In this document: piece by piece, positions 1 to 64,000 of the stretch | Layout of the letters: the number at the start of each line of letters is the position of its first letter | How positions within the stretch are numbered: the first letter of the stretch is position 1 | Notes under the pieces: generated by a model | Told to the model about the DNA's origin: nothing | Seen by the model: the letters and a program-made list of their open reading frames with translations, nothing else | The model's database searches: none | Made by a program: the position numbers and the translations under genes | Origin: Terriglobia bacterium | GTDB taxonomy: Bacteria; Acidobacteriota; Thermoanaerobaculia; Thermoanaerobaculales; Thermoanaerobaculaceae | NCBI GenBank assembly: GCA_020073245.1 | Contig: JAIQFQ010000001.1 | Coordinates: 418,001 to 482,000 of the forward strand | DNA: 64,000 nucleotides | Reading direction: 5' to 3'

Positions 1-1446
1 ATCCTGCCCCTGGCGGAGGCGGTCCGGACCCCGCCGGTGCAGGGGCTCGTTGGCGAACGTCCGGCGTTTCTGCACCGGCCATCCCGCCGACGCGCCGCCG
101 CGGTCGCCGCGGTGTTCGCGGTGCTCGCCGTTGCGCTCGCGCGGGCCCCCGCGTGGGACGAGCTCCCGGTGGCCGCCCTGCTTGCCAGCATGGCGCTCCT
201 CGGAGTGCTGCTCGTGGCCGTCTCGCCGATCCTGGATCTGCTGGCGCGCGGCGCCGCGGGACCGCTCGCCCGCGCCGCCGAGGGCACCCCGATCCGCCTC
301 GCGATCGCCGCCCTGGCGGCCGGACGGCGGCGAGCGAGTTGGGGCGCCGGCGCGGTCGGTGTTGCCGTCGCCCTCGCCGTCGCCATCGGCACGATGGTGC
401 ATTCGTTTCGCACCACCGTGATCGACTGGGCCAACCAGGGGATGCGTGCCGACATCTGGATTCGTCCGCTCGCCGCGACCACGGGCGTTCAGGTCGGTCG
501 CCTCGATCCGGAGGTCGTCCGGGTGGCGGAGCGCCTGTTCGGCAAGGACGTGATCGATCCGTTTCACACCGCCACGGCGTACGCGGGCACGCAGCCTGTC
601 ACGCTCGCGGGGGGCGAGTTTGCCGTGGTGGCCCGCCGAGGCGGTGTCACGTTCCGCGACGGACGCGACTCCCGCGCCGTGTTCGCCGCGGCGCTCGCAC
701 ACCGGGCGGCCGTGGTCGGTGAGCCGTTCGCCAGCCGATTCGGCGTCTGTGAGGGCGACACGATCACCCTCCACGTGGCGGACGGCACGCTGAGCCGCAA
801 GGTCGAGGGCATCTTCTACGACTACTCGAACCAGCAGGGGATGGTGGTCATCGACCGCAACGATTTCCTGCGCCACTATCCGGACGACGGGCCGCGCGAG
901 CTGGCGCTCTTCCTGCCCTCCGGTGTCGACCCCGCCGCCGCTCGCGACCGGCTGCTCGCGGCCCTCGGTGGCCGCTTCTTCGTCGAGGCGTTGCTCAACC
1001 GCGAACTCAGGGCGGAGGTCGTCGCGATCTTCGACCGCACCTTCGCGATTACCCGCGCGCTTCAGGCCGTGGCCGCCGCGGTGGCGGTGCTCGCCGTGCT
1101 GACCGTGCTCTTCGCACTGCTCGGCGAGCGCCGGAGGGATCTCGCGCTCGTGCGCGCCCTCGGGGGCACACGCCTCCAGGTCGCAGGTGTCGTTGCGGCG
1201 CAGGCCGCGCTCCTGGGGGCGACTGGAGCCGCCGGTGGGCTGGTGGTCGGGCTGGCGATCGGGTTCGTCCTGGTGAAGGTCGTAAACGTCCAGTCGTTCG
1301 GATGGACCCTCCGATTCCTGCCCCCGTGGCCCTCGCTCGCGGTCACGGGGGCGCTGGTCACCCTGGCCTGCCTCCTCGCGGGGCTCGCGCCGGCGCTCGC
1401 CGCCGCTCGGATGCATCCAGCAGAAGCGTTGCGGGAGGAGGGGTAG
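1..1446 (+). CDS. FtsX-like ABC transporter permease, C-terminal part
   Basis: The frame is open from the first base of the window, so the 5' end lies outside and the listed GTG at 37 is probably not the real start. Visible are hydrophobic segments near the start (AVFAVLAVALA, LLASMALLGVLLVAVSPI), a MacB-like soluble region, and a terminal four-helix FtsX domain with the typical GERRRDLALVRALGG motif and the MHPAEALREE tail of FtsX/LolC/MacB permeases. It overlaps no gene but is followed one base later by an AttH-like protein, a pairing known from AttEFGH-type ABC systems. Probable role: inner-membrane permease of a lipoprotein or peptide ABC system. Substrate unknown. Confidence 0.9.
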   Translation: MLPLAEAVRTPPVQGLVGERPAFLHRPSRRRAAAVAAVFAVLAVALARAPAWDELPVAALLASMALLGVLLVAVSPILDLLARGAAGPLARAAEGTPIRLAIAALAAGRRRASWGAGAVGVAVALAVAIGTMVHSFRTTVIDWANQGMRADIWIRPLAATTGVQVGRLDPEVVRVAERLFGKDVIDPFHTATAYAGTQPVTLAGGEFAVVARRGGVTFRDGRDSRAVFAAALAHRAAVVGEPFASRFGVCEGDTITLHVADGTLSRKVEGIFYDYSNQQGMVVIDRNDFLRHYPDDGPRELALFLPSGVDPAAARDRLLAALGGRFFVEALLNRELRAEVVAIFDRTFAITRALQAVAAAVAVLAVLTVLFALLGERRRDLALVRALGGTRLQVAGVVAAQAALLGATGAAGGLVVGLAIGFVLVKVVNVQSFGWTLRFLPPWPSLAVTGALVTLACLLAGLAPALAAARMHPAEALREEG

Positions 1447-1447
1447 C

Positions 1448-2524
1448 ATGCTCAAGGCGCTGCGGCTTGCGGTCCTTGCACTGGTCCTGGCTGCCGCCGG
1501 CTGGGAGACGGCCGTCGCCCCGCCCTCGCTACACTTCCCCCGCGACCACGGGGCTCACCCCGCGTTCCGCACCGAGTGGTGGTACATGACCGGCCAACTC
1601 GGCGACTCGGGAAGTCGCCGGTACGGCTTCCAACTCACCTTCTTTCGGCAGGGGCTCGACCCTTCGGCGCCCGAGCCCGGCCAGTCGGCGCTCCGCGCTC
1701 ACCAGGTGCTGGCGGCGCACCTTGCGATCGGTGAGCTTGGCAGCGGGCGGATGCACTTCGCCGAGCGCAGGCGCCGGATCGGGGGCGGGCTTGCCGGTGC
1801 AGCCGACGACGACCTCGATCTCTTCCTCGAAGACTGGACGATGCGGCGAACGCAGGAGGGGACGGTCGTCATCGCTGCATCGGACCGCGGGACCGCCACC
1901 GCCCTCCGCCTGGAACTCGCGCCGGCCAAGCCGCTGGTGCTCCACGGCGAGGGCGGGTTCTCGCCCAAGGGTCCGGCACCCGGGAACGCCTCCGTGTACG
2001 TCTCGTGGACTCGGCTGGACGCGCGCGGGGTCCTCGCTCTCGGCGGAAGCACCGCGCAGGTTCAGGGACAGGTGTGGTTCGACCACGAGTGGGGGACGAG
2101 CCAGCTCGGCCCTGACATTGCAGGATGGGACTGGTTCGGACTCCGCCTGGCGGACGGGCGCGAGTTGATGCTCTACCGCCTTCGCCGGGAGGACGGTAGT
2201 GCAGCGAGCGAGTCGGCGGGAACGCTTGTCGAGCGTGACGGATCGTCGCGCCACCTCAGTTCGGCCGATCTTGTCCTCGAGGCGAAGACGTGGTGGACGA
2301 GTCCGCGCACGGGCGCCCGCTACCCCGCGACGTTTCATGTCACGCTTCCTCTCGCGGGGCTCGATCTCGAGGTGCGTCCCCAAATACCCGACTCGGAGAT
2401 CGACGGGCGGGGTTCGACCGGAACGGTGTACTGGGAAGGTCCCGTCGGTGTCGCAGGCTCCTCAACTGGGGAGGGGTACGCGGAGTTGACCGGCTACGTC
2501 GCGTCGATGGCCGGGAGGTTCTGA
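1448..2524 (+). CDS. AttH/CrtC lipocalin-like secreted protein
   Basis: 358 aa. It starts at the ATG after GAGGAGGGGTAGC, which supplies a strong ribosome-binding site inside the end of the permease gene. Residues 1-23 look like a signal peptide (LRLAVLALVLAAAG). The body has the hallmarks of the AttH/carotenoid 1,2-hydratase lipocalin-like family: TEWWYMTGQL near residue 40, FDHEWGTSQ near 215 and GWDWFGLRLADGRELMLYRLR just after. Members next to FtsX permeases are usually called AttH; the true substrate of this family is poorly known, so carotenoid hydratase activity should not be assumed. The one-base gap to the permease implies co-transcription and a shared envelope function. Confidence 0.88.
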   Translation: MLKALRLAVLALVLAAAGWETAVAPPSLHFPRDHGAHPAFRTEWWYMTGQLGDSGSRRYGFQLTFFRQGLDPSAPEPGQSALRAHQVLAAHLAIGELGSGRMHFAERRRRIGGGLAGAADDDLDLFLEDWTMRRTQEGTVVIAASDRGTATALRLELAPAKPLVLHGEGGFSPKGPAPGNASVYVSWTRLDARGVLALGGSTAQVQGQVWFDHEWGTSQLGPDIAGWDWFGLRLADGRELMLYRLRREDGSAASESAGTLVERDGSSRHLSSADLVLEAKTWWTSPRTGARYPATFHVTLPLAGLDLEVRPQIPDSEIDGRGSTGTVYWEGPVGVAGSSTGEGYAELTGYVASMAGRF

Positions 2525-2538
2525 CCAGGCGAGAGACT

Positions 2539-2559
2539 GTGGTCAGTGGTCCGTGGTCC
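2539..2559 (+). repeat. GTGGTCM heptamer array, three copies
   Basis: Three consecutive heptamers, GTGGTCA GTGGTCC GTGGTCC. The unit is the same GTGGNNC type as the arrays inside the carboxylase operon at 3438, 3563, 5129 and 5209, which suggests one repeat family at this locus. Confidence 0.75.
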
Positions 2560-2586
2560 GGAACAACACGCCGGGAAGCAAAGATC

Positions 2587-2626
2587 GTTCGAAGGTTCAC
2601 AGGTTCGAATGTTCGAAAGTTCAAAG
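2587..2626 (+). repeat. GTTCRAAR octamer array, five copies
   Basis: Five head-to-tail octamers: GTTCGAAG, GTTCACAG, GTTCGAAT, GTTCGAAA, GTTCAAAG. Several units contain TTCGAA, so the array is partly self-complementary. Confidence 0.8.
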
Positions 2627-2640
2627 ACGACGCGAAATCG

Positions 2641-2750
2641 GGAAAAGGGAAGAAGGTAGAGGGTAGGGAGTCGAAGGTAGAGGAAAGACAACGCGCGGGT
2701 TCCGTCGCCGGGCTTTCCTCTTCCGTCTTCCCTCTCCCAATTCTTCCCGT
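2641..2750. repeat. imperfect foldback of purine and pyrimidine heptads
   Basis: The left arm is purine-rich with 7-base periodicity (AGGTAGA GGGTAGG GAGTCGA AGGTAGA). The right arm is its pyrimidine-rich imperfect complement (TCCTCTT CCGTCTT CCCTCTC). They could pair into a long imperfect stem. It may end transcription of the two converging operons, but there is no clean T-tract. Confidence 0.5.
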
Positions 2751-2919
2751 ACCTGCTCGACCGAAGGCAGGGCGATGGCGGAAGGCGGGTAGCCGCGCCG
2801 CCGAGAGTGGGCCGGATGCTAGGCGCGCGAACTCGTCGCACCGGAGTGTAGCCGGAGGCTACATGAGGATGCAAACGGGCGAGCGCAACAACGCAGACGG
2901 TCCGCTATCGGCAGCGCGC

Positions 2920-3417
2920 CTACTCCACGACGACGAGCACTTGGCCGCCCTCGACCGTGGCCCCCGGGGTCACCATGATCCGCTCGACGCGTCCGGGGCC
3001 CTCTGCACAGATCTGGTTCTCCATCTTCATCGCCTCGAGGACCACGAGCGGCTGACCCGCCTTCACCTCATCCCCCTCGGTCACGCCAACGCTCACGACC
3101 CGCCCGGGGATCGGCGCGCGTACCTCGTGGGGTCCAGCGTGGGCGACGGTGCCGCTGGCCGCCCGTTCGAGCGGTCCCCGCAAGCGCACCTCGAACTGCA
3201 GTTGGGCGAGCGAGACGCGCCAGTGGTCGCGAGAGAGACGCTGACTTGCCACGGCGAAGTTGCGCCCGTCCGGCCAGAACAGGGCGTCGAGGCCAGTGTG
3301 GACCGGGAGCATCTCGACGATGTGCGGGGTGTCGTCCACTATGACCTCCCACGCCCCGTCGAGCCGCCTGGCCGAAACCTCGACCCTGCGCCCGTCGCGC
3401 TCGATCCACCACCTCAT
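2920..3417 (-). CDS. biotin carboxyl carrier subunit of an acyl-CoA carboxylase
   Basis: 165 aa. The C-terminal half is a biotinyl/lipoyl domain with the biotin-attachment motif EAMKMEN (the lysine carries biotin). The N-terminal half (MRWWIERDGRRVEV) resembles the BT region that tethers the carrier to its partner in propionyl- and methylcrotonyl-CoA carboxylases. The listed 267-aa ORF is over-extended: the upstream part translates the heptamer repeats. I take the ATG at 3417, preceded by a G-rich stretch (GGGTGGGGGGTGGGG). It is the last gene of a carboxyltransferase - biotin carboxylase - carrier operon. Carries CO2 between the two active sites. Confidence 0.93.
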   Translation of the reverse strand: MRWWIERDGRRVEVSARRLDGAWEVIVDDTPHIVEMLPVHTGLDALFWPDGRNFAVASQRLSRDHWRVSLAQLQFEVRLRGPLERAASGTVAHAGPHEVRAPIPGRVVSVGVTEGDEVKAGQPLVVLEAMKMENQICAEGPGRVERIMVTPGATVEGGQVLVVVE

Positions 3418-3437
3418 CCCCACCCCCCACCCGCACC

Positions 3438-3465
3438 GTGGATCGTGGTTCGTGGCTCGTGGATC
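3438..3465 (+). repeat. GTGGNTC heptamer array, arm 1 of inverted pair
   Basis: Four perfect heptads: GTGGATC GTGGTTC GTGGCTC GTGGATC. It sits 20 bp upstream of the carrier start codon. Its complement-oriented partner lies at 3563-3590. Confidence 0.9.
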
Positions 3466-3562
3466 GTTCCCCCGCCCGCCCGGTTGACATCTGAGAGTAG
3501 ACGTTCGACTGGCACGACACGCACGCCGGCGTGCCCGCTCAGTGTGGCGCCCTCCGTCGTAT

Positions 3563-3590
3563 GAGCCACAAACCACGAACCACGGGCCAC
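3563..3590 (-). repeat. GTGGNTC heptamer array, arm 2 of inverted pair
   Basis: On the plus strand GAGCCAC AAACCAC GAACCAC GGGCCAC, i.e. GTGGCCC GTGGTTC GTGGTTT GTGGCTC on the minus strand. It begins two bases after the biotin carboxylase stop codon, so the two arms with a 97-bp spacer fill the gap exactly. An mRNA from this operon could form a stem of about 28 bp. Confidence 0.9.
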
Positions 3591-3592
3591 GT

Positions 3593-5113
3593 TCATTTCG
3601 GTTCCCTGCCTTGCGCGAGGCGGCGCCCGGCCAAGCGCCATTCGCGCCCGTCGCGCTCCGCCGCTTCGAACCCATTCTGTGGAAGGTGCTCCGCCTCTTG
3701 GGCCGCCAGCACGGCTGCCGCAACGATCGCCGCGCGCTCGAGTTCGGGATCTACCGCGGCTTCGAGCGCCTGCACCGGCGCGCGCGCCAGCAGCTCGTCG
3801 AGCAGCCCCGTGTGGAGCGCACCGGCCTGGAACTCAGGGATGTCCAACAGGAGTCTGAAGAGCGGCAGGGTGGTGGCGATCCCGGAGATCCGGTACTCCG
3901 TCAGCGCCTGCCGAAGCCGCGCGAGCGCCCGCGGTCTGTCCTCACCCCAGATCACGAGCTTCGCGAGGATCGGGTCGTAGTCCAGCGGCACGAGCGAGCC
4001 CTCCCGGACTCCGCTATCCACACGCACGCCCGGCCCGTGCGGTCGTTCCAGCTGATGGATGACGCCGGGCGAGGGAGCAAACCCCCGGAGCGGATCCTCG
4101 GCGTAGATCCGGCACTCCACGGCGTGGCCGCGTGGCACCACGTCGGACTGATGCAGCGGCAGGGCTTCCCCGAACGCTTCGCGGATCATGAGCTGGGCGA
4201 GGTCCACGCCGTACACGACCTCGGTCACCGGGTGCTCGACCTGAAGGCGCGTGTTGACTTCGAGGAAGTAGAACTCGCCCGACTGCCCGAGAAGGAATTC
4301 CACCGTGCCCGCCGAGCGGTAGCCGGCCGCGGCGGCGACCGCGATCGCCGCCTCGCCCAGGCGGTGGCGCAGCGCCGGGTTGACCGCGACCGACGGGCAC
4401 TCCTCGAAGACCTTCTGGTGGCGGCGCTGGAGCGAGCACTCGCGCTCGCCGAAGTGGACGAGCGAGCCGTGGCGGTCGCCCAGGATCTGTACCTCGACGT
4501 GGCGTGGGCGCTCGATCAGCTTCTCCGCGTACACACGCTCATCGGCGAAGAACGCCTTGCCCTCCGAGGATGCGCGCGCGAACGCCTCCTCCAGCTCGCC
4601 CTCGGTGCGCACGATGCGCATCCCCTTGCCGCCCCCGCCGCCGACGGCCTTGAGGAGAATGGGGTAGCCGATCGCTGCGGCTGCGGCTCTGGCGGCGGCC
4701 GCATCCGCCAGTGGTTCGCTGCCCGGCACCACAGGCACGCCGACGCGGCGGGCCACCTCGCGCGCGGCAGTCTTCGAGCCCAACAACTCGATGACCTCGG
4801 GGGGCGGACCGATCCACACGAGGCCTGCGCTCTCGACCGCGCGGGCGAACCCCGCGTTCTCGGCCAGGAACCCGTACCCGGGGTGGATTGCGCCGGCGCC
4901 GCTCGCCCGCGCGGCCTGGAGTACCGCACCCTGGTCGAGGTAGGAGGCGCGCGCTGGAGCCGGGCCGATGCGCACCGCGAGGTCAGCCGCCAGGACATGT
5001 GGCTGAATGCGGTCCGCGTCCGAGTACACCGCGACGCTTCCATGCCCTAGCTCGTGGCACGCCCGGATCAGCCGCACCGCGATCTCCCCCCGGTTCGCGA
5101 TGAGGATCCTCAT
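3593..5113 (-). CDS. biotin carboxylase subunit of an acyl-CoA carboxylase
   Basis: 506 aa, ATP-grasp biotin carboxylase. It begins MRILIANRGEIAVRLIRACHE, the classic N-terminus. The glycine-rich ATP loop is AVGGGGGKGMRIV, and the carboxylase signatures FGERECSLQRRHQK and EVNTRLQVEHPVTE are intact, followed by the YAEDP motif and a C-terminal biotin carboxylase domain. It is about 50 residues longer than bacterial AccC, which fits alpha chains of propionyl- or methylcrotonyl-type enzymes. The ATG at 5113 is chosen; residues upstream in the ORF track come from repeat DNA. It carboxylates biotin on the carrier encoded just downstream, using ATP and bicarbonate. Confidence 0.95.
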   Translation of the reverse strand: MRILIANRGEIAVRLIRACHELGHGSVAVYSDADRIQPHVLAADLAVRIGPAPARASYLDQGAVLQAARASGAGAIHPGYGFLAENAGFARAVESAGLVWIGPPPEVIELLGSKTAAREVARRVGVPVVPGSEPLADAAAARAAAAAIGYPILLKAVGGGGGKGMRIVRTEGELEEAFARASSEGKAFFADERVYAEKLIERPRHVEVQILGDRHGSLVHFGERECSLQRRHQKVFEECPSVAVNPALRHRLGEAAIAVAAAAGYRSAGTVEFLLGQSGEFYFLEVNTRLQVEHPVTEVVYGVDLAQLMIREAFGEALPLHQSDVVPRGHAVECRIYAEDPLRGFAPSPGVIHQLERPHGPGVRVDSGVREGSLVPLDYDPILAKLVIWGEDRPRALARLRQALTEYRISGIATTLPLFRLLLDIPEFQAGALHTGLLDELLARAPVQALEAAVDPELERAAIVAAAVLAAQEAEHLPQNGFEAAERDGREWRLAGRRLAQGREPK

Positions 5114-5128
5114 CCCCCCACCCACCCC

Positions 5129-5156
5129 GTGGATCGTGGTTCGTGGGTCGTGGATC
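5129..5156 (+). repeat. GTGGNTC heptamer array, arm 1 of second inverted pair
   Basis: GTGGATC GTGGTTC GTGGGTC GTGGATC, 16 bp upstream of the biotin carboxylase start. Nearly identical to the array at 3438, in the equivalent position before the next gene of the operon. Confidence 0.9.
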
Positions 5157-5208
5157 GTGTGTTCGCCACACAGAACCAGCCGCGGCCCAAGAAGAGATCG
5201 TCTTTCTC

Positions 5209-5236
5209 GACCCACGAACTACAAACCACGAACCAC
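5209..5236 (-). repeat. GTGGNTC heptamer array, arm 2 of second inverted pair
   Basis: Plus strand GACCCAC GAACTAC AAACCAC GAACCAC. It starts four bases after the carboxyltransferase stop. Separated from its partner by 52 bp, which includes a small hairpin GTGTG-TTCGC-CACAC at 5157-5171. Confidence 0.9.
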
Positions 5237-5240
5237 GGTT

Positions 5241-6788
5241 TCATAGAGGGATGTTTCCGTGCTTCTTCGCGGGCATCCAGTCGCGCTTGTTGGCGGCAAG
5301 CTGGAGCGCGGCGATCACACGCCGACGCGTCGTTCGCGGCGCGATCACGGCGTCGATGAACCCACGCTCCGCGGCCACCAGCGGGTTCGCGAACTTCTCG
5401 ACGTACTCGCGCACCAGCTCGGAGCGCCGCGCCTCAGGGTCGGGCGCGCTGTCGATCTCCCTCTTGTAGAGGATGTTGACGGCGCCCTGCGGCCCCATCA
5501 CCGCGATCTCCGCCGATGGGAAAGCGAAGTTGAAGTCGGTTCGGATGTGCTTCGATCCCATCACGCAGTAGGCGCCGCCGTACGCCTTGCGGGTGATGAC
5601 CGTGACCTTCGGGACGGTCGCCTCCGCGAGTGCGAAGAGCAGCTTGGCGCCCTGCCGGATGATCCCACCGTGCTCCTGCTCGACGCCCGGCAGGAACCCC
5701 GGCACGTCCTCCACGATGAGGAGGGGGACGTTGAAGGCATCACAGAAGCGCACGAAGCGCGCCCCCTTGACGGAGGCGTTGATGTCGAGCACACCGGCGA
5801 GGTGCGCCGGTTGGTTGGCCACAACCCCGACCGGCCGCCCGGCGAGACGGACGAAGCCCACAACGATGTTGCGCGCGAAGTGGGCGTGGACCTCGAAGAA
5901 CTCCCCTTCGTCCGCCAGCGAGCGGAGGAGCTCCTTGATGTCGTAGGGCTTGTTGGGGTCCTCCGGCACCAGCGCGTCGAGCGCACCGTCCTCGCGGTCG
6001 GGGGAATCCTGGGTGGGGCGCACCGGCGGGTCCGCTGCGTTGTTGGAGGGGATGAACCCCACCAGGCGGCGAATGCTCCCGAGCGTGTCGACGTCGTCCT
6101 CGCATGCGAAGTGGGCCACGCCCGAGATCTGGCTGTGGGTCGAAGCCCCGCCGAGCCGTTCCATCGTCACGTCCTCGTGCGTCACCGTGCGGATCACTTC
6201 GGGACCGGTCACGAACATGTAGCTCGTGTTCTTCGCCATGAACACGAAGTCGGTGATTGCGGGCGAATAGACCGCCCCACCCGCACACGGACCGAGGATC
6301 GCCGAGATCTGCGGCACCACGCCGGACGCGATGGTGTTGCGCAGGAAGATGTCGGCGTACCCGGCGAGAGAGACGACGCCTTCCTGGATGCGAGCTCCGC
6401 CCGAGTCGTTGAGGCCTATGATCGGGACCCCGAACTTGAGTGCGAGGTCCATGATCTTGCAGACCTTCTCGGCGTGCGCCTCCGAGAGCGAACCGCCGAA
6501 CACGGTGAAGTCCTGGGCGAAGACCGCGACCTGCCGTCCGTCGATACGCCCGAATCCGGTGACCACGCCGTCGCCGGGAATGCGTTGGCGCTGCATCCCG
6601 AAGTCGTGGCTGCGGTGGGCGACGAGCCGGTCCACCTCGTCAAAGCCGCCGGGGTCCAGCAGGAGGTCGAGACGTTCGCGGGCGGTGAGCTTGCCCGCAG
6701 CGTGCTGCTTGGAGATGCGCTCCTTGCCGCCCCCGTCCAGGCTCGCCGACTCCAAATCCTGCAGACGCTTGCGGACGTTGTCGCTCAC
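5241..6788 (-). CDS. acyl-CoA carboxylase carboxyltransferase (PccB-like)
   Basis: 515 aa. Two crotonase-fold halves of the carboxyltransferase family. Signatures seen: [42 protein letters not shown], the acyl-CoA oxyanion region [12 protein letters not shown], and in the second half [20 protein letters not shown] and [13 protein letters not shown]. These fit propionyl-CoA carboxylase beta chains; a methylmalonyl or mixed acyl-CoA role is possible. Start taken as GTG at 6788, before SDNVRKRLQ and after GGGGGTGAC; the longer ORF upstream is antisense to the tldD-like gene. First gene of the three-gene operon, divergent from the tldD-like gene with a 62-bp gap. Confidence 0.95.
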
Positions 6789-6850
6789 GTCACCCCCCCG
6801 AACGTTGTCCGGCCGTGCCGGAAAGCGGTCTATGCTATCACGACGGTGCC

Positions 6851-8059
6851 ATGGAACGGGACCAGCCGACAGGCCTCGCAGAGCTCGCAACGGCGGTGAC
6901 GCGCGCCCGAATCCCGGGGCTCGAGGACCTCTACGTCGAGCGCCGGGCCGAATCGCTGTGGCGTCTGGCCGCCGGCCGCGTCGCCGCGCGCGAAACCTCA
7001 TTGCACGAGGGGGCGGCTGTGCGTCGTGCCGGCGTGTTGATATCCGGCGATGGACTCGATCGCTCGGTGCTGGCGAGCCTCCTGGGGATTGCCAGCCGAA
7101 CCCTGCCCGCGTTCTCGGTGCCGCGCTTCCCGGAGCCGCCCTCGCTCGAGCATGCCCTGGGTGAGTTGCCAACCGATTGGGTCGGCGTGCGGTGGCGGTG
7201 GACCTGGGCCGCCGTGCTCACGGGTCGAAGGGCAGTCACGGTGGCCCGCCCGCAGCTGGCGGAAGCGACCCTGGCCGACGGGCAGCGTGCCCTCTTCTGC
7301 TGGCCCCCGGTCACCGCCACACTGCCCGGGTCGGCTGATGTCCAATCTGTCGCCGCTGTGCGAGCCGGCAAGGTCCGCGTGCTGCTTGCTCCGGCCGCCG
7401 CGATTGTGCTGCTCCACGAGCTCGTAGGCCACCCGCTCGAGGCCGACCTCCTGCTCGAGGGCGCGTCGCCGTGGAGCCGGCGCATCGGCGAGCGCATCGT
7501 TCGGCTGCCGCTCTCCGTCACGGATGACCCCACGCGGTTCGACCTCCCGGGTGGCTTCAGCGCGGATGACGAGGGCACTGCGGCGGCCCCGCGCGCGTTG
7601 CTCGCCGAAGGCGTGTTGGCCGGGGCGCTGGCCGACCGGCGGACCGCTGGGGCCCTGGGCGTCGATCCGGGGAACGCCCGACGAGCCGGGGTGCACTCAC
7701 CTCCGAGGCCGCGGATTTCTAACCTGGTCGTGACCGCCGGTAATCTCCTGCTGGAGCCTCCGCGCGCCGACGCGTCGATCGAGGTGCTGGCGCTTGCGTC
7801 CGGGACCCTGGAGCGCGCATCCGGCATGGTTCTGCTGCGTGTGCGGAGAGCGTTCGCCCTCCGCCGTGGGGCGCGCCGGCAGGCCCTCGCGCCGTTCACG
7901 CTGGCCGGAACGGTGGAGACCGTCACAAACGGTCTGTTGGCGGTCGCGGAGCCGTCGACTCGCACCTCCGAGCCGGGGTGGTGTGCCAAGGACGGCGAAG
8001 TGGTCCCGACAGGCGGCTTCGCACCGTGGCTGCTCCTCGACGGATTGGAGGTGCGGTGA
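6851..8059 (+). CDS. TldD-like metalloprotease family protein
   Basis: 402 aa from the ATG in MERDQPTGL. The TldD zinc motif is present as [12 protein letters not shown] (HExxxH), in the position usual for TldD. The rest is divergent, short for the family (E. coli TldD is about 480 aa), and has lost much of the N-terminal domain sequence. TldD/TldE(PmbA) pairs form a heterodimeric protease that cleaves unstructured peptides such as modified-peptide precursors. Its stop overlaps the start of the second family member by 4 bp (GTGA), so the two are translationally coupled. No precursor peptide gene was recognised nearby. Confidence 0.82.
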
Positions 8060-9351
8060 GGGCGTCGGCCGACCTGTTGATGGCAGCGCTCCACAGCGCC
8101 TCCGAGGAGCTGACCGGGAAGGGCGTGCGGTTCGAGGTCTTCGCCCGCCTCGGGGAGAGCGCTCGCCTGAGCCGCGACGCCTTGGGCGCCCTCGAGCGGC
8201 GCTCGAGCCGTGAGTTTGGCGTCGGCTGCCGCGTCAGCGGCGGGGGATGTGCCGGGTTCGGTGCCGCCTCCGGAAGGGGCGCGAGAGCTGGCAGGGAGGC
8301 TGCGCGCATCGCGCTCGGGGCGATGCTTCCCTCACCGGATCCGCTCCCCCCGCGCTCGGTGCTCGGTGTCACGGGAACATCCCTTCCCCATGACGTCCCC
8401 GATGGCGACCAGCTCGACGCGGTCCTGGCCGATGTGGCAACGCGCGTGTCCGGCGGCTCGCACGGCGTGAAGCTCGTGCAGGCGCGGATCCTCGCCGGGA
8501 CCTCCGCCGCCGCACTGGCAACGGGGGAGGGGTTCCACGCCACAGCGACGGCCGGAGGCACGGTGATGGAGTTGCTCGTCGCGCCGCCCGAGGGCCCGTG
8601 GCGGCACTTCCACTTCGCGGCCCCGGTGGTCTCCGACCTCGACCCCGCGACGATCACCGAACGCGTTCAGGAAACCGCACTGCTCGCCACCCGGGGACGC
8701 CAACCGGAGCGGCAGCTCGCCGACGTCCTGCTCGCTCCAGCGGTGGCCGCGCCGATCGTGGAGGCGCTTGCGCGCTATCTGACTGCCACGGGCGACAGAG
8801 ACAGGGAGGTGAGGGTCTCCGGGGTCTGGCGCCTGACCGATGACCGTCTCGGACCCGAGGGGCTGCTTCCCCTCCAGTGGGACGGCGAAGGGCTCCCGGC
8901 ACGGCGAATCGAGCTTATCCAACGTGGCAAGGTCGGCGAACGCCTGGCCACCTGGGAGATTGCCCAGCGGATCGGCGGCCGGCCGGGCGGTGCCGTCCGC
9001 CCCTCGTACCGCCACCCACCGGCGGCGGGGCCGGCCAATCTCGTGGTGCACCCCGCCGCCTCGACACCCCGGTCGACGCTGCTCAGCCGGGTGGCAAGCG
9101 GCTTCTACCTGGCGGCGCCGGCCGGGTCCGTTCGCGTAGACGCGACGGAGGGCCGGTTCGGCGTGCATGCCGCGGCGGTTGCGCTGCGGGAGGGCAGGCC
9201 GGTCGCGGCGCATCCGCTCGTCGAACTGCGCGGCTCCTTCCGGCGCCTCCTCGCCGGCCTGCTCGCGACTGGCGGCGAAAGCGAGAGCTTCTCCCTCTCC
9301 TGTGCTGTCACAACCCCTTCGCTCCTCTTCCACCGCCTCGAGATCGCCTGA
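8056..9351 (+). CDS. PmbA/TldE-like partner protein
   Basis: 431 aa. I take the GTG at 8056 ([12 protein letters not shown]), which overlaps the previous stop; the ORF track start at 7978 lies inside the preceding gene. No HExxxH motif is visible, as expected for the non-catalytic TldE/PmbA partner. The C-terminal region contains the family-like PAASTPRSTLLSRVASGFYL segment and ends SCAVTTPSLLFHRLEIA. Divergent from E. coli PmbA, so the family call rests on the pairing plus weak similarity. Expected to form a heterodimer with the upstream TldD-like chain. Confidence 0.7.
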   Translation: MRASADLLMAALHSASEELTGKGVRFEVFARLGESARLSRDALGALERRSSREFGVGCRVSGGGCAGFGAASGRGARAGREAARIALGAMLPSPDPLPPRSVLGVTGTSLPHDVPDGDQLDAVLADVATRVSGGSHGVKLVQARILAGTSAAALATGEGFHATATAGGTVMELLVAPPEGPWRHFHFAAPVVSDLDPATITERVQETALLATRGRQPERQLADVLLAPAVAAPIVEALARYLTATGDRDREVRVSGVWRLTDDRLGPEGLLPLQWDGEGLPARRIELIQRGKVGERLATWEIAQRIGGRPGGAVRPSYRHPPAAGPANLVVHPAASTPRSTLLSRVASGFYLAAPAGSVRVDATEGRFGVHAAAVALREGRPVAAHPLVELRGSFRRLLAGLLATGGESESFSLSCAVTTPSLLFHRLEIA

Positions 9352-9388
9352 GCGACGGGCCTCCCAGCGATCCGGGATGACGGTTGGG

Positions 9389-9418
9389 TTGACGTGTCAT
9401 ACGATCGTTTGATATATC
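9389..9418 (+). promoter_or_regulatory. sigma-70-type promoter for the tetR-RND operon
   Basis: -35 TTGACG (9389-9394), 18-bp spacer, -10 TATATC (9413-9418). An alternative -10 is TGATAT with 16-bp spacing. It lies 45 bp ahead of the regulator's GTG start, in an otherwise unused gap. Confidence 0.6.
9397..9412. promoter_or_regulatory. candidate TetR-family operator
   Basis: TCATACGATCGTTTGA is a 16-bp inverted repeat (7 of 8 arm bases match) centred on the perfect palindrome ACGATCGT. It fills the spacer between -35 and -10, where repressor binding would block RNA polymerase. The neighbouring TetR-family regulator is the obvious ligand. Confidence 0.6.
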
Positions 9419-9463
9419 TGCTCGGGCAGTTTGCGGCGCCCGCGCCGTAGCTCAGAGAACGAA

Positions 9464-10126
9464 GTGCCCGTCATACAGCGCCAACCTTCGCAGGCCGAAC
9501 ATGGGGCCGAAACGCGGAAGCGTCTTCTCGACACCGCCGAATGCCTCTTTGCCGATCGGGGCTTTGCCGCCACGTCAGTCCGGGACATTACCGCCGCGGC
9601 CGACTGCAACCTCGCGGCAGTCAACTACCATTTCGGCGGAAAGCAGAACCTCTACCGCGAGGTGTTCCGCCGAAGGTTGGCGGCGTTGCGCGAGCAGCGC
9701 ATCGCCAGCATCCACGCCGCTCGCGAGGAGACGGGCTCGCTCGAAGCGGTCCTTGCCGCGTTCGCCGGCACGTTTCTCGAACCGCTGGTCCGACGGGGCC
9801 GCAGCAGGTCGGTCCTCGACCTGCTCCAGCGTGAGATGCTCGACCCCCAGTTGCCGCCGGATATGTACCGGTCGGAGTTCGTCGAGCCCATCAACGGCGT
9901 GCTCGTGTCCGCAATGATGAGTGCGACGCCGGGTCTCGATGTCCGCTCGGCCCGGGTATGCGCCATCTCCGTGATCGGACAACTGGTACAGCTTGCGCGG
10001 CAGGTACGAAGGGCAAGGTTGCAGCCGAGCGCAGGTGATGACGTGTCGGCACTGAGTGAAACCGTCGCTCAGATCGTTCGATTTTCTGCCGCCGGCGTGC
10101 GCGCCTGCGCGAAGCGTGCGAGATGA
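9464..10126 (+). CDS. TetR/AcrR-family transcriptional regulator
   Basis: About 220 aa from GTG 9464; the ORF track begins at an upstream TTG (9431) with no better support. The N-terminal TetR helix-turn-helix is clear: RLLDTAECLFADRGFAATSVRDITAAADCN followed by NYHFGGKQNLYREVF. The C-terminal part (FLEPLVRRGRSRSVLDLLQREMLDPQLPPDMY) resembles the CecR/DUF1956-type ligand domain. First gene of a regulator - TolC - adaptor - RND - RND series, so probably a drug- or metabolite-responsive repressor of the efflux system and of itself through the palindrome at 9397. Confidence 0.9.
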   Translation: MPVIQRQPSQAEHGAETRKRLLDTAECLFADRGFAATSVRDITAAADCNLAAVNYHFGGKQNLYREVFRRRLAALREQRIASIHAAREETGSLEAVLAAFAGTFLEPLVRRGRSRSVLDLLQREMLDPQLPPDMYRSEFVEPINGVLVSAMMSATPGLDVRSARVCAISVIGQLVQLARQVRRARLQPSAGDDVSALSETVAQIVRFSAAGVRACAKRAR

Positions 10127-10203
10127 GAAACCTCAGCCCCGAAAACGGCGTAGACGTTGCCCTGGGCAGCGCGATCATCCAACACTCACGAGGAGAGGAA
10201 AAA

Positions 10204-11688
10204 ATGCAGGACCCCCGACACAGACCTTTCCGCGCAGGGAAGGCGCTGCGTGCCGCATTCGGTGCGCCCGTGATCGCCTTGATGGTGTTCGGCGGCGCTG
10301 CTTCGGCCGGGTGGAAGACCCCACCCGTTCCTCAACGCCCAGACGCTCCGGTCGAGATGCCGACCTCGCCGCCGCCCGAGAACGCCGTCGCCGTCGCCGT
10401 TCCCGAGGACCTTCTGAAACCGGGTGCGACGATAACGCTCGCGAAGGTGGTGGACATCGCTCTGCAGAATAACCCTCTGACCCGGGCCTCGTACCTGCAG
10501 GCGCGCTCCGCCGCGGCTCAACTCGGAAGCAAGAGGGCGCCCTATTACCCGACCGTCAACGTCACCCTGAGCGGAACCCGATCCAACCAGCTCTCGCAAG
10601 ACCCGAACGTGTCGGCGACGGGGGACGTCTACGGCCCCTCGGTGGAGGTCGGCTACCTGCTTCTGGACATGGGAGGACGAGCAGCCGACGCCGATGATGC
10701 CAGGTTTGGCCTGATCGCCGCAGACTGGAGCCACAACGCGACCATCCAGGAAGTGATCCTGGGGGTGGAGACCACGTACGTGCTGTACGTCAACGCCAAG
10801 GCGCAGCTCGAGGCGGCACGGGCCAACGTCAAGGCCGCCGGCACGGCCCTCGATGCCGCGAACGGTCGCCACGACGCCGGCGTGGGCACCATCGCCGACG
10901 TCCTGCAGGCAAAGACGGCTTTCTCGCAGGCGCAGTTCTCACTACAGACCTTCGAAGGCGAGGTCCTCGCACTGCGGGGCGCGCTCGCCACCGCCATGGG
11001 CCTTCCCGCGACCATCCCGTACGATGTCGGGACTCTCCCGGCAGACGTTCCCCTCGACCGCGGCTCCGAGGCGGTCGACAAGTTGATCACGACCGCACGC
11101 GAGCGGCGGCCCGATCTCGCGGCCGCACGCGCGCTGGCGGAGAAGGCGGGTGCACACGTCCGGTCCGTGCGCTCGGAGGGGCTGCCGACGCTTTCGCTCT
11201 CGGCCGCCGCCCAGCGAAGCTACTATCGAACCACCCCGGTGACCGACCCCCACAACTATTGGTCGGCGGGCCTCTTCCTGAGGTTCCCGCTCTTCACCGG
11301 GTTCGCCAACGCGTACAACATCCAGAAGGCCAAGGAGGACGCGGAGGTTGCCCGCGCCCAGGCGGACACGCTCGAGCAGCAGGTGCTCCTGCAGGTCTGG
11401 ACGAGTTACTACGCGTTCCAGACCGCCACCCAGCTCGTCAGGACCAGCCACGACCTCCTCGAAAGCGCCGAGCAATCCGAGCGCGTGGCGCTTGGGCGGT
11501 ACAAGGAGGGTGTCGGCACGATCATCGACCTCCTCACCGCGCAGGCGGCTCTTGCCAGCGCGCGGTCGCAGGACATCCAGGCTCGCTCGGGGTGGTTCGT
11601 CGCCCTGGCTCAGCTCGCCCGCGACACGGGCACGGCCGCCCCTCTCGACCAAGCCATCACCGTCATCAAGGAAGGCACCAGGCCATGA
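10204..11688 (+). CDS. TolC-family outer-membrane efflux channel
   Basis: 494 aa from the ATG at 10204, directly after AGGAGAGGAAAAA; the upstream ATG at 10123 has no comparable ribosome-binding site. Signal peptide AAFGAPVIALMVFGGAASA. Two repeated TolC/OEP halves follow, with the coiled-coil pattern KAAGTALDAANGRHDAGVGTIADVLQAKTAFSQ in the first and ALGRYKEGVGTIIDLLTAQAAL in the second. It forms the outer-membrane duct of the tripartite pump. Its stop overlaps the first ATG (11685) of the adaptor frame by 4 bp. Confidence 0.93.
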   Translation: MQDPRHRPFRAGKALRAAFGAPVIALMVFGGAASAGWKTPPVPQRPDAPVEMPTSPPPENAVAVAVPEDLLKPGATITLAKVVDIALQNNPLTRASYLQARSAAAQLGSKRAPYYPTVNVTLSGTRSNQLSQDPNVSATGDVYGPSVEVGYLLLDMGGRAADADDARFGLIAADWSHNATIQEVILGVETTYVLYVNAKAQLEAARANVKAAGTALDAANGRHDAGVGTIADVLQAKTAFSQAQFSLQTFEGEVLALRGALATAMGLPATIPYDVGTLPADVPLDRGSEAVDKLITTARERRPDLAAARALAEKAGAHVRSVRSEGLPTLSLSAAAQRSYYRTTPVTDPHNYWSAGLFLRFPLFTGFANAYNIQKAKEDAEVARAQADTLEQQVLLQVWTSYYAFQTATQLVRTSHDLLESAEQSERVALGRYKEGVGTIIDLLTAQAALASARSQDIQARSGWFVALAQLARDTGTAAPLDQAITVIKEGTRP

Positions 11689-11720
11689 GACCGTCCGCTT
11701 CGCCCAGGAGAGATGCCCCG

Positions 11721-12878
11721 ATGAACACCACCGCCGCCCAACCCGTCATCCGAACGCAAAGGCCTCGACTGGCCGTACTGCCCGCCCTGACCCTCGCGAT
11801 CGCCCTCCTCAGCTCGTGCGACAACAGCGGGCAACAGAGGAGGGCTCAGCCCCCAGTGCCGGTGACCGCCGCCAAGGTGGTGCAAAAGACGGTTCCCGTG
11901 ACCTTCCGAGCCATCGGTCACGTCGAAGCCGTCGCCACCGTTGCCATCAAGGCCCGCATCGGCGGCGAGCTCCAGAAGGCGTGGTTCATTGAGGGACAGA
12001 CGGTGGCGAAGGGCGCCACCCTGTTCACCATCGACCCGCGTCAGTACGAGGCCGCCCTCCGCCTGGCCGAGGCGCAGCTGTCGAAGGACAGGGCCCTCCT
12101 CGAGAAGGCGGAAGCCGACACCAGGCGGTACGAGGGCCTGGTCAAGCAGGACTTCGTCACGAGGGAGCAGTACGATCAGATCACGTCCACCGCCGCTTCG
12201 CTGCGCGCCAGCGTCGCTGCCGATCAGGCGAACGTCGACAACGCGCGGCTTCAGCTGGCGTACTGCACGATCACCGCCCCCGTCGAAGGTCGCACCGGCA
12301 ACCTCAACGTCAAGCTGGGCAACCTCGTCAAAGCGGACGACACGACTCCCCTCGTCACCGTCAACCAGATCCGGCCGATCTTCGCCACCTTCTCGGTACC
12401 GGCACAACTCCTGCCTCAGCTGACGAGGCACGACGGAGCCCGGATCGGCGTCTCGGCGAGCCTCCCCCAGAACTCGGGTGCGTCCGAGGAGGGCACACTG
12501 ACGTTTGTCGACAATGCCGTCGACACCGCGACCAGCACCATTCTGCTCAAGGCGACGTTCGCCAACCAGGACGAGAGGCTCTGGCCGGGCCAGTTCGTCG
12601 ATGTCGTGGTGACGCTGGGCGAGGAGGCCAATCGCATCGTCGCCCCGGCCCCGGCCGTGCAGACGAGCCAGCAGGGCCAGTACGTGTTCGTGGTCAAGGA
12701 CGACCAGACCGTCGACCTGCGCTCCGTGAAGGTCAACCGCATGGACGAGACGGAGGCCGTCATCGATACCGGGCTGAAAGCGGGCGAGACCGTCGTGACA
12801 GACGGGCAACTCCGGCTCGTGCCGGGGGCGAAGGTCGAGATCAAGGCCGGCCTCGGGAACGCGGAGAAGCAGACATGA
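11721..12878 (+). CDS. RND efflux periplasmic adaptor lipoprotein
   Basis: 385 aa. The ATG at 11721 has AGGAGAG 8 bp upstream; ATG 11685, overlapping the previous stop, is the alternative. A lipoprotein signal ends in LLSSC, placing the mature protein on the membrane. HlyD/AcrA-type organisation follows: barrel-sandwich hybrid (VAIKARIGGELQKAWFIEGQ), an alpha-hairpin (LSKDRALLEKAEADTRRYE), lipoyl half (ITAPVEGRTGN), beta-barrel and membrane-proximal domain. The sequence is close to the MdtA branch. Joins the RND pumps to the TolC-type channel. The stop overlaps the first pump start (ATGA). Confidence 0.93.
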   Translation: MNTTAAQPVIRTQRPRLAVLPALTLAIALLSSCDNSGQQRRAQPPVPVTAAKVVQKTVPVTFRAIGHVEAVATVAIKARIGGELQKAWFIEGQTVAKGATLFTIDPRQYEAALRLAEAQLSKDRALLEKAEADTRRYEGLVKQDFVTREQYDQITSTAASLRASVAADQANVDNARLQLAYCTITAPVEGRTGNLNVKLGNLVKADDTTPLVTVNQIRPIFATFSVPAQLLPQLTRHDGARIGVSASLPQNSGASEEGTLTFVDNAVDTATSTILLKATFANQDERLWPGQFVDVVVTLGEEANRIVAPAPAVQTSQQGQYVFVVKDDQTVDLRSVKVNRMDETEAVIDTGLKAGETVVTDGQLRLVPGAKVEIKAGLGNAEKQT

Positions 12879-15800
12879 ACCTGTCCGGGCTCTTCATCCG
12901 ACGTCCCGTCATGACCACCATCGTCATGGTGGCGGTCCTGATCTTCGGGGCCATGGCATACCGGCTTCTGCCGGTTTCCGACCTGCCCAACGTGGACTTC
13001 CCCACCATCTCGGTGTCCGCGTCGCTTCCAGGGGCCAACCCCGACACCATGGCCGCCTCGGTGGCGACCCCGCTGGAGAAGGAGTTCTCGACCATCGCCG
13101 GCGTCGACCAGATGACCTCCACAAGCGGACTGGGCAGCACGAACATCACGCTGCAGTTCGCCCTCGATCGCGATATCGATGCCGCGGCGCAAGACGTCCA
13201 GGCCGCGATCGCACGCACCGCCCGGCAGTTGCCCCCGGACATGCCCTACCCGCCCACGTACCGAAAGGTCAACCCAGCCGACCAGCCGATCCTGTTCATC
13301 GCCCTGACATCTCCCAGCATTCCCTTGTACCAGCTCGACGAGTACGGTGAGACCATCATCGCGCAGCGCATCTCGATGGTCTCAGGGGTGGCCCAGGTGG
13401 GTGTCTACGGCGGTCAGAAGTATGCGGTGCGGATCCAGCTCGACCCCCGCGAGCTGGCCAGCCGCAACATCAGCATCGGTGAGACCTCGCAAGCCGTCCA
13501 GGCCAACAACGTGAACCTCCCGTCCGGGATCCTCTGGGGACCCGAGAAGTCGTACACGCTCATGACGGCGGGCCAACTCACGGCCGCCGAAGCCTACCGC
13601 CCGATCGTGGTCGCCTACCGCGGCGGCAAGCCGGTACGCCTCGCCGAGCTTGGCAACATCTTGGACGGCGTCGAGAACAACAAGACCGCCGCGTGGTTCA
13701 TGGACCAGCGCTCGATCATGCTGGCGATTCAGAAACAGCCTGGCACGAACACGGTCGAGGTCGCACGCGCCGTGCGCGAGCTGCTGCCCACGTTCGAGAA
13801 GCAGCTCCCGGCCAGCGTTTCGATGCACATCGTGTTCGACCGATCCGAATCGATCCGCGACTCGGTCAACGACGTTAAGGTTACCCTGCTCATCACCCTG
13901 ACCCTGGTGGTGCTGGTGATCTTCATCTTCCTGAGAAACCTCTCCGCGACCGCGATCCCCTCGCTCGCCATGCCGATGTCGATCGTCGGCACGTTTGCGA
14001 TCATGTTCGCGCTCAACTACAGCCTGGACAACCTCTCGCTGATGGCGCTCACGCTCTCGGTCGGGTTCGTGGTGGACGACGCCATCGTCATGCTGGAGAA
14101 CATCTTCCGCCACATGGAAATGGGGAAGAAGGGCTTCCAAGCCGCAATCGACGGGTCGCGGGAGATCGGATTCACGATCGTCTCGATGACGCTCTCGCTC
14201 GCCGCGGTGTTCCTGCCCGTGCTGTTCATGGGAGGGATCGTAGGTCGGCTGTTCCGCGAGTTCGCGGTGAGCATCGGCGCCGCGGTCCTGATTTCGGGCG
14301 TCATCTCGCTGACGCTGACCCCGATGCTGTCGAGCCGGTTCCTCCGGCCGCCGCGCGAGGTCGAGCACCACGCGCTGTACAACGCCTTCGAGGGCGCCTT
14401 CAACGGCCTCCTGAACGGCTACAAGGCGGGGCTCACCTGGTCCCTGGCCCACCGCCGCACCATGATGCTCATCACCGCCGCGGTGACCGTCGTGATGGGC
14501 CTCCTGTTCGGGGTCGTCCCCAAGGGTTTCATCCCGTCCCAGGACGTCGGGATGCTCTCCGGACAGACCGAGGCCGTGGAGGGCATTTCCTTCGACGCCA
14601 TGGCGCGGCACCAGCAGGCCGTCGCGGCGATCCTCAGGGCAGACCCGAACATCGAGGTGTTCGGCTCCTCTGCCGGTGGGCGCGGTGGCGGTTCGTCGAA
14701 CTCGGGCTACATGTTCATCCGGCTCAAACCCCGGAGTCAACGTGAGCTGAACGCCGACGAGATCGTGGAGGAGCTGCGGCCCAAGCTGGCGGCGGTGCCC
14801 GGCATTCGCTCCTACCTGCTGAGCCCTCCAGCCATCCAGGTAGGGGGCCGCCAGAGCCGCGCCCTCTACCAGCTGACCCTATTCGGGCCGGACACCGCGG
14901 AGCTCTACCGCTTCGCCCCTCAGCTCGAGGCGAAGATGCGGGCCCACCCGATGCTGCAGGACGTCAACACCGACCTCCTGCTCAAGAACCCGCAGATCAA
15001 CATCGAAATCCACCGCGACAAAGCCGCGTCCCTCGGCGTCACGCCGCTCGAGATCGAGGACACGCTCTACACGGCCTACGGCACCCGGCAGATCTCCACG
15101 ATCTTCGCGCCGCAGAACGAGTACATGGTGATCATGGAGACCAAGCCGGAGTTCCAGACCGATCTCATGGACCTCTCCCTCCTCTACATGAGGTCGACAA
15201 ACGGTCAGCTCGTGCCTCTCGACTCGCTGGTCAAGACGACCGCAGGCGTCGGCCCGCTCACCGTCAACCACTCCGGCCAGCTCCCCTCCGTGACCCTCTC
15301 GTTCAACCTGAAGCCCGGGGTGGCTCTGGGTCAGGCGACCGCAGAGACCGAGAAGCTGGCCCGCGCCACCCTGCCATCCACGATCTCCTACGTGTTCCAG
15401 GGCACCGCACAGGCGTTCCAGTCATCGATGAAGGGGCTCGGGTTGCTCCTCATCCTGGCCGTGCTGGTGATCTACATGGTGCTCGCCATCCTGTACGAGA
15501 GCTTCATCCACCCGTTCACCATCCTCTCGGCGTTGCCGCTGGCGGGGGCCGGGGCGCTGGCGACCCTGGCGTTGTTTCGGAGCGACCTGAACATCTACGC
15601 CTTTGTCGGGATCATCATGCTGGTCGGCCTCGTGAAGAAGAACGGGATCATCATGATCGACTTCGCCATCGAAGCGCAGAAGGCGGGAAAGTCACCGAGG
15701 GATGCGATCTACGAGGCGTGCGTCGTGCGGTTCCGGCCGATCATGATGACCACCATGGCGGCGCTCTTCGGCACGCTCCCCATCGCGCTGGGCTTCGGCG

Positions 15801-15991
15801 CCGGGGCCGAGGCGCGGCGTCCCCTCGGGCTCGCGGTCGTGGGAGGCCTCCTCGTGTCCCAGTCGCTGACGCTGTTCATCACCCCGGTGATCTACACCTA
15901 CATGGAGAGCTTCCAGAAGAAGCTCGGCTCGTGGCTGTGGTTCCTCGGAGGGCGGGAGAGCCACACACCGACATCAGCGACGACGGCTTGA
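12875..15991 (+). CDS. RND efflux transporter, first copy (MdtB/C-like HAE1)
   Basis: 1038 aa, full length for an HAE1 hydrophobe/amphiphile efflux pump. N-terminus MNLSGLFIRRPVMTTIVMVAV is typical. Twelve transmembrane helices in two repeats; the proton-relay pair is in TM4 (GFVVDDAIVMLEN), with TM10 lysine in VGLVKKNGIIMIDFA. The large porter domains carry the usual GSTNITLQFALDRDID region. It is closest in style to MdtB/MdtC. Followed after 255 bp by a full-length paralogue, as in mdtBC, where the two chains form a mixed trimer. Confidence 0.95.
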   Translation: MNLSGLFIRRPVMTTIVMVAVLIFGAMAYRLLPVSDLPNVDFPTISVSASLPGANPDTMAASVATPLEKEFSTIAGVDQMTSTSGLGSTNITLQFALDRDIDAAAQDVQAAIARTARQLPPDMPYPPTYRKVNPADQPILFIALTSPSIPLYQLDEYGETIIAQRISMVSGVAQVGVYGGQKYAVRIQLDPRELASRNISIGETSQAVQANNVNLPSGILWGPEKSYTLMTAGQLTAAEAYRPIVVAYRGGKPVRLAELGNILDGVENNKTAAWFMDQRSIMLAIQKQPGTNTVEVARAVRELLPTFEKQLPASVSMHIVFDRSESIRDSVNDVKVTLLITLTLVVLVIFIFLRNLSATAIPSLAMPMSIVGTFAIMFALNYSLDNLSLMALTLSVGFVVDDAIVMLENIFRHMEMGKKGFQAAIDGSREIGFTIVSMTLSLAAVFLPVLFMGGIVGRLFREFAVSIGAAVLISGVISLTLTPMLSSRFLRPPREVEHHALYNAFEGAFNGLLNGYKAGLTWSLAHRRTMMLITAAVTVVMGLLFGVVPKGFIPSQDVGMLSGQTEAVEGISFDAMARHQQAVAAILRADPNIEVFGSSAGGRGGGSSNSGYMFIRLKPRSQRELNADEIVEELRPKLAAVPGIRSYLLSPPAIQVGGRQSRALYQLTLFGPDTAELYRFAPQLEAKMRAHPMLQDVNTDLLLKNPQINIEIHRDKAASLGVTPLEIEDTLYTAYGTRQISTIFAPQNEYMVIMETKPEFQTDLMDLSLLYMRSTNGQLVPLDSLVKTTAGVGPLTVNHSGQLPSVTLSFNLKPGVALGQATAETEKLARATLPSTISYVFQGTAQAFQSSMKGLGLLLILAVLVIYMVLAILYESFIHPFTILSALPLAGAGALATLALFRSDLNIYAFVGIIMLVGLVKKNGIIMIDFAIEAQKAGKSPRDAIYEACVVRFRPIMMTTMAALFGTLPIALGFGAGAEARRPLGLAVVGGLLVSQSLTLFITPVIYTYMESFQKKLGSWLWFLGGRESHTPTSATTA

Positions 15992-16014
15992 TGGACACCC
16001 TGCGGAAAGATGAG

Positions 16015-16038
16015 ACGGGCGGCCTCCGGGCCGCCCGT
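16015..16038. terminator. strong hairpin between the two RND genes
   Basis: ACGGGCGGCC-TCCG-GGCCGCCCGT: a perfect 10-bp GC stem with a 4-base loop, 24 bp after the first pump's stop. On the plus strand no T-tract follows (CGCCTTCCTCC). On the minus strand it is followed by CTCATCTTT. It could attenuate or protect the transcript between the pumps. Confidence 0.55.
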
Positions 16039-16246
16039 CGCCTTCCTCCACAACGTCGTCCGGCGTGACCTCATGGCCGTCGATGTCGTACCCCTCTTCC
16101 ACCCGGAAGAACAGCGGCGTCACCGGCGTTGTACTTCCAGACCGAGGCTCGCAAGGCGCGAGCGGCTCCAGGTGGAGATCGTCACAGGGCGCCGCCGAGA
16201 CCCGCCGGGGTCTCGATCGCCTGGGAAAAGGTGAGGACCGCGAAGC

Positions 16247-19200
16247 ATGAACATCTCAGAACTCTTCATCCGCCGACCCGTCATGACGACTCTGGTGATG
16301 CTGGGGGTGATGCTGTTCGGCATCATGGCGTACCGCCTGCTGCCGGTGTCCGACCTGCCCAACGTCGACTTTCCGACGATCCTGGTGACGGCGAGCCTGC
16401 CGGGGGCGAGCCCGGAGACGATGGCATCCTCGGTTGCGACCCCGCTGGAGCGCGAGTTCTCGACCATCGCCGGCATCGACTCGATGACCTCGACCTCGAG
16501 CCTGGGAAGCACGAGCATCACGGTGCAGTTCAACCTGGCGCGCAACCTCGACGCGGCCGCGCAGGACGTCCAGGCCGCGATCGCGCGCGCAAACAGGAAC
16601 CTCCCGCAGAACATGCCGTTCCCACCCAGCTACCAGAAGGTGAACCCAGCCGACACGCCGATCCTCTACATCGCGCTGACCTCGTCCGCGATCCCGATCT
16701 ACCAACTCGACGAGTACGGCGAGACGTTGATGGCGCAGCGCATCTCGACGGTCTCCGGAGTGGCTCAGGTGCAGGTGTACGGCTCGCAGAAGTACGCGGT
16801 CCGGATCCAGCTCGACCCTGACCAGCTCGCGACCCGCGGCATCGGAATCGACCAGGTCGAACAGGCCGTCCAGACCGGCAACGTGAACCTGCCGACCGGC
16901 ACGCTGTGGGGGCCGCACACCGCCTTCACGGTGCAAGCCAACGGCCAGCTGATGAAGGCCGGCGACTACCGGCCCCTCATCGTCGCCTACCGCAACGGCA
17001 GCCCCGTGCGTCTCTCCGATCTGGGACAGGTCATCGACAGCGTGGAGAACGACAAGACCGCCGCCTGGGAGGTCGACCAGCGCGCCGTGATCCTCGCCAT
17101 TCAGCGCCAGCCCGGCACGAACACGGTAGAGGTGTCGCAAGCCGTCCAGAGCCTCATGCCGACGTTCCGGGCGCAGCTTCCCGCTTCGGTGTCGATGAAG
17201 GTCCTCTACGACCGCGCCGCCTCCATCCGGAACTCGGTCAACGACGTCAAGTTCACGCTGCTGTTCACGCTCGCGCTGGTCGTCATGGTGATCTTCCTGT
17301 TCCTGCGCAACCTCTCCGCGACCATGATCCCGTCGCTCTCGATGCCGCTTTCCATCGTCGGCACGTTTGCGGTGATGTACATGATGGGCTACTCCCTTGA
17401 CAACCTGTCGCTGATGGCCATCGTGCTCTCCCTCGGTTTCGTGGTGGACGACGCCATCGTGATGCTGGAGAACGTGGTGCGTCACATGGAGCACGGGGAG
17501 CACCACTTCGCGGCCGCCCTCGCGGGTTCGAAGGAGATCGGGTTCACCATCCTGTCGATGACGCTGTCGCTGGCCGCCGTTTTCATACCGGTTCTCTTCA
17601 TGGGTGGAATTATCGGCCGCCTGTTCCACGAGTTCGCGGTCACGATCGGCGTCTCGGTGCTCATCTCCGGGTTGGTGTCGCTGACCCTGACGCCGATGCT
17701 CTCCAGCCGCTTCCTGCGGCCGCCCGGCGAGGAGCGGCACGGCGCCTTCTACCAGTTCTTCGAGCGTTTCTTCGAGGGCATGCTGCGCCTGTACGAGCGC
17801 GGCCTCACGTGGTCGCTGCGCCACCAGACCGTTGTGATGGCGACCGCAGTCGCTATCACGGTGGCCACCGTGGGGTTGTTCGTCATCGTCCCCAAGGGCT
17901 TCATCCCGAGCGAGGACACCGGCCAGATCTTCGGCTTCACGGAGGCCGCGGAGGGAGTGTCGTTCGACGAGATGGTCCGTCACCAGAAGGCGATCGCCGA
18001 GGTGGTCAAGGCCGATCCCAACGCCGAGTCGTTCATGTCCTCTGCCGGCGGCCGCGCCGGCTTCGGAAGCAACGTCGGCATCGTCTTCATCCGGCTGACG
18101 CCGCGCAGTAAGCGCACGCTTTCGGCGGACGAGGTCATCAACGAACTGCGCCCCAAGCTCGCTCAGGTGCCGGGCATCCGCGTCTACATGCAGAACCCGC
18201 CTCCGATCAGGATCGGCGGCCAGCTGACCAAGAGCCAGTACCAGCTCACGCTCCAGGGACCCGATACCGCGGACCTCTATCGGGTCGCCCCGCTGCTCGA
18301 GGCCAGGATGCGGCAGCTTCCCGGTCTGGTCGACGTCAACAGCGACCTGCAGATCAAGAACCCTGAGGTTAACGTCAACATCGACCGGGACAAGGCCGCG
18401 GCGCTCGGCGTGACGCCGGCAGCCGTCGAGGACGCCCTCTACTCCGCCTACGGCACGCGGCAGATCTCCACGATCTATACGCCGACCAACCAGTACCGGG
18501 TGCTCATGGAGCTCCAGAAGGAGCACCAGGCCGACCCGTCGGTGCTTTCGGAGCTCTACGTGCGCTCGTCTGGGGGCCAGTTGGTGCCGCTCGAATCGGT
18601 GTCCCGCTTCGACCGCATGCTCGGCCCGCTCTCGGTCAACCACCTGGGGCAGCTCCCGGCGGTCACGCTCTCGTTCAACCTGCGGCCCGGCGTCTCCCTC
18701 GGCGATGCTGTCCAGACGGTCACCAAGGCCGCGCGCGACATCATCCCCGCCAGCGTTTCGACCTCGTTCCAGGGGACGGCACAGGCGTTCCAGTCGTCGC
18801 TTTCCGGCCTCGGTCTGCTGCTGCTCATGGCTGTCGTCGTGATCTATATCGTGCTTGGCATCCTGTACGAGAGCTTCATCCACCCCATCACGATCCTGTC
18901 CGCGCTCCCGCTCGCCGGCTTCGGCGCCCTGGCCACACTCCTGATCTTCCGGGTCGACCTCAGCATCTACGCCTTCGTCGGGATCATCATGCTGGTCGGG
19001 CTCGTCAAGAAGAACGGCATCATCATGATCGACTTCGCGCTCGAGGCACAGCGCAAGGAAGGGAAGCAGCCCGCCGACGCGATCTACGAGGCATGCGTCG
19101 TGCGCTTCCGCCCGATCATGATGACCACCATGGCCGCGCTGTTCGGCACGCTCCCGGTCGCGCTCGGTATCGGCGCCGGCGCCGAGTCGCGTCGGCCTCT

Positions 19201-19405
19201 CGGCCTGGCGGTCGTCGGCGGCATCGTGTTCTCCCAACTGCTCACCCTCTTCGTGACTCCGGTCGTCTTCCTCTTCATGGATAGGGTCCAGGTCGCGCTC
19301 TCGCGTTGGCTACCCTTCCTCGCGCGCGGTCGGGGCGCCGAGGAGGGCGAGCAACCGCGCCTCGCCGACGTCGAGCCGCTGCTCGCCGCAACGGGAACCA
19401 GATAG
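16247..19405 (+). CDS. RND efflux transporter, second copy (MdtB/C-like HAE1)
   Basis: 1052 aa, highly similar along its whole length to the preceding pump (shared VSDLPNVDFPTI, GFVVDDAIVMLEN, VGLVKKNGIIMIDFA, RFRPIMMTTMAALFGTLP). Start ATG 16247 has AAGGTGAGGA about 9 bp upstream. TM4 Asp pair and TM10 Lys are present, so it should be proton-coupled in its own right. The chain has a longer charged C-terminal tail (GRGAEEGEQPRL). Either a hetero-oligomeric partner of the first pump or an alternative pump sharing one adaptor and channel. Confidence 0.95.
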   Translation: MNISELFIRRPVMTTLVMLGVMLFGIMAYRLLPVSDLPNVDFPTILVTASLPGASPETMASSVATPLEREFSTIAGIDSMTSTSSLGSTSITVQFNLARNLDAAAQDVQAAIARANRNLPQNMPFPPSYQKVNPADTPILYIALTSSAIPIYQLDEYGETLMAQRISTVSGVAQVQVYGSQKYAVRIQLDPDQLATRGIGIDQVEQAVQTGNVNLPTGTLWGPHTAFTVQANGQLMKAGDYRPLIVAYRNGSPVRLSDLGQVIDSVENDKTAAWEVDQRAVILAIQRQPGTNTVEVSQAVQSLMPTFRAQLPASVSMKVLYDRAASIRNSVNDVKFTLLFTLALVVMVIFLFLRNLSATMIPSLSMPLSIVGTFAVMYMMGYSLDNLSLMAIVLSLGFVVDDAIVMLENVVRHMEHGEHHFAAALAGSKEIGFTILSMTLSLAAVFIPVLFMGGIIGRLFHEFAVTIGVSVLISGLVSLTLTPMLSSRFLRPPGEERHGAFYQFFERFFEGMLRLYERGLTWSLRHQTVVMATAVAITVATVGLFVIVPKGFIPSEDTGQIFGFTEAAEGVSFDEMVRHQKAIAEVVKADPNAESFMSSAGGRAGFGSNVGIVFIRLTPRSKRTLSADEVINELRPKLAQVPGIRVYMQNPPPIRIGGQLTKSQYQLTLQGPDTADLYRVAPLLEARMRQLPGLVDVNSDLQIKNPEVNVNIDRDKAAALGVTPAAVEDALYSAYGTRQISTIYTPTNQYRVLMELQKEHQADPSVLSELYVRSSGGQLVPLESVSRFDRMLGPLSVNHLGQLPAVTLSFNLRPGVSLGDAVQTVTKAARDIIPASVSTSFQGTAQAFQSSLSGLGLLLLMAVVVIYIVLGILYESFIHPITILSALPLAGFGALATLLIFRVDLSIYAFVGIIMLVGLVKKNGIIMIDFALEAQRKEGKQPADAIYEACVVRFRPIMMTTMAALFGTLPVALGIGAGAESRRPLGLAVVGGIVFSQLLTLFVTPVVFLFMDRVQVALSRWLPFLARGRGAEEGEQPRLADVEPLLAATGTR

Positions 19406-19464
19406 CGTCTCGACCCGCCCTCGACCCGAGATACGCGCGGTACGTGAGCGCGCGCGACGTCCCG

Positions 19465-20307
19465 TCAGTCGGAGGTCCGGACCGGGAGGACCGTGCGAGG
19501 GTCTTGAGAGCTGCGGTCCACCACCGAGCCCACGACCGCCACCCCGCCTTGGGCCACGAAGAAGAGATCCACAACCATCGGACCCGCACACACGGCGGGA
19601 AGCGCACCGCCGTATTCGACCCTTAGCTGCCGCCACTCCTGTGGCTGCATCGTGAAGGTGTGCGGAGTGTCCACCGGTGTGCCGTTGATGACAAGCTTGT
19701 CCGGGCGACCGTTTCGCGACTGCTGGAGCGTCACTTGGGTCGGGGTATCGCTCGGGTTCACGAGGTAGAGGTAGACCTCGAACGCCGGCGGCCGCGCACA
19801 CCGCAGAGGGTCCCAGAGCAGGCCCGGGAGTTGGTAGACAGTGCCGGGAAGGGACAGTTCGGCGCCCGAGAAGGCCGGCAGATCCTGGCCAAGGCCCGCG
19901 AGGGGACCTCCGGTGCCCGTCCCTCCACGCTCGTTGACGATCCGGCTTGAGATGCGGGCCGGTCCGTCCGTCGTGAACGTGAGGCCCCCGAGTACCTTGT
20001 CCGGACACCCGAGAGCAAGGAACAGATCCATGGCTGAGAGCATCACGGTCGTGTAGGGCGGCACCTCGCGGTACTCGGGGATCGGCGGCAGACACGGGAC
20101 TGACGTCTCCACCACGCCAGGAAGAACCGTCATCCCCCTGAACCGCACGGTTCTCGACCCCGGGTTGGTGAGGAAGATCTCCGACGTCCAGCGGTTGCCG
20201 CTCTTGCCGGGCCAGTGAAGGGCAAAGATCGGCAACACCAGATCGTCCGCCACCGCGACGCTTGCGGCGACCATCATGACCAGGGCAAAAGCGAGCCTCT
20301 TTCGCAT
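19465..20307 (-). CDS. secreted protein of unknown function
   Basis: 280 aa from ATG 20307, which has GAGGTG just upstream; the longer ORF has no ribosome-binding site. Signal peptide LAFALVMMVAASVAVA. The mature part is beta-rich with segments such as RWTSEIFLTNPGSRTVRFRG and YLYLVNPSDTPTQVTL, a layout seen in secreted proteins with paired immunoglobulin-like halves. The segment RISSRIVNERGG...GQDLPA resembles the truncated fragment behind tRNA-Asn (SSRTYT...GQDYPA), so both probably belong to one secreted family. Encoded convergent to the RND operon. Function unknown. Confidence 0.8.
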   Translation of the reverse strand: MRKRLAFALVMMVAASVAVADDLVLPIFALHWPGKSGNRWTSEIFLTNPGSRTVRFRGMTVLPGVVETSVPCLPPIPEYREVPPYTTVMLSAMDLFLALGCPDKVLGGLTFTTDGPARISSRIVNERGGTGTGGPLAGLGQDLPAFSGAELSLPGTVYQLPGLLWDPLRCARPPAFEVYLYLVNPSDTPTQVTLQQSRNGRPDKLVINGTPVDTPHTFTMQPQEWRQLRVEYGGALPAVCAGPMVVDLFFVAQGGVAVVGSVVDRSSQDPRTVLPVRTSD

Positions 20308-20577
20308 GGCAACACCTCTCTGGATCCGTTCGTGGCTGCCCACCAAGTTACTTCCTTCCGAGCGAGAGCTGCAAGAGGGACAGCCCACCGTGCTGCATGC
20401 GGAGCGCCCCGGGGGCGATTGGGCACCGGTTCGGGCCGCCGCTCAAATCGAAGCCAGGCATGAGGGACCGGAAACGGCCCTCGCCGCCGCCCGACCTGTC
20501 TGACATCGGACGCCGGGCGAGCTCGCACCCACCCGGCACCCGAACCTACGAACGAACCCCTCAAAGGGCTGCCGTAG

Positions 20578-22284
20578 CTACCGATGCCTGCGTCGGGGGA
20601 CGCTGATGTCCACGATCCTCCCCTCGGGCCGAACGTCCACACGGTGGAGCCCGACCACGTGGTCCTTCAGGACCTCGTATTCGAGGTCGGGGAGGATCTG
20701 CAGCTCGGAGATGTCGACGCCCATCATCGGCAGCAGCGCCGCGATCGCCTCGTTCACGGTCACCGAGTAGATGCGGTAGGGGTCGAGGCTCTGCCCGTGC
20801 ACGCGGACCGACTCCTGCCGTACCCGAGCACCGGCAACGGCCCTCGGGTCGTACTGAAAGCTCATGCCGGAAACCTGGAGGAAGAAGTCCTCGTTGATCC
20901 CGAGGTAGGCGAGGCCCATCTCCAGGCTTTCGATCAGCTCGGCGCCCGCAATCCGGAGCGTCGCGATCTTGAGGCCGAGGCCGGTCGCGGAGTCGTAGCC
21001 GTACGACACCGGCCGGAAGAGGTCGACCCCGACGATGGGCCCCCTAAATATCCCTTCGTCGATGAGACCGTTCGCGGTGATCGCGATGTCGGTGGAGGTT
21101 CTCGCGCGCAATGCGTCGGTGACGAGGTCGCCCATCGCGCTGTCGCGCTCCGGCCGGTCTGGGTCGGTTACGGTCTCAAGGTCGCAGACGGCGGTGGCGA
21201 GCCTGAGTTTGTAAACGTCGCCGTAGGTGGCGACGATACCCCGCTCGAGGTCGTCCACCACGCTCTGGACCTGCGGCAGCGGCCGCACCCTCTCGTCCAC
21301 GGGCAGCAGCCTGTAGCTCAAGACCCTCACCTTTCCCGCGTCGACCGTGAAGCGCAGCCGCCCGACGTACTCGTAATGTGACCCCGCCTGGAGGATCAGG
21401 GTAGGTCCGCCTTCGGGGTTGGCCACGGCCTCCGGCCGGTCGAAGACATTGTGGTCATGCCCGCCGACAATGATGTCGATGCCGGGGACGTTGGCGGCGA
21501 TCGCCCGATCGTAGAGCACCCCCAGGTGCGAGAGGCAGATCACCACCTCGGCCCCGCTGCGCCGAAGCTCCCCGACCTGTTGCGCCGCGATCCCCATCAG
21601 CACGGTTGGGTCGCCGGCGCCCAGGATCTGCACCGGCGCCGGCATGTTCATCACGTCGTCCGGCACGGTCATCCCGAAGATGCCGATGCGCACGCCCCCA
21701 ACATCCCTGATCAGGGCGGGGCGGATCCAGGTCGTCAACGCCGGGTAGCCGGAAAGGTCGAGGTTCGCCGAGAGCAACGGCAGCGTATCGTCGCCGTACG
21801 CCGCCGTGAGCGAGCCGGCGAGCACGGCCGGCCCGAAGTCGAATTCGTGATTCCCGACCGCCATGGCGTCGAAGCCGAGCTGCCTCATCAGCCGGAGCTC
21901 CGGCACGCCGAAGTACGCGTTGAAGAAGAGGTCGCCGTGGAAGACATCGCCAGCGTGCAGGAGCAGCACGTTGGGCTCCGCGGCGCGCACCCTGGCGATC
22001 ACCGTCGCCGCTTTAGCCATCCCACCGAGGGTGCCCTCGAAATGCCGATCCTTGGGCCCCCAGGCATCGAGGTGCGAGTGGGTGTCGTTGACGTGAAGGA
22101 GCGTGATCGTGGCCGGGCCCGTTCCGAGCGCCGGACAGGCCATGAGCCACGTCGCCGCCACGACCGCCACGGTCAGGCATGACACGACTCGCTGCAACCG
22201 GCCGGCGGCCCGACCGACCGCCTCCACTCTACCCGTCCCTGCCGCTCCGCTCTGTTTCCTTCCGCTGTCGCACTGCCTGTTCAT
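20578..22284 (-). CDS. 5'-nucleotidase/UshA-like metallophosphoesterase
   Basis: 568 aa from ATG 22284, preceded by AAGGAGG at good spacing; the ORF track start at 22368 is weaker. An N-terminal hydrophobic signal (VVSCLTVAVVAATWLMACPALG) is followed by a calcineurin-like metallophosphatase domain: LLHVNDTHSHLD, HAGDVFHGD, VGNHEFDFG, CLSHLG and GGHDHNVF bind the two metals. The C-terminal 5'-nucleotidase domain runs from about residue 350 (AMGDLVTDALRA, NGLIDEGIFRGPI). The precise substrate is unknown; a periplasmic nucleotide- or sugar-phosphate-hydrolysing role is likely. Confidence 0.93.
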   Translation of the reverse strand: MNRQCDSGRKQSGAAGTGRVEAVGRAAGRLQRVVSCLTVAVVAATWLMACPALGTGPATITLLHVNDTHSHLDAWGPKDRHFEGTLGGMAKAATVIARVRAAEPNVLLLHAGDVFHGDLFFNAYFGVPELRLMRQLGFDAMAVGNHEFDFGPAVLAGSLTAAYGDDTLPLLSANLDLSGYPALTTWIRPALIRDVGGVRIGIFGMTVPDDVMNMPAPVQILGAGDPTVLMGIAAQQVGELRRSGAEVVICLSHLGVLYDRAIAANVPGIDIIVGGHDHNVFDRPEAVANPEGGPTLILQAGSHYEYVGRLRFTVDAGKVRVLSYRLLPVDERVRPLPQVQSVVDDLERGIVATYGDVYKLRLATAVCDLETVTDPDRPERDSAMGDLVTDALRARTSTDIAITANGLIDEGIFRGPIVGVDLFRPVSYGYDSATGLGLKIATLRIAGAELIESLEMGLAYLGINEDFFLQVSGMSFQYDPRAVAGARVRQESVRVHGQSLDPYRIYSVTVNEAIAALLPMMGVDISELQILPDLEYEVLKDHVVGLHRVDVRPEGRIVDISVPRRRHR

Positions 22285-22390
22285 CGCCCGAATCCTCCTT
22301 GTCTCGCTACACAGCCTCTCTTGAATTGGGCCGCGCCGCCCACAGCTACGATGCGGAGAAGCAGCCATGTCTCCCGCCTTCGCTCTGTGC

Positions 22391-22492
22391 TCATTCCCCC
22401 GGCCGTGGCGGCGGCGCTCCTGGGGGGACCAGCGCCATTACCAGCACGGACACCGCTACGATGACGAGCAGCACGAGTACCCCTGCATTCAC
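22391..22492 (-). CDS. 33-aa single-pass membrane peptide (not in ORF track)
   Basis: Reads MNAGVLVLLVIVAVSVLVMA then a proline-rich tail ending RPGE, from a GTG at 22492 to TGA at 22391-22393. The ribosome-binding site AGGGAGGA lies about 6 bp before the GTG. About 20 uninterrupted hydrophobic residues make one membrane helix. It lies between the lipoprotein gene and the nucleotidase gene on the same strand, so it could be part of that operon. No family recognised. Its short length makes chance a real alternative; the strong Shine-Dalgarno and sharp hydrophobic segment favour a real gene. Confidence 0.5.
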   Translation of the reverse strand: MNAGVLVLLVIVAVSVLVMALVPPGAPPPRPGE

Positions 22493-22554
22493 CGTTTCCT
22501 CCCTTCTCGACCACGCCCAGAACGAGCGCTATCTGCGTTGACGCTGGCTCGCGA

Positions 22555-23094
22555 TCAATGGAACGAAAGGCCCGCGAGCGGCTCCCAACTCTGAAGCGCC
22601 CGGTAGCCGATGTAGGAAGCCGCGCCGATCACGACTGCGCCACCGATCGCAGCCCGAGCCCAGCTCTTCCTAGCGTCTTTGACCACCACGTCCACCACCG
22701 TCGTCTGGCCGGAGCGAATTACCAACGGCTTTTCCTGCACGCGCGATGGCGCGCCCATGTTTGGGGGCTTCGCAGACCATCGGACCCGAACCACGTACCG
22801 GCCAGGGGCCAGATCGGAGGCCGACCAGCGCGACACCGGGTCCTCGCGGATCAGTTCCTGCGAGCGGGATACGTCCCGGTACAATTCAGTGAGGACCTTG
22901 CGGTTCGAAACGACGTCCCGATGCAGATCGGACCAGTTTTCGAAGACCCGCACCTCGAGCGCGCCACCATCTGAGTCGCCACCGGCACCGGTGTTCCGCT
23001 TCACGTAGACCCCGCTCGCGCAGCCGACGCACCAGGGCGTCAACACGACGAGCAACCCCACGGTCACCTGCTTGTTTGAAACCCGACCTCGCAT
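22555..23094 (-). CDS. lipoprotein of unknown function with C-terminal membrane segment
   Basis: 179 aa, ATG 23094 with AAAGGAGG upstream. The signal ends in the lipobox CVGC (residues 22-25). The middle (LAPGRYVVRVRWSAKP, PLVIRSGQTTVVDVVV) looks like a PEGA/carboxypeptidase-regulatory-like beta-sandwich. Residues 150-168 (AAIGGAVVIGAASYIGYRA) are hydrophobic enough to enter a membrane. Divergent from the CadC-type regulator, with a 214-bp shared control region; it is a plausible target of that regulator. Exact role unknown. Confidence 0.8.
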   Translation of the reverse strand: MRGRVSNKQVTVGLLVVLTPWCVGCASGVYVKRNTGAGGDSDGGALEVRVFENWSDLHRDVVSNRKVLTELYRDVSRSQELIREDPVSRWSASDLAPGRYVVRVRWSAKPPNMGAPSRVQEKPLVIRSGQTTVVDVVVKDARKSWARAAIGGAVVIGAASYIGYRALQSWEPLAGLSFH

Positions 23095-23264
23095 CGCCGA
23101 CCTCCTTTCGCCCCGGCCCCACTCGCTCCTCGGGGTCTCTCACCACCCAGACTCGTCTCCGGCCGGGGGCGCGCCCTGATAAGGGCCTCACGGACAGGTG
23201 AAGGTTCGGCAACGGTGGGGCAACATTTTGAGAAACCCGTTCTTTCCAGAAGATGTTTGTTTGG

Positions 23265-23293
23265 TTGAAAATGGAGATGAGCAGGGTTATCTT
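23265..23293 (+). promoter_or_regulatory. sigma-70-type promoter for the CadC-like gene
   Basis: TTGAAA (23265-23270), 17-bp spacer, TATCTT (23288-23293) in a locally AT-rich stretch that stands out from the GC-rich surroundings. Predicted transcription start near 23300, giving a leader of only about 9 nt before the ATG at 23309. Confidence 0.6.
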
Positions 23294-23308
23294 GGTCCGA
23301 GAGCCCAG

Positions 23309-25216
23309 ATGAACGGGAATCGCGACCGCGAAGTGTACCGGGTCGGTGACCTCACGCTCGACGTCGAGACCAGGCTCCTGACACGTGCCGGAACGCTTGT
23401 GCCGCTGCCGCCCAAGACGTTCGAGCTTCTCGTCGAGCTTGTCCGCCGCTCTCCCGGAGTCGTCCGTCGCCAGGAGCTGCTCGACACCGTCTGGGCGCAC
23501 GAGTTGGTCAACGACGAGGCGCTGACGCAGAGGGTGATGCTCCTGCGGCGCGCTCTCGGCGACGACCCAAAAGAGCCGAAGTTCATCGCCTCGGCGCCCA
23601 GGTGGGGATACCGCCTGGTGGCCCCGGTCGAGCGCCTCGAACCCACGCCGTCGCACCCCGTGGCCTCGACTCGGCGAGAGGACGCCCCTGGGAGCAACGA
23701 CCGCCTGCGAGTGCTGCTGGCGACCACGCGCTCGAGGTCCCGCCGGCTGGTCTGGCTCTCCGCCATCCTCGTGGTCGCCGTCGCCACGCTGGTCGGGACC
23801 CTCGCCCTCCAGAATCGCCGCCACGCCATCGACTCACTCGCGATCGCTCCCTTCCGTGCCATCGAAGGCAGCGGGAGCGAGGTCGAGTACCTGTGCGACG
23901 GCATCCCCGAGACACTCAACAGGACCCTGAGGTCGGCGGTACCCGGCCTCCGGATCATCGCCGAGAGCTCGATGGCACGGTACAAGGGTGCGCAGGCCGA
24001 CCCGCAGAGGATCCGCCACGATTTCGGCGTTCGCGCGGTGCTCACCGGAACGCTGCTCCGGCGCGCCGACAAGCTGGTGATCGACACCGTGCTGGCGGAC
24101 GCCCAGGACGGGACGCAGCTGTGGGATGCGCACACCGAGCGCCCCGTCGCGGACCTCCTCGCCGTTCAGGACGAGATCTCGCAGGAGATCGTGAAGGGGC
24201 TGCGTATCCGGCTCTCTGGGACAGAACGCACCCGTCTTGCGAGGCGCCCGACGGAGAGCGTCGAGGCCTACACCCTCTACCTCAAGGGCCGGTACTTCTG
24301 GGACAAGCGGAACGAGAAGGGGTTTGAAGACGCGATCGCGTGCTTCAAGGCCGCGATCGACCAGGACCCCGCGTACGCCCTCGCCTACGCCGGCCTCGCG
24401 GACTGTTACGCCATCGAGAGCACGATTGAGTACGGCGCGGCCGCAGCCAACGAGGCCATGCCCAGGGCGCGGGCCCTCGCCAGGAAGGCCCTCGTGATCG
24501 ACGCGGATCTCGCGGAGGCGCACGCATCGCTCGGCCTCGTCCTCTGGCTGTACGACTGGGACCGGGCCGGCGCCGAGCGCGAGTTGCGCCGCGCCGCCAG
24601 GTTGGACCGCAACTGCTCCCAGGCTCTGCAATGGCTCGCCGAGATGCTCGCCGAGCAAGGACGGTCGGAAGAGGCGGACGAGGAGATCCGGCGGGCCATC
24701 GAGGTCGACCCACTCTCCCTCGTGATCAACGCGGACCGGGGGTTGTTCGCGTACTACCAGCGCGACTATGAGCCGGCGGTCCAGTACTACCGCCAGACGC
24801 TTGCGATGGAACCGAGCTTTGGCCAGGCCTGGCTCGGACTCGGCCTCGCGTATGCGCAGCAGGGGGAGCACGAAAAAGCGATCGAAGCCGTGAGGCACCT
24901 CTACAGCCTCGCCCCGATAACGCCCGTCATGGCGGCGCTCGGATACGTCAACGGCATGGCCGGCAAGAAGGATGAGGCTCGCAATATGCTCGACGAGCTC
25001 CTGGCGCTCGCCAAGCGGCGCTACGTTTCCAGCTACTACGTCGCCGGCGTGTTCATCGGGCTCGGGGATCGCGACCGTGCCTTCGAGTGGCTCGGCCGCG
25101 CAGGCGACGAGCGGGCGAGCCTGCTGGGGTCGCTCAGGGTCGATCCCGCCTTCGACCCGCTGCAGAGCGACCCGCGTTTTGCGGTGCTGCTCGCCCGCGT
25201 AGGCCTCGCCAAGTAG
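23309..25216 (+). CDS. CadC-type winged-helix membrane regulator with TPR sensor
   Basis: 635 aa from ATG 23309; the GTG at 23198 in the track would lie upstream of the predicted promoter. Residues about 10-105 are an OmpR/CadC winged-helix domain (PLPPKTFELLVELVRRSPGVV, SAPRWGYRLV). One transmembrane helix follows (LVWLSAILVVAVATLVGTLAL), then a TolB/FlgO-like domain (SLAIAPFRAIEG) and at least seven TPR-like repeats to the C-terminus. Such proteins bind DNA from the inner membrane and sense through the periplasmic part. Targets may include the divergent lipoprotein gene. Confidence 0.92.
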   Translation: MNGNRDREVYRVGDLTLDVETRLLTRAGTLVPLPPKTFELLVELVRRSPGVVRRQELLDTVWAHELVNDEALTQRVMLLRRALGDDPKEPKFIASAPRWGYRLVAPVERLEPTPSHPVASTRREDAPGSNDRLRVLLATTRSRSRRLVWLSAILVVAVATLVGTLALQNRRHAIDSLAIAPFRAIEGSGSEVEYLCDGIPETLNRTLRSAVPGLRIIAESSMARYKGAQADPQRIRHDFGVRAVLTGTLLRRADKLVIDTVLADAQDGTQLWDAHTERPVADLLAVQDEISQEIVKGLRIRLSGTERTRLARRPTESVEAYTLYLKGRYFWDKRNEKGFEDAIACFKAAIDQDPAYALAYAGLADCYAIESTIEYGAAAANEAMPRARALARKALVIDADLAEAHASLGLVLWLYDWDRAGAERELRRAARLDRNCSQALQWLAEMLAEQGRSEEADEEIRRAIEVDPLSLVINADRGLFAYYQRDYEPAVQYYRQTLAMEPSFGQAWLGLGLAYAQQGEHEKAIEAVRHLYSLAPITPVMAALGYVNGMAGKKDEARNMLDELLALAKRRYVSSYYVAGVFIGLGDRDRAFEWLGRAGDERASLLGSLRVDPAFDPLQSDPRFAVLLARVGLAK

Positions 25217-25225
25217 GAGTGCCCA

Positions 25226-25981
25226 TTACTGCAGCTTTGCCAGCAGTTTCTCCGCCTGAGCCTTGATCCTGGGATGCTCCGCAGTCCAGCGCGGGTCAGG
25301 GGTCATCTCGACGATGCCCCTGAGCTGCTCCACGGCTTTGGCCTTCATCCCTTCGGACTTGTAGGTCTCGGCGAGGTAGAGCTTGGTCAGCGCGTCGGTC
25401 GGCGCGCCTGCGAGAGACTTCTCCAGGTGGACGATGGACTTCTTGTTGTCGCCCCCTTTGAAGAACGGCAGCTTGTAGTACATCCGACCGAGAACCCGAT
25501 CCGGACCGTAGCCCTCCACCGAGGGATCCAGTTCCAGGCACGTCTGCATCTCCTGTTTGATCGACGGCACGAGGGAGAGCGACTTGAAGATCCCCTTGGC
25601 CTCGCCGTAGACGCCGTACAGCACGCCGAGCCAGAAGTGCGCCTCGACGTCCTTGGGCGCGAGCGCCACGGCCTGCTTTACGAGCTCGATCCCGGCGTTG
25701 AAGATCGCCATCTTCTCACTGTCCGGCGCGTCGGCCCTCGCGTAGTTCCCGTAGAAGTACGCCGCCCGGGCACCCTCCCAGCGCGCTTCGACGGATATCG
25801 GCTCCGCCTTGGCAGCCCCTTGAAACAGCTCGAACGCCGCCTTGGCACGGGCCGGGTCAGCGCGCTGGTCGTAGGCCGCTCGCGCGTCCGCGAGTGTCCC
25901 GGTCGGTGCGCCCTGCCCGAGAGCAGAAAACCCGACAAGAGAGGAAACCGTCACCGCCACGAACGTCCCCCGAATCGTCAT
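25226..25981 (-). CDS. secreted TPR protein (TatT-like)
   Basis: 251 aa from ATG 25981 with AAGGAGC upstream; the 472-aa ORF extends wrongly into the antisense of the YchF-like gene. Signal peptide FVAVTVSSLVGFSALG. The rest is TPR-like: ARWEGARAAYFYGN, DVEAHFWLGVLYGVYGEAKG, and LPFFKGGDNKKSIVHLEKSL, which recall the TRAP-T component (TatT) family of periplasmic TPR proteins. No TRAP transporter genes are nearby. Convergent with the CadC-type gene, divergent from the YchF-like gene. Confidence 0.8.
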   Translation of the reverse strand: MTIRGTFVAVTVSSLVGFSALGQGAPTGTLADARAAYDQRADPARAKAAFELFQGAAKAEPISVEARWEGARAAYFYGNYARADAPDSEKMAIFNAGIELVKQAVALAPKDVEAHFWLGVLYGVYGEAKGIFKSLSLVPSIKQEMQTCLELDPSVEGYGPDRVLGRMYYKLPFFKGGDNKKSIVHLEKSLAGAPTDALTKLYLAETYKSEGMKAKAVEQLRGIVEMTPDPRWTAEHPRIKAQAEKLLAKLQ

Positions 25982-26051
25982 GATCGAGCTCCTTGTTGTC
26001 AGTTTACCAGTGCCTCGCGTGCGGTCCGGTAGAATCCAAGGGGAGGCGCAC

Positions 26052-27125
26052 ATGGAGTTCGGAATCCTGGGGTTGGAGTTGTCGGGCAAGACCACGCTCT
26101 TCTCCCTGCTGACCGGCCACGAGCCGACCGCCGGGCACGGGAAGCCCGCCGTCCACGTCGGGATCGCCCAGGTTCCCGACCCTCGACTCGACCGCCTCTC
26201 CGCGCTCTTCAAGCCGAAGAAGCACACACCGGCCACGGTTCGGTTCGTGGATGTGCCGGGGATCGTGAGGGGCGGCTCGGCGAGCCTGAACGCCCCCGAG
26301 TTGCGGACCATGGACGGGCTCGCAGTCGTGATGAGGGGGTTCGCCTCCGATTCCGTGCCCCACCCCGAGGGGAGCCTCGCCCCTTCCCGCGATCTGGAGC
26401 TCGTGGAAACCGAGCTCCTCCTCAACGATCTCTCGGTGGCCGGAAACCGCCTCGAGCGCCTGGGACACGACCTCGCCAAGCGACGGACCGCCGAGCTGGA
26501 GGCCGAACGCGACGCGCTGGAGCGCTGCCGTACTGCCCTGGAGGCCGGCACCCCGTTGCGCCGGGTGGACCTCACCCCGGAGGAGAGGCGCCTCCTCAAG
26601 GGTTTCGCCTTCCTCACGCTCAAGCCGATGCTGGTGGTTCTCAACGCCGGCGAGGGCGACGCCGGGGACCTGGCCGGCGCCGTCGGGCGTTCCGGACTCT
26701 CGGAGTTCGGCTCTCAACCTGGCGTTGCGGTCAGCGCCGTCTGCGCCACGATCGAACAGGAGATCTCGTGCCTCGCTCCCGGCGACCAGGCCGCGTTCCT
26801 TGCCGACCTCGGGCTGCCGGATCGGGCGCTCGACCGGCTCCTGCGGGCGGCGTATGAGCTGCTCGGGCTGATCTCCTTCTTCACGGCAGGGGACGACGAG
26901 TGCCGGGCGTGGTCGATCACGGCCGGCACCACCGCGGTCAAGGCTGCCGGCGTCATTCACTCCGACTTCGAGCGAGGGTTCATCCGGGCCGAGGTGGTGC
27001 CGTGGGTTGAACTCCTCGAGGCGGGCTCCTTCGCCGCCTGCCGGCCGCGAGGCTCGTTGCGGCTCGAGGGCAAGGACTACGTCGTGCAGGACGGCGACGT
27101 AGTGACCTTCCGCTTCAACGTGTAG
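26052..27125 (+). CDS. ychF: YchF/Obg-family P-loop NTPase, divergent
   Basis: 357 aa from ATG 26052 (GGGGAGG upstream), close to the usual 363 aa. G1 is GLELSGKTTL, unlike the near-invariant GxPNVGKS of YchF. G3 is DVPGIVRG. The G4 position carries NAGE, matching the NxxE of YchF, which favours ATP over GTP. A coiled-coil insertion (RLGHDLAKRRTAELEAER) precedes G4. The C-terminal TGS domain ends KDYVVQDGDVVTFRFNV, the YchF hallmark. Canonical YchF is a ribosome-associated, redox-regulated ATPase; the altered P-loop suggests a paralogous clade. Its 3' end overlaps the convergent TPR gene by 11 bp. Confidence 0.85.
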   Translation: MEFGILGLELSGKTTLFSLLTGHEPTAGHGKPAVHVGIAQVPDPRLDRLSALFKPKKHTPATVRFVDVPGIVRGGSASLNAPELRTMDGLAVVMRGFASDSVPHPEGSLAPSRDLELVETELLLNDLSVAGNRLERLGHDLAKRRTAELEAERDALERCRTALEAGTPLRRVDLTPEERRLLKGFAFLTLKPMLVVLNAGEGDAGDLAGAVGRSGLSEFGSQPGVAVSAVCATIEQEISCLAPGDQAAFLADLGLPDRALDRLLRAAYELLGLISFFTAGDDECRAWSITAGTTAVKAAGVIHSDFERGFIRAEVVPWVELLEAGSFAACRPRGSLRLEGKDYVVQDGDVVTFRFNV

Positions 27126-28107
27126 GGGTCGCCGTCGGCTTCGGCTCCTCGGAACCGGGTTCCGGGTTCGGGGCGGGCTCGGTGGAATCCGGTTCCGGAT
27201 TCTTTCCGGGTTCGGCGGAGCCGGGTTCCGGCGTCGGCGCGGACTCGGCGGAGTCGGGTTGCGGCGTCGGCGTCAGCTCCTCGGGTTGGGGCGTTGGGGT
27301 TCGCTTGATCCGCACCCGTTCCGTCACCGGCTGCACATCCAGCTGGGGCCGCGATGTCTGGGCAGCGGGCGGCGTGGCGATTACCGGAGCGGCACCCCTC
27401 GCAGGGGCCGCAGTAGGCGACGAGGGTCCTCCTGGCTGGGGTTGTGGCTTCTCAGGTGCGACCTGGGGAGTCACGCCGCCCGGGCCGGGTTGCGGCCGGG
27501 GGTTTGGTGAGGCGTCCATCATCCTCCGTATCGCTGCGGGATCGATCTCGGTGACCTTGAGAGTCGAGGTCCTCACTGCCTCTTCGTAGTGCCGGAGCCC
27601 CGCTTCGGCCTGCAGGCCGGAGTCGTAAACGAGGGGGTTCTTGAGCGGGTTGGCCAACTCGGGAGCGTACCGGTACGCCTTCGCATAGTCATGGATCGCC
27701 GCTTCCCGCTTCCCGCATCGCTCCTCCGCCAACGCAAGCATGAAACGGGCCTGTGCGTACCCCGGCCGCTCCTTGAGTGTCTTCTTGTAGTAACGCGTCG
27801 CCTCACGGTCACGGCCCTCGCGCTGCAGGACAAGCCCGAGGCGGTACGCTGCCTCGTAGTTGTGCTTGTCGAGTTTCAGGGCCGCGAGCAGGTAGTCCTC
27901 CGCATCGCCCGGGAACCCCTTCTCGAGGATCAGGACGCCAAGGTTGGCAAGATCCATCGAGGTCGCGCGGCCTGACTTGGCGAGCTCGAGGTAGTTGATG
28001 ATCGCCCGGTCCGCAGGGCGGTCCGGCGACAAGAAGCGCTCGAACACAGAGCCGCTGACCGCCAGCGCCAGAACCATGATTGTCACACCGAGCATCGCTC
28101 GCCTCAT
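27115..28107 (-). CDS. TPR protein with proline/glutamate repeat tail
   Basis: 330 aa. An N-terminal hydrophobic segment (MLGVTIMVLALAVSGSVF) acts as a signal or anchor. Residues 35-165 hold three to four TPR units (AEDYLLAALKLDKHNYEAAYRLGLVLQ). The last 130 residues are low complexity with repeats of EPGSxEP and TPTPQPE types, probably disordered and perhaps crossing or binding the cell wall. Its ATG overlaps the stop of the upstream coiled-coil gene (ATGA), so the two are coupled. Function unknown. Confidence 0.82.
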   Translation of the reverse strand: MRRAMLGVTIMVLALAVSGSVFERFLSPDRPADRAIINYLELAKSGRATSMDLANLGVLILEKGFPGDAEDYLLAALKLDKHNYEAAYRLGLVLQREGRDREATRYYKKTLKERPGYAQARFMLALAEERCGKREAAIHDYAKAYRYAPELANPLKNPLVYDSGLQAEAGLRHYEEAVRTSTLKVTEIDPAAIRRMMDASPNPRPQPGPGGVTPQVAPEKPQPQPGGPSSPTAAPARGAAPVIATPPAAQTSRPQLDVQPVTERVRIKRTPTPQPEELTPTPQPDSAESAPTPEPGSAEPGKNPEPDSTEPAPNPEPGSEEPKPTATPTR

Positions 28108-28646
28108 TCATGCCTCCCGCGCCGGACCCGGGCCCGCACCCGCACGCTACCGCCGTCCTCGACCACCTCGAACCCCTCGACCATGGCTCCGCGCGATTCG
28201 AGCTGGCGGCGCTGCTGCTCGAGAGCATGGCGAAAGCCGTCAAACTCCACGGGCACGCCTCTCCCGAGCTTTTTCAAAGCGTCGAGGTAGCTCGAGAACA
28301 CCGCTTGGTAGTCCTCGCCACCCTCTGGTACGGGCGGCGTGGCGAGTTCGTTGAGCGCGCGCCGGGCGCCGCCGGCGCTGACCCGAGCCTCTTCCCGGTC
28401 CCGAAGCAACCTCTGCCAGAGCTGGTTGTACGTGGAGAAGCGGTGAAGCAACTGCTCCATGCGGAACTTCTCGGACGCGGAGCGGCCCTCGTTCCGGCTG
28501 AACTCCTGCAGCCGCCGTGCGAGTGCCGCGCGCTCGCGCTCGGGCGGCAGCGGCACTTGCCGGTCCCCCGCGAAAAAGCGCTCCCATTTGCGCGCCAATT
28601 CCTCAAGCCAGCGCTCGAGCTGCGCGACCAGGTCCGGAGTGCTCAT
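28104..28646 (-). CDS. conserved-looking helical protein of unknown function
   Basis: 180 aa from ATG 28646 (MSTPDLVAQLERWLEEL). No signal peptide or membrane helix. Mostly charged amphipathic helix: ERERAALARRLQEFSRNEGR, FRMEQLLHRFSTYNQLWQR, FRHALEQQRRQLESRG. The helical stretch resembles uncharacterised myxobacterial-type coiled-coil proteins, but I cannot name the family. It lies upstream of and overlaps a TPR protein, divergent from selA with a 104-bp gap. Perhaps a cytoplasmic partner of the TPR protein (inference). Confidence 0.75.
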   Translation of the reverse strand: MSTPDLVAQLERWLEELARKWERFFAGDRQVPLPPERERAALARRLQEFSRNEGRSASEKFRMEQLLHRFSTYNQLWQRLLRDREEARVSAGGARRALNELATPPVPEGGEDYQAVFSSYLDALKKLGRGVPVEFDGFRHALEQQRRQLESRGAMVEGFEVVEDGGSVRVRARVRRGRHE

Positions 28647-28738
28647 GTCAGCGGAAGGATACACGCTCCCCGGCCAGCAGGCTCCATCTCCTGCCCACCC
28701 CAACAGTTGAGGGCCCGGCCGGGAAAAGCGGCAACGAG

Positions 28739-28744
28739 TAGAAT
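28739..28744 (+). promoter_or_regulatory. -10 element of a probable leaderless selA transcript
   Basis: TAGAAT ends 6 bp before the selA ATG, the spacing expected when transcription starts at the initiation codon. No Shine-Dalgarno sequence precedes the ATG. No clear -35 is visible. A similar TAGAAT (26030-26035) precedes the ychF-like gene. Confidence 0.4.
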
Positions 28745-28750
28745 CGCCTC

Positions 28751-30088
28751 ATGCCCAACCCTCTTGCGGCTCTCCCTGCCGTCCATCGGTTCCTCGCCTC
28801 GGACGAGATGGCGGATGCCGCCAGGCGCTACGGCTCCGCGGCGTTGCGCCGGGCGGTCCGGGAGGTCCTGGCCGCCGCCAGGTCAAAGGTCGGCCAGGGG
28901 GGGTCGGTACCTGCGCTTGCGACTCTGGCGACCGAGGTGCGAGCCATGCTGGAGCGCCGCGCGGCTGTTGCGTATCCGGAGGTCGTAAACGCGACCGGGG
29001 TCCTCATCCATACCAACCTCGGCCGCGCACCGTTACTCGCCTCCCAGACGTCGGGTTACCTGGCGCTCGAGGTTGACCTCGCCTCGGGCGAGCGGGGGGA
29101 GCGTCTGGCGCCCGTGAACGAGCGCCTGATCCGCTATTTCGGGACAGAGTCCGCAACCGTGGTCACCAACAACGCTGCGGCGCTGGTTCTCCTGCTCGCG
29201 GCCCATGCGGCCGGCCGCGAGGTGATCGTCTCGCGAGGCGAGCTGATCGAGATCGGGGGCTCGTTTCGCCTGCCGGAGATCATGGCGGCCGGCGGGGCCC
29301 ATCTCACCGAAGTGGGTTGCACCAACCGTACGCACCTCGAGGACTACGCCCGCTCTATCAGCGAGAACACCGGGGGAATCCTGGTCGTCCACCGCTCGAA
29401 CTTCCGCATCGACGGGTTCGTGGAGACGCCCGAGCTGCGCGATCTCGTCACACTCGGGCGGAGCCGGGGCATCCCGGTCTGGGTGGACGAGGGCTCCGGC
29501 TGCCACCTCGATCTGACCCCCTACGGACTTCGGCGCGAGCCCACGGTGCAGGAGGTCCTCGCCACCGGTGCAGACGCCGTGCTGTTCTCGGGCGACAAGC
29601 TCCTGGGTGGTCCGCAGGCCGGGATCCTGATCGGGAGGTCGACCGCCATCGCCCCACTGCGACATCATCCCCTGCGACGAGCGGTTCGCCCCGACAAGAA
29701 CACGCTCGTCGTCCTCGCCGCGACGCTCGACGCGTTCCTCGCGGAACGGCCGAATGACGTCCCCCTTTATCGCCTGCTGGCCATTCCGGAGGCCGCCGTT
29801 CGCGCCCGCGCCGGGCGCATTGCCAGGAAGCTGCGGCTCGCGGGCATCGAGGCCGAGATCCGGGCGACCAGGGCGGTGCTCGGAGGCGGCACGACGCCCG
29901 ACCAGACTCTTCCATCCTGGGCCATATCTCTTCGCAACGGCGGGAGTGCCGCGGATCGTCTGCGCCGTGCCCGGCCGCCGGTGATCAGCCGCATCGAGGA
30001 CGACCTGGCCCTCCTGGATCTGAGGGCGGTCCCTCCGGAACAGGATTCGTTGCTGGTCCGCGCGGCGGTGGCAGCCCTCGGCGTCTAA
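28751..30088 (+). CDS. selA: L-seryl-tRNA(Sec) selenium transferase
   Basis: 445 aa, near the bacterial norm of about 460. The N-terminal domain (LAALPAVHRFLASDEM) binds tRNA(Sec). The PLP-dependent fold carries the SelA signatures NATGVLIHTNLGRAPL, ALVLLLAAHAAGREVIVSRGELIEIGG and DEGSGCHLDLT, and the PLP lysine in FSGDKLLGGPQAG (about residue 282). It converts Ser-tRNA(Sec) to Sec-tRNA(Sec) using selenophosphate from SelD. No selB, selD or tRNA(Sec) is present in the window, so the other factors must be elsewhere. Convergent with the NtrC-type gene; the 3' ends overlap by 4 bp. Confidence 0.95.
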   Translation: MPNPLAALPAVHRFLASDEMADAARRYGSAALRRAVREVLAAARSKVGQGGSVPALATLATEVRAMLERRAAVAYPEVVNATGVLIHTNLGRAPLLASQTSGYLALEVDLASGERGERLAPVNERLIRYFGTESATVVTNNAAALVLLLAAHAAGREVIVSRGELIEIGGSFRLPEIMAAGGAHLTEVGCTNRTHLEDYARSISENTGGILVVHRSNFRIDGFVETPELRDLVTLGRSRGIPVWVDEGSGCHLDLTPYGLRREPTVQEVLATGADAVLFSGDKLLGGPQAGILIGRSTAIAPLRHHPLRRAVRPDKNTLVVLAATLDAFLAERPNDVPLYRLLAIPEAAVRARAGRIARKLRLAGIEAEIRATRAVLGGGTTPDQTLPSWAISLRNGGSAADRLRRARPPVISRIEDDLALLDLRAVPPEQDSLLVRAAVAALGV

Positions 30089-31362
30089 GCACCGCGTTCG
30101 AGTTCTGCCGGTGGAACCCCAAGGAAGCGCGCCAGTTCGCCCGTTTCGTCTCCCGAGAGCCGCACCGCCAGGCGACGTGCTTCAGGATCGTCAAGACCCT
30201 CGCGGCATGCGGCCGGGTCGAGGTTAAGCTCGTCCACACCCACCGTCCCACCCTCCGCCAGGATGACGACCCGTTCGAGGAGGTTGGCGAGTTCCCGGAC
30301 GTTCCCCGGCCAGGGCGCGAGAACGAGCGCAGCCATCGCCGCCGGCCGCAGGATAGGCGTCGGCACGGAGTGGCGAGTTCCAGCCCGCGCCAGCAGGTGC
30401 AGTGTCAGCGTCGGTATGTCGTCCCTGCGCTCGGTGAGAGCGGGCAGCCGGATCGGGAACACCGACAGCCGGTGGAAGAGATCGCGGCGAAACGAGCCTG
30501 CGGCGACGGCCTCGTCGAGGTCGCGGTTGGAGGCTGCCACCACCCGAACGTTGATGAGGATGTCACCCTCCCCGCCGAGGCGTGTGATGTTGTGCTCCTC
30601 GAGGGACCGAAGGAGCTTGGCCTGCGTGCCCATCGGTACCTCCCCGATCTCATCGAGAAAGAGCGTGCCGCGGTGGGCCTGTTCAAAACGACCGACGTGA
30701 CGCGCGGTGGCACCGGTGAAGGCCCCCCGCTCGTGCCCGAAGAGCTCAGATTCCACGAGGCTCTCCGGCACGGCCGCACAGCTGAACGCCACGAACGGCC
30801 CGTCCTTCCGTTTGGAGAGCCGGTGGAGCGCTCGTGCGAAGAGCTCCTTGCCGCTCCCCGACGGACCGAGCAACAGCACCGCCGCATCGGTGGGAGCCAC
30901 TCGGCGGAGTGCGGCCAGTGCTCCCGCGAAAAGGGGAGACGACCCCGCCAGCTCGTGTATCCCCTCGCCGGTCGGTGGAGTGGACAGGAGCGCGAGCCGC
31001 GGTTCGCATGCAGCGCGGACGACATCCAGCACGCGCTCGATGTCGAGCGGCTTGGGAAAGTAGTCTCGGGCGCCCATCTTCAGCGCCGCGACCGCTGTCT
31101 CAACCGTGGCGTATCCGGTGATCAGGAAGACCGGCAACAACGGGTCCGCGGTCCGCGCCGCTCGCAGCACGGCCAGGCCGTCTGCACCGGGGAGCTTGAG
31201 GTCGCTGATAACGGCGAGGTAGGGCCCTTTTTGCTGCAGTCGCTCCACCGCCGCGTCGCCGCGCAGCACCACCTCGACCTCGTACCCCTCCCTGTGCAGG
31301 GTCGCTCCCAACATCTCGGCCAGGCTGCGTCTGTCCTCCACCACAAGCACGGGGGCGCTCAC
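30085..31362 (-). CDS. NtrC-family sigma-54 response regulator (PilR-like), short C-terminus
   Basis: 425 aa from GTG 31362, overlapping the kinase stop by 4 bp. Receiver domain with phospho-acceptor Asp54 (VISDLKLPG). The AAA+ domain has Walker A GPSGSGKE, the sigma-54-contacting GAFTGA loop, Walker B GTLFLDEIGE and the arginine finger region FRRDLFHRLSVFPIRLP. After the AAA+ lid the protein ends in LARFLGVPPAELERGA: the first helix of a Fis-type helix-turn-helix is recognisable, but the recognition helix contains two prolines and stops early. It is the partner of the kinase encoded immediately upstream. Likely targets are the sigma-54 promoters of the two pilin genes. Confidence 0.93.
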   Translation of the reverse strand: MSAPVLVVEDRRSLAEMLGATLHREGYEVEVVLRGDAAVERLQQKGPYLAVISDLKLPGADGLAVLRAARTADPLLPVFLITGYATVETAVAALKMGARDYFPKPLDIERVLDVVRAACEPRLALLSTPPTGEGIHELAGSSPLFAGALAALRRVAPTDAAVLLLGPSGSGKELFARALHRLSKRKDGPFVAFSCAAVPESLVESELFGHERGAFTGATARHVGRFEQAHRGTLFLDEIGEVPMGTQAKLLRSLEEHNITRLGGEGDILINVRVVAASNRDLDEAVAAGSFRRDLFHRLSVFPIRLPALTERRDDIPTLTLHLLARAGTRHSVPTPILRPAAMAALVLAPWPGNVRELANLLERVVILAEGGTVGVDELNLDPAACREGLDDPEARRLAVRLSGDETGELARFLGVPPAELERGA

Positions 31363-33008
31363 GTCAACCCCTGGCGCGGCAGCCACACGATGAAGCGGGC
31401 GCCACCGCCTTCCCGCGGTTCGTGCTCAACGTCACCTCCGTGGAGTCGCGCGAAACGACGCGCCAGCGCAAGTCCGAGGCCTCCCGAGGGCTTGCTGGAT
31501 ACAAACGGAAGGAAGATTCGCTCGCGCAGTTCCTCGGGGACACCGGGTCCGTCATCCTCGACGACGACGCGAACGGCGATGGGTGTTGTATCGACACGCA
31601 CGCTCACGGAGCCTCCGGTTGCAGCCACGGCTTCGACGCCGTTTCGGAGCAGGTTCTCGACCACAACACCAAGGGCGAGCGAGTCGCCGATGACGGTGGT
31701 TGGCGCCCCCGCGACGTTTACGGGGACCTGTGGGAACGCGGCAGCCACCCTGTCTGCCGCCTCAGCCACCAGGCCGATAAGGGCCACCGAATCGTGCCGG
31801 AGCTCCCGAGGTTGAGCAAAGCGCAGGAACCGCTCGAGCAGGTCGACCAACCCCTCGGCCTCCTCGTTGATTGCGGCGACGAAACGTGCGCTCTCCTCGG
31901 GCTCCGCCCCCGGCAGGAGGCGCAGGTAGCCGCGCATCGTCGCGAGAGCGTTGCGCAGTTCGTGTGCCATTCCGGCCGCGAGCTCGCCCAACCCCGCCAT
32001 GTGCTCCCTCTCCGCAAGCGCCCGCTCCAGGGCCTCCATCCCGGTGCGGTCGGCGAGAAACACCACCTCCCCCTGCGTTTCGCCGCTGGCTGCGAGCAGG
32101 GGGAGACGGCGAACCTCAACCGCTCTCTCACCGAAACGCGCATCCCGCGCGGCCGCCGCCATGGACGGCGGGAGGGGAGCGCCCACGCTCAGGGATGGGA
32201 CGAGCTCGCGCGCGGCGGGGTTGGCGGCCCGAACGGAGCCCCCGGGCTCGGTGATCACGACACCGGCGTCCGATCCGCGGGTCAGCACACCCGCGAGCAC
32301 CTCGAGCTCGTCGGCGCGCCGTCGCAACGCCGCCTCGGACTCCTCAAGCCGCCGCACGGTGTCGTGGAACGTCTCGACGAGGAACCGGTCTTCCGACTCG
32401 TTCTTGGGCCCGCCGGTCACTCGGATCGCTTCGGCCAGCAGCTCACGGTAGGGCGCGAGCACCCTTGCGACCAGGGCCCACGCCACGAGACCGCCCCCGA
32501 GGGCGACGACGACAGCGAGCACGGCGCCGACGCTGCGCCACTTCCCTACGGCGCCGGCCCCGAACACGGGCACGATGGCCCGAATGACTCTGCCGTCCGC
32601 CAGCGGCTGGTATGCGACGAGAACGCTGCCGGTTCTCGTCGTCAGCGGTCCGGCCACTGGCTGGCCTTTCCGCTCCCACTCCGCCCTCGACTTCCATGGC
32701 CACCAGGCTGTCACATCCGGGGCGGCCGTCCCGATCCGGTCTACGATCACGTCGTCCTGCAGGATCGTCAGCCCCCACCCTACGGTCCGCAGCGCCGCCC
32801 CGAAGCGGGGCGCCTCGCCCCCCGCAATCCTTCCGGCCAGGACCTGTGTCGTGGCCAGTGCGGCCCGTCGGGCTTCTTCCTCGACCAGACGAGTGACCAC
32901 GAAGACCCCTGCCATCTCGGCGATCACCATCGCGACCAGCATCACGAGCGTCGCGGCGATCAGGAGACGCGCCTCGCGGAAGCGACGGGAGGGCAAGCCC
33001 CCGCTCAC
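31359..33008 (-). CDS. membrane sensor histidine kinase (PilS/NtrB-like)
   Basis: 549 aa from GTG 33008 (VSGGLPSRRFREARLL), overlapping the pilD stop by 4 bp; the ORF upstream is a pilD shadow. TM1 (LLIAATLVMLVAMVIAEMAG), a sensor region of about 120 residues, TM2 (GAVLAVVVALGGGLVAWALV), a PAS-like domain (VLTRGSDAGVVITEPGGSVR), then HisKA with His349 in MAHELRNALATMRG. The HATPase carries NLLRNGVEA, DDGPGVPEE and GGLGLALARRFARLHGG. It phosphorylates the NtrC-type regulator encoded next. The gene order prepilin peptidase - kinase - regulator recalls pilD/pilS/pilR. Confidence 0.94.
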   Translation of the reverse strand: MSGGLPSRRFREARLLIAATLVMLVAMVIAEMAGVFVVTRLVEEEARRAALATTQVLAGRIAGGEAPRFGAALRTVGWGLTILQDDVIVDRIGTAAPDVTAWWPWKSRAEWERKGQPVAGPLTTRTGSVLVAYQPLADGRVIRAIVPVFGAGAVGKWRSVGAVLAVVVALGGGLVAWALVARVLAPYRELLAEAIRVTGGPKNESEDRFLVETFHDTVRRLEESEAALRRRADELEVLAGVLTRGSDAGVVITEPGGSVRAANPAARELVPSLSVGAPLPPSMAAAARDARFGERAVEVRRLPLLAASGETQGEVVFLADRTGMEALERALAEREHMAGLGELAAGMAHELRNALATMRGYLRLLPGAEPEESARFVAAINEEAEGLVDLLERFLRFAQPRELRHDSVALIGLVAEAADRVAAAFPQVPVNVAGAPTTVIGDSLALGVVVENLLRNGVEAVAATGGSVSVRVDTTPIAVRVVVEDDGPGVPEELRERIFLPFVSSKPSGGLGLALARRFARLHGGDVEHEPREGGGARFIVWLPRQGLT

Positions 33009-33793
33009 GGGCGCACCCACCCCAGCGCACGGACGATCGTCGATTCGGCGAAGAGCACCACGACCCCGGCCGCACTCAGGAACGTGCCGAACGGCAGCTC
33101 GGTGTCCCGCCGTCCCCTGCCGGTCGCGATCAACGTCAACCCCACCAGGGCACCCCCGGTGGCCCCAACGCCGAGCGTGAGCAGCATCCCCCTCCAGCCG
33201 AGGAACGTTCCGATCATCGCAAGGAGCTTGACGTCGCCGAGTCCCATCCCCTCGACACCGCGCAGGCGGCGGTAGGCCACCATGACGGCGTAGGGTAGGC
33301 CGGCGCCTGCCGCCGCACCCACAATCGCATCCGAGAACGAGACCAGACCCCCCAGCCACCCGAAAGCCAGCCCGATTGCGATGCCGGGAAGCGTGAGGAG
33401 ATCGGGCAAGAGGTGGTGCTCGAGGTCGATGAACGCGAGCGGCAACAAGAGCATAACCAGCAGCATCGCCTCCAGTCCCACGATGGTCAAGCCGAAGCGC
33501 GCCACCACGCCCGCCGCCAGGATCCCCGCCGCGAGCTCGACCGCGGGGTAGCGCACGGAGATCGGCTTCCTGCACGCTCGGCAGCGACCGAGCAGGATCA
33601 GGTAGGACAGCACCGGAACGTTGTCAAACCAGCGCACGAGCGTGCCGCACGCCGGACAGTGCGATCTCGGGCGCAGCAGCGACATCCCTCGCGGCAGGCG
33701 GTACATCACGACGTTGAGGAAGCTCCCGAGGATGAGACCGTAGGCGCCAGCCACCACGAGCGCGAACCACCCCGGGATGAAGCTCTCAGCCAT
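33005..33793 (-). CDS. pilD: prepilin peptidase / N-methyltransferase (A24A)
   Basis: 262 aa from ATG 33793. About seven membrane helices. The N-terminal cytosolic loop has the zinc-binding pair CPAC...CRAC typical of bifunctional PilD/GspO enzymes. Catalytic aspartates are Asp123 (AFIDLEHHLLPD) and Asp187 (GMGLGDVKLLAMIG, the GxGD motif). It cleaves the short leader of type IV prepilins and methylates the new N-terminus; the two pilin-like genes at 49-50 kb are candidate substrates. Embedded in the polysaccharide operon between a glycosyltransferase and the histidine kinase, overlapping both. Confidence 0.95.
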   Translation of the reverse strand: MAESFIPGWFALVVAGAYGLILGSFLNVVMYRLPRGMSLLRPRSHCPACGTLVRWFDNVPVLSYLILLGRCRACRKPISVRYPAVELAAGILAAGVVARFGLTIVGLEAMLLVMLLLPLAFIDLEHHLLPDLLTLPGIAIGLAFGWLGGLVSFSDAIVGAAAGAGLPYAVMVAYRRLRGVEGMGLGDVKLLAMIGTFLGWRGMLLTLGVGATGGALVGLTLIATGRGRRDTELPFGTFLSAAGVVVLFAESTIVRALGWVRP

Positions 33794-35018
33794 GCATCCC
33801 CCGCCCGGCTCCTCCGACCCTAGGCACTGGCAGCGCCTGCACGCCACCGTCCCGGGACTCCGCCACTCTGACTCCGGCCGTGCAGGCCAACTCCCGGTAG
33901 AGTCCCTCCTGTTGCCGCACCATCGTGGCGCGCTCGAACTCCGCGAGGCCCTGGCTAGCCGCCCCGGCCAGACGCCCCCGAAGCTCCGGGTTGCGCAGGA
34001 TCGCGGCGACGCGGGAGACGAGACCTCCCACATCGCCCTCTGCGACCAGGAAGCCGTTTTCGCCGTCCCGCACGACCTCCGAAACGCCGTCCACCGCCAT
34101 CGCGACCACCGGCACCCCCGCGGCGAGTGCCTCCACCACCACGCGCGGCAACCCCTCGAAGCGCGAGGTGAGCGTCACGAGAGTCGCCGCGTCCAGGACC
34201 GCCGGAATGTCGCGTCGCCACCCGGGAAGGTGGAGGCGTCCTTCGAGCCCCGCCTCGCCCCTCTTTCGCTCGAGCACGCTGCGCAGCTGGCCGTCTCCCA
34301 CCAGCAAGAAGTGCGCGTCGGGAAAGCTCTCAGCCAGCCCGGCCGCGAGCTCGACGAAACGCTCGGGGGCCTTCTGGGGCTTGAAGCACGCGATTTGAAC
34401 CACCAGAGGCGCTGCGACAGGTATCCCAAGTTCGGTGCGCACTTCCCTGCCGCCGGCGTGAGCCCGGAACTGCGCGAGATCGACCCCGGAGCGGATCACG
34501 CGTCCCCGCACCTCCGAAAAGAGCCCGAGGCGCACCCCATCCTCGAGGTTGCGGCGGGACACCGCGACAAACGCGGTGGTCCAGCGTGCCGCCATCTTCT
34601 CGGCCGAGAGAAAAGCCCACCGAACAGGCAGGCTCTGGTAGGGGCCGAACCCGAAACCGTGGATCGAGTGGACCACGATCGGTACGCCTTCCCGCCCAGC
34701 CGCAACCCGGCCCAGGATCCCGGCCTTCGAGGAGTGGGTGTGCACGATGTCGGGGCGGAAGCGTCGGATCGCCCTCCTCACCTCGAGGTACGCACGCAGG
34801 TCCAGCCACGGCCGGACCTCCCGCCGCAGGTGTGGAATCTCGAAGATCTCCACGTCAGCGACCTCGTGCGCCTCAGACAGCAGCTCGCCAACGTCGGCGC
34901 ACGCGAGGGCGACGGCAAACTCGCTGCGGTCCAGCGCCGCCACGGTATCGAGCGTGTTGCGTTGCGCGCCCCCGAGCTCAAGCATGGTGATCACATGCAA
35001 GACCTTTAGCCGGGTCAT
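33786..35018 (-). CDS. GT4 glycosyltransferase
   Basis: 410 aa from ATG 35018. GT-B fold: the N-terminal acceptor domain begins LKVLHVITMLELGGAQRNTL, with the GGAQ loop usual in EPS glycosyltransferases and THSSKAGILGR further on. The C-terminal donor domain carries FKPQKAPERFVELAAGL and SRFEGLPRVVVEALAAGVPVVA, the E-x7-E signature. Probably adds a sugar from a nucleotide-sugar donor to a lipid-linked intermediate on the cytoplasmic face. Starts inside the end of the FAD gene and runs into pilD. Confidence 0.9.
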   Translation of the reverse strand: MTRLKVLHVITMLELGGAQRNTLDTVAALDRSEFAVALACADVGELLSEAHEVADVEIFEIPHLRREVRPWLDLRAYLEVRRAIRRFRPDIVHTHSSKAGILGRVAAGREGVPIVVHSIHGFGFGPYQSLPVRWAFLSAEKMAARWTTAFVAVSRRNLEDGVRLGLFSEVRGRVIRSGVDLAQFRAHAGGREVRTELGIPVAAPLVVQIACFKPQKAPERFVELAAGLAESFPDAHFLLVGDGQLRSVLERKRGEAGLEGRLHLPGWRRDIPAVLDAATLVTLTSRFEGLPRVVVEALAAGVPVVAMAVDGVSEVVRDGENGFLVAEGDVGGLVSRVAAILRNPELRGRLAGAASQGLAEFERATMVRQQEGLYRELACTAGVRVAESRDGGVQALPVPRVGGAGRGMHG

Positions 35019-36310
35019 GGTGTCAGCCGCCGCGCCACCGCGGCGCCATCCCACAGCGCATCCTCCATCGTCGAGTACTTCCACTCCGCCCATCGCCCTG
35101 CCAGCATGACACCGGAAGCGCGAAAGACGTCACGCAACACGGCCACTGCCCGGGGACGGGGCGCATCGAAGATCACGTACGCGGGGTCCAGGCGGACCTC
35201 CTCCACTGTCAGAACGTCGGCTGGGTCGCGTAGCAGGCCGAGCTCCACCAGGCCCTCCAGGCAGCGGTCGCGAAGATCAGGCGGCACGCGGGCACCCGTA
35301 GGGACGCTGGCCTCGACCGACAGAACGTGGCATCCGGCCGGCGCGATGCGGCCGTGATTCGAAGGGATGCCGACACGATAGAACGGGAAACGCTCCTCCG
35401 GGACGTACAGCCAGTGCTCGCGGCGCGCCGCAGGCCCGCGCACGCCGAGGTTCAGGTTCACCACGGCCACGGCTCGCAGCCGCGACGCCGCCTCCCGAGC
35501 GTCGGCCGGCAGGTCGGCCGTCATCTCTGCAAGGTGCGACAGCGGAGCGGTGGCCACCAAAGTGTCCCACGGCACCACCTCCCCGGAATCCAGAACGAGC
35601 TCGCGCGCTGCGAGGCGTAGCGAGCGCACAGAGCACGAGCACCGCAAAGGGGGCAGCTTGGCCGCGATGGCATCGGCAAGCACCTGAATCCCGCCCTCGC
35701 GGGGGTAGAGGAAGGTCGCGTTGTACCCGACCGACTTCCGGTAGAGGCCGAGCGAACCGTCGATGACGTCGGCGAGCTCCGGGCGGGGGACGTAACGGCC
35801 AACCCACTCGGTTGTCAGTTCCGCCAGGTCCGTGCGGTAGAGCTTCCGGTTGTACGGGATGAAGAAGTGACGAGCGAAGCCGTCGCCAAACCTCGTGAGA
35901 ACCCAGTCCAAGAAGTTGCGGGGCTGTGTCTCCGGATCGGGCCTCCCGAGGTGGGCCTCGATGAAGCCCAGTAGGCAGTCCCGCCGGATCTCGCGGGGGA
36001 GCCGGTAGGTATTGATCTGGATTGGGTACGGCGTCACGCTCCCGCCGAGGGCGATGGCGGCCCGTCGCCGGTGCGAGCGCAACGCGCTGCGGACCCCGAT
36101 CGCGCGGAGCAGGTCCTGGCTCTCGGGGCGCGCAAGGTGCAGCAAGTGGCCGGTGAGGTCGAAGCGGAACCCGTCGCGCGAGGTCGTTCGGCAAGCCCCG
36201 CCAGGAGTCGCCCCTTTCTCGAGAACCGCCGCGGCCACGCCGACCTTGTGGAAGTGGTACGCGGCCGACAAGCCGGTGAGGCCGGCTCCCATGACGACGA
36301 CCCGGGTCAC
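35015..36310 (-). CDS. FAD-dependent amine-oxidase-like / protoporphyrinogen-oxidase-like protein
   Basis: 431 aa from GTG 36310, overlapping the previous stop (GTGA); the 825-aa ORF is over-extended. Rossmann FAD motif VVVMGAGLTGLSAAYHFHKVG, then GGACRTTSRDGFRFDLTGHLLH as in the UDP-galactopyranose mutase/HemY superfamily. Also FIPYNRKLYRTDLAEL, where UDP-galactopyranose mutases have a similar segment, and a C-terminal FAD-binding GVMLAGRWAEWKYSTMEDA. In polysaccharide loci such proteins are often annotated as NAD(P)-binding or protoporphyrinogen oxidase. A sugar-nucleotide mutase or oxidase role is likely; heme synthesis is unlikely here. Confidence 0.82.
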   Translation of the reverse strand: MTRVVVMGAGLTGLSAAYHFHKVGVAAAVLEKGATPGGACRTTSRDGFRFDLTGHLLHLARPESQDLLRAIGVRSALRSHRRRAAIALGGSVTPYPIQINTYRLPREIRRDCLLGFIEAHLGRPDPETQPRNFLDWVLTRFGDGFARHFFIPYNRKLYRTDLAELTTEWVGRYVPRPELADVIDGSLGLYRKSVGYNATFLYPREGGIQVLADAIAAKLPPLRCSCSVRSLRLAARELVLDSGEVVPWDTLVATAPLSHLAEMTADLPADAREAASRLRAVAVVNLNLGVRGPAARREHWLYVPEERFPFYRVGIPSNHGRIAPAGCHVLSVEASVPTGARVPPDLRDRCLEGLVELGLLRDPADVLTVEEVRLDPAYVIFDAPRPRAVAVLRDVFRASGVMLAGRWAEWKYSTMEDALWDGAAVARRLTP

Positions 36311-37320
36311 TCGGGTACCTCCATCCGCACGCGAGCCAGCACGACCAGCAGCAGGAGCACGGCGAACGCATAGCCTCCCAGCATCCACACGCCGACTTGC
36401 CACGACCACAGCAGGGCGGTGCCGACACCGACTCCGGCGCCGACAGCGGCCAGCGCGATGACCGCGCTCGCGGCCTTGCCTACGTTGCCGCCCATCAACG
36501 CCCGCAGCCGGAGGGGGAAGTGGTCGGGGCTGCCGTACCAGAATGGCTTCCCCGCACGCGCGCGAAGGATGCTCACATACGCGGTGTCGGCAAGAGGCAC
36601 GCCCAGGATTGCAAGCGGTGCCAGGAAGCCGGCAGGGCTCTTCTCGCTCCACCGGATTGCAATGGCGAGCGCCCCGAGGGTGAGCCCGACGGCGAGCGAA
36701 CCGGCGTCGCCGAGATAGATACGTGCCGGGTGGACGTTGAACACCAGAAAGCCGCACAGCGCGCCTGCGAGGGCCAGCGAGGCGGCCGCCTCGGGGTACT
36801 CGCCAGTTGAAAGCGCTACGACGCCGAACGCGAGCGCCGCCACGGCGCCGACGCCGGCCGCCAGGCCGTCCATGACGTCGAGAAGGTTGAACGCGTTGCA
36901 CACCGCGAACAGCCACAGCGCAGCGAGCGGCCATCGCAACCCCTGGGGCACCTCGGCGAGCTCGATCACGGCCCCGCTGCGCAGCAGAACGAACACGGCG
37001 ATGGCCTGGCCCGCGATCTTCGCGGCCGGCGTGAGCACCCCAAAGTCGTCCACCAGGCCCACGAGGAGAGTCAGCGTGCCGGCAAGCAGGAGGCCAAGGA
37101 GCAGGCCGTTGAACGAGAAGACGAGTCCCAATGCCACGAGGTACGCGAGGAAGACCGCAAGGCCTCCCAGGTAGGGCACCGGTTCGACCTGTTGCTTGAG
37201 TTTCCCATCGGGCGTGTCCACGATGCCGAACCGGAGCGCTGCCTGCCGGGCAAGAGGGGTGAAGTAGAGCCCTAGAACGAACGCAAGCACGAAGCCGAGC
37301 ACGACGAGCACGGGGCTCAC
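36307..37320 (-). CDS. WecA/TagO-type undecaprenyl-phosphate sugar-1-phosphate transferase
   Basis: 337 aa from GTG 37320, overlapping the GT2 stop. About ten membrane helices. Family motifs are intact: PYLGGLAVFLAYL, the catalytic LVDDFGVL, NAFNLLDVMDGLAAG and IYLGDAGSLAVG. It transfers a sugar-1-phosphate (often GlcNAc or a related HexNAc) to undecaprenyl phosphate and so begins the lipid-linked glycan. The MraY branch is less likely given the EPS neighbours. Middle of the nine-gene overlapping operon. Confidence 0.92.
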   Translation of the reverse strand: MSPVLVVLGFVLAFVLGLYFTPLARQAALRFGIVDTPDGKLKQQVEPVPYLGGLAVFLAYLVALGLVFSFNGLLLGLLLAGTLTLLVGLVDDFGVLTPAAKIAGQAIAVFVLLRSGAVIELAEVPQGLRWPLAALWLFAVCNAFNLLDVMDGLAAGVGAVAALAFGVVALSTGEYPEAAASLALAGALCGFLVFNVHPARIYLGDAGSLAVGLTLGALAIAIRWSEKSPAGFLAPLAILGVPLADTAYVSILRARAGKPFWYGSPDHFPLRLRALMGGNVGKAASAVIALAAVGAGVGVGTALLWSWQVGVWMLGGYAFAVLLLLVVLARVRMEVPE

Positions 37321-38261
37321 AGGAGCTCCGAGAGGCGCCGCCTCGGGATGTGGCGGCGCTGCGCCACCGCTCGCCGCGCTCGGGGCCATGCCCGGCGCAG
37401 TTCGCCCAGCACCAGCGGACGACGGAGCAGCACCCAGGCCAGCATGGCCACCTCGCCCGGCAAAAGTACGGGCAAGCGCAGCCAGAAATCAACCGGGTGG
37501 AGGTTCCGGAGCAACGTCGCCCATCGGTTCACGAGGATCGACGCCGCCAGAGCGGGTGTCCTCCGGAAGATGAGCCTGCCACTGCCCGGCGTGGCCGTCG
37601 CGCTGCGGCGGTGGGTGGCGATGGCGCGCGGCTCATAGAGCACCGGCCATCCCGCATTGCTCACCCTCCAGCCGAGATCGAGGTCCTCCCAAAACGCGAA
37701 GTACTCGAGCGGGAACACGTCGCCCCCGACGACCGCGGCTTCGAGCGCGGTACGTCTGTAAAGCATGGCGGCTCCGCACGCGGCGAGCACCGTGTCGGCC
37801 TGGGCAAACCGACCCGCCGCCCGGGCACCGTAGCCGCGATCCCGGACACGCAGAAGAAGCGGGGTGAGAATCTGCCCGCAGGAATCGAGGACCTCGCCTC
37901 CAGGCCGCAAGAGTCTGGCCGCCACGCCACCCGCGTCCGGGCGCCGCGCCAGCAACTCGCAGCAGACCGCGAAGAAGTCGGGGGCCGGGAAGCAGTCGGG
38001 GTTGAAGAAACCCACCACATCCGCTTCGGGTTCAACTGCGGCCAGACCTGCAGCGCACCCCCCGGCGTAGCCGGCGTTCTCCGCGAGAGGCACGCTCCGG
38101 ACGCCGGCCGGCGGGCGTTCCACGAGGCCCAGCGAACCGTCGGTGGAGGCACAGTCCACCAGCACGACGTCGACCGCCATGGTCTGGGCGCACAACGCCG
38201 CAAGGCAGACGGGAAGGTCCTCACCCCCGTTGAAGTTGACGACGACCGCGCCGGCCTTCAT
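37317..38261 (-). CDS. GT2 glycosyltransferase (rhamnosyltransferase-like)
   Basis: 314 aa from ATG 38261, after GGGAGGGAG. GT-A fold: AVVVNFNGGEDLPVCLAAL, VLVDCASTDGS, NAGYAGGCAAGL and GFFNPDCFPAPDF (the DxD equivalent is NPD), then YFAFWEDLDLGWRVSNAGW and YEPRAIATHRRSAT. These fit WbbL-type rhamnosyltransferases. A C-terminal hydrophobic segment (LRLPVLLPGEVAMLAWVLL) may attach it to the membrane. Cytoplasmic step of glycan assembly. Confidence 0.92.
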   Translation of the reverse strand: MKAGAVVVNFNGGEDLPVCLAALCAQTMAVDVVLVDCASTDGSLGLVERPPAGVRSVPLAENAGYAGGCAAGLAAVEPEADVVGFFNPDCFPAPDFFAVCCELLARRPDAGGVAARLLRPGGEVLDSCGQILTPLLLRVRDRGYGARAAGRFAQADTVLAACGAAMLYRRTALEAAVVGGDVFPLEYFAFWEDLDLGWRVSNAGWPVLYEPRAIATHRRSATATPGSGRLIFRRTPALAASILVNRWATLLRNLHPVDFWLRLPVLLPGEVAMLAWVLLRRPLVLGELRRAWPRARRAVAQRRHIPRRRLSELL

Positions 38262-39298
38262 CTCCCTCCCACCGCGCGCCATACATCGAGGTGCCGGCGC
38301 GCCACGTCCTTCCAACGGAAATGGGCGGCAAGGGACGGGCCTGCCCCTCGCAACCGGTTGGCGGCTTCGGAATCGTCGATGACGCACGCAAGTGCCGCAA
38401 GGAACGCCTCGAGGTTCCCGCTCTCGAAGAGCGCCACTGCCGGGGCGAAGTGCTCGCGGTGCACCGGGAGGTCGGACGCCACGACCGGCGCCCCGCATGC
38501 GAGCGCCTCCAAGACCGGGAGGTCGAACCCCTCGCCACGAGACGGAGCCACGACGACCGTCGCACCGGCATACACCGAAGGAAGGTCGTCATCCTCCACT
38601 CGCCCGAGCACGCGAAGCCACGGTTTCGGCTGACGAAGTGCTTGAACGTCGGCCCGCGCCTCACCCACGACGGTCAGCTCGAGATCCGGGTGAGCAGCAC
38701 GCAGTTCGGCGCATGCGGCTAGCGCGAGGTCCGTGCCGCGTCTGGGCTCCATTGCGCCGAGCTGCAGCAGGTAGGGGCGCAGCAGCCCCAGCCGTGCGCG
38801 CGTCAGGGCGACCGTCTCCGGAGGTGGCGGTGCGAACCGCAGGTGATCCACCCCGTAGCCGGTGAGGTGGATACGATCGAGCGGTACGCGGCAGCGTTCC
38901 GCAATCGCCTCCGCTACGCTCCGCGAGCCAGTGAGGACCGCATCTGCGCGGCGGACGCCGGGCGGGATGAGGAGCCGGAGCGTGTTGGTCCGGCCGCCGG
39001 GGAACCACTCGGGGTGCTCGAGCACCAGGACGTCGTGGACCGCCACCGTTACGGGACAGTGCGGTCTGAGCGGCGGGTAGTAGAAGGGAAAGTGGAACAC
39101 GTCGAACCCCCGCCCGGTTGCGCGCTGGAGGTCCCAGAGGACCCAGGGCAACGTGCGGCGTCGGCCGTCGGGCGATAGCAGCGCAAGCTCGAGATCGGGG
39201 TGTTCGAGCCCCGCGCACCCCGCGAGGAGCCCCTCGAGGTAGCGCGCGACCCCAGCCCGTTGCCCCACCAGCGGCTTCCCGTCGACGCCCACCCTCAC
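38258..39298 (-). CDS. GT4 glycosyltransferase (mannosyltransferase-like)
   Basis: 346 aa from GTG 39298 ([21 protein letters not shown]), overlapping the upstream stop. Features of GT4 family enzymes: AVHDVLVLEHPEWF, VLTGSRSVAEAIAERCRVP, LQLGAMEPRRGTDLALAA and PSRGEGFDLPVLEALACGAPVVASD. The style is that of mannosyl- or GDP-sugar transferases, which would suit the manC gene in the same locus. Cytoplasmic, probably membrane-associated through partners. Confidence 0.9.
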   Translation of the reverse strand: MRVGVDGKPLVGQRAGVARYLEGLLAGCAGLEHPDLELALLSPDGRRRTLPWVLWDLQRATGRGFDVFHFPFYYPPLRPHCPVTVAVHDVLVLEHPEWFPGGRTNTLRLLIPPGVRRADAVLTGSRSVAEAIAERCRVPLDRIHLTGYGVDHLRFAPPPPETVALTRARLGLLRPYLLQLGAMEPRRGTDLALAACAELRAAHPDLELTVVGEARADVQALRQPKPWLRVLGRVEDDDLPSVYAGATVVVAPSRGEGFDLPVLEALACGAPVVASDLPVHREHFAPAVALFESGNLEAFLAALACVIDDSEAANRLRGAGPSLAAHFRWKDVARRHLDVWRAVGGR

Positions 39299-40410
39299 GA
39301 GAGCCTCCCGCCGTACTCGTTCCGCCGAGGAGGTCGTCCGGGCCCCTCCGCCGCATCCTCCCCGACGACGGCGGCGATAACCGTCGCGTAGCGCGCGGCC
39401 ATGGCGTCCGCCGTGAACTCGCGACGCCACGTGGCCTGGCCGCGCTGCGCCAGGCTCGACCTGGCCGGCGGATCAACGAGCAGGCCTCGAACCGAGGCGA
39501 CCCACGCCGCGACGTCGTCCGGATCCCGGAGCACCGCGTCGTCCCCGTTCTCGACCACCTCCGGTACGCCGCCGACGGCGCTCGCCACCACCGCGACGCC
39601 GCACGCCCACGCCTCGAGGAGGACCAGCGGCAGTCCCTCCGCACGCGACGGGACGAGCAGCAGTGCGGCTCGCCGCATCATCCAGCCGAGAGCGTCGGTC
39701 CACGGCAGCAGCTCCACGGCACCGATCGTGCGCCGTTCCTCGCCGCCGACCCAGACCCAACGCACGCCGTGTCGCGACGGGGCCAAGGCCCCGGCGACCG
39801 CTGAGAACGTGTCGAAGCCCTTGCGGGCGTCGGGTCGGCCGATGCCCAGCACCACGTCTCCGCCGGCGAACAACGCGGCGTCCGCAGTCGATGGTGGCTC
39901 GTCCGGGGGTGACGCGACCCCGTTGTGGATCACGCCCACGCGCCCCGCTGGGAGTCGCCATCGCGCCTCGAGCGCCCGGGCGGAGGTAGCGCTGACCGCG
40001 AGCCACCTTGCCGCCCGCCCCTTGAGACGGGCGAAGATGGCGTCCCGTGCCCTCGAGGCCAGCGGGTAGAGTTCGGTGGCGTGTTCCACCACGACCGCCG
40101 GTACCTTCCTGGCAACCAGCGCCGTGGCGAACGCGAGCTCACCCGGCGACCCGGCGTGGAGGAAGACGACGTCCGGCCCGAACTCTCGCAGCCTCGCGAG
40201 GAGACGTCGGTGACCGGTGAGGTCGGTGTTGCCCGTGATCGCCAGACAGACCCACGCCGCCGGGCCACCGCCCGCGAGGGTACGCGTCTGAATTGGCGTC
40301 ATCACCGCGACCTGGTGATCGCGCCCCTGGACGGCCGCGAGGGTTTCGACCACCCGAAGGAGCCCGCCGCGGAGTGGGGCCATCGCGAGGTGTACGATGC
40401 GTCGACTCAT
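39295..40410 (-). CDS. GT4 glycosyltransferase, first gene of the 40.4-30.1 kb operon
   Basis: 371 aa from ATG 40410 ([21 protein letters not shown]); the track's longer start crosses into the divergent gene. Contains [53 protein letters not shown] and [23 protein letters not shown]. Its start is only 18 bp from the start of a divergent glycosyltransferase, so each promoter must lie inside the other gene or the shared start region. It heads a run of nine genes with short overlaps that ends with the NtrC-type regulator. Confidence 0.9.
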
Positions 40411-40428
40411 GTCCTCCTCGGGACGGCG

Positions 40429-41502
40429 ATGCGGATCGGGTTCGATGCGCGGGCAGCGTTCCTCGACCCCCACAGGGGGTTCGGTCGCGTCGCGCGCGCC
40501 CTCGCCGGCGCGCTGCTCGACGCTGTGCCTGGCGAGGTCGTCCTCTTTGTCAGCCATGGCGCACGTGTACCGCACTCATGGTACTCACGTGCCGCATCCG
40601 TCGTCCAACTTTCCCGCCCTCGCCGCGGGGCCTTCCTGTTCGACCCGATCGCCTGGCAGGTCACGTTGCGGCGTCACCGACTCGACGTCCTGCACCTGCC
40701 GACCTGGGGCGTCCCACGCGGCGTGCCTATCCCCACCGTGGCCACGTTCTACGACGCCACCCCTTTCCGCTTCACGTCACCCCCCCAACGATGGAAGCGC
40801 TGGCGGGCACGGATGACGATACGCTCGCTGGTGCGGGCGACCGTGATCCACGCCATCTCGGAGCACGCCAGGGACGAATTGCTGGGCGTCACGCCGGTCC
40901 GGGGGGAGAAAGTGTCGGTCGTCCACCTCGGGGTGGATGCGACGTTCTCTCCGGCGCCGACGCCCGAGCGACCGCGCCATCTGCTGTTCGTGGGCGGCGC
41001 GGACCCTCACAAAAACCTCGACCTGCTGATCGGGGCCCTCTCGGATCCCGCGGCCAGGGCGCTGCCTCCGCTCGTGATCGCCGGGCCGACTCGCGTCTCC
41101 CGTAGTGGTCGAGCGATGGCGTCTAAAGCGGTCACAAAGGTGGTGTCGAATCCGACCGACTCGGAGCTCGTGGACCTGTACCGCGGGGCTCTTGCGTTGC
41201 TGTTACCTTCGCGAAACGAGGGGTTTGGCCTTCCGGCTCTCGAAGCGATGGCGTGCGGGTGTCCCGTTATCGCGGCCAACACCGGGGCGCTGCCCGAGGT
41301 CTGCGGGGACGCCGCCATGCTCCTGGACCCTGACGACCGCGCGGCCTGGCGGGATGCGATCACCACGCTCGCCACCGATGCCCACCGGGTCGACATTCTG
41401 AGGAAGGCGGGTCTCGCTCGTGCGCGCTCGTTCACCTGGGAGCGCACCGCAGGCTCGATGCTCGACCTCTATCGCCGGGCCGTCCGCCGCGAGAGCTCCT
41501 GA
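40429..41502 (+). CDS. GT4 glycosyltransferase, divergent
   Basis: 357 aa from ATG 40429 ([21 protein letters not shown]). The GT-B fold carries [56 protein letters not shown] and [32 protein letters not shown], typical of WbaZ/mannosyltransferase-type GT4 enzymes. One of only two plus-strand genes inside the minus-strand locus. Its last 34 bp overlap the convergent membrane/spermidine-synthase-like gene. Confidence 0.92.
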
Positions 41503-43832
41503 AGTTCGCTCCTGACGGCGACGTCGCGCGCCCGTCGCGCGCCATCGAAACCGCCGGGGAGAGCCGCGAACGGATCGGCCGTCGCGCGTGCCGCCCAAAG
41601 GACTCTCATGTTGGCGAGCCAGGAGCCGTCGCGGTCCAGCAACCGGCCGGAGTGGTACTCGACCTCCGGAAAATCGTCGATGTGAGGAGGCACGTCGGAG
41701 ACCAGGGCGGCGACCTCCCGCGGCCCGAGCATCAGCATCGCCGCGAGGCTCTGTGGGCCCGTCACACCTGCTTCCGCGAGCGTCGCCGTCAGCGAGGGAT
41801 CGTCCAGCGCTCCCCAGCGCAGCGGAACAGGCCCGGTTACGGTCGATCCGGTCACAACGGTGAACTCGTTGAGCACCACAGGGTCGTACCAGATGCAGGT
41901 GTTCGGGAACACCTCCCAGAACGCCCTCACGATGGCAAGGTACGATTCCGTTGTCAGAGAGTACATCGGCAGCCACATCGAGACCACGCCTTCGGGCCTG
42001 AGGTGCCGGCGGCAGAGCTCGAAGTACTCGCGCGTGTAGAGGGTCGAGTTGCCCGCGTAGACGGGGTGAATCGAGTCGGAGAGGATCACATCGAACGCCT
42101 CCCGGCTCGACAGCAGCAGGTTGCGACCGTCGTTGAGCACGATTCTCGTCCGGGGGTCGTGCAGCACCGCGTGGTTGATGTCGCCGAAGACCCTGTCGGA
42201 AACCGCGAGCACCTCGGGCGAGATCTCGGCGATCACGATCTCGCGGACCGGATGACGGGCCACCGCCCACGCCGTCCCACCCGAGCCAAAACCAATGTGA
42301 AGCACGTCAGTCGGGTGAGGGTGGAGCAGGAGTGGCAAGTGGCCCTGAAGCCGTTGGATCGCGCGTAGTGGGGGTGAGGTGCCGGCGACGTTGACGCCGT
42401 TGAGCTCGAGCGACCGCCACGTCCCTCGCTGATCGGTGATCCTGCGGACCGCCACCGTGGCCGAGGCGCTCTCCCGGAGCTCCTCCACCACCCCCTCGGC
42501 CACCACCGCTGCGCCGCGCAACACCGTGCCGGCCGGCGCCATGGAACCTTCGACTACCAGGAGAGCGACGACGCCAAACCCGGCAACCCGGAGCCCGCGC
42601 GAGCCCGCCAACATCGCACCGACGACGGCGCTGGCCGCCCCGAGGCCGAGGATGAGATTCTGGCTGCCGACTCCAGGAACCAGGAGGAGGGGACCCAGGA
42701 TCGAGCCCAGGATCGCTCCCGCCGTATTGGCCGCCGCCACTTCACCGGTTCGGGCCTCAGGCGAGGCGCCCGAGGGGTATGCGGCGACGCAGAGCGGGAA
42801 GCTCGCACCGAATGCCAGCGTGGGAGGAAGGATTGCGACAGCCACGGCAAGCGCGAGCCCAACCTGGAGCCCAGCGAAGGATGAGAAACGCCCGTTCGCG
42901 GCCAGCCAGCCCAAAACGCCGCCGAAACGGCTCAGAACGGCGATCTGGAGCCCCATGGAGATACCGAGGAGCACCTGGCATGCGGCGAGGCCTCGCCGGG
43001 GGTCGCACGTGGTGCGACGGGCGAGGGCCGAGCCGGCGGCCACCCCGAACAGGTACACCGCGAGGATCGCCGCGAAGGCGTAGACGCGAGAACCGAGGTT
43101 CAGCAGCAGGATGCGCGTCCACACCAGTTCGCTTGCGAGCGCCACAAACCCCAGGAACGCGGGCACCGTCAGCCACGTGCGCCGGCCCCCGAGGCGCGCT
43201 GCTGTGATTTCTCTCGGCCGGGAACGAACGACGGGATCGATCAGCCACGCGATGCCAGCCACGAGCAGACCGACCGTCGCGAACACGGAGAGCGTTCCCC
43301 GCTCCCCCAGCGCTGGCAGCACCACGAACGCCGCAAGCACAGCGCCGCAGACGGCGCCAAACGTGTTTGCGGAGTACAGGCCGGCCACCCTCCGCGCAAG
43401 CGGGTTTCCTTCTCCGATCCGGGCCACCAGGAGCGGGAGCGTGGCTCCCAACGCGATCGTCGGCAGCGCCAGGAACATCCACGCGACTGCGAAGCGCGCC
43501 AGGAGCGGCAATCCCCATCCGGAGAGCGGCTCGGGGCCGAGTCCAGCGGCGACCCGCTGCAGGAGGGGCAGCAGAGACGGCGTTGCGAGGGCGACGAGCG
43601 CCGCCATCGCTTCGGCCGCGCCGTACAGTCGCAGGTGGAAGCGCAGGCGGTTTGCAAATTTCGCTACCAGCGCCCCCCCGATCGCCATGCCCGCCATGTA
43701 GGCCGCCACTACCGAAACCGCCGCCCACAGCGAGTTCCCGACCACGAGGCCGAGGGCCCGCACCCAGACCACCTCGTAGGCGAGGGCCACCATGCCCGAA
43801 GCGAAGAAGAGGGCGGTCACCAACGGCGCCAT
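41469..43832 (-). CDS. polytopic membrane protein fused to a spermidine-synthase-like domain
   Basis: 787 aa. Residues 1 to about 450 hold 12-14 hydrophobic helices in two blocks ([21 protein letters not shown] and again [19 protein letters not shown]), the pattern of bacterial MFS/spermidine-synthase fusions. The rest is a Rossmann methyltransferase-like domain: [50 protein letters not shown]. The catalytic DSSDP of true spermidine synthases is replaced by DSIHP, so polyamine synthesis is doubtful. Last gene of the operon running down from 49.0 kb. Possibly modifies or exports an aminopropylated or other lipid-linked product (inference). Confidence 0.87.
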
Positions 43833-45757
43833 GCCGCCCCCACCAGGAGACCCAGGCTGACGAGCGACACGACGGCACCTGCGACAAGACCCGGCGGACG
43901 GTAGCGCGCCGTCACCTCATGCTCGCCGGGAGGAACCTCGACGCCGTGCAGGATTCCTGCCCCGTTCACCTCACGGACCGGGACGTCGTCCAGCCGCAGC
44001 TCCCAGCCCGGATCCGGCGTCTCCAGCCAAAGGAAGACACCTCCGTGCTCGCGAGTCGTGACGCTCCACCTGTGTCGGTCGGTAGCAGTGAGCAAGGGGT
44101 GGACCAGCCCACACCGTTGGAGCGCCTGCCCTGGCTGCGGCAGGGTGCACGCAACGGAAACCTCGGGCCACGCCTCCGGGTTGTCGTAGACAACCAAGTC
44201 ACCGTCGCGACAGACCTCGGCAAACCCCGGGATCGGGTGGTGTGACACGATCCGGTCGGCGCCGAGGGCGTTGAGCCACCACCGGCCGGCGGGTCCGCGG
44301 TCGGCTTCCCTCAGGTGGGCGTCGAGCAGCCGCGAGACCAGTGGACCGAACGTGCGCGCGCTGCGGCGGCCGTCGAGGACGGCGGTGTAACCAAGACAGA
44401 GTGAGCGCAGCCGCGGCTGACGCTCCTCCTGCACCCAGGCGAGCTGTTGCAACGACGGGCCAACAGGGTAGATCCGAGCGGCCTGACGCTGCGCGTCCAG
44501 GCACATCGTGCGCTCCGAGCCGTCCCGTTTCTGGAGGCTGAGAATCTCGGGCACGTGCCAGGCCACCGCGAGCGTGCCAACGAGGGCCGCCGGGGCCGCG
44601 AGGGGCGTCACGAGCGCGGCCCCTGCCGCCACGGCTCCGAGCAGCGTCGCCGTAGGCGACCCGCCAAGCGCCAGACCGGAGAGTCCGGCTGTCACCGCGA
44701 GCGCGATGCCGACCCAGACTCTCGGCCGCCGGGATCCGATTGCCGCCGCGCCCGCGGGCACCAGCGCGACGACGGCCGGGAACAGCAGTCTCCCCGAATA
44801 CCTCACCAAACCGACCGTGGCGAAGTTCCAGACCTTCAAGCCCAAAGGGAAGGAAGGCAGCACACTCAAGGCGATCAGGAACCATCCCCACCATGCCAGG
44901 TGCCGCACGGGTCGTCGCCGGTCCAACACCGCCACAGCACCAAGCACAAGGGCCCAGAGCGGTACGGTGAGGTGCTCGACAAAACGCGCCCCGGTGCGCT
45001 GCGGCAGTGGAGCCCCTGGCACGGCCATTGCCGGCAACTCCCGGGGCATCACGACTCGCGCCATCCCTATCTCGGACGCTGCCCGAGGACCGCGATCGCC
45101 GCCCCGGACCCAGGCCGCGAAAGGCACGGCCTGGACCGCGACGATCCCCACCGCGAGAACCAGCGCCGCCAGCGTGCGTCGCCGGGGCGCAATGGTCACG
45201 GCAACGACGCCTGCAATGACCGCAAGTTGGGGCTCCGCAGCAAGATAGGAAAGCGCAAGAAACCCCGCGGTGGCCGAGAGGCTACCGCCCAGGGCAGCCC
45301 ACCAGACCCACGGCATCCAGGCCAGGGCGTCGAGGTTGTTGAGCACCCCCACCGAGCACAGGACTGGACCGGCGGCCGCGGCGGTCCAGCCTGCCACCAG
45401 ATCCAGCCAACCGCCGACGCCGAGCCTGCGCGCCAGGAACGCACAGCCGACGGCGAGGATGGCCAGGTGCAACCCAGCTTCCACACCAACGGCCACAGCG
45501 GTCGGCAGCACCGCCGCGAGCCAGACCGGGGGGTAGAGCAGCCCGGTCTGGGGGTTCGCGAAGAAAGGCTCGCCACATCCCACATCCGGGTTCCAGAACG
45601 GGCCCCTCCAGCCGGCTAGGACTTCGGCTGTCCGATACCGTAGGGGCACGAAGTAGCTCGGCAGGTCCTGCCCAGTCGGCACCCACCCGAACAGCGCCGC
45701 AAGCACCACGACCAAACCCGGGAGACCGGCCAAGACCAGGCGAAACCCCGGTTTCAT
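43817..45757 (-). CDS. YfhO-like polytopic membrane protein
   Basis: 646 aa from ATG 45757, overlapping the previous stop. The N-terminal motif TGQDLPSYFVPLRYRTAEVLAGW...NPDVGCGEPFFANPQTGLLYPP is characteristic of YfhO-family proteins, which are GT-C-like membrane proteins. About 12 helices follow. The C-terminal extracytoplasmic domain ends PDPGWELRLDDVPVREVNG...HEVTARYRPPGLVAGAVVSL, also typical. YfhO members act in glycosylation of envelope polymers such as lipoteichoic acid; the acceptor here is unknown. A second member is encoded at 50.4 kb on the other strand. Confidence 0.85.
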   Translation of the reverse strand: MKPGFRLVLAGLPGLVVVLAALFGWVPTGQDLPSYFVPLRYRTAEVLAGWRGPFWNPDVGCGEPFFANPQTGLLYPPVWLAAVLPTAVAVGVEAGLHLAILAVGCAFLARRLGVGGWLDLVAGWTAAAAGPVLCSVGVLNNLDALAWMPWVWWAALGGSLSATAGFLALSYLAAEPQLAVIAGVVAVTIAPRRRTLAALVLAVGIVAVQAVPFAAWVRGGDRGPRAASEIGMARVVMPRELPAMAVPGAPLPQRTGARFVEHLTVPLWALVLGAVAVLDRRRPVRHLAWWGWFLIALSVLPSFPLGLKVWNFATVGLVRYSGRLLFPAVVALVPAGAAAIGSRRPRVWVGIALAVTAGLSGLALGGSPTATLLGAVAAGAALVTPLAAPAALVGTLAVAWHVPEILSLQKRDGSERTMCLDAQRQAARIYPVGPSLQQLAWVQEERQPRLRSLCLGYTAVLDGRRSARTFGPLVSRLLDAHLREADRGPAGRWWLNALGADRIVSHHPIPGFAEVCRDGDLVVYDNPEAWPEVSVACTLPQPGQALQRCGLVHPLLTATDRHRWSVTTREHGGVFLWLETPDPGWELRLDDVPVREVNGAGILHGVEVPPGEHEVTARYRPPGLVAGAVVSLVSLGLLVGAAWRRW

Positions 45758-47484
45758 GGCCCTTCCCCAAGAGCGGCCCGCAGTCGTGAAACCGTCGCCG
45801 AGTCGAGCCGGGCCAGCTCTCTTTCGTAGTCGGTCACAAACGTGGCCCCACTTGCCCGCCGCGTCGCCGCCTCGGCTCGCCGCAACGCTTCGTGCGCCTG
45901 CTCCACCTCGCCCTGGGCCAACCGCAGAGTGGCCAGCTCGAGCCATGCCGGGGCACAGTTCGGTTCCAGGAGGACTGCGGTGCCGAGTGCACGCATGGCG
46001 CCGGGCCGATCGCCGAGCGCGCGTCTGGCGGTGGCTTCCCCAAGCGCCCCCCATGGGTCGAGCGGATTGACTCGCCGGGCCTCCGCAAACGCATCCACCG
46101 CGGCAGCGGCAAGCCCCGCCTCGTCTCGCAGGGTGGCTCTCCTCAACCGGATGTTCCCCAGCAGACGCCAGGCGCGAGCAAACCGCGGCCGAGCCGAACA
46201 CGCGAGGCGCGTCAGCGCTTCCGCGTCAGCCAGTGAGTCGTCGGAGGGAGGTCGGCTCCGAAGGGCGGCCTCGGCCCTGCCCACCAGACTCTCAGCGCTC
46301 GGTCCCAGTCCCCAGTCCGGAAGGGCGAGAATCGCCGCCGAGATGGCCGCCAGGGCGACGACCGCCACCACCAGGCCTGCACGCGGGCCCGCCCGCCCTC
46401 CGCCGTTCCGGCGACGTTGCACCGAACCCAGCGCCAACGACCCGGTCCACAGGACGGCCGGAAAGACGACCTGCGAGTTGACGGCAGAGGTGGCGGCGAG
46501 GGCCACGGCTACACCCCACGGCGCGGCGCCGCGACCCCGGAGCTGCAGAGCCACGCTGATCAATAACCCGGCGGTGAGGGCCACGCCTGGGAGTCCGAGC
46601 GAGGCAGCAGCTTGGAGGAAGTCGCTCTCGGCCAGGTCGGGGAGGCGCGCGAAACGAGCGAACTCGCCGTCGCGCGGAAAATTGTGGGCGATCGCCACGT
46701 CTCCGTAGCCGCCCGGGCCGCAGCCCAGGGGCAGCTCTGCCGCTGCGACCTTGAACGCCACACCCCAGATCCGGAACCGTTCGTAGCGCAGAGGATCGCG
46801 GTCAACCGCGAGCCTGATCCCAAGCCCGAGGACCCCTGCCGCCGCAACGAGTCCGGCCCCCACCGCAAGACCCCGGTTTCGGCGCCCCTTCAACCCCCAC
46901 ACCACGGCGACCGCGAGCGCCCCGAGGAGCGCCCCTCGAGAGCCTGACGCAAGGATGCCAGCAACACCGACGGCCAGCAGTGCCGCTCGCACGGCGATCG
47001 CCACCCGCAGGAACGGGGTGAGGGCGAGGCCCAGAAGGATAAGCGTCGCGGCTCCGTTGGGGTTGCCGAACGGCCCGGCCGGCCTGCCCGCATGCAACGC
47101 GCGCTCGACCGCCATCCAGACCGCCGCACACGTCCCAGAGCAGACGACCGCGAGTCTTCCCCACGAAGCGGTTCGGGGCGTCCCCGCAGACGCAGCCAAG
47201 GCGAGTGCCGCCAGAGCGGCCGCGACGGCCCGCGTCGCCCCGAACGCAGCCACCGGACGCAGCGCGGCGTCTGCCGCGACCCATGCGACCAGTCCCGCCG
47301 CCCACGCCACGGGTGCGGTCGGACGAAAGGCGGCGTCGAGGTTCTGGAGCAACAGCGCTGCGGCAACGGCCACGGTGAGAACGGCCACCCACGGCGAGGG
47401 CCCCGCGCCCTGCGCCGCGAGCACCCAGGCCGCGGCGGTCGGCACGAGCAATGCCGGCAGATCTTTCAGCGATGGAGCGCGCAC
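45754..47484 (-). CDS. O-antigen ligase/polymerase-like membrane protein with TPR tail
   Basis: 576 aa from GTG 47484 (VRAPSLKDLPALLVP); the 1054-aa ORF is over-extended. About ten hydrophobic helices; the periplasmic loop motif HNFPRDGEFARFARLPDLAESDFLQAAASLGLPG fits the Wzy_C/WaaL family. After the last helix (VVAVVALAAISAAILAL) come about 150 residues of TPR-like helices (ARAWRLLGNIRLRRA, APAWLELATLRLAQG). Probably polymerises or ligates glycan chains at the periplasmic face. The start lies 19 bp inside the upstream homologous gene. Confidence 0.85.
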   Translation of the reverse strand: MRAPSLKDLPALLVPTAAAWVLAAQGAGPSPWVAVLTVAVAAALLLQNLDAAFRPTAPVAWAAGLVAWVAADAALRPVAAFGATRAVAAALAALALAASAGTPRTASWGRLAVVCSGTCAAVWMAVERALHAGRPAGPFGNPNGAATLILLGLALTPFLRVAIAVRAALLAVGVAGILASGSRGALLGALAVAVVWGLKGRRNRGLAVGAGLVAAAGVLGLGIRLAVDRDPLRYERFRIWGVAFKVAAAELPLGCGPGGYGDVAIAHNFPRDGEFARFARLPDLAESDFLQAAASLGLPGVALTAGLLISVALQLRGRGAAPWGVAVALAATSAVNSQVVFPAVLWTGSLALGSVQRRRNGGGRAGPRAGLVVAVVALAAISAAILALPDWGLGPSAESLVGRAEAALRSRPPSDDSLADAEALTRLACSARPRFARAWRLLGNIRLRRATLRDEAGLAAAAVDAFAEARRVNPLDPWGALGEATARRALGDRPGAMRALGTAVLLEPNCAPAWLELATLRLAQGEVEQAHEALRRAEAATRRASGATFVTDYERELARLDSATVSRLRAALGEGP

Positions 47485-49031
47485 GCCGCCTCCAACTCCG
47501 CGAGATCGCCGCGCCAGGGCGCCCGGCGACGCGCCTCCCGGATCCACACGAGGGCCTCGCCAGGACGTCCCTCGGCGAGAAGCAGGCGGCCGCGCGTCTC
47601 CGCCCAGCGGGCCGAGCGCGGCTGGACCCAGGCACGCTCCGTCAGTACCGAGTCGAGTCGCTTGAGCGCAGCGGCCGGCTGTGCGCAAACGAGCGCTCGA
47701 GCGGCGGCCATCTCCACGGGGGTCACGGTCCAGGGGGCCCACCGGGCGGCTTCCATTGCCGCCTCGGTTGACTCCTCGCACGGTGGCACGCCGGCCGCAG
47801 CGGCTGCGACGTCGCTGCGCCAGCCGAGCGTGCTGAGAACCGTACCGGTGCCGAGGAGCGCGACGAGCGCCCACGAGCGAAGCGGTTTCGCCGGGATGGG
47901 CGATACCCGCCCGGCAAGCGTGCCCGCCAGCACTGCCCAGGGAAGCAGCACCTCGGGCGCGTACGCAGAGAAATCGACGAGGTTGTGGAGCGGGAGCGAC
48001 GCGACGGCGAGAGTCAGCCCCTTGTGCGGGGACCAACCTCGCCGGATCAGCTGAACGAGCCATCCGATGCCGACCGCCAACGGAACTGCGCCTGCCACAC
48101 CGAACTCCGCGAGGAGCTGCAGCGGCGTGTTGTGCGTGTACGGGGTGATGTTGAGCGCCCCGGTCGGGCCCGGCAGGGCGGCCTGTCCGACTCCACCGAC
48201 ACCCACGCCCAGCCATGGGTTCTGCACGAACACCCATGCCGCCGAACGCCAATTTAGCCAGCGGAGTCGAAGCGGCTCGAGGCGCCCGATGTCGGAGCGC
48301 GAGGCCACGACCGCAGCCGCCACCACCACCAGGACGCCCACACCCGCCAGCACGAAGCGGCTGCGGAGGTTCCTCACCAGGAACGGAAGGAGCATCACAG
48401 AGCCGACAATCACGGCAGCGAGCGAGCGGGTCAACACGATGGCCGTCGCGAGAACGCCGAGCGTCACGGCCAAGCCGACGCGACTCCACCGTCGCGACCG
48501 CCACGCACGCTCCGCAAGAACGGGTACCGACAACATCAGGAGAGCCGCATAGTGACCCGGCAGCGCGGAGGTTCCGAACACCCTGCCACTCGCCAGCCTC
48601 GTGACGGCCGCCTCCTGCCAGCCCGACGGCAGCGCGTCGACGGCCGACCGGGCGACCGCCAGCCCACCAAAGGCCTGGCTGAGTGCCACGGTTGAGGTCA
48701 GCGCGAGGCCAAAAGCGAGCAGGCCGACGTGCCGGTCGCTCGGCGCCCCGAGGCGCGCCATGCCGAACAGGATCGCCGCCCCGAGGAAAAGCAAGGAGTG
48801 TCTCAGCGCCAGCTCGTGGTCGGCGGCAACCAGCCACGAGGAGGCCAGCAGCACCAAACCCGCAAACAGCCAGCGTGAATCCAGCAGGCGGCGTCGAGCG
48901 GGTGGAAGGGCGAGGCACACCACGAGGAGCAGCGTCCAGAACAGGGGCTCGAACGAGGTGTAGCGCGCGGCGCCCCAGCCCGCCACCACCCCGGTCACCG
49001 TCGCTACGACGGCCAAGCCCGCCAACCCCAT
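47466..49031 (-). CDS. O-antigen ligase family membrane protein with TPR-like tail
   Basis: 521 aa from ATG 49031. Ten to twelve helices from residue 5 on. The periplasmic signature YTHNTPLQLLAEFGVAGAVPLAVG is the Wzy_C/WaaL hallmark, with the preceding NPWLGVGVGGVG. The last 100 residues form short helical repeats (PAAALKRLDSVLTERAW, GRLLLAEGRPGEALVWIREA). Same architecture as the next gene, so the two are probably an old tandem pair with diverged roles (polymerase versus ligase). First gene of a four-gene run down to 41.5 kb. Confidence 0.87.
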   Translation of the reverse strand: MGLAGLAVVATVTGVVAGWGAARYTSFEPLFWTLLLVVCLALPPARRRLLDSRWLFAGLVLLASSWLVAADHELALRHSLLFLGAAILFGMARLGAPSDRHVGLLAFGLALTSTVALSQAFGGLAVARSAVDALPSGWQEAAVTRLASGRVFGTSALPGHYAALLMLSVPVLAERAWRSRRWSRVGLAVTLGVLATAIVLTRSLAAVIVGSVMLLPFLVRNLRSRFVLAGVGVLVVVAAAVVASRSDIGRLEPLRLRWLNWRSAAWVFVQNPWLGVGVGGVGQAALPGPTGALNITPYTHNTPLQLLAEFGVAGAVPLAVGIGWLVQLIRRGWSPHKGLTLAVASLPLHNLVDFSAYAPEVLLPWAVLAGTLAGRVSPIPAKPLRSWALVALLGTGTVLSTLGWRSDVAAAAAGVPPCEESTEAAMEAARWAPWTVTPVEMAAARALVCAQPAAALKRLDSVLTERAWVQPRSARWAETRGRLLLAEGRPGEALVWIREARRRAPWRGDLAELEAACALHR

Positions 49032-49226
49032 CCCGGAAGTCTAGCCCGGATTATTCATGGGGAGCCGCAACCGTGCAGTGGCGCGGCGTCCCCCGAGCCC
49101 AGAGCACGCTCGCCAGGGCGGCCAGATCCGCGCTCGCGGTAGGTTCATTCGCGAAAAGTGCGGGCTGGCCCGGATCGGGGCCAGTGGCTCAGCCGAGCGG
49201 TGCGGCAGGCAAGAGAGGAAAAGAAA
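49032..49226. other. gap between the ligase gene and the pilin terminator
   Basis: No gene seen. Contains an imperfect stem CTGGCCC-GGATCG-GGGCCAG (49165-49184) and must include the promoter of the ligase operon, for which only a weak TGAATAAT -10-like sequence near its start is visible on the minus strand. Confidence 0.5.
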
Positions 49227-49247
49227 GGGGGGACGCGATGTCCCCCC
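49227..49247 (-). terminator. Rho-independent terminator of the first pilin gene
   Basis: On the minus strand, an 8-bp stem GGGGGGAC/GTCCCCCC with a 5-base loop, followed by TTTCTTTTCCTCTCTT. Lies 24 bp after the stop of the pilin gene. The clearest intrinsic terminator in the window. Confidence 0.85.
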
Positions 49248-49271
49248 GGGCGTGCAGCTCGCAACGTGCGT

Positions 49272-49733
49272 TCAGTTCGTCTGCATTCCTTCCGGCCACG
49301 CGTAGAACTGGCCGTTGGCAAACACGATCGCCTGCGAGAAATCGGTCGTCGGACCGCTCGAGGCTTCGATCGTCCCGCCACCACCCTTCGCCTTCGAGTA
49401 GATCGTGTAGGAGATCCCGGCCACATCATTCGCCACATAGAACGCCTGGTTCCACCCGTCGTTGATCGGCAGCCGTTTGATGAACGTCGGCGTCAGGTAG
49501 GGGTCCAACTGCGTCGTCAGGTCCCCGGCGATGGCCGTCTTCGGATAGAAGTTGAAGTCGACCGAGTACGCCTCGAGGGCCGTGGCGATGGCCCGCATGT
49601 CGGCCATCGACCTCTTCTGCCGGCCGCGGTTGATGGCGTTCAGCAGGTTCGGGATGGCGATGGCCGCGATGATGCCGATGATCGCGACCACGATGAGCAA
49701 CTCGATCAGTGTGAACCCTCTTTGCTTTCTCAT
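49272..49733 (-). CDS. type IV pilin-like / pseudopilin protein 1
   Basis: 153 aa from ATG 49733 with AGGAGGAT upstream. Prepilin leader MRKQRG, cleavage before F, then the canonical FTLIELLIVVAIIGIIAAIAIP hydrophobic spine with Glu5. The globular part has the GspG-like region ATALEAYSVDFNFYPKT and GWNQAFYVANDVAGISYTIYS. No cysteine pair. It ends WPEGMQTN, matched by its neighbour (WPDGMQTN). Likely processed by the PilD encoded in the same locus. Own sigma-54 promoter and own terminator, so a monocistronic, regulated and probably abundant transcript. Confidence 0.93.
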   Translation of the reverse strand: MRKQRGFTLIELLIVVAIIGIIAAIAIPNLLNAINRGRQKRSMADMRAIATALEAYSVDFNFYPKTAIAGDLTTQLDPYLTPTFIKRLPINDGWNQAFYVANDVAGISYTIYSKAKGGGGTIEASSGPTTDFSQAIVFANGQFYAWPEGMQTN

Positions 49734-49760
49734 GCGATCCTCCTGTCGTCCAACCACATT

Positions 49761-49776
49761 AGCAAATGGCGTGCCA
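49761..49776 (-). promoter_or_regulatory. sigma-54 promoter of pilin gene 1
   Basis: TGGCACG-CCAT-TTGCT on the minus strand, a full match to the -24/-12 consensus (TGGCACG-N4-TTGCW). Predicted start near 49750, giving a 17-nt leader that contains the AGGAGGAT ribosome-binding site. Confidence 0.9.
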
Positions 49777-49803
49777 CTAGGAGCGGTCGTTTCGGCCGTG
49801 CGA

Positions 49804-49822
49804 AGTGACGCCTGGCGTCACT
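49804..49822. promoter_or_regulatory. 19-bp perfect palindrome upstream of the sigma-54 promoter
   Basis: AGTGACGCC-T-GGCGTCACT, 9-bp arms around one base. It lies about 28-46 bp upstream of the -24 element and after the stop of pilin gene 2. Either an upstream activator site for an NtrC-type protein or a terminator stem for gene 2; the lack of a T-tract and the one-base centre favour a protein-binding site. Confidence 0.5.
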
Positions 49823-49854
49823 CAAACCTGCCCGATGTGCCAGCCCACGGCACT

Positions 49855-50307
49855 TCAGTTCGTTTGCATGCCGTCGGGCCATTGCACGAAGACCCCGTTG
49901 AACATCACGATGTTGTCGGAGAAGCTCGTGGTGGGACCGAACCGCACGGGGATCTGTTCGATGCCGTGGGCTCCGAAACTCTTCACCGTGTATTCGATCC
50001 CGTTTGCCTCGTAGTAGATCGGTCGTTGCCATCCGTCGATGCCCGGCATGTGCCTCACGTAGGTTGGGATGAGGTACGGCGCCAGGAGAACCGCATCGCC
50101 CGGACCGACCCTCGGCATGAACGGGAAGTCGGTCGCGTACGCGGAGATCGCCGTGGCGATCGTTCGCAACTCCGCCAACGTCCTCTTCTGGCGGGCGCGC
50201 TGGATGGCCGAGGTAATCGCGGGCATGGCGATCGCGGCCACGATGCCGATGATCGCCACCGTAATGAGAAGCTCGATCAGCGTGAAACCGCTCCGCTTCG
50301 AACGCAT
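49855..50307 (-). CDS. type IV pilin-like / pseudopilin protein 2
   Basis: 150 aa from ATG 50307; an in-frame GTG at 50313 is possible. Leader MRSKRSG then FTLIELLITVAIIGIVAAIAMP with Glu5. GspG-like middle ATAISAYATDFPFMPR and GWQRPIYYEANGIEYTVKS. Ends WPDGMQTN. Clearly a paralogue of the next pilin, which lies 121 bp downstream. It has its own sigma-54 promoter, whose predicted start leaves only a 9-nt leader; the nearby AAAGGA would then not be transcribed. The 285-aa ORF in the track is over-extended. Confidence 0.92.
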   Translation of the reverse strand: MRSKRSGFTLIELLITVAIIGIVAAIAMPAITSAIQRARQKRTLAELRTIATAISAYATDFPFMPRVGPGDAVLLAPYLIPTYVRHMPGIDGWQRPIYYEANGIEYTVKSFGAHGIEQIPVRFGPTTSFSDNIVMFNGVFVQWPDGMQTN

Positions 50308-50326
50308 GGCCACGACTGCTTCCTTT

Positions 50327-50342
50327 CGCAAAAGCCGTGCCA
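50327..50342 (-). promoter_or_regulatory. sigma-54 promoter of pilin gene 2
   Basis: TGGCACG-GCTT-TTGCG on the minus strand, perfect in the -24 block and in TTGC. Predicted +1 near 50316. A 14-bp palindrome CCTTGG-TG-CCAAGG (50420-50433) about 80 bp upstream is a possible activator site. Confidence 0.87.
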
Positions 50343-50376
50343 ACCAAGAAACGGAGACGACCAGGGCCGATCCGCC

Positions 50377-52740
50377 ATGCAGCACCAGGCGGCCGCGCGT
50401 GCGCCATTCGATAGACTGTCCTTGGTGCCAAGGCGCGTGACGCTGCCGCTGGTCGTGCTGATCACGTTCTGGGCCGGGCTCTATCTTCCCCACTTGCTCG
50501 CGCGTCGGACCCTGCCAGCGCGCGATGTCTCGGCCACACAGATCCCGTGGCGAGTGGTGTGGCGGGACCAGGTGCTGGCGGGGCAACTTCCTCTCTGGGA
50601 CCCCAACTCCAACGGCGGCAGGCCGCTCCTCGCCAACCCCAACACGATGGCGGTCTATCCGGGGACGCTGCTGTTCCTGGTCATGACGCCGGAGGCAGCG
50701 GCAGGTTGGCACCTCGCGCTACATCACCTGCTCCTGTTGTTGGGGTGCTACCGCCTGGCCCGGCGAAGCGGCGCCGGATCCGCCGGGGCCGCAGTCGCGG
50801 CGGCTGCCGCGGGCACCTGCGGCATCGCCTGGTCCAGCCTGACGTTCCTCAATTTTCAGGCGTCCCTCGTGTGGACGGTCTGGGGTTTGGCAACCGTCAT
50901 TCCTCCTCCGGCGCCGGGGCGGCCAGCCCTCCGGCGAGCGCTCGCGGGCGGCGCTCTCATCGGACTCTCCTTCCTGGCCGGCGAACCGGTCACGGCCGCG
51001 TTCGGTGCGGCAGCGTGGAGCCTGATCGCACTATGGACGTGGCGCCCCCACCCCTGGCTCTACCTCGGCCCATTGGCAGGTGCCGCTGCGCTCGTCGCCG
51101 CACCTGTCCTTGTCCCCCTGCTCGCGGTGTTTCCGGAGACCGTCCGCGGCGCCCTCGAGCCCGCCCGCGGAGCTCTGTCAGCCGACGCGCTCGCCCCGAG
51201 GCGCTTCGTCGAGATCGTATTTCCCAACCTGCTCGGCGCCCCCCTGGGCGACTCTGCCTCGGGTTTCTGGGCGCGGCCCTCCTTCCCGTGGCAACGCTAC
51301 TACCCATTGATCTTTCTCGGCGCCATGCCTCTGCTCTGCCTCCCCTTCGCCAGGCGACACGGAAGAACACTCGCCCCCTGGTGGACAGTTGCGGCAATCG
51401 GCACCGTAGGTGCGATAGCTCTGGCGCCCGCTGCGGTCGCCAACCGCGTCCAGACTTTGCCCCCCCTCGGCTCGGTCCGGTACGCGATCAAGTTCCTGCT
51501 CCTCGTTGTGCCCGCCCTGCCACCTCTGGTGGCTGCGGGCTGGGAGTCCCTGACCAGGGCATGGGAGTCGGGAGGGCGTCGCTACGTTCGCGCGGTGGCG
51601 CTCGGAACACTCATGCTCTCACCGATGGCGATCGCCCCGAACAGGCTCCTGCGCCCGCTGCTCGCGGCGCTCTACCCTGCATCGCACACCGTTCTCTCGG
51701 AGACACCCACACCGGTATTGGCCCACGCCGCGCTAGCGGACTGGCTCGCGGTCGCCCTCCCGCCCGCCGTGGTTTCCCTGGCCGGGCCGATACCTGCCCT
51801 CGCCACGGCGGCAGCACTCGGCGCCAACCTCGTCGGGGGATCCGGAGTGCTGCTGTTTGACGGCGACGCGCGATGGGCCGCGGTGCCACCCGCACGCGCG
51901 GCACTTCGAGATCCAGCGGTCCTCGCCGTCCTGCAGGACCCCGAGCCGACGCCGCGGCTCGACTCGTCGCTGGAACGGTTTTGGGTCATGCACCAGGAGT
52001 TGGTTCCGGGATCGGGAACGCGCTGGGGTGTCCGATACGTCCTCACCCGCGGGCCCGATGGCCTCGAGCCGGTCAACCAGGAACTCCTGGCAAGCGCCAC
52101 GGCTCACATGAGTGTCGAAGAGCGAGCGCGGGTCGCAAGCGCCCTCGGAGCAACCGCAGTGATCTGCCGATCGTATCTTCCGGGTTGGCAAGGCACCTGG
52201 GTAGGCCGCCTGTGGGTCGGTGCCGTCGCGCGCCCCTCTGGAGCGGCCTACCTCGCGCGGCGCCTGCTGCCCGCCGACAGCATGTTGGCGGCCGCCACGC
52301 TCATGGCGTCCGCGGGCTTCCGGCCGGGCGAGGACGCCGTGGCGCCCGGAGGCGGAGGCGTAACGGCAGCAGGAGGAGGCTCAGCGCAGGAGCTCGGAGG
52401 ACCGCCTCACCGCCGACGCTTCGACGTCCAGGCCGATGGCCCTGGGTTGTTGGTGGTTCAGCAGAGCTTCATGAGGTGCTGGCGGGCCACCGTGGATGGC
52501 GCCACGGTTCGAACCGAGCCGGCGAACGGGGCTGCCACCGGCATCCGTGTGTCTGCGGGGCGCCACCGCGTCGAGCTCTTCCTCGACCCGACTCCCTACC
52601 GAATCGGCGTCGCCGGGCCGGTGCTGCTTCTCCTGATCGCCGGGCTCATCCGGAAGGCGGGCCCATCACAGGGCCCCGTGGCTGCCAGTGGTGCCGTGGG
52701 GCATAGCACCCAGGCCACCCGATCGGAGCCGCAACCGTGA
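50377..52740 (+). CDS. YfhO-like polytopic membrane protein, plus strand
   Basis: 787 aa from ATG 50377; the 1062-aa ORF in the track starts far too early, inside antisense of the pilins. No strong ribosome-binding site, so a nearby start such as the GTG around residue 18 is possible. The N-terminal region has RDVSATQIPWRVVWRDQVLAGQLPLWDPNSNGGRPLLANPN, the YfhO-like first loop. About 12 helices follow, and a C-terminal beta domain (VQQSFMRCWRATVDGATVRTE, GRHRVELFLDPTPY) ahead of the last helix. Same class as the 43.8-45.8 kb protein. Its last 95 bp are convergent-overlapping with wzt. Confidence 0.85.
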   Translation: MQHQAAARAPFDRLSLVPRRVTLPLVVLITFWAGLYLPHLLARRTLPARDVSATQIPWRVVWRDQVLAGQLPLWDPNSNGGRPLLANPNTMAVYPGTLLFLVMTPEAAAGWHLALHHLLLLLGCYRLARRSGAGSAGAAVAAAAAGTCGIAWSSLTFLNFQASLVWTVWGLATVIPPPAPGRPALRRALAGGALIGLSFLAGEPVTAAFGAAAWSLIALWTWRPHPWLYLGPLAGAAALVAAPVLVPLLAVFPETVRGALEPARGALSADALAPRRFVEIVFPNLLGAPLGDSASGFWARPSFPWQRYYPLIFLGAMPLLCLPFARRHGRTLAPWWTVAAIGTVGAIALAPAAVANRVQTLPPLGSVRYAIKFLLLVVPALPPLVAAGWESLTRAWESGGRRYVRAVALGTLMLSPMAIAPNRLLRPLLAALYPASHTVLSETPTPVLAHAALADWLAVALPPAVVSLAGPIPALATAAALGANLVGGSGVLLFDGDARWAAVPPARAALRDPAVLAVLQDPEPTPRLDSSLERFWVMHQELVPGSGTRWGVRYVLTRGPDGLEPVNQELLASATAHMSVEERARVASALGATAVICRSYLPGWQGTWVGRLWVGAVARPSGAAYLARRLLPADSMLAAATLMASAGFRPGEDAVAPGGGGVTAAGGGSAQELGGPPHRRRFDVQADGPGLLVVQQSFMRCWRATVDGATVRTEPANGAATGIRVSAGRHRVELFLDPTPYRIGVAGPVLLLLIAGLIRKAGPSQGPVAASGAVGHSTQATRSEPQP

Positions 52741-53884
52741 ACGACAATACCTCGCACGCGTAGTCGTAGGCGAGCCCGTTCTTGGCGTGGACCGCGGCGT
52801 CCACGACATACCGGCCCGGAGCCAGCTCAAGGCGGGGAAACTCGAGGGTGATCTGCCCGTCGCCGGCGAGACGCTCCGGCCGCCATCCGTCAAGGTCGGT
52901 GTTGGTGCCGAAGACGTGGGTGCCATCCTCACGACGGATCGCCACACCAAACACGAAGTCCTCCTGGGGTATCCGGACCGCATAGGAGATGCGAATTTCG
53001 GCAGGCTCGCCGCTGACGAGCAGACGCAGCGGTCTGCCGCCAACGTCCAGCAGCTCGACGCTTTCCAGCGCCACTGCGCCGTTCCCCCACCGCCGAGAGC
53101 TGCCACCTGCGGCTTCACCGCCCGCTTCGTCACTTGCAACGTCCGAGCGATAACGCGCCACCGCCGCACCGGCTGCTCCGGTCAGCACGGGTGTGCCACC
53201 CTTCAGATAGAGCGCACGCTGGGCGAGCTGCTCGACCAACGCCAGATCGTGGCTCACGAGGAGGATCGCGGTGCCGCGTCGCTGGAGCCGAGCGATCCGC
53301 TCGAGACAGCGATGGGCGAAAGCCTCGTCGCCCACGGCGAGGATCTCGTCCACCACGAGCACATCAGGCTCGACCACCACGGCCACCGAGAAGCCGAGCC
53401 TGACGTACATCCCGGATGAGTACGTCTTCACGGGGAGATCGATGAAAGGCTCGATCCCGGAGAACGCGATGATCTCGGGAAGGCGGCGAATCACCTCGGT
53501 GCGTGACAGCCCGAGCATCATGCCGTTGATGATGGCGTTGTCACGCCCCGAGATCTCCGGATGAAAACCTGCACCCAGCTCGATGAGGGCCGTGACCCGG
53601 CCCGCAACTTCGACCGTGCCCTCCGTGGGTCGGAGAATTCCGGCCACAAGCTTGAGCAGGGTGGATTTTCCCGAACCGTTCGGCCCGATCACCGCGAACG
53701 TCTCGCCCGGCGGGATCTCCAGGTCCACACCCGAGAGCGCGAGAAACCCCTGCTGCTCCTGCTGCGCACGCCACAACTCACCGTGCAGCAGGGCGCCCTT
53801 CAGCGAGTGCAGCCGCCCTCGCCGCGTCAGCGGAGGGTAGTTCTTCGAGACCCCCATGAGCCGGATCGCGGGCGCGGTGCTCAC
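52646..53884 (-). CDS. wzt: ABC transporter ATPase for polysaccharide export (Wzt-like)
   Basis: 412 aa from GTG 53884, overlapping the permease stop. Walker A GPNGSGKSTLLKL, signature YSSGMYVRLGFSVAV (TagH/Wzt type), Walker B VLVVDEILAVGD, H-loop VSHDLAL. GRVTALIELGAGFHPEISGRDN is diagnostic of O-antigen/teichoic-acid exporters. A C-terminal domain from about residue 265 (RPLRLLVSGEPAEIRISYAV, EDFVFGVAIRREDG) is the Wzt carbohydrate-binding fold that recognises a finished glycan. Works with the Wzm-type permease just upstream. Confidence 0.95.
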   Translation of the reverse strand: MSTAPAIRLMGVSKNYPPLTRRGRLHSLKGALLHGELWRAQQEQQGFLALSGVDLEIPPGETFAVIGPNGSGKSTLLKLVAGILRPTEGTVEVAGRVTALIELGAGFHPEISGRDNAIINGMMLGLSRTEVIRRLPEIIAFSGIEPFIDLPVKTYSSGMYVRLGFSVAVVVEPDVLVVDEILAVGDEAFAHRCLERIARLQRRGTAILLVSHDLALVEQLAQRALYLKGGTPVLTGAAGAAVARYRSDVASDEAGGEAAGGSSRRWGNGAVALESVELLDVGGRPLRLLVSGEPAEIRISYAVRIPQEDFVFGVAIRREDGTHVFGTNTDLDGWRPERLAGDGQITLEFPRLELAPGRYVVDAAVHAKNGLAYDYACEVLSFTVAAPIGWPGCYAPRHHWQPRGPVMGPPSG

Positions 53885-54699
53885 ACCGTCTCCGCGATGG
53901 TCTCGCGCAGGCGCGAGAAGATCCAGGTTCCCACGAACCAGAAGATGAGCGCGACCGCGGTGGCCCACGCCCACGTCACCAGGGAGGGGACCTCGCCGAG
54001 GAGCACGACATCCCGGTATACCTGGATCAGCGGCGTCACCGGGTTCGCCTGGATCATCCGATGGAGGATAGGCACGCGGACCTGGTCCAGCGTGTAGATG
54101 ATCGGAGTCGCGAAGAAGAAAAGGTTGAGCATGTTATGGAGAAGGTCCTTGAGGTCTCGAAAGTGGACGGCGAGTGCCGCCACCGCGAGGGCGAGGCCAC
54201 CCACAGCCAGGACCCAGACAAGCAGAGCGAACGGCAGCAGCACCACCGTCCACGGAAAGCGAACCAGCCCCATCCCCGCCACCACCGCGGTGCCCGCCAG
54301 CAAGATCGGCAGCGCCAGCAGGTGGTGGACGAGGTGCGATAGAACCGTCACGGCCGGGAACACCTCCGGCGGGCAGACCACCTTGCGGAGGAGCGGGCCG
54401 TTGTCCGAGAGGACGATGGCCGCGTCCAGCAGCGCTCCTGACCCAAAGAGCCACGGCAGCAGACCCGAAAACAGGAGGAGCGGGTATGGGAACGCGCTCG
54501 TTGCCCGCGCGGGGATTACGTAGGTGAACACCGCCGTGTAGATCCCGAGCAGCAGCAAGGGATTGAGGAGCGACCAGAGGTATCCGAGAAATGTCCCCCG
54601 ATAGCGAGCCTTGAGCTCGCGCGCGACGAGCACGCCCACGAGGGCACGATTGCGGTAGAGAGACAGGAAGATCCCATCCCTCATCGGGCCGGAACTCAC
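53881..54699 (-). CDS. wzm: ABC-2 permease for polysaccharide export (Wzm-like)
   Basis: 272 aa from GTG 54699 (MSSGPMRDG when read as Met), overlapping the upstream stop. Six hydrophobic helices; cytoplasmic start RNRALVGVLVARELKARYRGTFLGYLWSLLNPL is typical of Wzm/TagG/RfbA permeases. Later motifs include FPYPLLLFSGLLPWLFGSGAL and HFRDLKDLLHNMLNLFFFATPIIY. Moves undecaprenyl-linked glycan across the inner membrane together with the ATPase encoded next. Confidence 0.95.
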   Translation of the reverse strand: MSSGPMRDGIFLSLYRNRALVGVLVARELKARYRGTFLGYLWSLLNPLLLLGIYTAVFTYVIPARATSAFPYPLLLFSGLLPWLFGSGALLDAAIVLSDNGPLLRKVVCPPEVFPAVTVLSHLVHHLLALPILLAGTAVVAGMGLVRFPWTVVLLPFALLVWVLAVGGLALAVAALAVHFRDLKDLLHNMLNLFFFATPIIYTLDQVRVPILHRMIQANPVTPLIQVYRDVVLLGEVPSLVTWAWATAVALIFWFVGTWIFSRLRETIAETV

Positions 54700-55823
54700 G
54701 CCCCACCTCCTGCCCGGCGCTCCTTCTCCAGGAACGAGTCAAAGTCCTCCACCTTGCCGCCGTGGATCCAGTGGTTCCTGAGTGCGCGTCGGATGTCGCC
54801 GTCCTCGGTGAAAGCGATTGGGCCCATCACCCCGACCGTGCCGGATAGCGCACGCAAGCGCTGCGCAACCGAGGATCCGGAGGACTCCTGCAGACCCCTG
54901 AGCGAGGCCAGGAGGGCGAGGGCAGCGTCGTACCCGTGCGCGGCGTAGATGTCGGGGAACAGGTTGTAGGTTGCCTTGTACCGGCTGACGAAGGACCGAA
55001 CCGGCTCGTCGCGCGACGTCACGTCGAGGCTCGCCAGCGGGAAGAACACTCCCTCCGCGGGGGACGCGGCCCGCGCGAGCAGCGACCCGGCAGAGAACGC
55101 CGATGTGGTGCAGATCGTTCCACGAAAGCCGAGGTTGCGAAGGAGTCGAAGCGCCCCGAGGATCGCCTCGCCGTAGCCGCAGATGTAGACGCCGTCGGGC
55201 GGGTGCCTGGCAATCATCTCGCGCACCTGTCCCTGCCAGCCACTCTCGTCCAGGCGAACGGAACCCGTGATCCTGCCACCGCGGCTGGTCAGCTCCCCGA
55301 CGAACACCGGAAGCAACCCGCGGGTGTAGTCGTTGTCCTCCTGGAGCACGAAGACGGTCCGCGTGCCGCGTGTCAGCACCAGGAAATCCGCTGCTTTGAC
55401 GCCCTCGAGCTCGTCGGAGGGATAGACACGGAAGAAGAACCGCGTGCGGCGTGCAAGGTCCGGGGCCGACGCGGATGGTGAGAGCAGGACGCATCCCATT
55501 CGGTCGGCCACGGGGATCAGGGCCTTGGCCTCAGCCGAGGTGACACCGCCGATGACGGCCACCGCGCCCGTTTCGAAGAGCGCCTCGGCCGCGCTTGCCG
55601 CGCGCGCCGGGTCCGACCCGGAGTCTCGGTAGAGGACCTCGAGGCCCAGAGGTGCCGTCCGCCTCGCCAGTGCGTCGTCAAATGCGAGCTTGACGCCGCT
55701 CTTGACCGAGGCGCCGTAGATCCCGGCATCGCCGGTCTCGGGGATCACCACCCCGATCCGGAGGCGTGCGTTGCAGCCGCCGACGGTCACCAGCACCGCC
55801 AGCGCGGCGGCTTGCCGCATCAT
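54696..55823 (-). CDS. ANF/LivJ-type periplasmic-binding lipoprotein
   Basis: 375 aa from ATG 55823 (GGGAGGAG upstream). Short signal ending VGGC gives a lipoprotein. The type 1 periplasmic-binding fold of branched-chain amino acid receptors is clear: RIGVVIPETGDAGIYGASVKSGVKLAFDDA, VIGGVTSAEAKALIPVADRMGCVLLSPSASAP, VFVLQEDNDYTRGLLPVF, YAAHGYDAALALLASL. No LivHMGF transporter genes are present; instead it is coupled by a 4-bp overlap to the glycan exporter genes. It may sense or deliver a ligand for polysaccharide export or assembly. Ligand unknown. Confidence 0.9.
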   Translation of the reverse strand: MMRQAAALAVLVTVGGCNARLRIGVVIPETGDAGIYGASVKSGVKLAFDDALARRTAPLGLEVLYRDSGSDPARAASAAEALFETGAVAVIGGVTSAEAKALIPVADRMGCVLLSPSASAPDLARRTRFFFRVYPSDELEGVKAADFLVLTRGTRTVFVLQEDNDYTRGLLPVFVGELTSRGGRITGSVRLDESGWQGQVREMIARHPPDGVYICGYGEAILGALRLLRNLGFRGTICTTSAFSAGSLLARAASPAEGVFFPLASLDVTSRDEPVRSFVSRYKATYNLFPDIYAAHGYDAALALLASLRGLQESSGSSVAQRLRALSGTVGVMGPIAFTEDGDIRRALRNHWIHGGKVEDFDSFLEKERRAGGGA

Positions 55824-55972
55824 CGAACTCCTCCCACCGCCACGTCCACGAGCGCATCGCCCCGGACACCCAGGCTAATCGGAGGGTAGAGAGAACGCCT
55901 GTCGCCGTCAACTTGGTGGCTGCGACCCCGAAGCAGGTGCGGGACCGCGCGACGCGCGAGGTCCCGTCTCAC
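55820..55972 (-). CDS. possible small protein between manC and the binding lipoprotein
   Basis: A minus-strand frame is open from 56110 to a TGA (55820-55822) that overlaps the lipoprotein ATG in the same ATGA manner as the other genes of this operon. The listed extent starts at the only conventional start in frame, GTG 55972 (50 aa, MRRDLARRAVPHLLRG...). Upstream the frame still reads protein-like (DEAFRPPTRIFDTKAVVEFL) but has no ATG, GTG or TTG. AGGAGGAGG sits at the manC stop, about where a ribosome-binding site for the longer form would lie. Function unknown; may be spurious or damaged. Confidence 0.35.
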   Translation of the reverse strand: MRRDLARRAVPHLLRGRSHQVDGDRRSLYPPISLGVRGDALVDVAVGGVR

Positions 55973-56097
55973 GTCGTGGGCCGTCTCCCCGGAGGAGGAT
56001 CGGGGCGACGCCTCTGCAGCCTCCAGGAATTCGACGACTGCCTTCGTGTCGAAGATTCTCGTGGGCGGCCGAAACGCCTCGTCCGGTCGCCCTCCTC

Positions 56098-57192
56098 CTA
56101 GAGGATCTCGTCACGGCCTTCACTGCGGAGCTTTTCGACGAGTTCCTTGACCCGTTGTACCTGGTCTCGCGGCACCACCAGTACGGCGTCACGCGTCGCC
56201 ACCACGACGAGATCGTGCACGCCCACGGTGGCCACGAGCGGGCCGTCGGAGATCAGGACCGAACGTTCGCTGTCGACGGCCACGACGTCGCCGAACGCGA
56301 CACCATCTTGGGACGAGGGCAGTACCTCGGAGAGCCCGCCCCACGACCCGACGTCAGACCAGGCGAAATCCACGCCGACCGCCCAGACAGGTGTCGCTTT
56401 CTCCATCACGCCGAAGTCCACCGAGACCCGCTGCAGGGCGGGGTAGTGGCGCTGCAGCGCCTCGGGCTCACCGACCGTGTCGGTGGCGCCCATGAGCCCG
56501 TCGAGGCCTGCCGCCAGTCCGGGGAGATGCTCCCGAATGGCAGCCTCGATCGCCTTCACCGTCCACGCAAACATCCCCGAGTTCCAACGGAAGTTGCCGG
56601 CCGCAAGGAACTCCTCGGCCATGGCCTTGTCGGGCTTTTCAACGAAGCGTCGCACTACATGGACCTCGTGGGCACCTGCCGCACCGGTGAGCTCTCCCAT
56701 CTCGATGTACCCGAAACCCGTCTCGGGCCGCGTGGGCCGCAGAGCCAGGGTCACGAGACCTCCACGCGCGAACGCCGTTGCAGCCGCCGCCGACAGCGCC
56801 GACCGCAGCGCGACCCCATCCGGGATCAGGTGGTCGGCCGGAACCACCAGCATGACCGCCCCCGGCGCCGTGCGGGCGAGCCGCCACGCCACCCATCCGA
56901 CGCAGGCGGCGGTGTCCCGCCCTTCAGGCTCGGCCAGCACGTTCTCGCGAGGCAGCCGAGGGAGCTCCGCTCGAACCGCCTCGACGACCTCCTGCGACGT
57001 CACCACCAGCGTGCGTCCGGGAGCCACGAGCGGGCTCAGGCGGTCGACGGTCGCAGAGAGAAGCGATCGGCCCTGAGCGAAGGGGAGGAGCTGTTTGGGC
57101 CGGGACCGGCGGGAGAGCGGCCAGAACCGCGTCCCGGCGCCTCCGGCCATCACCAGTGCAAAAAGCGGAGCGCCATCAGCCGAAGAAGTCAT
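56098..57192 (-). CDS. manC: mannose-1-phosphate guanylyltransferase
   Basis: 364 aa. Nucleotidyltransferase signature LVMAGGAGTRFWPLSRRSRPKQLLPF; then VPADHLIPDG, the mannose-specific RPTRPETGFGYIEMG and FVEKPDKAMAEEFLAAG, NSGMFAWTVKAIEA and the closing FAWSDVGSWGGLSEVL. It lacks the C-terminal isomerase domain of bifunctional enzymes. Produces GDP-mannose from mannose-1-phosphate and GTP, feeding the GT4 enzymes of the locus. It overlaps the preceding phosphatase gene by 17 bp. Confidence 0.95.
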   Translation of the reverse strand: MTSSADGAPLFALVMAGGAGTRFWPLSRRSRPKQLLPFAQGRSLLSATVDRLSPLVAPGRTLVVTSQEVVEAVRAELPRLPRENVLAEPEGRDTAACVGWVAWRLARTAPGAVMLVVPADHLIPDGVALRSALSAAAATAFARGGLVTLALRPTRPETGFGYIEMGELTGAAGAHEVHVVRRFVEKPDKAMAEEFLAAGNFRWNSGMFAWTVKAIEAAIREHLPGLAAGLDGLMGATDTVGEPEALQRHYPALQRVSVDFGVMEKATPVWAVGVDFAWSDVGSWGGLSEVLPSSQDGVAFGDVVAVDSERSVLISDGPLVATVGVHDLVVVATRDAVLVVPRDQVQRVKELVEKLRSEGRDEIL

Positions 57193-57886
57193 AGAGCCCC
57201 CGCAAGTCGGTCACCCGGACGTATCCGTTGCCGAAGATCCCCGCGCGATCCACGAGCACCGCCCGCATCCCCGCGCTCTCGGCTCCCCTGTAGTCGTCGA
57301 GCGGCGAATCTCCAACGTGCAGGCACCACGCCGGCTCGAGGCTGAGGCGCATCGCGGCGCGACGAAAGATCTCGGTGCCAGGCTTCTCGACGCCCTCGAG
57401 GGCGGAGACCAGCACCTCGTCGAAGAACCCCGCGAGACCGAGGCGCTCGAGGAGCACCGGAAGGCGTGAGTCCCAGTTCGACACGACGGCCAGGCGCACG
57501 TCGTATGACCGCAACCGGCCGAGCACCTCCGCCACCTCAGGGTAGACGTGCCATAGCCCCGGGTTCGCGAACGCATCCATCAGCTCCGTCAGGGCCGACT
57601 CCCAGGGTGCCGGGTGACCGAGTTGGTCAAGAACGCGCCGAACGAACTCGCCCCACCACTCCCATTCGCTCCCCTTGAAGTGGTGGTAGCGATCGAGCCC
57701 TCGCGGGTGGAGCTGCGTGAGGTCCGACCAGACCCGCTGGAACACCGGCGAGACCTGGTCGGCCGTCACCGGACAACCCAGGCGGGAGAGCACCGTTGCG
57801 TACACCTCGGGCGCACCGGGGCGAGACTCGAATAGCGTCCCACCCACGTCGAAGAGCACCGCCTGTGGGGAATTGCCGTCCGCCAC
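57176..57886 (-). CDS. HAD-superfamily hydrolase
   Basis: 236 aa from GTG 57886, with GGAGG 9 bp upstream. HAD motif I is AVLFDVGGTLFE (nucleophile Asp; the second Asp of DxD is Gly, as in the HDHD3/DREG-2 branch). Motif II is VVSNWDSR, the motif III lysine is in GVEKPGTEIFRRA, and motif IV is HVGDSPLDDYRGA. A helical cap lies between I and II. Probably a small-molecule phosphatase; as first gene of the manC operon it may act on a sugar phosphate, but the family is broad. Confidence 0.88.
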   Translation of the reverse strand: MADGNSPQAVLFDVGGTLFESRPGAPEVYATVLSRLGCPVTADQVSPVFQRVWSDLTQLHPRGLDRYHHFKGSEWEWWGEFVRRVLDQLGHPAPWESALTELMDAFANPGLWHVYPEVAEVLGRLRSYDVRLAVVSNWDSRLPVLLERLGLAGFFDEVLVSALEGVEKPGTEIFRRAAMRLSLEPAWCLHVGDSPLDDYRGAESAGMRAVLVDRAGIFGNGYVRVTDLRGLYDFFG

Positions 57887-57952
57887 CCGAGGTTGCCTCC
57901 CACGTCGGTCCGACGCGCTATTCTACGCGCGACGGCACACACTGGAGGGTCG

Positions 57953-58195
57953 ATGCGCATCACCTGCAACCGCTGCGGCCAGGCCAGCGACGCTCTGACG
58001 CAACCGCCGATGCCCACCGCACTGGGCGGTGAGATCCAGGCGAGCATCTGCCCGGCGTGCTGGCGCGAGTGGCTCGGAACTCAGGTGATGCTGATCAACG
58101 AGTATCGTTTCAACCTCATGGACCCGGAAGCGCGCCGGACCCTCGAAGGGCAGATGCGCGCCTTCCTGAAACTGCCGTCCCAACGCCCGGAGTGA
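57953..58195 (+). CDS. yggX: YggX-like Fe(II)-trafficking/oxidative protection protein
   Basis: 80 aa from ATG 57953 with GGAGGGT upstream. The pattern LGGEIQASICPACWREWLGTQVMLINEYRFN closely follows E. coli YggX (LGKRIY...W..WQ.KQTMLINEKKLN). Unlike E. coli YggX, it opens with CNRCGQ and has a further CPAC pair, which could bind a metal. YggX protects iron-sulfur clusters from oxidation. Coupled by GTGA overlap to a glycerate kinase gene. A TATTCT -10-like sequence lies at 57919-57924. Confidence 0.85.
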   Translation: MRITCNRCGQASDALTQPPMPTALGGEIQASICPACWREWLGTQVMLINEYRFNLMDPEARRTLEGQMRAFLKLPSQRPE

Positions 58196-59649
58196 CACCC
58201 CTCGCCGACCTCGCCCGCTCGATGTTCGCCGCCGCGGTTGCGGCCGTCTCCCCTGAGACACTGCTGAAACGAGTCGTCTTCACACCGGACGGCCTTCGTC
58301 TCGAAGACCGTGGCTTCCATCCGAGGAACATGCTGTACCTCGTCGCGCTTGGCAAGGCGGCTCCTGGCCTCGCGGCCGCGTTCCTGCGTCGCTGCACACG
58401 CGCGCCCGACTCCGTCTTCGTCCTTGCGCCCGATGGTGCGCCGACGCCGGGTTCGGTGATCGGGTTCACGCGCTTTGCGGGCCACCCGGTTCCAGACGCT
58501 CGAGGCGCCGCCGCGACCCGTGAGTTGCTCGCCACGCTCGGTGCTGCCACCCCTGAGGACGGCGTCGTTGTGCTGCTGTCGGGGGGCAGCTCGGCGTTGC
58601 TCGCCGAACCGCTGCAGGGAATCGATCTCGAGGAAGTCCGTGCCCTCACCCAGGCCCTTCTCACCGCGGGTGCAACGATCCGCGAGCTCAACGCGGTGCG
58701 CAAGCATCTGCTCGCGGCGTCCGGCGGTCGCCTCGCGCTGGCTGGCCGCGCCCCGGTCCTGACCCTCGCCCTCTCGGACGTGCCGGACGACGACCTCACG
58801 ACACTCGCGTCCGGCCCGACGGTGGGAGATCCGACCACGTTCGCAGACGCTCTCGGCGTGCTCGAACGAAGAGGCCTTGTGCTTTCGTTTCCGAACGTGG
58901 CACACCTCCTGGCGGCAGGAGCCCGCGGCACGAGGCCCGAGTCCCCGAAGCCGGGAGATCCGCGGCTTGCTCGGGCCGACACACGTGTGCTCGCGTCAAG
59001 TGCCCAGGCGCTTGCTGCCGCTGCGGAGGTCGCTCGAGACGCCGGTCTGGCGGCCTATGGGTTGACCCGTACTTTGCGCGGGGAAGCACGCACCGTCGGC
59101 AGCGCTCTCGCAGCGTTGGCGGCGAGCCTCGCCCCGGCGGAAGGGACGGCGTTGCTTCTCGCCGGGGAGACGACCGTGACCGTCCGTGGTGAGGGCTGCG
59201 GTGGTCGCAACCTGGAGCTGGCCCTGGCGGCGGCGATGGCTCTGGCCGATGTCCCTGAGCGCTGCCTGCTCGCAGCCGGAAGCGACGGCATCGATGGGAT
59301 CTCGCCCGCTGCCGGCGCGGTTGTGGACGGGGCGACCATCGCCCGGGCGGCCGCCCGGGGTCGCGATGCTGCGGCTGCGCTCGGGTTCAACGACTCGTGG
59401 GGGTTCTTCCAGGGGCTGCCCGAGGCCATCGTCACGGGCCCAACCGGTACCAACGTGGCGGACCTCGTCTTCGTGCTCGCGGCCGGCGCGGCCTCGGATT
59501 TCCTGCCGACAGCCCCCACGCTGACTCGTCGCGCCCCCGAATTCCCGGGAGGGGCCTTGCGACGCCGCGGTCGCTCCAGTCGCCCGAGACACCTCAGGGG
59601 GACGAGACTTGGCTACACTGGTGACAATGATCCTCCATCCCCTCGCTGA
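58192..59649 (+). CDS. glycerate 2-kinase (MOFRL/GckA type)
   Basis: 485 aa from GTG 58192 overlapping the previous stop; the ORF start at 58057 lies inside yggX. N-terminal DUF4147 domain: ALGKAAPGLAAAFLRR, VVVLLSGGSSALLAEPLQGI, LNAVRKHLLAASGGRLA, SDVPDDDLTTLASGPTVGD. MOFRL domain: LLAGETTVTVRGEGCGGRNLELALA, AGSDGIDGISPAAGAVVD, GTNVADLVFVLA. Phosphorylates D-glycerate to 2-phosphoglycerate. About 45 extra residues, arginine- and proline-rich, follow the normal end point, and the next gene starts inside this tail, so the native stop may have been lost by mutation. Confidence 0.9.
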   Translation: MTPLADLARSMFAAAVAAVSPETLLKRVVFTPDGLRLEDRGFHPRNMLYLVALGKAAPGLAAAFLRRCTRAPDSVFVLAPDGAPTPGSVIGFTRFAGHPVPDARGAAATRELLATLGAATPEDGVVVLLSGGSSALLAEPLQGIDLEEVRALTQALLTAGATIRELNAVRKHLLAASGGRLALAGRAPVLTLALSDVPDDDLTTLASGPTVGDPTTFADALGVLERRGLVLSFPNVAHLLAAGARGTRPESPKPGDPRLARADTRVLASSAQALAAAAEVARDAGLAAYGLTRTLRGEARTVGSALAALAASLAPAEGTALLLAGETTVTVRGEGCGGRNLELALAAAMALADVPERCLLAAGSDGIDGISPAAGAVVDGATIARAAARGRDAAAALGFNDSWGFFQGLPEAIVTGPTGTNVADLVFVLAAGAASDFLPTAPTLTRRAPEFPGGALRRRGRSSRPRHLRGTRLGYTGDNDPPSPR

Positions 59650-60391
59650 CGGCTTTGTGGGAATCCTGCAGTCCGCGCACGCCTTTGCGGCATTCCAGAT
59701 CGCTGAGCACTGGGGAAACCGACTCACGCCGCGGCCGTCGCCACGACCCGAGGTCCTTGCCGCCGTGCTCCTGCACGATGCCGGATGGGATGGCCGTGAG
59801 GTTCAGCGGCTCGATGTCCAGGGCCGTCCCCTTGCGTTCGACACGCTGCCCGAGGACGAGCACGAGAAGATCTGGGCCTCGTCCGTCGAACGCGCCGCTG
59901 TGCTCGGCCGCTATCCCGCATACCTCGTCTCGCACCACGTGTCGAACCTTGCGGAGATGGGTGGGACCGAGCGCCACCGCGCCTTTCTGGTCGGCCAGGA
60001 GGAGCTGCGGGAACGCCTCCGTTCGGAGTTGGCCGACGATCCGCGCTATCGGGCAGCGCTCCTCACCGAGACCGATCTGGTGAATCGAGCGGTGATGCGT
60101 CTCGCTGATGCGCTCGCCGTTCACCTGACCCGTGGTGGAGAGAACGCCCTGTTCCCCAGCTTGCCACGCCGGGGAGGCTCGGTGCCCCTCTCGGTGAAGC
60201 CGATGGCGGAGCGTGCCTTTCGGTTGCGTCCATGGCCCCTAGTCGGCCAGCGGCTGGATCTCACGACGGAAGGGCGGCGGCTTCCCGCCCAGCGTTTCCC
60301 GAACGAGGCCAGCCTGCGCGAGGCGTGGGAGCGAGCGCCGACGGTGCGGCTGACCTGGACGCTCCTCGCGACCGGCACGCCCGTCGATTGA
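59627..60391 (+). CDS. DUF3891-like protein
   Basis: 254 aa from ATG 59627 (MILHPLADGFVGILQSAHAFAA), which aligns with the MIV...Q.DHA.L start usual for this family. An upstream TTG (59609) is possible. Other features: AAVLLHDAGWD and SHHVSNLAEM, histidine/aspartate motifs suggestive of an HD-like metal site; FRLRPWPLVGQRLDLTTEGRRL near the end. No signal or membrane helix. TACACT (59614-59619) 7 bp before the ATG could serve a leaderless transcript. Biochemical role unknown. Confidence 0.8.
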   Translation: MILHPLADGFVGILQSAHAFAAFQIAEHWGNRLTPRPSPRPEVLAAVLLHDAGWDGREVQRLDVQGRPLAFDTLPEDEHEKIWASSVERAAVLGRYPAYLVSHHVSNLAEMGGTERHRAFLVGQEELRERLRSELADDPRYRAALLTETDLVNRAVMRLADALAVHLTRGGENALFPSLPRRGGSVPLSVKPMAERAFRLRPWPLVGQRLDLTTEGRRLPAQRFPNEASLREAWERAPTVRLTWTLLATGTPVD

Positions 60392-60450
60392 CAGGTCGGC
60401 GTCCACAGTGTAGAAAGGTTGGCCCCGCACCCCGGGGACGGAGTTGGTGC

Positions 60451-60522
60451 TCCGCAGTAGCTCAATGGTAGAGCATCCGGCTGTTAACCGGAGGGTTGGG
60501 GGTTCGAGCCCCTCCTGCGGAG
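60451..60522 (+). tRNA. tRNA-Asn (anticodon GTT)
   Basis: Full cloverleaf by eye: acceptor TCCGCAG/CTGCGGA (7 bp), D-stem GCTC/GAGC, anticodon stem TCCGG/CCGGA with loop CTGTTAA (anticodon GTT), T-stem GGGGG/CCCTC around TTCGAGC, discriminator G. CCA follows directly in the DNA (60523-60525). Confidence 0.97.
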
Positions 60523-60525
60523 CCA

Positions 60526-61032
60526 ATCTCCTCAAGAACCTACACGGTGTGGCTCCAATGGGTTGTAATTCCGCTGCCCCCATGTTGCCCCGACGCGAAC
60601 TGCTACGCCGGCGGCACCCAGGGGCAGGACTACCCGGCGCTGGTGGCAAGCGAAGGTCTCTCGGCCACGCAGAGCGCGTACCTGACGGGCCTGACGGAAA
60701 ACACCGCCCGCTACCGCTCCAACATCGGGATGGTCAACGTGAGAGGGGAGCCGGCGACGGTGCTGGTGGGGCTGTTCAACGGCGACGGGACGAGGCTGAC
60801 CGAGTACCCGGCGTCGTTGGGCGTCGGGCAGTGGTCGCAGGTGACGCAGCTGTTCCTGAACCATGCGGGGCAGACGGCGATGGACCGGGGCTATGCGAAG
60901 GTGACGGTGGAGTTCGGGTCGGGGGTCTTTGCGTTTGGCTCGGTGGTCGACAACATCACCAACGACCCTACTGCCGTCGCGATGCAGCGAGAGCCGCGGG
61001 CGAGCCGGCCGAGGCACTGGAATGACCCTTGA
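60526..61032 (+). pseudogene. 5'-truncated secreted-protein fragment behind tRNA-Asn
   Basis: The frame starting just after the tRNA CCA reads SSRTYT..., then from about 60600 a coherent C-terminal domain: GGTQGQDYPAL, TGLTENTARYRSNIGMVNV, ATVLVGLFNGDGTRLTEY, GYAKVTVEFGSGVFAFGSVVDNITNDPTAV, ending ...RHWNDP. It has no signal peptide, start codon or ribosome-binding site of its own; the apparent ATG lies inside the tRNA. The domain resembles those closing large secreted proteins with beta-sandwich repeats and shares a local pattern with the 19.5-20.3 kb protein. Looks like the 3' remnant of a longer gene cut at the tRNA. Confidence 0.7.
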
Positions 61033-61150
61033 CCCGGCCCGGTCCTCCGGGGCTAGCCCGCACTCCTCGCTGTCCCTGATGCGGTGGGCCGACGCGCGGT
61101 GGTAGATTCGTACCGGGAAAGTGCACGCTAGAAGGTGCATCGGAGGAGAC

Positions 61151-63109
61151 ATGCGAGCTCGTTGGTTGATGCTGGCAGGAGTCGCGGTGGGCCTCGTCGT
61201 TCCGAACGTGATGGCGGACCCGCCGGCGCGGGTCGGAAGGCTCAATCTGATCAACGGTGCGGTGTCGTTCCGGCCAGCGGGTGTTGACGACTGGGCCCCG
61301 GCTGAGCCCAACCGGATCGTCACCACCGGGGATGGACTCTGGATCGACGACAACTCTCGGGCGGAGGTGCACGTCGGATCTACAGCGGTCCGTTTCGGGC
61401 CACAGACCGCATTCGACTTCGAGAACGTCGACGACCAGACGCTGCAGGGGAGGCTTGCGCAGGGCAGGGTCAGCGTCCGGATCCGCCTCGTCGATGAAGG
61501 CCAGGCCTACGAGATCGACACGCCGAACGGCGCGCTCTCGCTCACCCGTACGGGTGACTACCGCATTGAGGTCGGCCGCGACGGCAACCAGTCGAGGTTG
61601 ACGGTGTGGTCGGGAGGCGCCGAGGTGATGTCGGCCGGGTCGTCCTTCCAGGTTCGCGAGCACCAGGTGGCGACCATCACCGGCGCGGATTCGCCGACCT
61701 TCGACCTCGAGGACGTTGGACCACGCGACGACTGGGACCACTGGTGCGCCGGGCGCGACCGCCGCGAAGACAACTCTCAGTCCCTGCGGTACGTCTCCCG
61801 AGAGATGCCGGGCTACGAGGACCTGGACGACGCCGGGCACTGGATCGCGGACGCGGAGTTCGGGAACGTGTGGGTTCCTGACCGTGTCGCGCCGGACTGG
61901 GCGCCGTATCACATGGGACACTGGGTCTGGAGGGATCCGTGGGGGTGGTCGTGGATCGACTATGCCCCATGGGGGTTCGCACCGTTCCACTACGGTCGGT
62001 GGGCCTACGTCAGGTCGCGCTGGGCTTGGAGTCCCTTCGCGATCGGCGTCGCCATCGTCGCGCGCCCTATCTTCGCGCCGGCGTTGGTAGCGTTCATCGG
62101 CGGAGCGAGGTGGAACATAGGCATAATCGGCGGGGCGGTGGCCTGGGTGCCGCTTGGGCCGGGAGAGGTGTACCGTCCGGCGTACGCGGTCAGCAACACG
62201 TACATCCGGAACGTGAACATCACCAACGTCACGAACGTCACCAACATCACGAACGTTACGAACGTGACCAACACGACGGTCATCAACAACTACCGCAACA
62301 TCAACGTGCACAACGCTGTGATGGCCGTGCCGGTAACGGCGATGGCCGGCGGTCAAAACCTCGCCCGTGTGGCTGTGCCCGTCACGAGGCAGCAGCTCAT
62401 GGCGGCACCTGCACCCGCCTTCGCACCCCATATCGCGCCGACCAGGGAAGCCGTGATCGGTGTCGGGCTGCACGGCAGCGCGTCTGGTCAGATCGTCGCG
62501 CCGCCTCCGAGGCTGCTGAACCGACAAGTCGTCGCGAAGATCGCACCGCCACCAAAGCCTATCCCGTTCGCGGCCCAACAGCAGGTCCTGGCTGCGAACA
62601 ACGGAACGCCTCTCGAGCTGCAGCAGCAGGCGCAGCTCCGCCAAACGACGCAAAGCCTACAATCCACCGGCGCGGGCCAGTTTAGACCGGCCACCATCGG
62701 CACCGGTCTCAAGCCAGTGCGGGCCAACCTCGCGCCTGCGATAAAGGTGGCGCCGGTGTCGGGCGGTGGTTTCGTGCAGTTCGAGTCGCACGGCACCACC
62801 GACACGATGCAGACCACCGGCGCCGGCCAGACCACCTCGGGCGCCGGGACGGGGGGTCACACCACGTACCACGGCACCACCGGGACGACGCAAACCACGG
62901 GCGCCGGCCAGACCACCTCGGGCGCCGGGACGGGCGGCCACACGATCTCCCGCGGCGCCACCGGCACGACGCAGACCACGGGCGCCGGCCAGACCACCTC
63001 GGGCGCCGGGACGGGGGGTCACACCACCTACCACGGCACCACCGGCACGACGCAGACCACAGGTACGGCAAAGGCGCCACCGACACCTAAGCCAACGCCG
63101 AAGCACTAG
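61151..63109 (+). CDS. FecR-domain/DUF6600 secreted protein with tandem-repeat tail
   Basis: 652 aa from ATG 61151, after CGGAGGAGAC. Signal peptide WLMLAGVAVGLVVPNVMA. Residues 25-190 form a FecR domain (VGRLNLINGAVSFRPAG, GDGLWIDDNSRAEVHVGS). The tryptophan-rich DUF6600 motif follows: APYHMGHWVWRDPWGWSWID then WGFAPFHYGRW. An Asn-rich stretch of NVTN units lies near residue 355, and an AQ/P-rich region leads to a C-terminal tail of 27-residue repeats (QTTGAGQTTSGAGTGGHTTY type). No TonB-dependent receptor or sigma factor is adjacent, so a FecR signalling role is doubtful. Probably a surface or periplasmic protein. Confidence 0.88.
   Translation: MRARWLMLAGVAVGLVVPNVMADPPARVGRLNLINGAVSFRPAGVDDWAPAEPNRIVTTGDGLWIDDNSRAEVHVGSTAVRFGPQTAFDFENVDDQTLQGRLAQGRVSVRIRLVDEGQAYEIDTPNGALSLTRTGDYRIEVGRDGNQSRLTVWSGGAEVMSAGSSFQVREHQVATITGADSPTFDLEDVGPRDDWDHWCAGRDRREDNSQSLRYVSREMPGYEDLDDAGHWIADAEFGNVWVPDRVAPDWAPYHMGHWVWRDPWGWSWIDYAPWGFAPFHYGRWAYVRSRWAWSPFAIGVAIVARPIFAPALVAFIGGARWNIGIIGGAVAWVPLGPGEVYRPAYAVSNTYIRNVNITNVTNVTNITNVTNVTNTTVINNYRNINVHNAVMAVPVTAMAGGQNLARVAVPVTRQQLMAAPAPAFAPHIAPTREAVIGVGLHGSASGQIVAPPPRLLNRQVVAKIAPPPKPIPFAAQQQVLAANNGTPLELQQQAQLRQTTQSLQSTGAGQFRPATIGTGLKPVRANLAPAIKVAPVSGGGFVQFESHGTTDTMQTTGAGQTTSGAGTGGHTTYHGTTGTTQTTGAGQTTSGAGTGGHTISRGATGTTQTTGAGQTTSGAGTGGHTTYHGTTGTTQTTGTAKAPPTPKPTPKH
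62807..63070 (+). repeat. 81-bp in-frame tandem repeat (three copies plus partial)
   Basis: Units begin at 62807, 62888, 62969 and a partial one at 63050. Each full unit encodes 27 residues of Thr/Gly/Ala/Gln with a variable HTTYHGTTGT or HTISRGATGT block. The units are nearly identical in DNA, so copy number could vary by slippage or recombination. Confidence 0.92.
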
Positions 63110-63137
63110 ACAACGACTCCTCTGGAAGACGGACATC

Positions 63138-63167
63138 GGAGCCGGATCGGCCTGTTGATCCGGCTCC
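63138..63167. terminator. hairpin between convergent genes
   Basis: GGAGCCGGATC-GGCCTGTT-GATCCGGCTCC, a perfect 11-bp stem with an 8-base loop, 28 bp after the FecR/DUF6600 gene. No T-tract on the plus strand. It may terminate transcription from either side. Confidence 0.6.
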
Positions 63168-63247
63168 ATGAGTCCCACGGTTCCGGCTCGGGGCAGGAGA
63201 TTCGGGGGTCGGCCGCCCTTCTCATCTGGAGGGGCCGGAGCGCCGGC

Positions 63248-63949
63248 TCACAACGGCGCGAGGTCTGTGAGCCTAGCGATTCGTCCGCGGTGATGACTCA
63301 GGCGGTGGACGGCCTTGCCAACAGCGGACAGCGCGCCGTCGGGGCCGACCCGGAGCGCGGCACCGGTGGGTATCCCAAAGCCCACGGTCTCGTCCGTGAG
63401 CGCCAGGAGCGTGCGGAGTTCCTCCCAATCGTCCGACTCGGCGTGCGTATCGCACACCAGCGGTGCCAGGGCCATGCAAGGGAACGTCTCCACGCTCGCG
63501 TCATCACGCGGGTCCGCCCAGCGCACCCAGCATCGCGCCAGCATGATGCTGCCGGCCGATAGACCGAAGAAACCCTTACCGGCAAGGTAGAGGTTTCTCA
63601 GGTATGCGGAAAGCCCATGCCGTTCGAGGTGTTTCATTCCAGCTTCGACGTCCCCACCGCTGATGAACACGATGTCGCAGCTCTCGAGCACGGCTCGAGC
63701 CTCTGCAACGTCGGAACGTGGCGAGGCGAGCGGAACAAGTCGCACCTCCCCCGCGCCGGCTCGTTTGAAAATGGCAGCAAGCCAGCGGAAGAAATCCCCG
63801 TCATCGTCGCTGGCGACCCCGACATACGCGACCGAGGGACGCTCCCTCCCCGCGTCGGCGAAGACCGCTTCCAGAAGAGACTCCGGACGCTGGCGAGCGG
63901 TTCGTTGTCCCCCGCCAATGAGGTGGATCGGTCTGGTCGATCCTCTCAT
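63248..63949 (-). CDS. peptidase S51-like / cyanophycinase-like protein
   Basis: 233 aa from ATG 63949; an in-frame stop lies 13 codons upstream, so the gene is complete. The class I amidotransferase-like S51 fold is indicated by SVAYVGVASDDDGDFF, FISGGDVEAGMKHLERHG and the nucleophile elbow GFFGLSAGSIMLA (G-x-S-A-G). A later DDWEELRTLLALTDETVGFGIPTGAALRVG matches the family's end region. Likely a serine peptidase or amidohydrolase acting on acidic peptides; substrate unknown. Convergent with the FecR/DUF6600 gene. Confidence 0.87.
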   Translation of the reverse strand: MRGSTRPIHLIGGGQRTARQRPESLLEAVFADAGRERPSVAYVGVASDDDGDFFRWLAAIFKRAGAGEVRLVPLASPRSDVAEARAVLESCDIVFISGGDVEAGMKHLERHGLSAYLRNLYLAGKGFFGLSAGSIMLARCWVRWADPRDDASVETFPCMALAPLVCDTHAESDDWEELRTLLALTDETVGFGIPTGAALRVGPDGALSAVGKAVHRLSHHRGRIARLTDLAPL

Positions 63950-64000
63950 CGGGTCGTCCGAGGCTCGGCCGTTGTCGTGGCAGAGCGTGTCACCCGACGA

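Follow-up and report, generated by a model that had tools for sequence, protein, structure and literature searches.

Inverted heptad arrays lie in both gaps of an acyl-CoA carboxylase operon

The window, the whole 64-kb stretch of DNA that was analyzed, carries three consecutive genes of an acyl-CoA carboxylase on its minus strand. The first cistron encodes the carboxyltransferase subunit (5241–6809; Pfam Carboxyl_trans, E = 7.7e-196), the start of which was placed at 6788 by our home-made gene finder. It is followed by the biotin carboxylase subunit gene (3593–5113; CPSase_L_D2, Biotin_carb_N and Biotin_carb_C) and, as the last cistron, by the biotin carboxyl carrier subunit gene (2920–3417; Biotin_lipoyl). 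The Pfam matches of all three subunits bear out the operon identity that was given in the initial annotation. Two gaps separate the genes: gap 1, between the carboxyltransferase and biotin carboxylase genes (5114–5240, 127 nt), and gap 2, between the biotin carboxylase and carrier genes (3418–3592, 175 nt).

In each gap lie two four-heptad arrays of opposite orientation. On the mRNA of gap 1, a 5′ arm (5209–5236, minus strand; GTGGTTC, GTGGTTT, GTAGTTC and GTGGGTC, two of the four being exact GTGGNNC) starts 4 nt past the TGA stop codon, and a 3′ arm (5129–5156, plus strand, the CCAC side on the mRNA) consists of four exact GTGGNNC units. A G-rich leader, GGGGTGGGTGGGGGG (5114–5128, minus strand), then precedes the biotin carboxylase ATG. 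Gap 2 is organized in the same manner, with a 5′ arm 2 nt past the stop codon (3563–3590, minus strand; GTGGCCC, GTGGTTC, GTGGTTT and GTGGCTC, three of four exact), a 3′ arm with four exact units (3438–3465, plus strand) and a G-rich leader ahead of the carrier-protein ATG (3418–3437, minus strand). The four arrays of four GTGGNNC-type heptads, their start 2–4 bp past the upstream stop and the leaders before the ATG are therefore as initially annotated, with 13 of the 16 units exact. The opposed array was said to end 16–20 bp before the next start codon; this is correct for gap 2, where 20 nt separate the last CCAC from the ATG on the mRNA, and incorrect for gap 1, where the distance is 15 nt.

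The arms form inverted repeats that are 84% complementary in gap 1 (5127–5157/5208–5238) and 83% complementary in gap 2 (3437–3465/3563–3591). Consistent with the long stems that had been proposed for these paired, intergenic arrays, both gaps folded better than shuffled sequences, whether flanks were included (z = −2.9 for gap 1 and −2.5 for gap 2) or left out (z = −3.6 and −2.6, respectively). The pattern (GTGGNNC)3 has four overlapping matches in the window, every one inside gaps 1 and 2, and none in 100 dinucleotide shuffles. Rfam covariance models returned a single match to positions 2400–5400, far under its gathering score.

Several other repeats were noted nearby. A third hairpin of like kind, built of GGNAGAN-type heptads, occupies the convergent gap downstream of the operon (2640–2738; arms at approximately 2641–2677 and 2702–2738), and an unpaired GTGGTCC array (2539–2560, plus strand) begins 14 nt past the stop codon of a CrtC-like gene. 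Positions 2603–2867 belong to a repeat of ~100–260 bp that is dispersed between genes and distinct from the heptads; it matches locus L013:8555–8914, carries motifs such as GTAGCCGCGCCGCC and has copies in all nine genomes of the genus. Octad arrays of the GTTCGAAG type also occur alongside heptads, at 2587–2626 of the window and at L040:9174–9209 and 9335–9373, and in genome G008 a heptad pair is nested concentrically inside an octad pair. Lastly, a GGGNGGGNGGGG leader (window position 5116; L017 position 3093; others) is found between a 3′ arm and a start codon at a few unrelated junctions.

Heptad arrays are a genus-wide class between genes

Arrays were searched for with a purpose-written period detector and a home-made codon-score gene finder. 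The first version of the gene finder called 29 of 92 arrays non-intergenic, 28 of these being in loci chosen for GTGG matches and several lying inside calls that were open at the locus end; a retrained version was used for the 400-kb counts and all subsequent ones. When 400 kb of the genome that contains the window were sampled at preset positions, 20 of 21 period-7 arrays were intergenic, in DNA that is 88% coding. At a high score threshold, the same 400 kb yielded nine arrays of period 7 and none or one for each of periods 5, 6, 8, 9, 10 and 11. With the retrained gene finder, 13 of 25 arrays in G001 were inside called genes; a single contig accounted for 11 of the 13. Over the whole genome, the pattern (CGTGGNNC)3 had 56 overlapping matches and its reversed control none. 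A shorter GTGG pattern was present in 12 of 39 kin genomes, at 0–307 matches per genome within the genus, and in 19 of 297 genomes of a phylum sample. The search of the genome and its relatives that the initial annotation had called for thus found arrays that are mostly intergenic, often paired and convergent in orientation. The array kind is a genus-wide class between genes and not a feature of the carboxylase operon. Since such arrays recur at many unrelated junctions, we reject operon-specific control; the proposal that they serve this operon or its subunit ratio finds no support.

Manual reading divided the arrays into the families GTGGNNC, GAGTNNA, CAGYNNA, GGTCNNA, AGTCNNA, GGGGNNC, GGNAGAN and others. 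One or two positions of the unit were free in 87 of 122 arrays of at least 27 nt. We also considered two adjacent free positions as the design of every family, but the preference was not significant (distances of 1, 2 and 3 in 19, 11 and 13 cases). The commonest array length, over preset and chosen loci, was 30–33 nt or about four units, and the bins of 4.0–4.5 units held 84 of 163 arrays.

For the GGGAATC repeats of Xanthomonas and their Nostoc counterparts, a G-quadruplex or i-motif has been proposed, and in such an element four G-tracts would explain the four units. GGGGNNC is indeed among the families, and G-rich GGGNGGGNGGGG leaders follow several 3′ arms. However, GTGGNNC, GAGTNNA and CAGYNNA have no fixed G3 tract, the GTGGNNC arrays of the window lack four G3 tracts, and 125 of the 163 arrays lack three G3/C3 tracts. 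The bins of 4.0–4.5 units held 67 of these 125 arrays, as against 17 of the 38 arrays that do have such tracts. Because arrays that lack G3 tracts show the mode just as clearly, the quadruplex is disfavored as a general cause of the four units, and we give this explanation very little credence. The four-unit rule holds in families without G-tracts, hence a cause other than the published G-quadruplex is needed.

The arrays also obey rules of orientation and position. Among the 31 arrays found between genes in the window's genome, 22 had an inverted partner that outscored all 40 shuffles, and three had a direct one. The G-rich arm came first in 32 of 33 partnered arrays from four species; similarly, among the G008 matches listed (100 of 186 and 100 of 263), opposite-strand neighbors were in the order '+−' 42 times and never '−+'. 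Arrays of the G-rich type tend to sit in the 5′ half of a gap and C-rich ones in its 3′ half. This rule was kept by 55 of 72 arrays in co-directional gaps and by 25 of 27 in convergent gaps, a count that pools preset and chosen loci, sets aside four co-directional arrays in which G and C are equally frequent, and leaves 17 of the 72 co-directional arrays in breach of the rule. Divergent gaps in the window's genome contained one of 31 arrays, against 8.4 expected by length. Moreover, neighboring arrays within a species were of matching family in 30 of 51 cases, and the largest value in 200 partner shuffles was 21.

These rules bear on the simplest explanation, that of a plain microsatellite in which any 7-mer slips at random, non-coding DNA tolerates the outcome and no other rule applies. 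In many bacteria, heptads have been reported to outnumber all other long simple repeats (Mrazek 2007, cited in PMC4679880), which agrees with such an origin. Nevertheless, convergent polarity, the matching of arms and the narrow length mode are unexpected from independent slippage; we therefore disfavor the plain microsatellite and regard it as most improbable.

Outside the genus, stretches of four phylum genomes that were chosen for GTGG matches (G174, G292, G168 and G015) contained other heptad arrays and inverted pairs, and unchosen stretches of G017, G053 and G012 contained no period-7 array. Polarity is not the same throughout the phylum, since in G174 the C-rich arm came first in three of four array pairs. 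The GTGGNAC pairs of G174 (L202:5370–5506, L203:598–857 and 4995–5088), a genome from a different family within the phylum, have the opposite polarity; the sequence TTCAAGG recurs at their flank, and they are more like a mobile palindrome.

Heptad families are replaced at orthologous gaps

A close ortholog of the operon was found in seven of the nine genus genomes; G005 and G002 gave none and were left out of the gap-1 comparison. A contig scan contributed one same-genus relative, the other 79 loci being distant or paralogous and hence excluded. Biotin carboxylase is 84% identical to the query in G007 and in NCBR01000038.1 ('Acidobacteria bacterium 37-71-11').

Six of the seven species have paired arrays in gap 1, and one has not. 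The heptads are GTGGNNC in G000, CAGTNNA in G008, CAGCNNA in G004, GGGGTCC in G003, GTGGATC in G007 and GTGGTCC in G001; the 31-nt gap 1 of G006 contains neither stem nor arrays. Gap 2 is a gene overlap in G004 and G006 and contains arrays in the other five species. Even where the biotin carboxylase genes are 92–95% identical (G003, G007 and G001), the gap-1 stems differ in their heptad unit, in their loop and in length, at 193, 127 and 151 nt, respectively. In G001, gap 2 (L045:2455–2652) comprises five four-heptad modules in one orientation, separated by short pyrimidine-rich spacers, and folds worse than its shuffles.

We counted matches to four families (GTGG/CAGY/GGGG/GAGT) in each genome: 61/27/13/121 in G000, 307/0/41/0 in G001, 56/0/18/3 in G002, 15/2/82/23 in G003, 3/93/0/19 in G004, 161/0/151/67 in G005, 0/3/6/6 in G006, 158/3/37/5 in G007 and 9/263/17/186 in G008. 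The gap-1 family is the commonest of the four in its own genome in five of six species. The exception is G000, which has GTGG in gap 1 though GAGT is its commonest family.

Presence and absence of arrays varied at other sites as well. In a wider set of 23 junctions, each with one or more orthologs, 12 (10 co-directional and two convergent) had arrays in some species, and 11, including all five divergent ones, were array-free in every species. At eight of the 12 array-bearing junctions, the site in a sister species is no longer than 31 nt. Among orthologous gaps of equal length, the ungapped register was the best offset tried in seven of 11 pairs, and the heptads differ in most; gap 1 accounted for three of the four failing pairs and L013:10326 for the other. 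For example, gap 2 measures 175 nt in both G000 and G008 and is 57% identical, one arm having changed from the CTGTCRA to the CGANCCA type, and at L016:8609 a length of 83 nt is common to three species, whose units are GGGGTCM, GGGGACC or GGGATCC/GGGGTTC. In gap 1, a length of exactly 127 nt is found in three species and one of exactly 151 nt in two, and gap lengths are 1 mod 3 in all seven species for gap 1 and in all five filled species for gap 2. The exact recurrence of 1 mod 3 lengths in gap 1 hints at some constraint; lengths at other junctions are mixed, so we draw no conclusion from the 1 mod 3 frame. As for a target-site duplication, ATGA or GTGA flanks most filled gaps on both sides, which is equally just a stop plus a start.

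Presence or absence of arrays, and a change of family, between species are clear, and to this extent the mobile inverted element with a variable spacer that was initially suggested finds an echo in our data. Such an element (a MITE, or a REP moved by a transposase) would be inserted as one unit, pair and variable loop together. The short sites in sister species at eight of 12 junctions, the many copies per genome, and the G174 pairs with their recurrent flank and opposite polarity are all in keeping with it. By contrast, the loops of orthologous gap-1 pairs are mostly unlike, no MITE-like constant internal sequence being seen in most of these comparisons, the arms are not inverted copies of one another, and single arrays lean to the same polarity. 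REP/BIME elements are linked with RAYT. The Y1 transposase (Y1_Tnp, PF01797) is encoded in all nine genus genomes, with two matches in the array-poor G006 and one in G000, and RVT_1 was not found in the array-rich G007 and G005, nor in G003. Because these counts do not follow array number, RAYT and reverse transcriptase were rejected as drivers, and we consider a mobile element unlikely.

The arrays are probably homogenized at the DNA level

Another possibility is that the stems act in the RNA, being selected for mRNA processing, stability or coupling so as to tune subunit expression, and that heptads are merely a convenient way to build them. Several observations speak for this: gap 1 forms a hairpin in six of seven species (z from −1.9 to −6.4), the stems of the window's two gaps start 2–4 nt past the stop and end 15–20 nt before the start, gap-1 lengths recur exactly, and the gap-1 arms pair within a species and poorly across unlike families. 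The 5′ arm of G008, for instance, paired with its own 3′ arm at −48.7 kcal/mol and with the 3′ arm of G000 at −11.8 kcal/mol. However, gap 2 folded no better than shuffles in G008, G003, G007 and G001, four of the five filled species (z values of 0.07, 0.67, 0.36 and 3.46), G006 lacks the gap-1 stem, gap 2 is an overlap in G004 and G006, and arrays fill convergent gaps and unrelated operons too. A bias toward G-U was sought and not seen, either at fixed positions (G-U 10, A-C 11, in a low-power set of 23 pairs) or over all stem mismatches of co-directional gaps (141 G-U, 128 A-C, in a set that includes some long non-heptad inverted repeats). Nor was there a unit-by-unit correspondence between arms (616.5 observed, 622.1 as the mean of 300 unit permutations). 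The lack of G-U bias and of unit-by-unit matching, together with the poor folding of gap 2, argues for a repeat at the DNA level, and we hold an RNA-level device to be possible but considerably less probable than not. Quasipalindrome correction is a mechanism of arm-to-arm copying. This too was rejected, given that permuting the units of one arm scored equally well.

A DNA-level homogenized repeat, with an mRNA hairpin that is tolerated or secondary, is the most likely reading. Collectively, the results establish real, intergenic arrays of about four units that are convergent and seldom lie between divergent genes; in some sister species they are missing and the gap is short. On balance we lean toward a genus-wide class of intergenic tandem heptads, similar in kind to those of Xanthomonas and cyanobacteria and usually present as a convergent pair with about four units per arm, that is gained, lost and re-typed at gene ends, homogenized as DNA and tolerated as a hairpin. 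Slippage and conversion might homogenize the units of an array, and could rewrite an array in register with its length unchanged. Selection would purge arrays from coding and promoter DNA, and we propose that arrays consequently remain where a stop codon is followed by another stop or by a start. A convergent pair would form, once transcribed, an imperfect stem of ~30 bp that brings stop and start near each other; this proximity may make insertion into packed operons tolerable, rather than set subunit ratios.

The family matching of neighboring arrays and the within-species pairing of gap-1 arms are not demanded by a purely neutral process. A more far-reaching alternative is a heptad vocabulary peculiar to each species, with which the same sites at gene ends are overwritten throughout the genome, in register and without change of length. 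The dominant family of G003 is unlike that of G007 and G001, and the gap-1 heptad differs among all three species despite their closely similar biotin carboxylase genes. We think this alternative is unlikely. If true, it would imply a trans-acting, genome-wide process, such as directed conversion or templated synthesis, by which both arms are brought to the word in current use, with one or two of its positions left free. The filled, re-typed and empty versions of one operon gap in sister species offer a natural test of hairpin function, and would also allow genome-wide repeat replacement to be followed.

Comparison with known repeat systems

A literature search for acidobacterial heptads yielded, by title and abstract, nothing fitting and nothing closer than the systems named here. 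Palindromes tagged GTAG or CGTC are among the REP/BIME elements (PMC3733652). Such elements are intergenic palindromes of 20–40 bp, in many copies, with a fixed sequence tag. Like them, the arrays are intergenic palindromes in many copies; unlike those fixed-tag elements, they have arms of tandem heptads and loops that are not shared, and no REP-type conserved palindrome with a tetranucleotide tag was found, the arm families differing within and between genomes. The TAACTGA repeats of Beggiatoaceae, cyanobacteria and Bacteroidetes (PMC4679880) are likewise short intergenic heptad arrays over many genes and taxa. As reported there, they are direct repeats, with one inverted case in 170 sets, that lie mostly just before start codons, and related heptamers are rarely repeated in that genome; the arrays described here are mainly inverted pairs.

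The initial annotation knew of no short 7-bp tandem repeats described as paired inverted arrays in one operon; paired inverted heptad arrays are nevertheless on record in two published systems. In the tRNA-Leu (UAA) intron (trnL) of Nostoc, the P6b stem is built from degenerate heptads, TDNGATT or NNTGAGT, and one class has repeatedly been replaced by the other over the whole region at once (PMC4476775). The heptad-built stem and the class replacement are shared with our arrays, but the Nostoc case, as presented in that source, concerns two classes at one locus in a group I intron, whereas here many classes occur between genes and genome-wide.

The closest precedent is the G-rich heptads of Rehm et al. 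(2015), GGGAATC in Xanthomonas and GGGGA(C/T)T in Nostoc PCC 7120 (PMC4692102). According to the account in that source, the Xanthomonas repeats are 89–93% intergenic and form 70 and 75 convergent inverted pairs in two genomes; the repeats lie within 50 bp past a stop codon when on the sense strand and within 50 bp before a start codon when antisense, with few between divergent genes. They prefer four units, a preference linked to quadruplexes formed in vitro, and vary in length and sequence between species. Our arrays share with them the tandem heptads with free positions, the four-unit preference, the intergenic location, the convergent pairs and the position rule. As a near-identical rule set is thus published for GGGAATC, pairing itself is not new. 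The repeats of Rehm et al., as portrayed there, are of one G-tract type per organism; by contrast, many families coexist here, most of them without G-tracts, and the heptad family at one junction changes between species. Within the literature searched, what appears new is therefore the number of families per genome, the four-unit preference without G-tracts, and the replacement of families at fixed positions.

Follow-up and report, generated by a model that had tools for sequence, protein, structure and literature searches.

Does the 269-nt gap between a lipoprotein gene and a nucleotidase gene in an acidobacterial genome hold a further, very small gene, and what could its product do there? 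Within the window, that is, the whole 64-kb stretch of DNA analysed here, a preliminary description had pointed to a GTG-initiated frame of 33 aa with a strong ribosome-binding site and had placed it between these two genes on the same strand. Both statements proved correct: the frame (hereafter sORF) and its two neighbors are all encoded on the minus strand, which had not been specified (Table 1), and the GGAGG core of a Shine-Dalgarno (SD) site lies 5 nt from the GTG. In reverse complement the start region reads ...AGAAGGGAGGAAACG-GTG AAT GCA..., the encoded peptide is (M)NAGVLVLLVIVAVSVLVMALVPPGAPPPRPGE, and the frame ends with a TGA at 22393-22391.

Table 1. Features at the sORF locus, in window coordinates.
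Feature	Position	Strand	Remarks
5'-nucleotidase family protein (Metallophos + 5_nucleotid_C)	20578..22284	-	568 aa when counted from the ATG at 22284, which follows an SD
37-codon frame MSTERRRETWLLLRIVAVGGAAQFKRGCVARQGGFGR, candidate	22281..22394	-	ATGA overlaps at both ends, with the sORF stop (by its ATG) and with the nucleotidase ATG (by its TGA)
sORF	22391..22492	-	GTG start, 33 aa; predicted single transmembrane (TM) helix, then PP and a variable tail; homologs, codon test, helix model
SD site AGGGAGGA	22497..22504	-	before the sORF GTG
Lipoprotein gene	22555..23094	-	directly upstream of the sORF; stop 62 nt before the sORF start
Divergent regulator	23198..25216	+	Trans_reg_C DNA-binding domain, likely TM segment (by inspection), TPR repeats

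A rare combination of ribosome-binding site and hydrophobic segment

The stretch of about 20 hydrophobic residues noted earlier was recovered as a predicted helix of 19 residues (positions 3-21) with a Kyte-Doolittle mean of 3.23. When both strands of the 64-kb window were scanned for ORFs of 20-70 aa that follow an SD and reach a mean of at least 2.2 on the Kyte-Doolittle scale over 19 residues, the sORF was the only one to pass, and no ORF combining SD and TM segment appeared in 5000 dinucleotide shuffles of the lipoprotein-nucleotidase gap or in 10 shuffles of the entire window. The hydrophobicity is absent from the opposite (+) strand of the same interval. The peptide has no match among the curated families of Pfam, NCBIfam and PHROGs and no solved relative among PDB sequences (best E 3). 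A search of Rfam gave two sub-threshold matches and no RNA element that would account for the conservation described below; a scan between the genes for promoters and terminators, weak evidence in itself, found no terminator.

Conservation within the genus

The closest named relatives of the window are Acidobacteria metagenome-assembled genomes. Among the genomes of the same genus that were compared, two retain the lipoprotein and the nucleotidase gene: G001 (FW104_bin.1) and G003 (palsa_272). The sORF is present in both (MSATAVLAVLTVAVAVLVMALVPPVQRSQGRGRVAQGGAR in G001, MNATAVLLLMAVVVLAMALVPPGPRFRRPGMTVQKRCEPQKGGCGQ in G003), with an ATG start and a strong SD, and begins 61 nt (G001) or 62 nt (G003, as in the window) after the lipoprotein stop. 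The absence from close relatives with both neighbors that, by the preliminary description, would have refuted the gene was thus not observed within the genus. When the window peptide alone was searched against the whole six-frame translated genomes, the syntenic sORF was the best match in each (E 0.0038 in G003, 0.027 in G001), and by the same kind of query the sORF is single copy. Among the three sequences nucleotide identity amounts to 0.67-0.81 in SD and core, compared with 0.44-0.57 in the spacer before and 0.40-0.65 in the tail; the SD and the 24-codon core thus appear as an island of conservation. Third codon positions hold the most differences (27 of 57), and the core contains a single indel, a 6-nt gap that keeps the frame. 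BLOSUM similarity of the core lay above neutral simulation in all six directed comparisons of a codon test (reached by 12 to 160 of 5000 simulations), these comparisons sharing sequences and hence not being independent. The tail had been described as proline-rich: its PP is present and conserved, whereas proline-richness beyond the PP is not.

The sORF is very probably a real gene and would represent an apparently unnamed family of small proteins, since frame, SD and position are conserved, amino-acid change is milder than neutral, the indel is in frame, and 4-nt overlaps with adjacent genes occur (see below). As far as sequence comparison can tell, synteny, SD, codon test, the scan with its shuffles and the conservation island give good support to the earlier proposal of a genuine gene for a small membrane protein.

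Distribution in Acidobacteria

A fourth copy, the frame MTCAVVLVILVVAGLLGAALFPPRVDPFRPSRRPR, is found in another genus, in genome G010 (NC_groundwater_1577), where its start overlaps the stop codon of the gene for a paralogous lipoprotein (lipoprotein 2). The window peptide matches it weakly in the six-frame genome (E 0.755), yet this is the best match there, and homology to the window sORF, judged from the sequences, is probable. The same genome has a closer lipoprotein ortholog without an sORF. At one of its loci (contig C91, 14074-20868) two lipoprotein paralogs occur together, and the sORF accompanies the more diverged one.

Four of the 149 genomes of the class carry the sORF, namely the window genome, G001, G003 and G010, all of them with the lipoprotein. 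Close lipoprotein orthologs (E <1e-70) were found among the 149 genomes in these four and in G023, a member of another family. G023 keeps lipoprotein and nucleotidase and has no such frame in the gap, from which it follows that the sORF is not essential to them; it is the only genome retaining both flanking genes in which the frame is absent. No sORF was seen upstream of the nucleotidase in Acidobacteria that have a close relative of this gene and no such lipoprotein nearby (loci L074, L075, L076 and L081), and a phylum sample of 396 genomes yielded no additional member. With a permissive cut-off of E up to 1, a profile search returned hits from 43 genomes, most of them short and weak; we counted as members the four at E <1e-12 (next best 0.005) and left out the others. 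The profile was built from these four, whose own E-values are therefore given by construction, and absence elsewhere is the informative part. In its distribution the sORF thus follows the lipoprotein, as an optional companion, and not the nucleotidase. The family, four sequences only and all from metagenome-assembled genomes, appears to be narrow, confined to a few related soil and groundwater Acidobacteria.

Predicted helix and membrane topology

Modelled alone, the peptide forms the helix at residues 3-21 with a pLDDT of 89.5, and it falls within the size range of small membrane proteins (up to about 50 aa with one hydrophobic segment of 15-30 residues). The product is very probably a single-pass inner-membrane protein. 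Net charge before the PP is 0 in all four members, while the tail carries +4 in G001, +5 in G003, +4 in G010 and 0 in the window; tail and total length differ among members (33, 40, 46 and 35 aa). Because charges are missing before the helix and the tails are basic in three of the four members, the positive-inside rule favors a topology in which the protein would insert with its N terminus out and its C terminus in.

The family is new, but small membrane proteins with one helix are already well known. YohP (27 aa) and YkgR (33 aa) of E. coli, single-TM proteins described as stress-associated (PMC7549839), resemble the sORF product in size and in consisting of one hydrophobic helix and little more; the sORF lies in a presumed lipoprotein operon, and the comparison was made through curated families only, without a match.

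The lipoprotein as candidate partner

In all four genomes the gene directly upstream of the sORF encodes the lipoprotein. Its model is a beta-sandwich resembling CnaB/transthyretin-like domains (Foldseek E 4e-4 to 1e-2, low TM-scores), with a C-terminal helix at residues 141-168, likely TM, for which the model has low confidence (pLDDT about 50). In distant members of the lipoprotein family (loci L006 and L008-L013) a single chain holds the beta domain, a TM helix, a proline-rich linker and, as a last part missing from the window lipoprotein, an Ig-like (Big_5-like) domain. G001, G003, G010 and G023 likewise have a gene for a similar regulator in divergent orientation to the lipoprotein gene.

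Overlaps of 4 nt (ATGA) link lipoprotein 2 to the sORF in G010, the sORF to the next gene in G001, and the sORF to the nucleotidase gene in G003. Short gene overlaps couple translation and are enriched among genes for subunits of one complex (PMC10666635; also PMC6728339). Given a downstream ATGA start, a matching overlap has a chance of about 0.25 in G001 and 0.12 in G003, and because such chance occurrence is not rare, we treat the overlaps as supportive only.

We consider it fairly probable, and the best explanation overall, that the sORF encodes a one-helix accessory subunit of the inner membrane within a lipoprotein operon. The order of this operon would be lipoprotein, small protein, in some genomes a gene for a further secreted protein, and nucleotidase, adjoined by a divergent ToxR/CadC-like TPR regulator. 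The small protein would be made together with the lipoprotein, its helix would pack against the lipoprotein's C-terminal helix, and it would in this way act as a small accessory subunit stabilising the lipoprotein or its complex in the inner membrane. That the lipoprotein is the partner is suggested by gene order and overlaps, and we put this at a little short of an even chance; the linkage is constant in the four genomes with the sORF, though in G023 the lipoprotein lacks this companion. CydX, KdpF and AcrZ are small accessory subunits of membrane complexes, and the genes of the first two lie in the same operon as the partner gene. The sORF product shares with all three the single helix and, with CydX and KdpF, the presumed location in a partner operon; it differs in that its partner is deduced from gene order and would be a CnaB/transthyretin-like lipoprotein, not a transporter or oxidase.

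A bolder version, which we regard as quite unlikely, sees in the two proteins a two-helix unit of the inner membrane: a doubly anchored lipoprotein, with lipid at the N terminus, a TM helix at the C terminus and the CnaB/transthyretin-like domain between them, would need a dedicated one-helix partner, their ratio would be fixed by translational coupling, and the divergent membrane-bound TPR regulator would control both. If this is true, some Acidobacteria would have a small module of their own for envelope sensing.

The constant link to the lipoprotein provides a concrete candidate partner for the small protein. The sORF adds an apparently unnamed family in a phylum whose small proteins have been little studied, and a strong SD, a TM segment and synteny suffice to detect such genes in metagenome-assembled genomes.

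Alternative explanations

Translation of the sORF might matter in itself, the frame delivering ribosomes to the next gene by termination-reinitiation and the peptide being of no use, an idea known from leader genes (PMC4833913). In G001 and G003 the sORF meets the following gene in an ATGA, which would suit this, as would the arrangement in the window, where the sORF stop forms the ATGA opening of the 37-codon frame, which itself ends in ATGA on the nucleotidase start. The frame resembles such leaders in being short and, in some relatives, in having its stop at the following start codon; it differs from them by its conserved amino-acid core, by having a strong SD and by the presence of another gene upstream in the presumed operon. 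The nucleotidase gene moreover keeps an SD of its own, and in G010 about 70 nt separate the sORF from the gene after it; the distance to the nucleotidase in the window is 106 nt. Conservation beyond neutral expectation is seen in the amino-acid core and not in the tail, where the junction lies, which speaks against a mere leader role; we hold such a role to be unlikely.

The preliminary description had suggested a regulator of membrane enzymes, by implication of the nucleotidase. Such a protein would act in the manner of AcrZ, MgtS or CydX on a partner encoded nearby. The nucleotidase gene is indeed near the sORF and on the same strand in all four genomes, and in G003 the sORF ends on its start codon. 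Its position varies, however, with an extra gene between the two in G001 and with the nucleotidase upstream, not downstream, in G010; the four loci with a close nucleotidase relative and no such lipoprotein nearby have no sORF, and the enzyme, which by inspection has only an N-terminal signal-like stretch, looks secreted, not integral. We found nothing that specifically supports this role, the constant neighbor being the lipoprotein (4/4), and consider it quite unlikely.

Peptides that perturb the membrane, such as type I toxin-like or stress peptides, are small and hydrophobic, and the sORF lies within their typical range in both respects. Such a function is nevertheless very unlikely for a single-copy frame that belongs to a presumed operon, has a strong SD and is joined to neighbors by ATGA overlaps, and for which Rfam gave no match suggestive of an antisense RNA. 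It is highly improbable that the sORF is an untranslated chance frame of a GC-rich spacer, as might be argued from its shortness, its being known from sequence alone and its absence from G023, given the shuffles (0/5000) and the joint conservation of frame, SD, position and codon pattern. Least credible of all is a TM-PP piece detached from the lipoprotein, for although distant lipoprotein members read TM, proline-rich linker and Ig-like domain (weak Big_5 match), a C-terminal helix is present in the window lipoprotein itself (in a low-confidence model), and the peptide query (E up to 10) misses the long lipoprotein paralogs of the window genome, G001, G003 and G010; an origin by fission within the lipoprotein family found no support.

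Genes and sequences following the sORF

The 37-codon frame, which has no Pfam match, could be a second small gene, the remnant of a lost gene, or a product of chance. G001 carries in its place a gene for a 171-aa protein, of which no homolog was found in the window genome. Secreted-looking proteins of 171-186 aa, without Pfam match, are encoded after the sORF in G001 (locus L073, 3397-3912) and G010 (locus L048, 5695-6255). They are alike in size and signal peptide but show no BLASTP similarity (E 0.40), and we did not retain them as one family.

The nucleotidase ORF as listed starts at 22368; the start that is conserved in relatives and preceded by an SD is the one given in Table 1. About 40 nt just before this start (22285-22325 on the minus strand) look alike by eye in the window, G001 and G003, which exceeds what an SD would need and is perhaps a regulatory leader.
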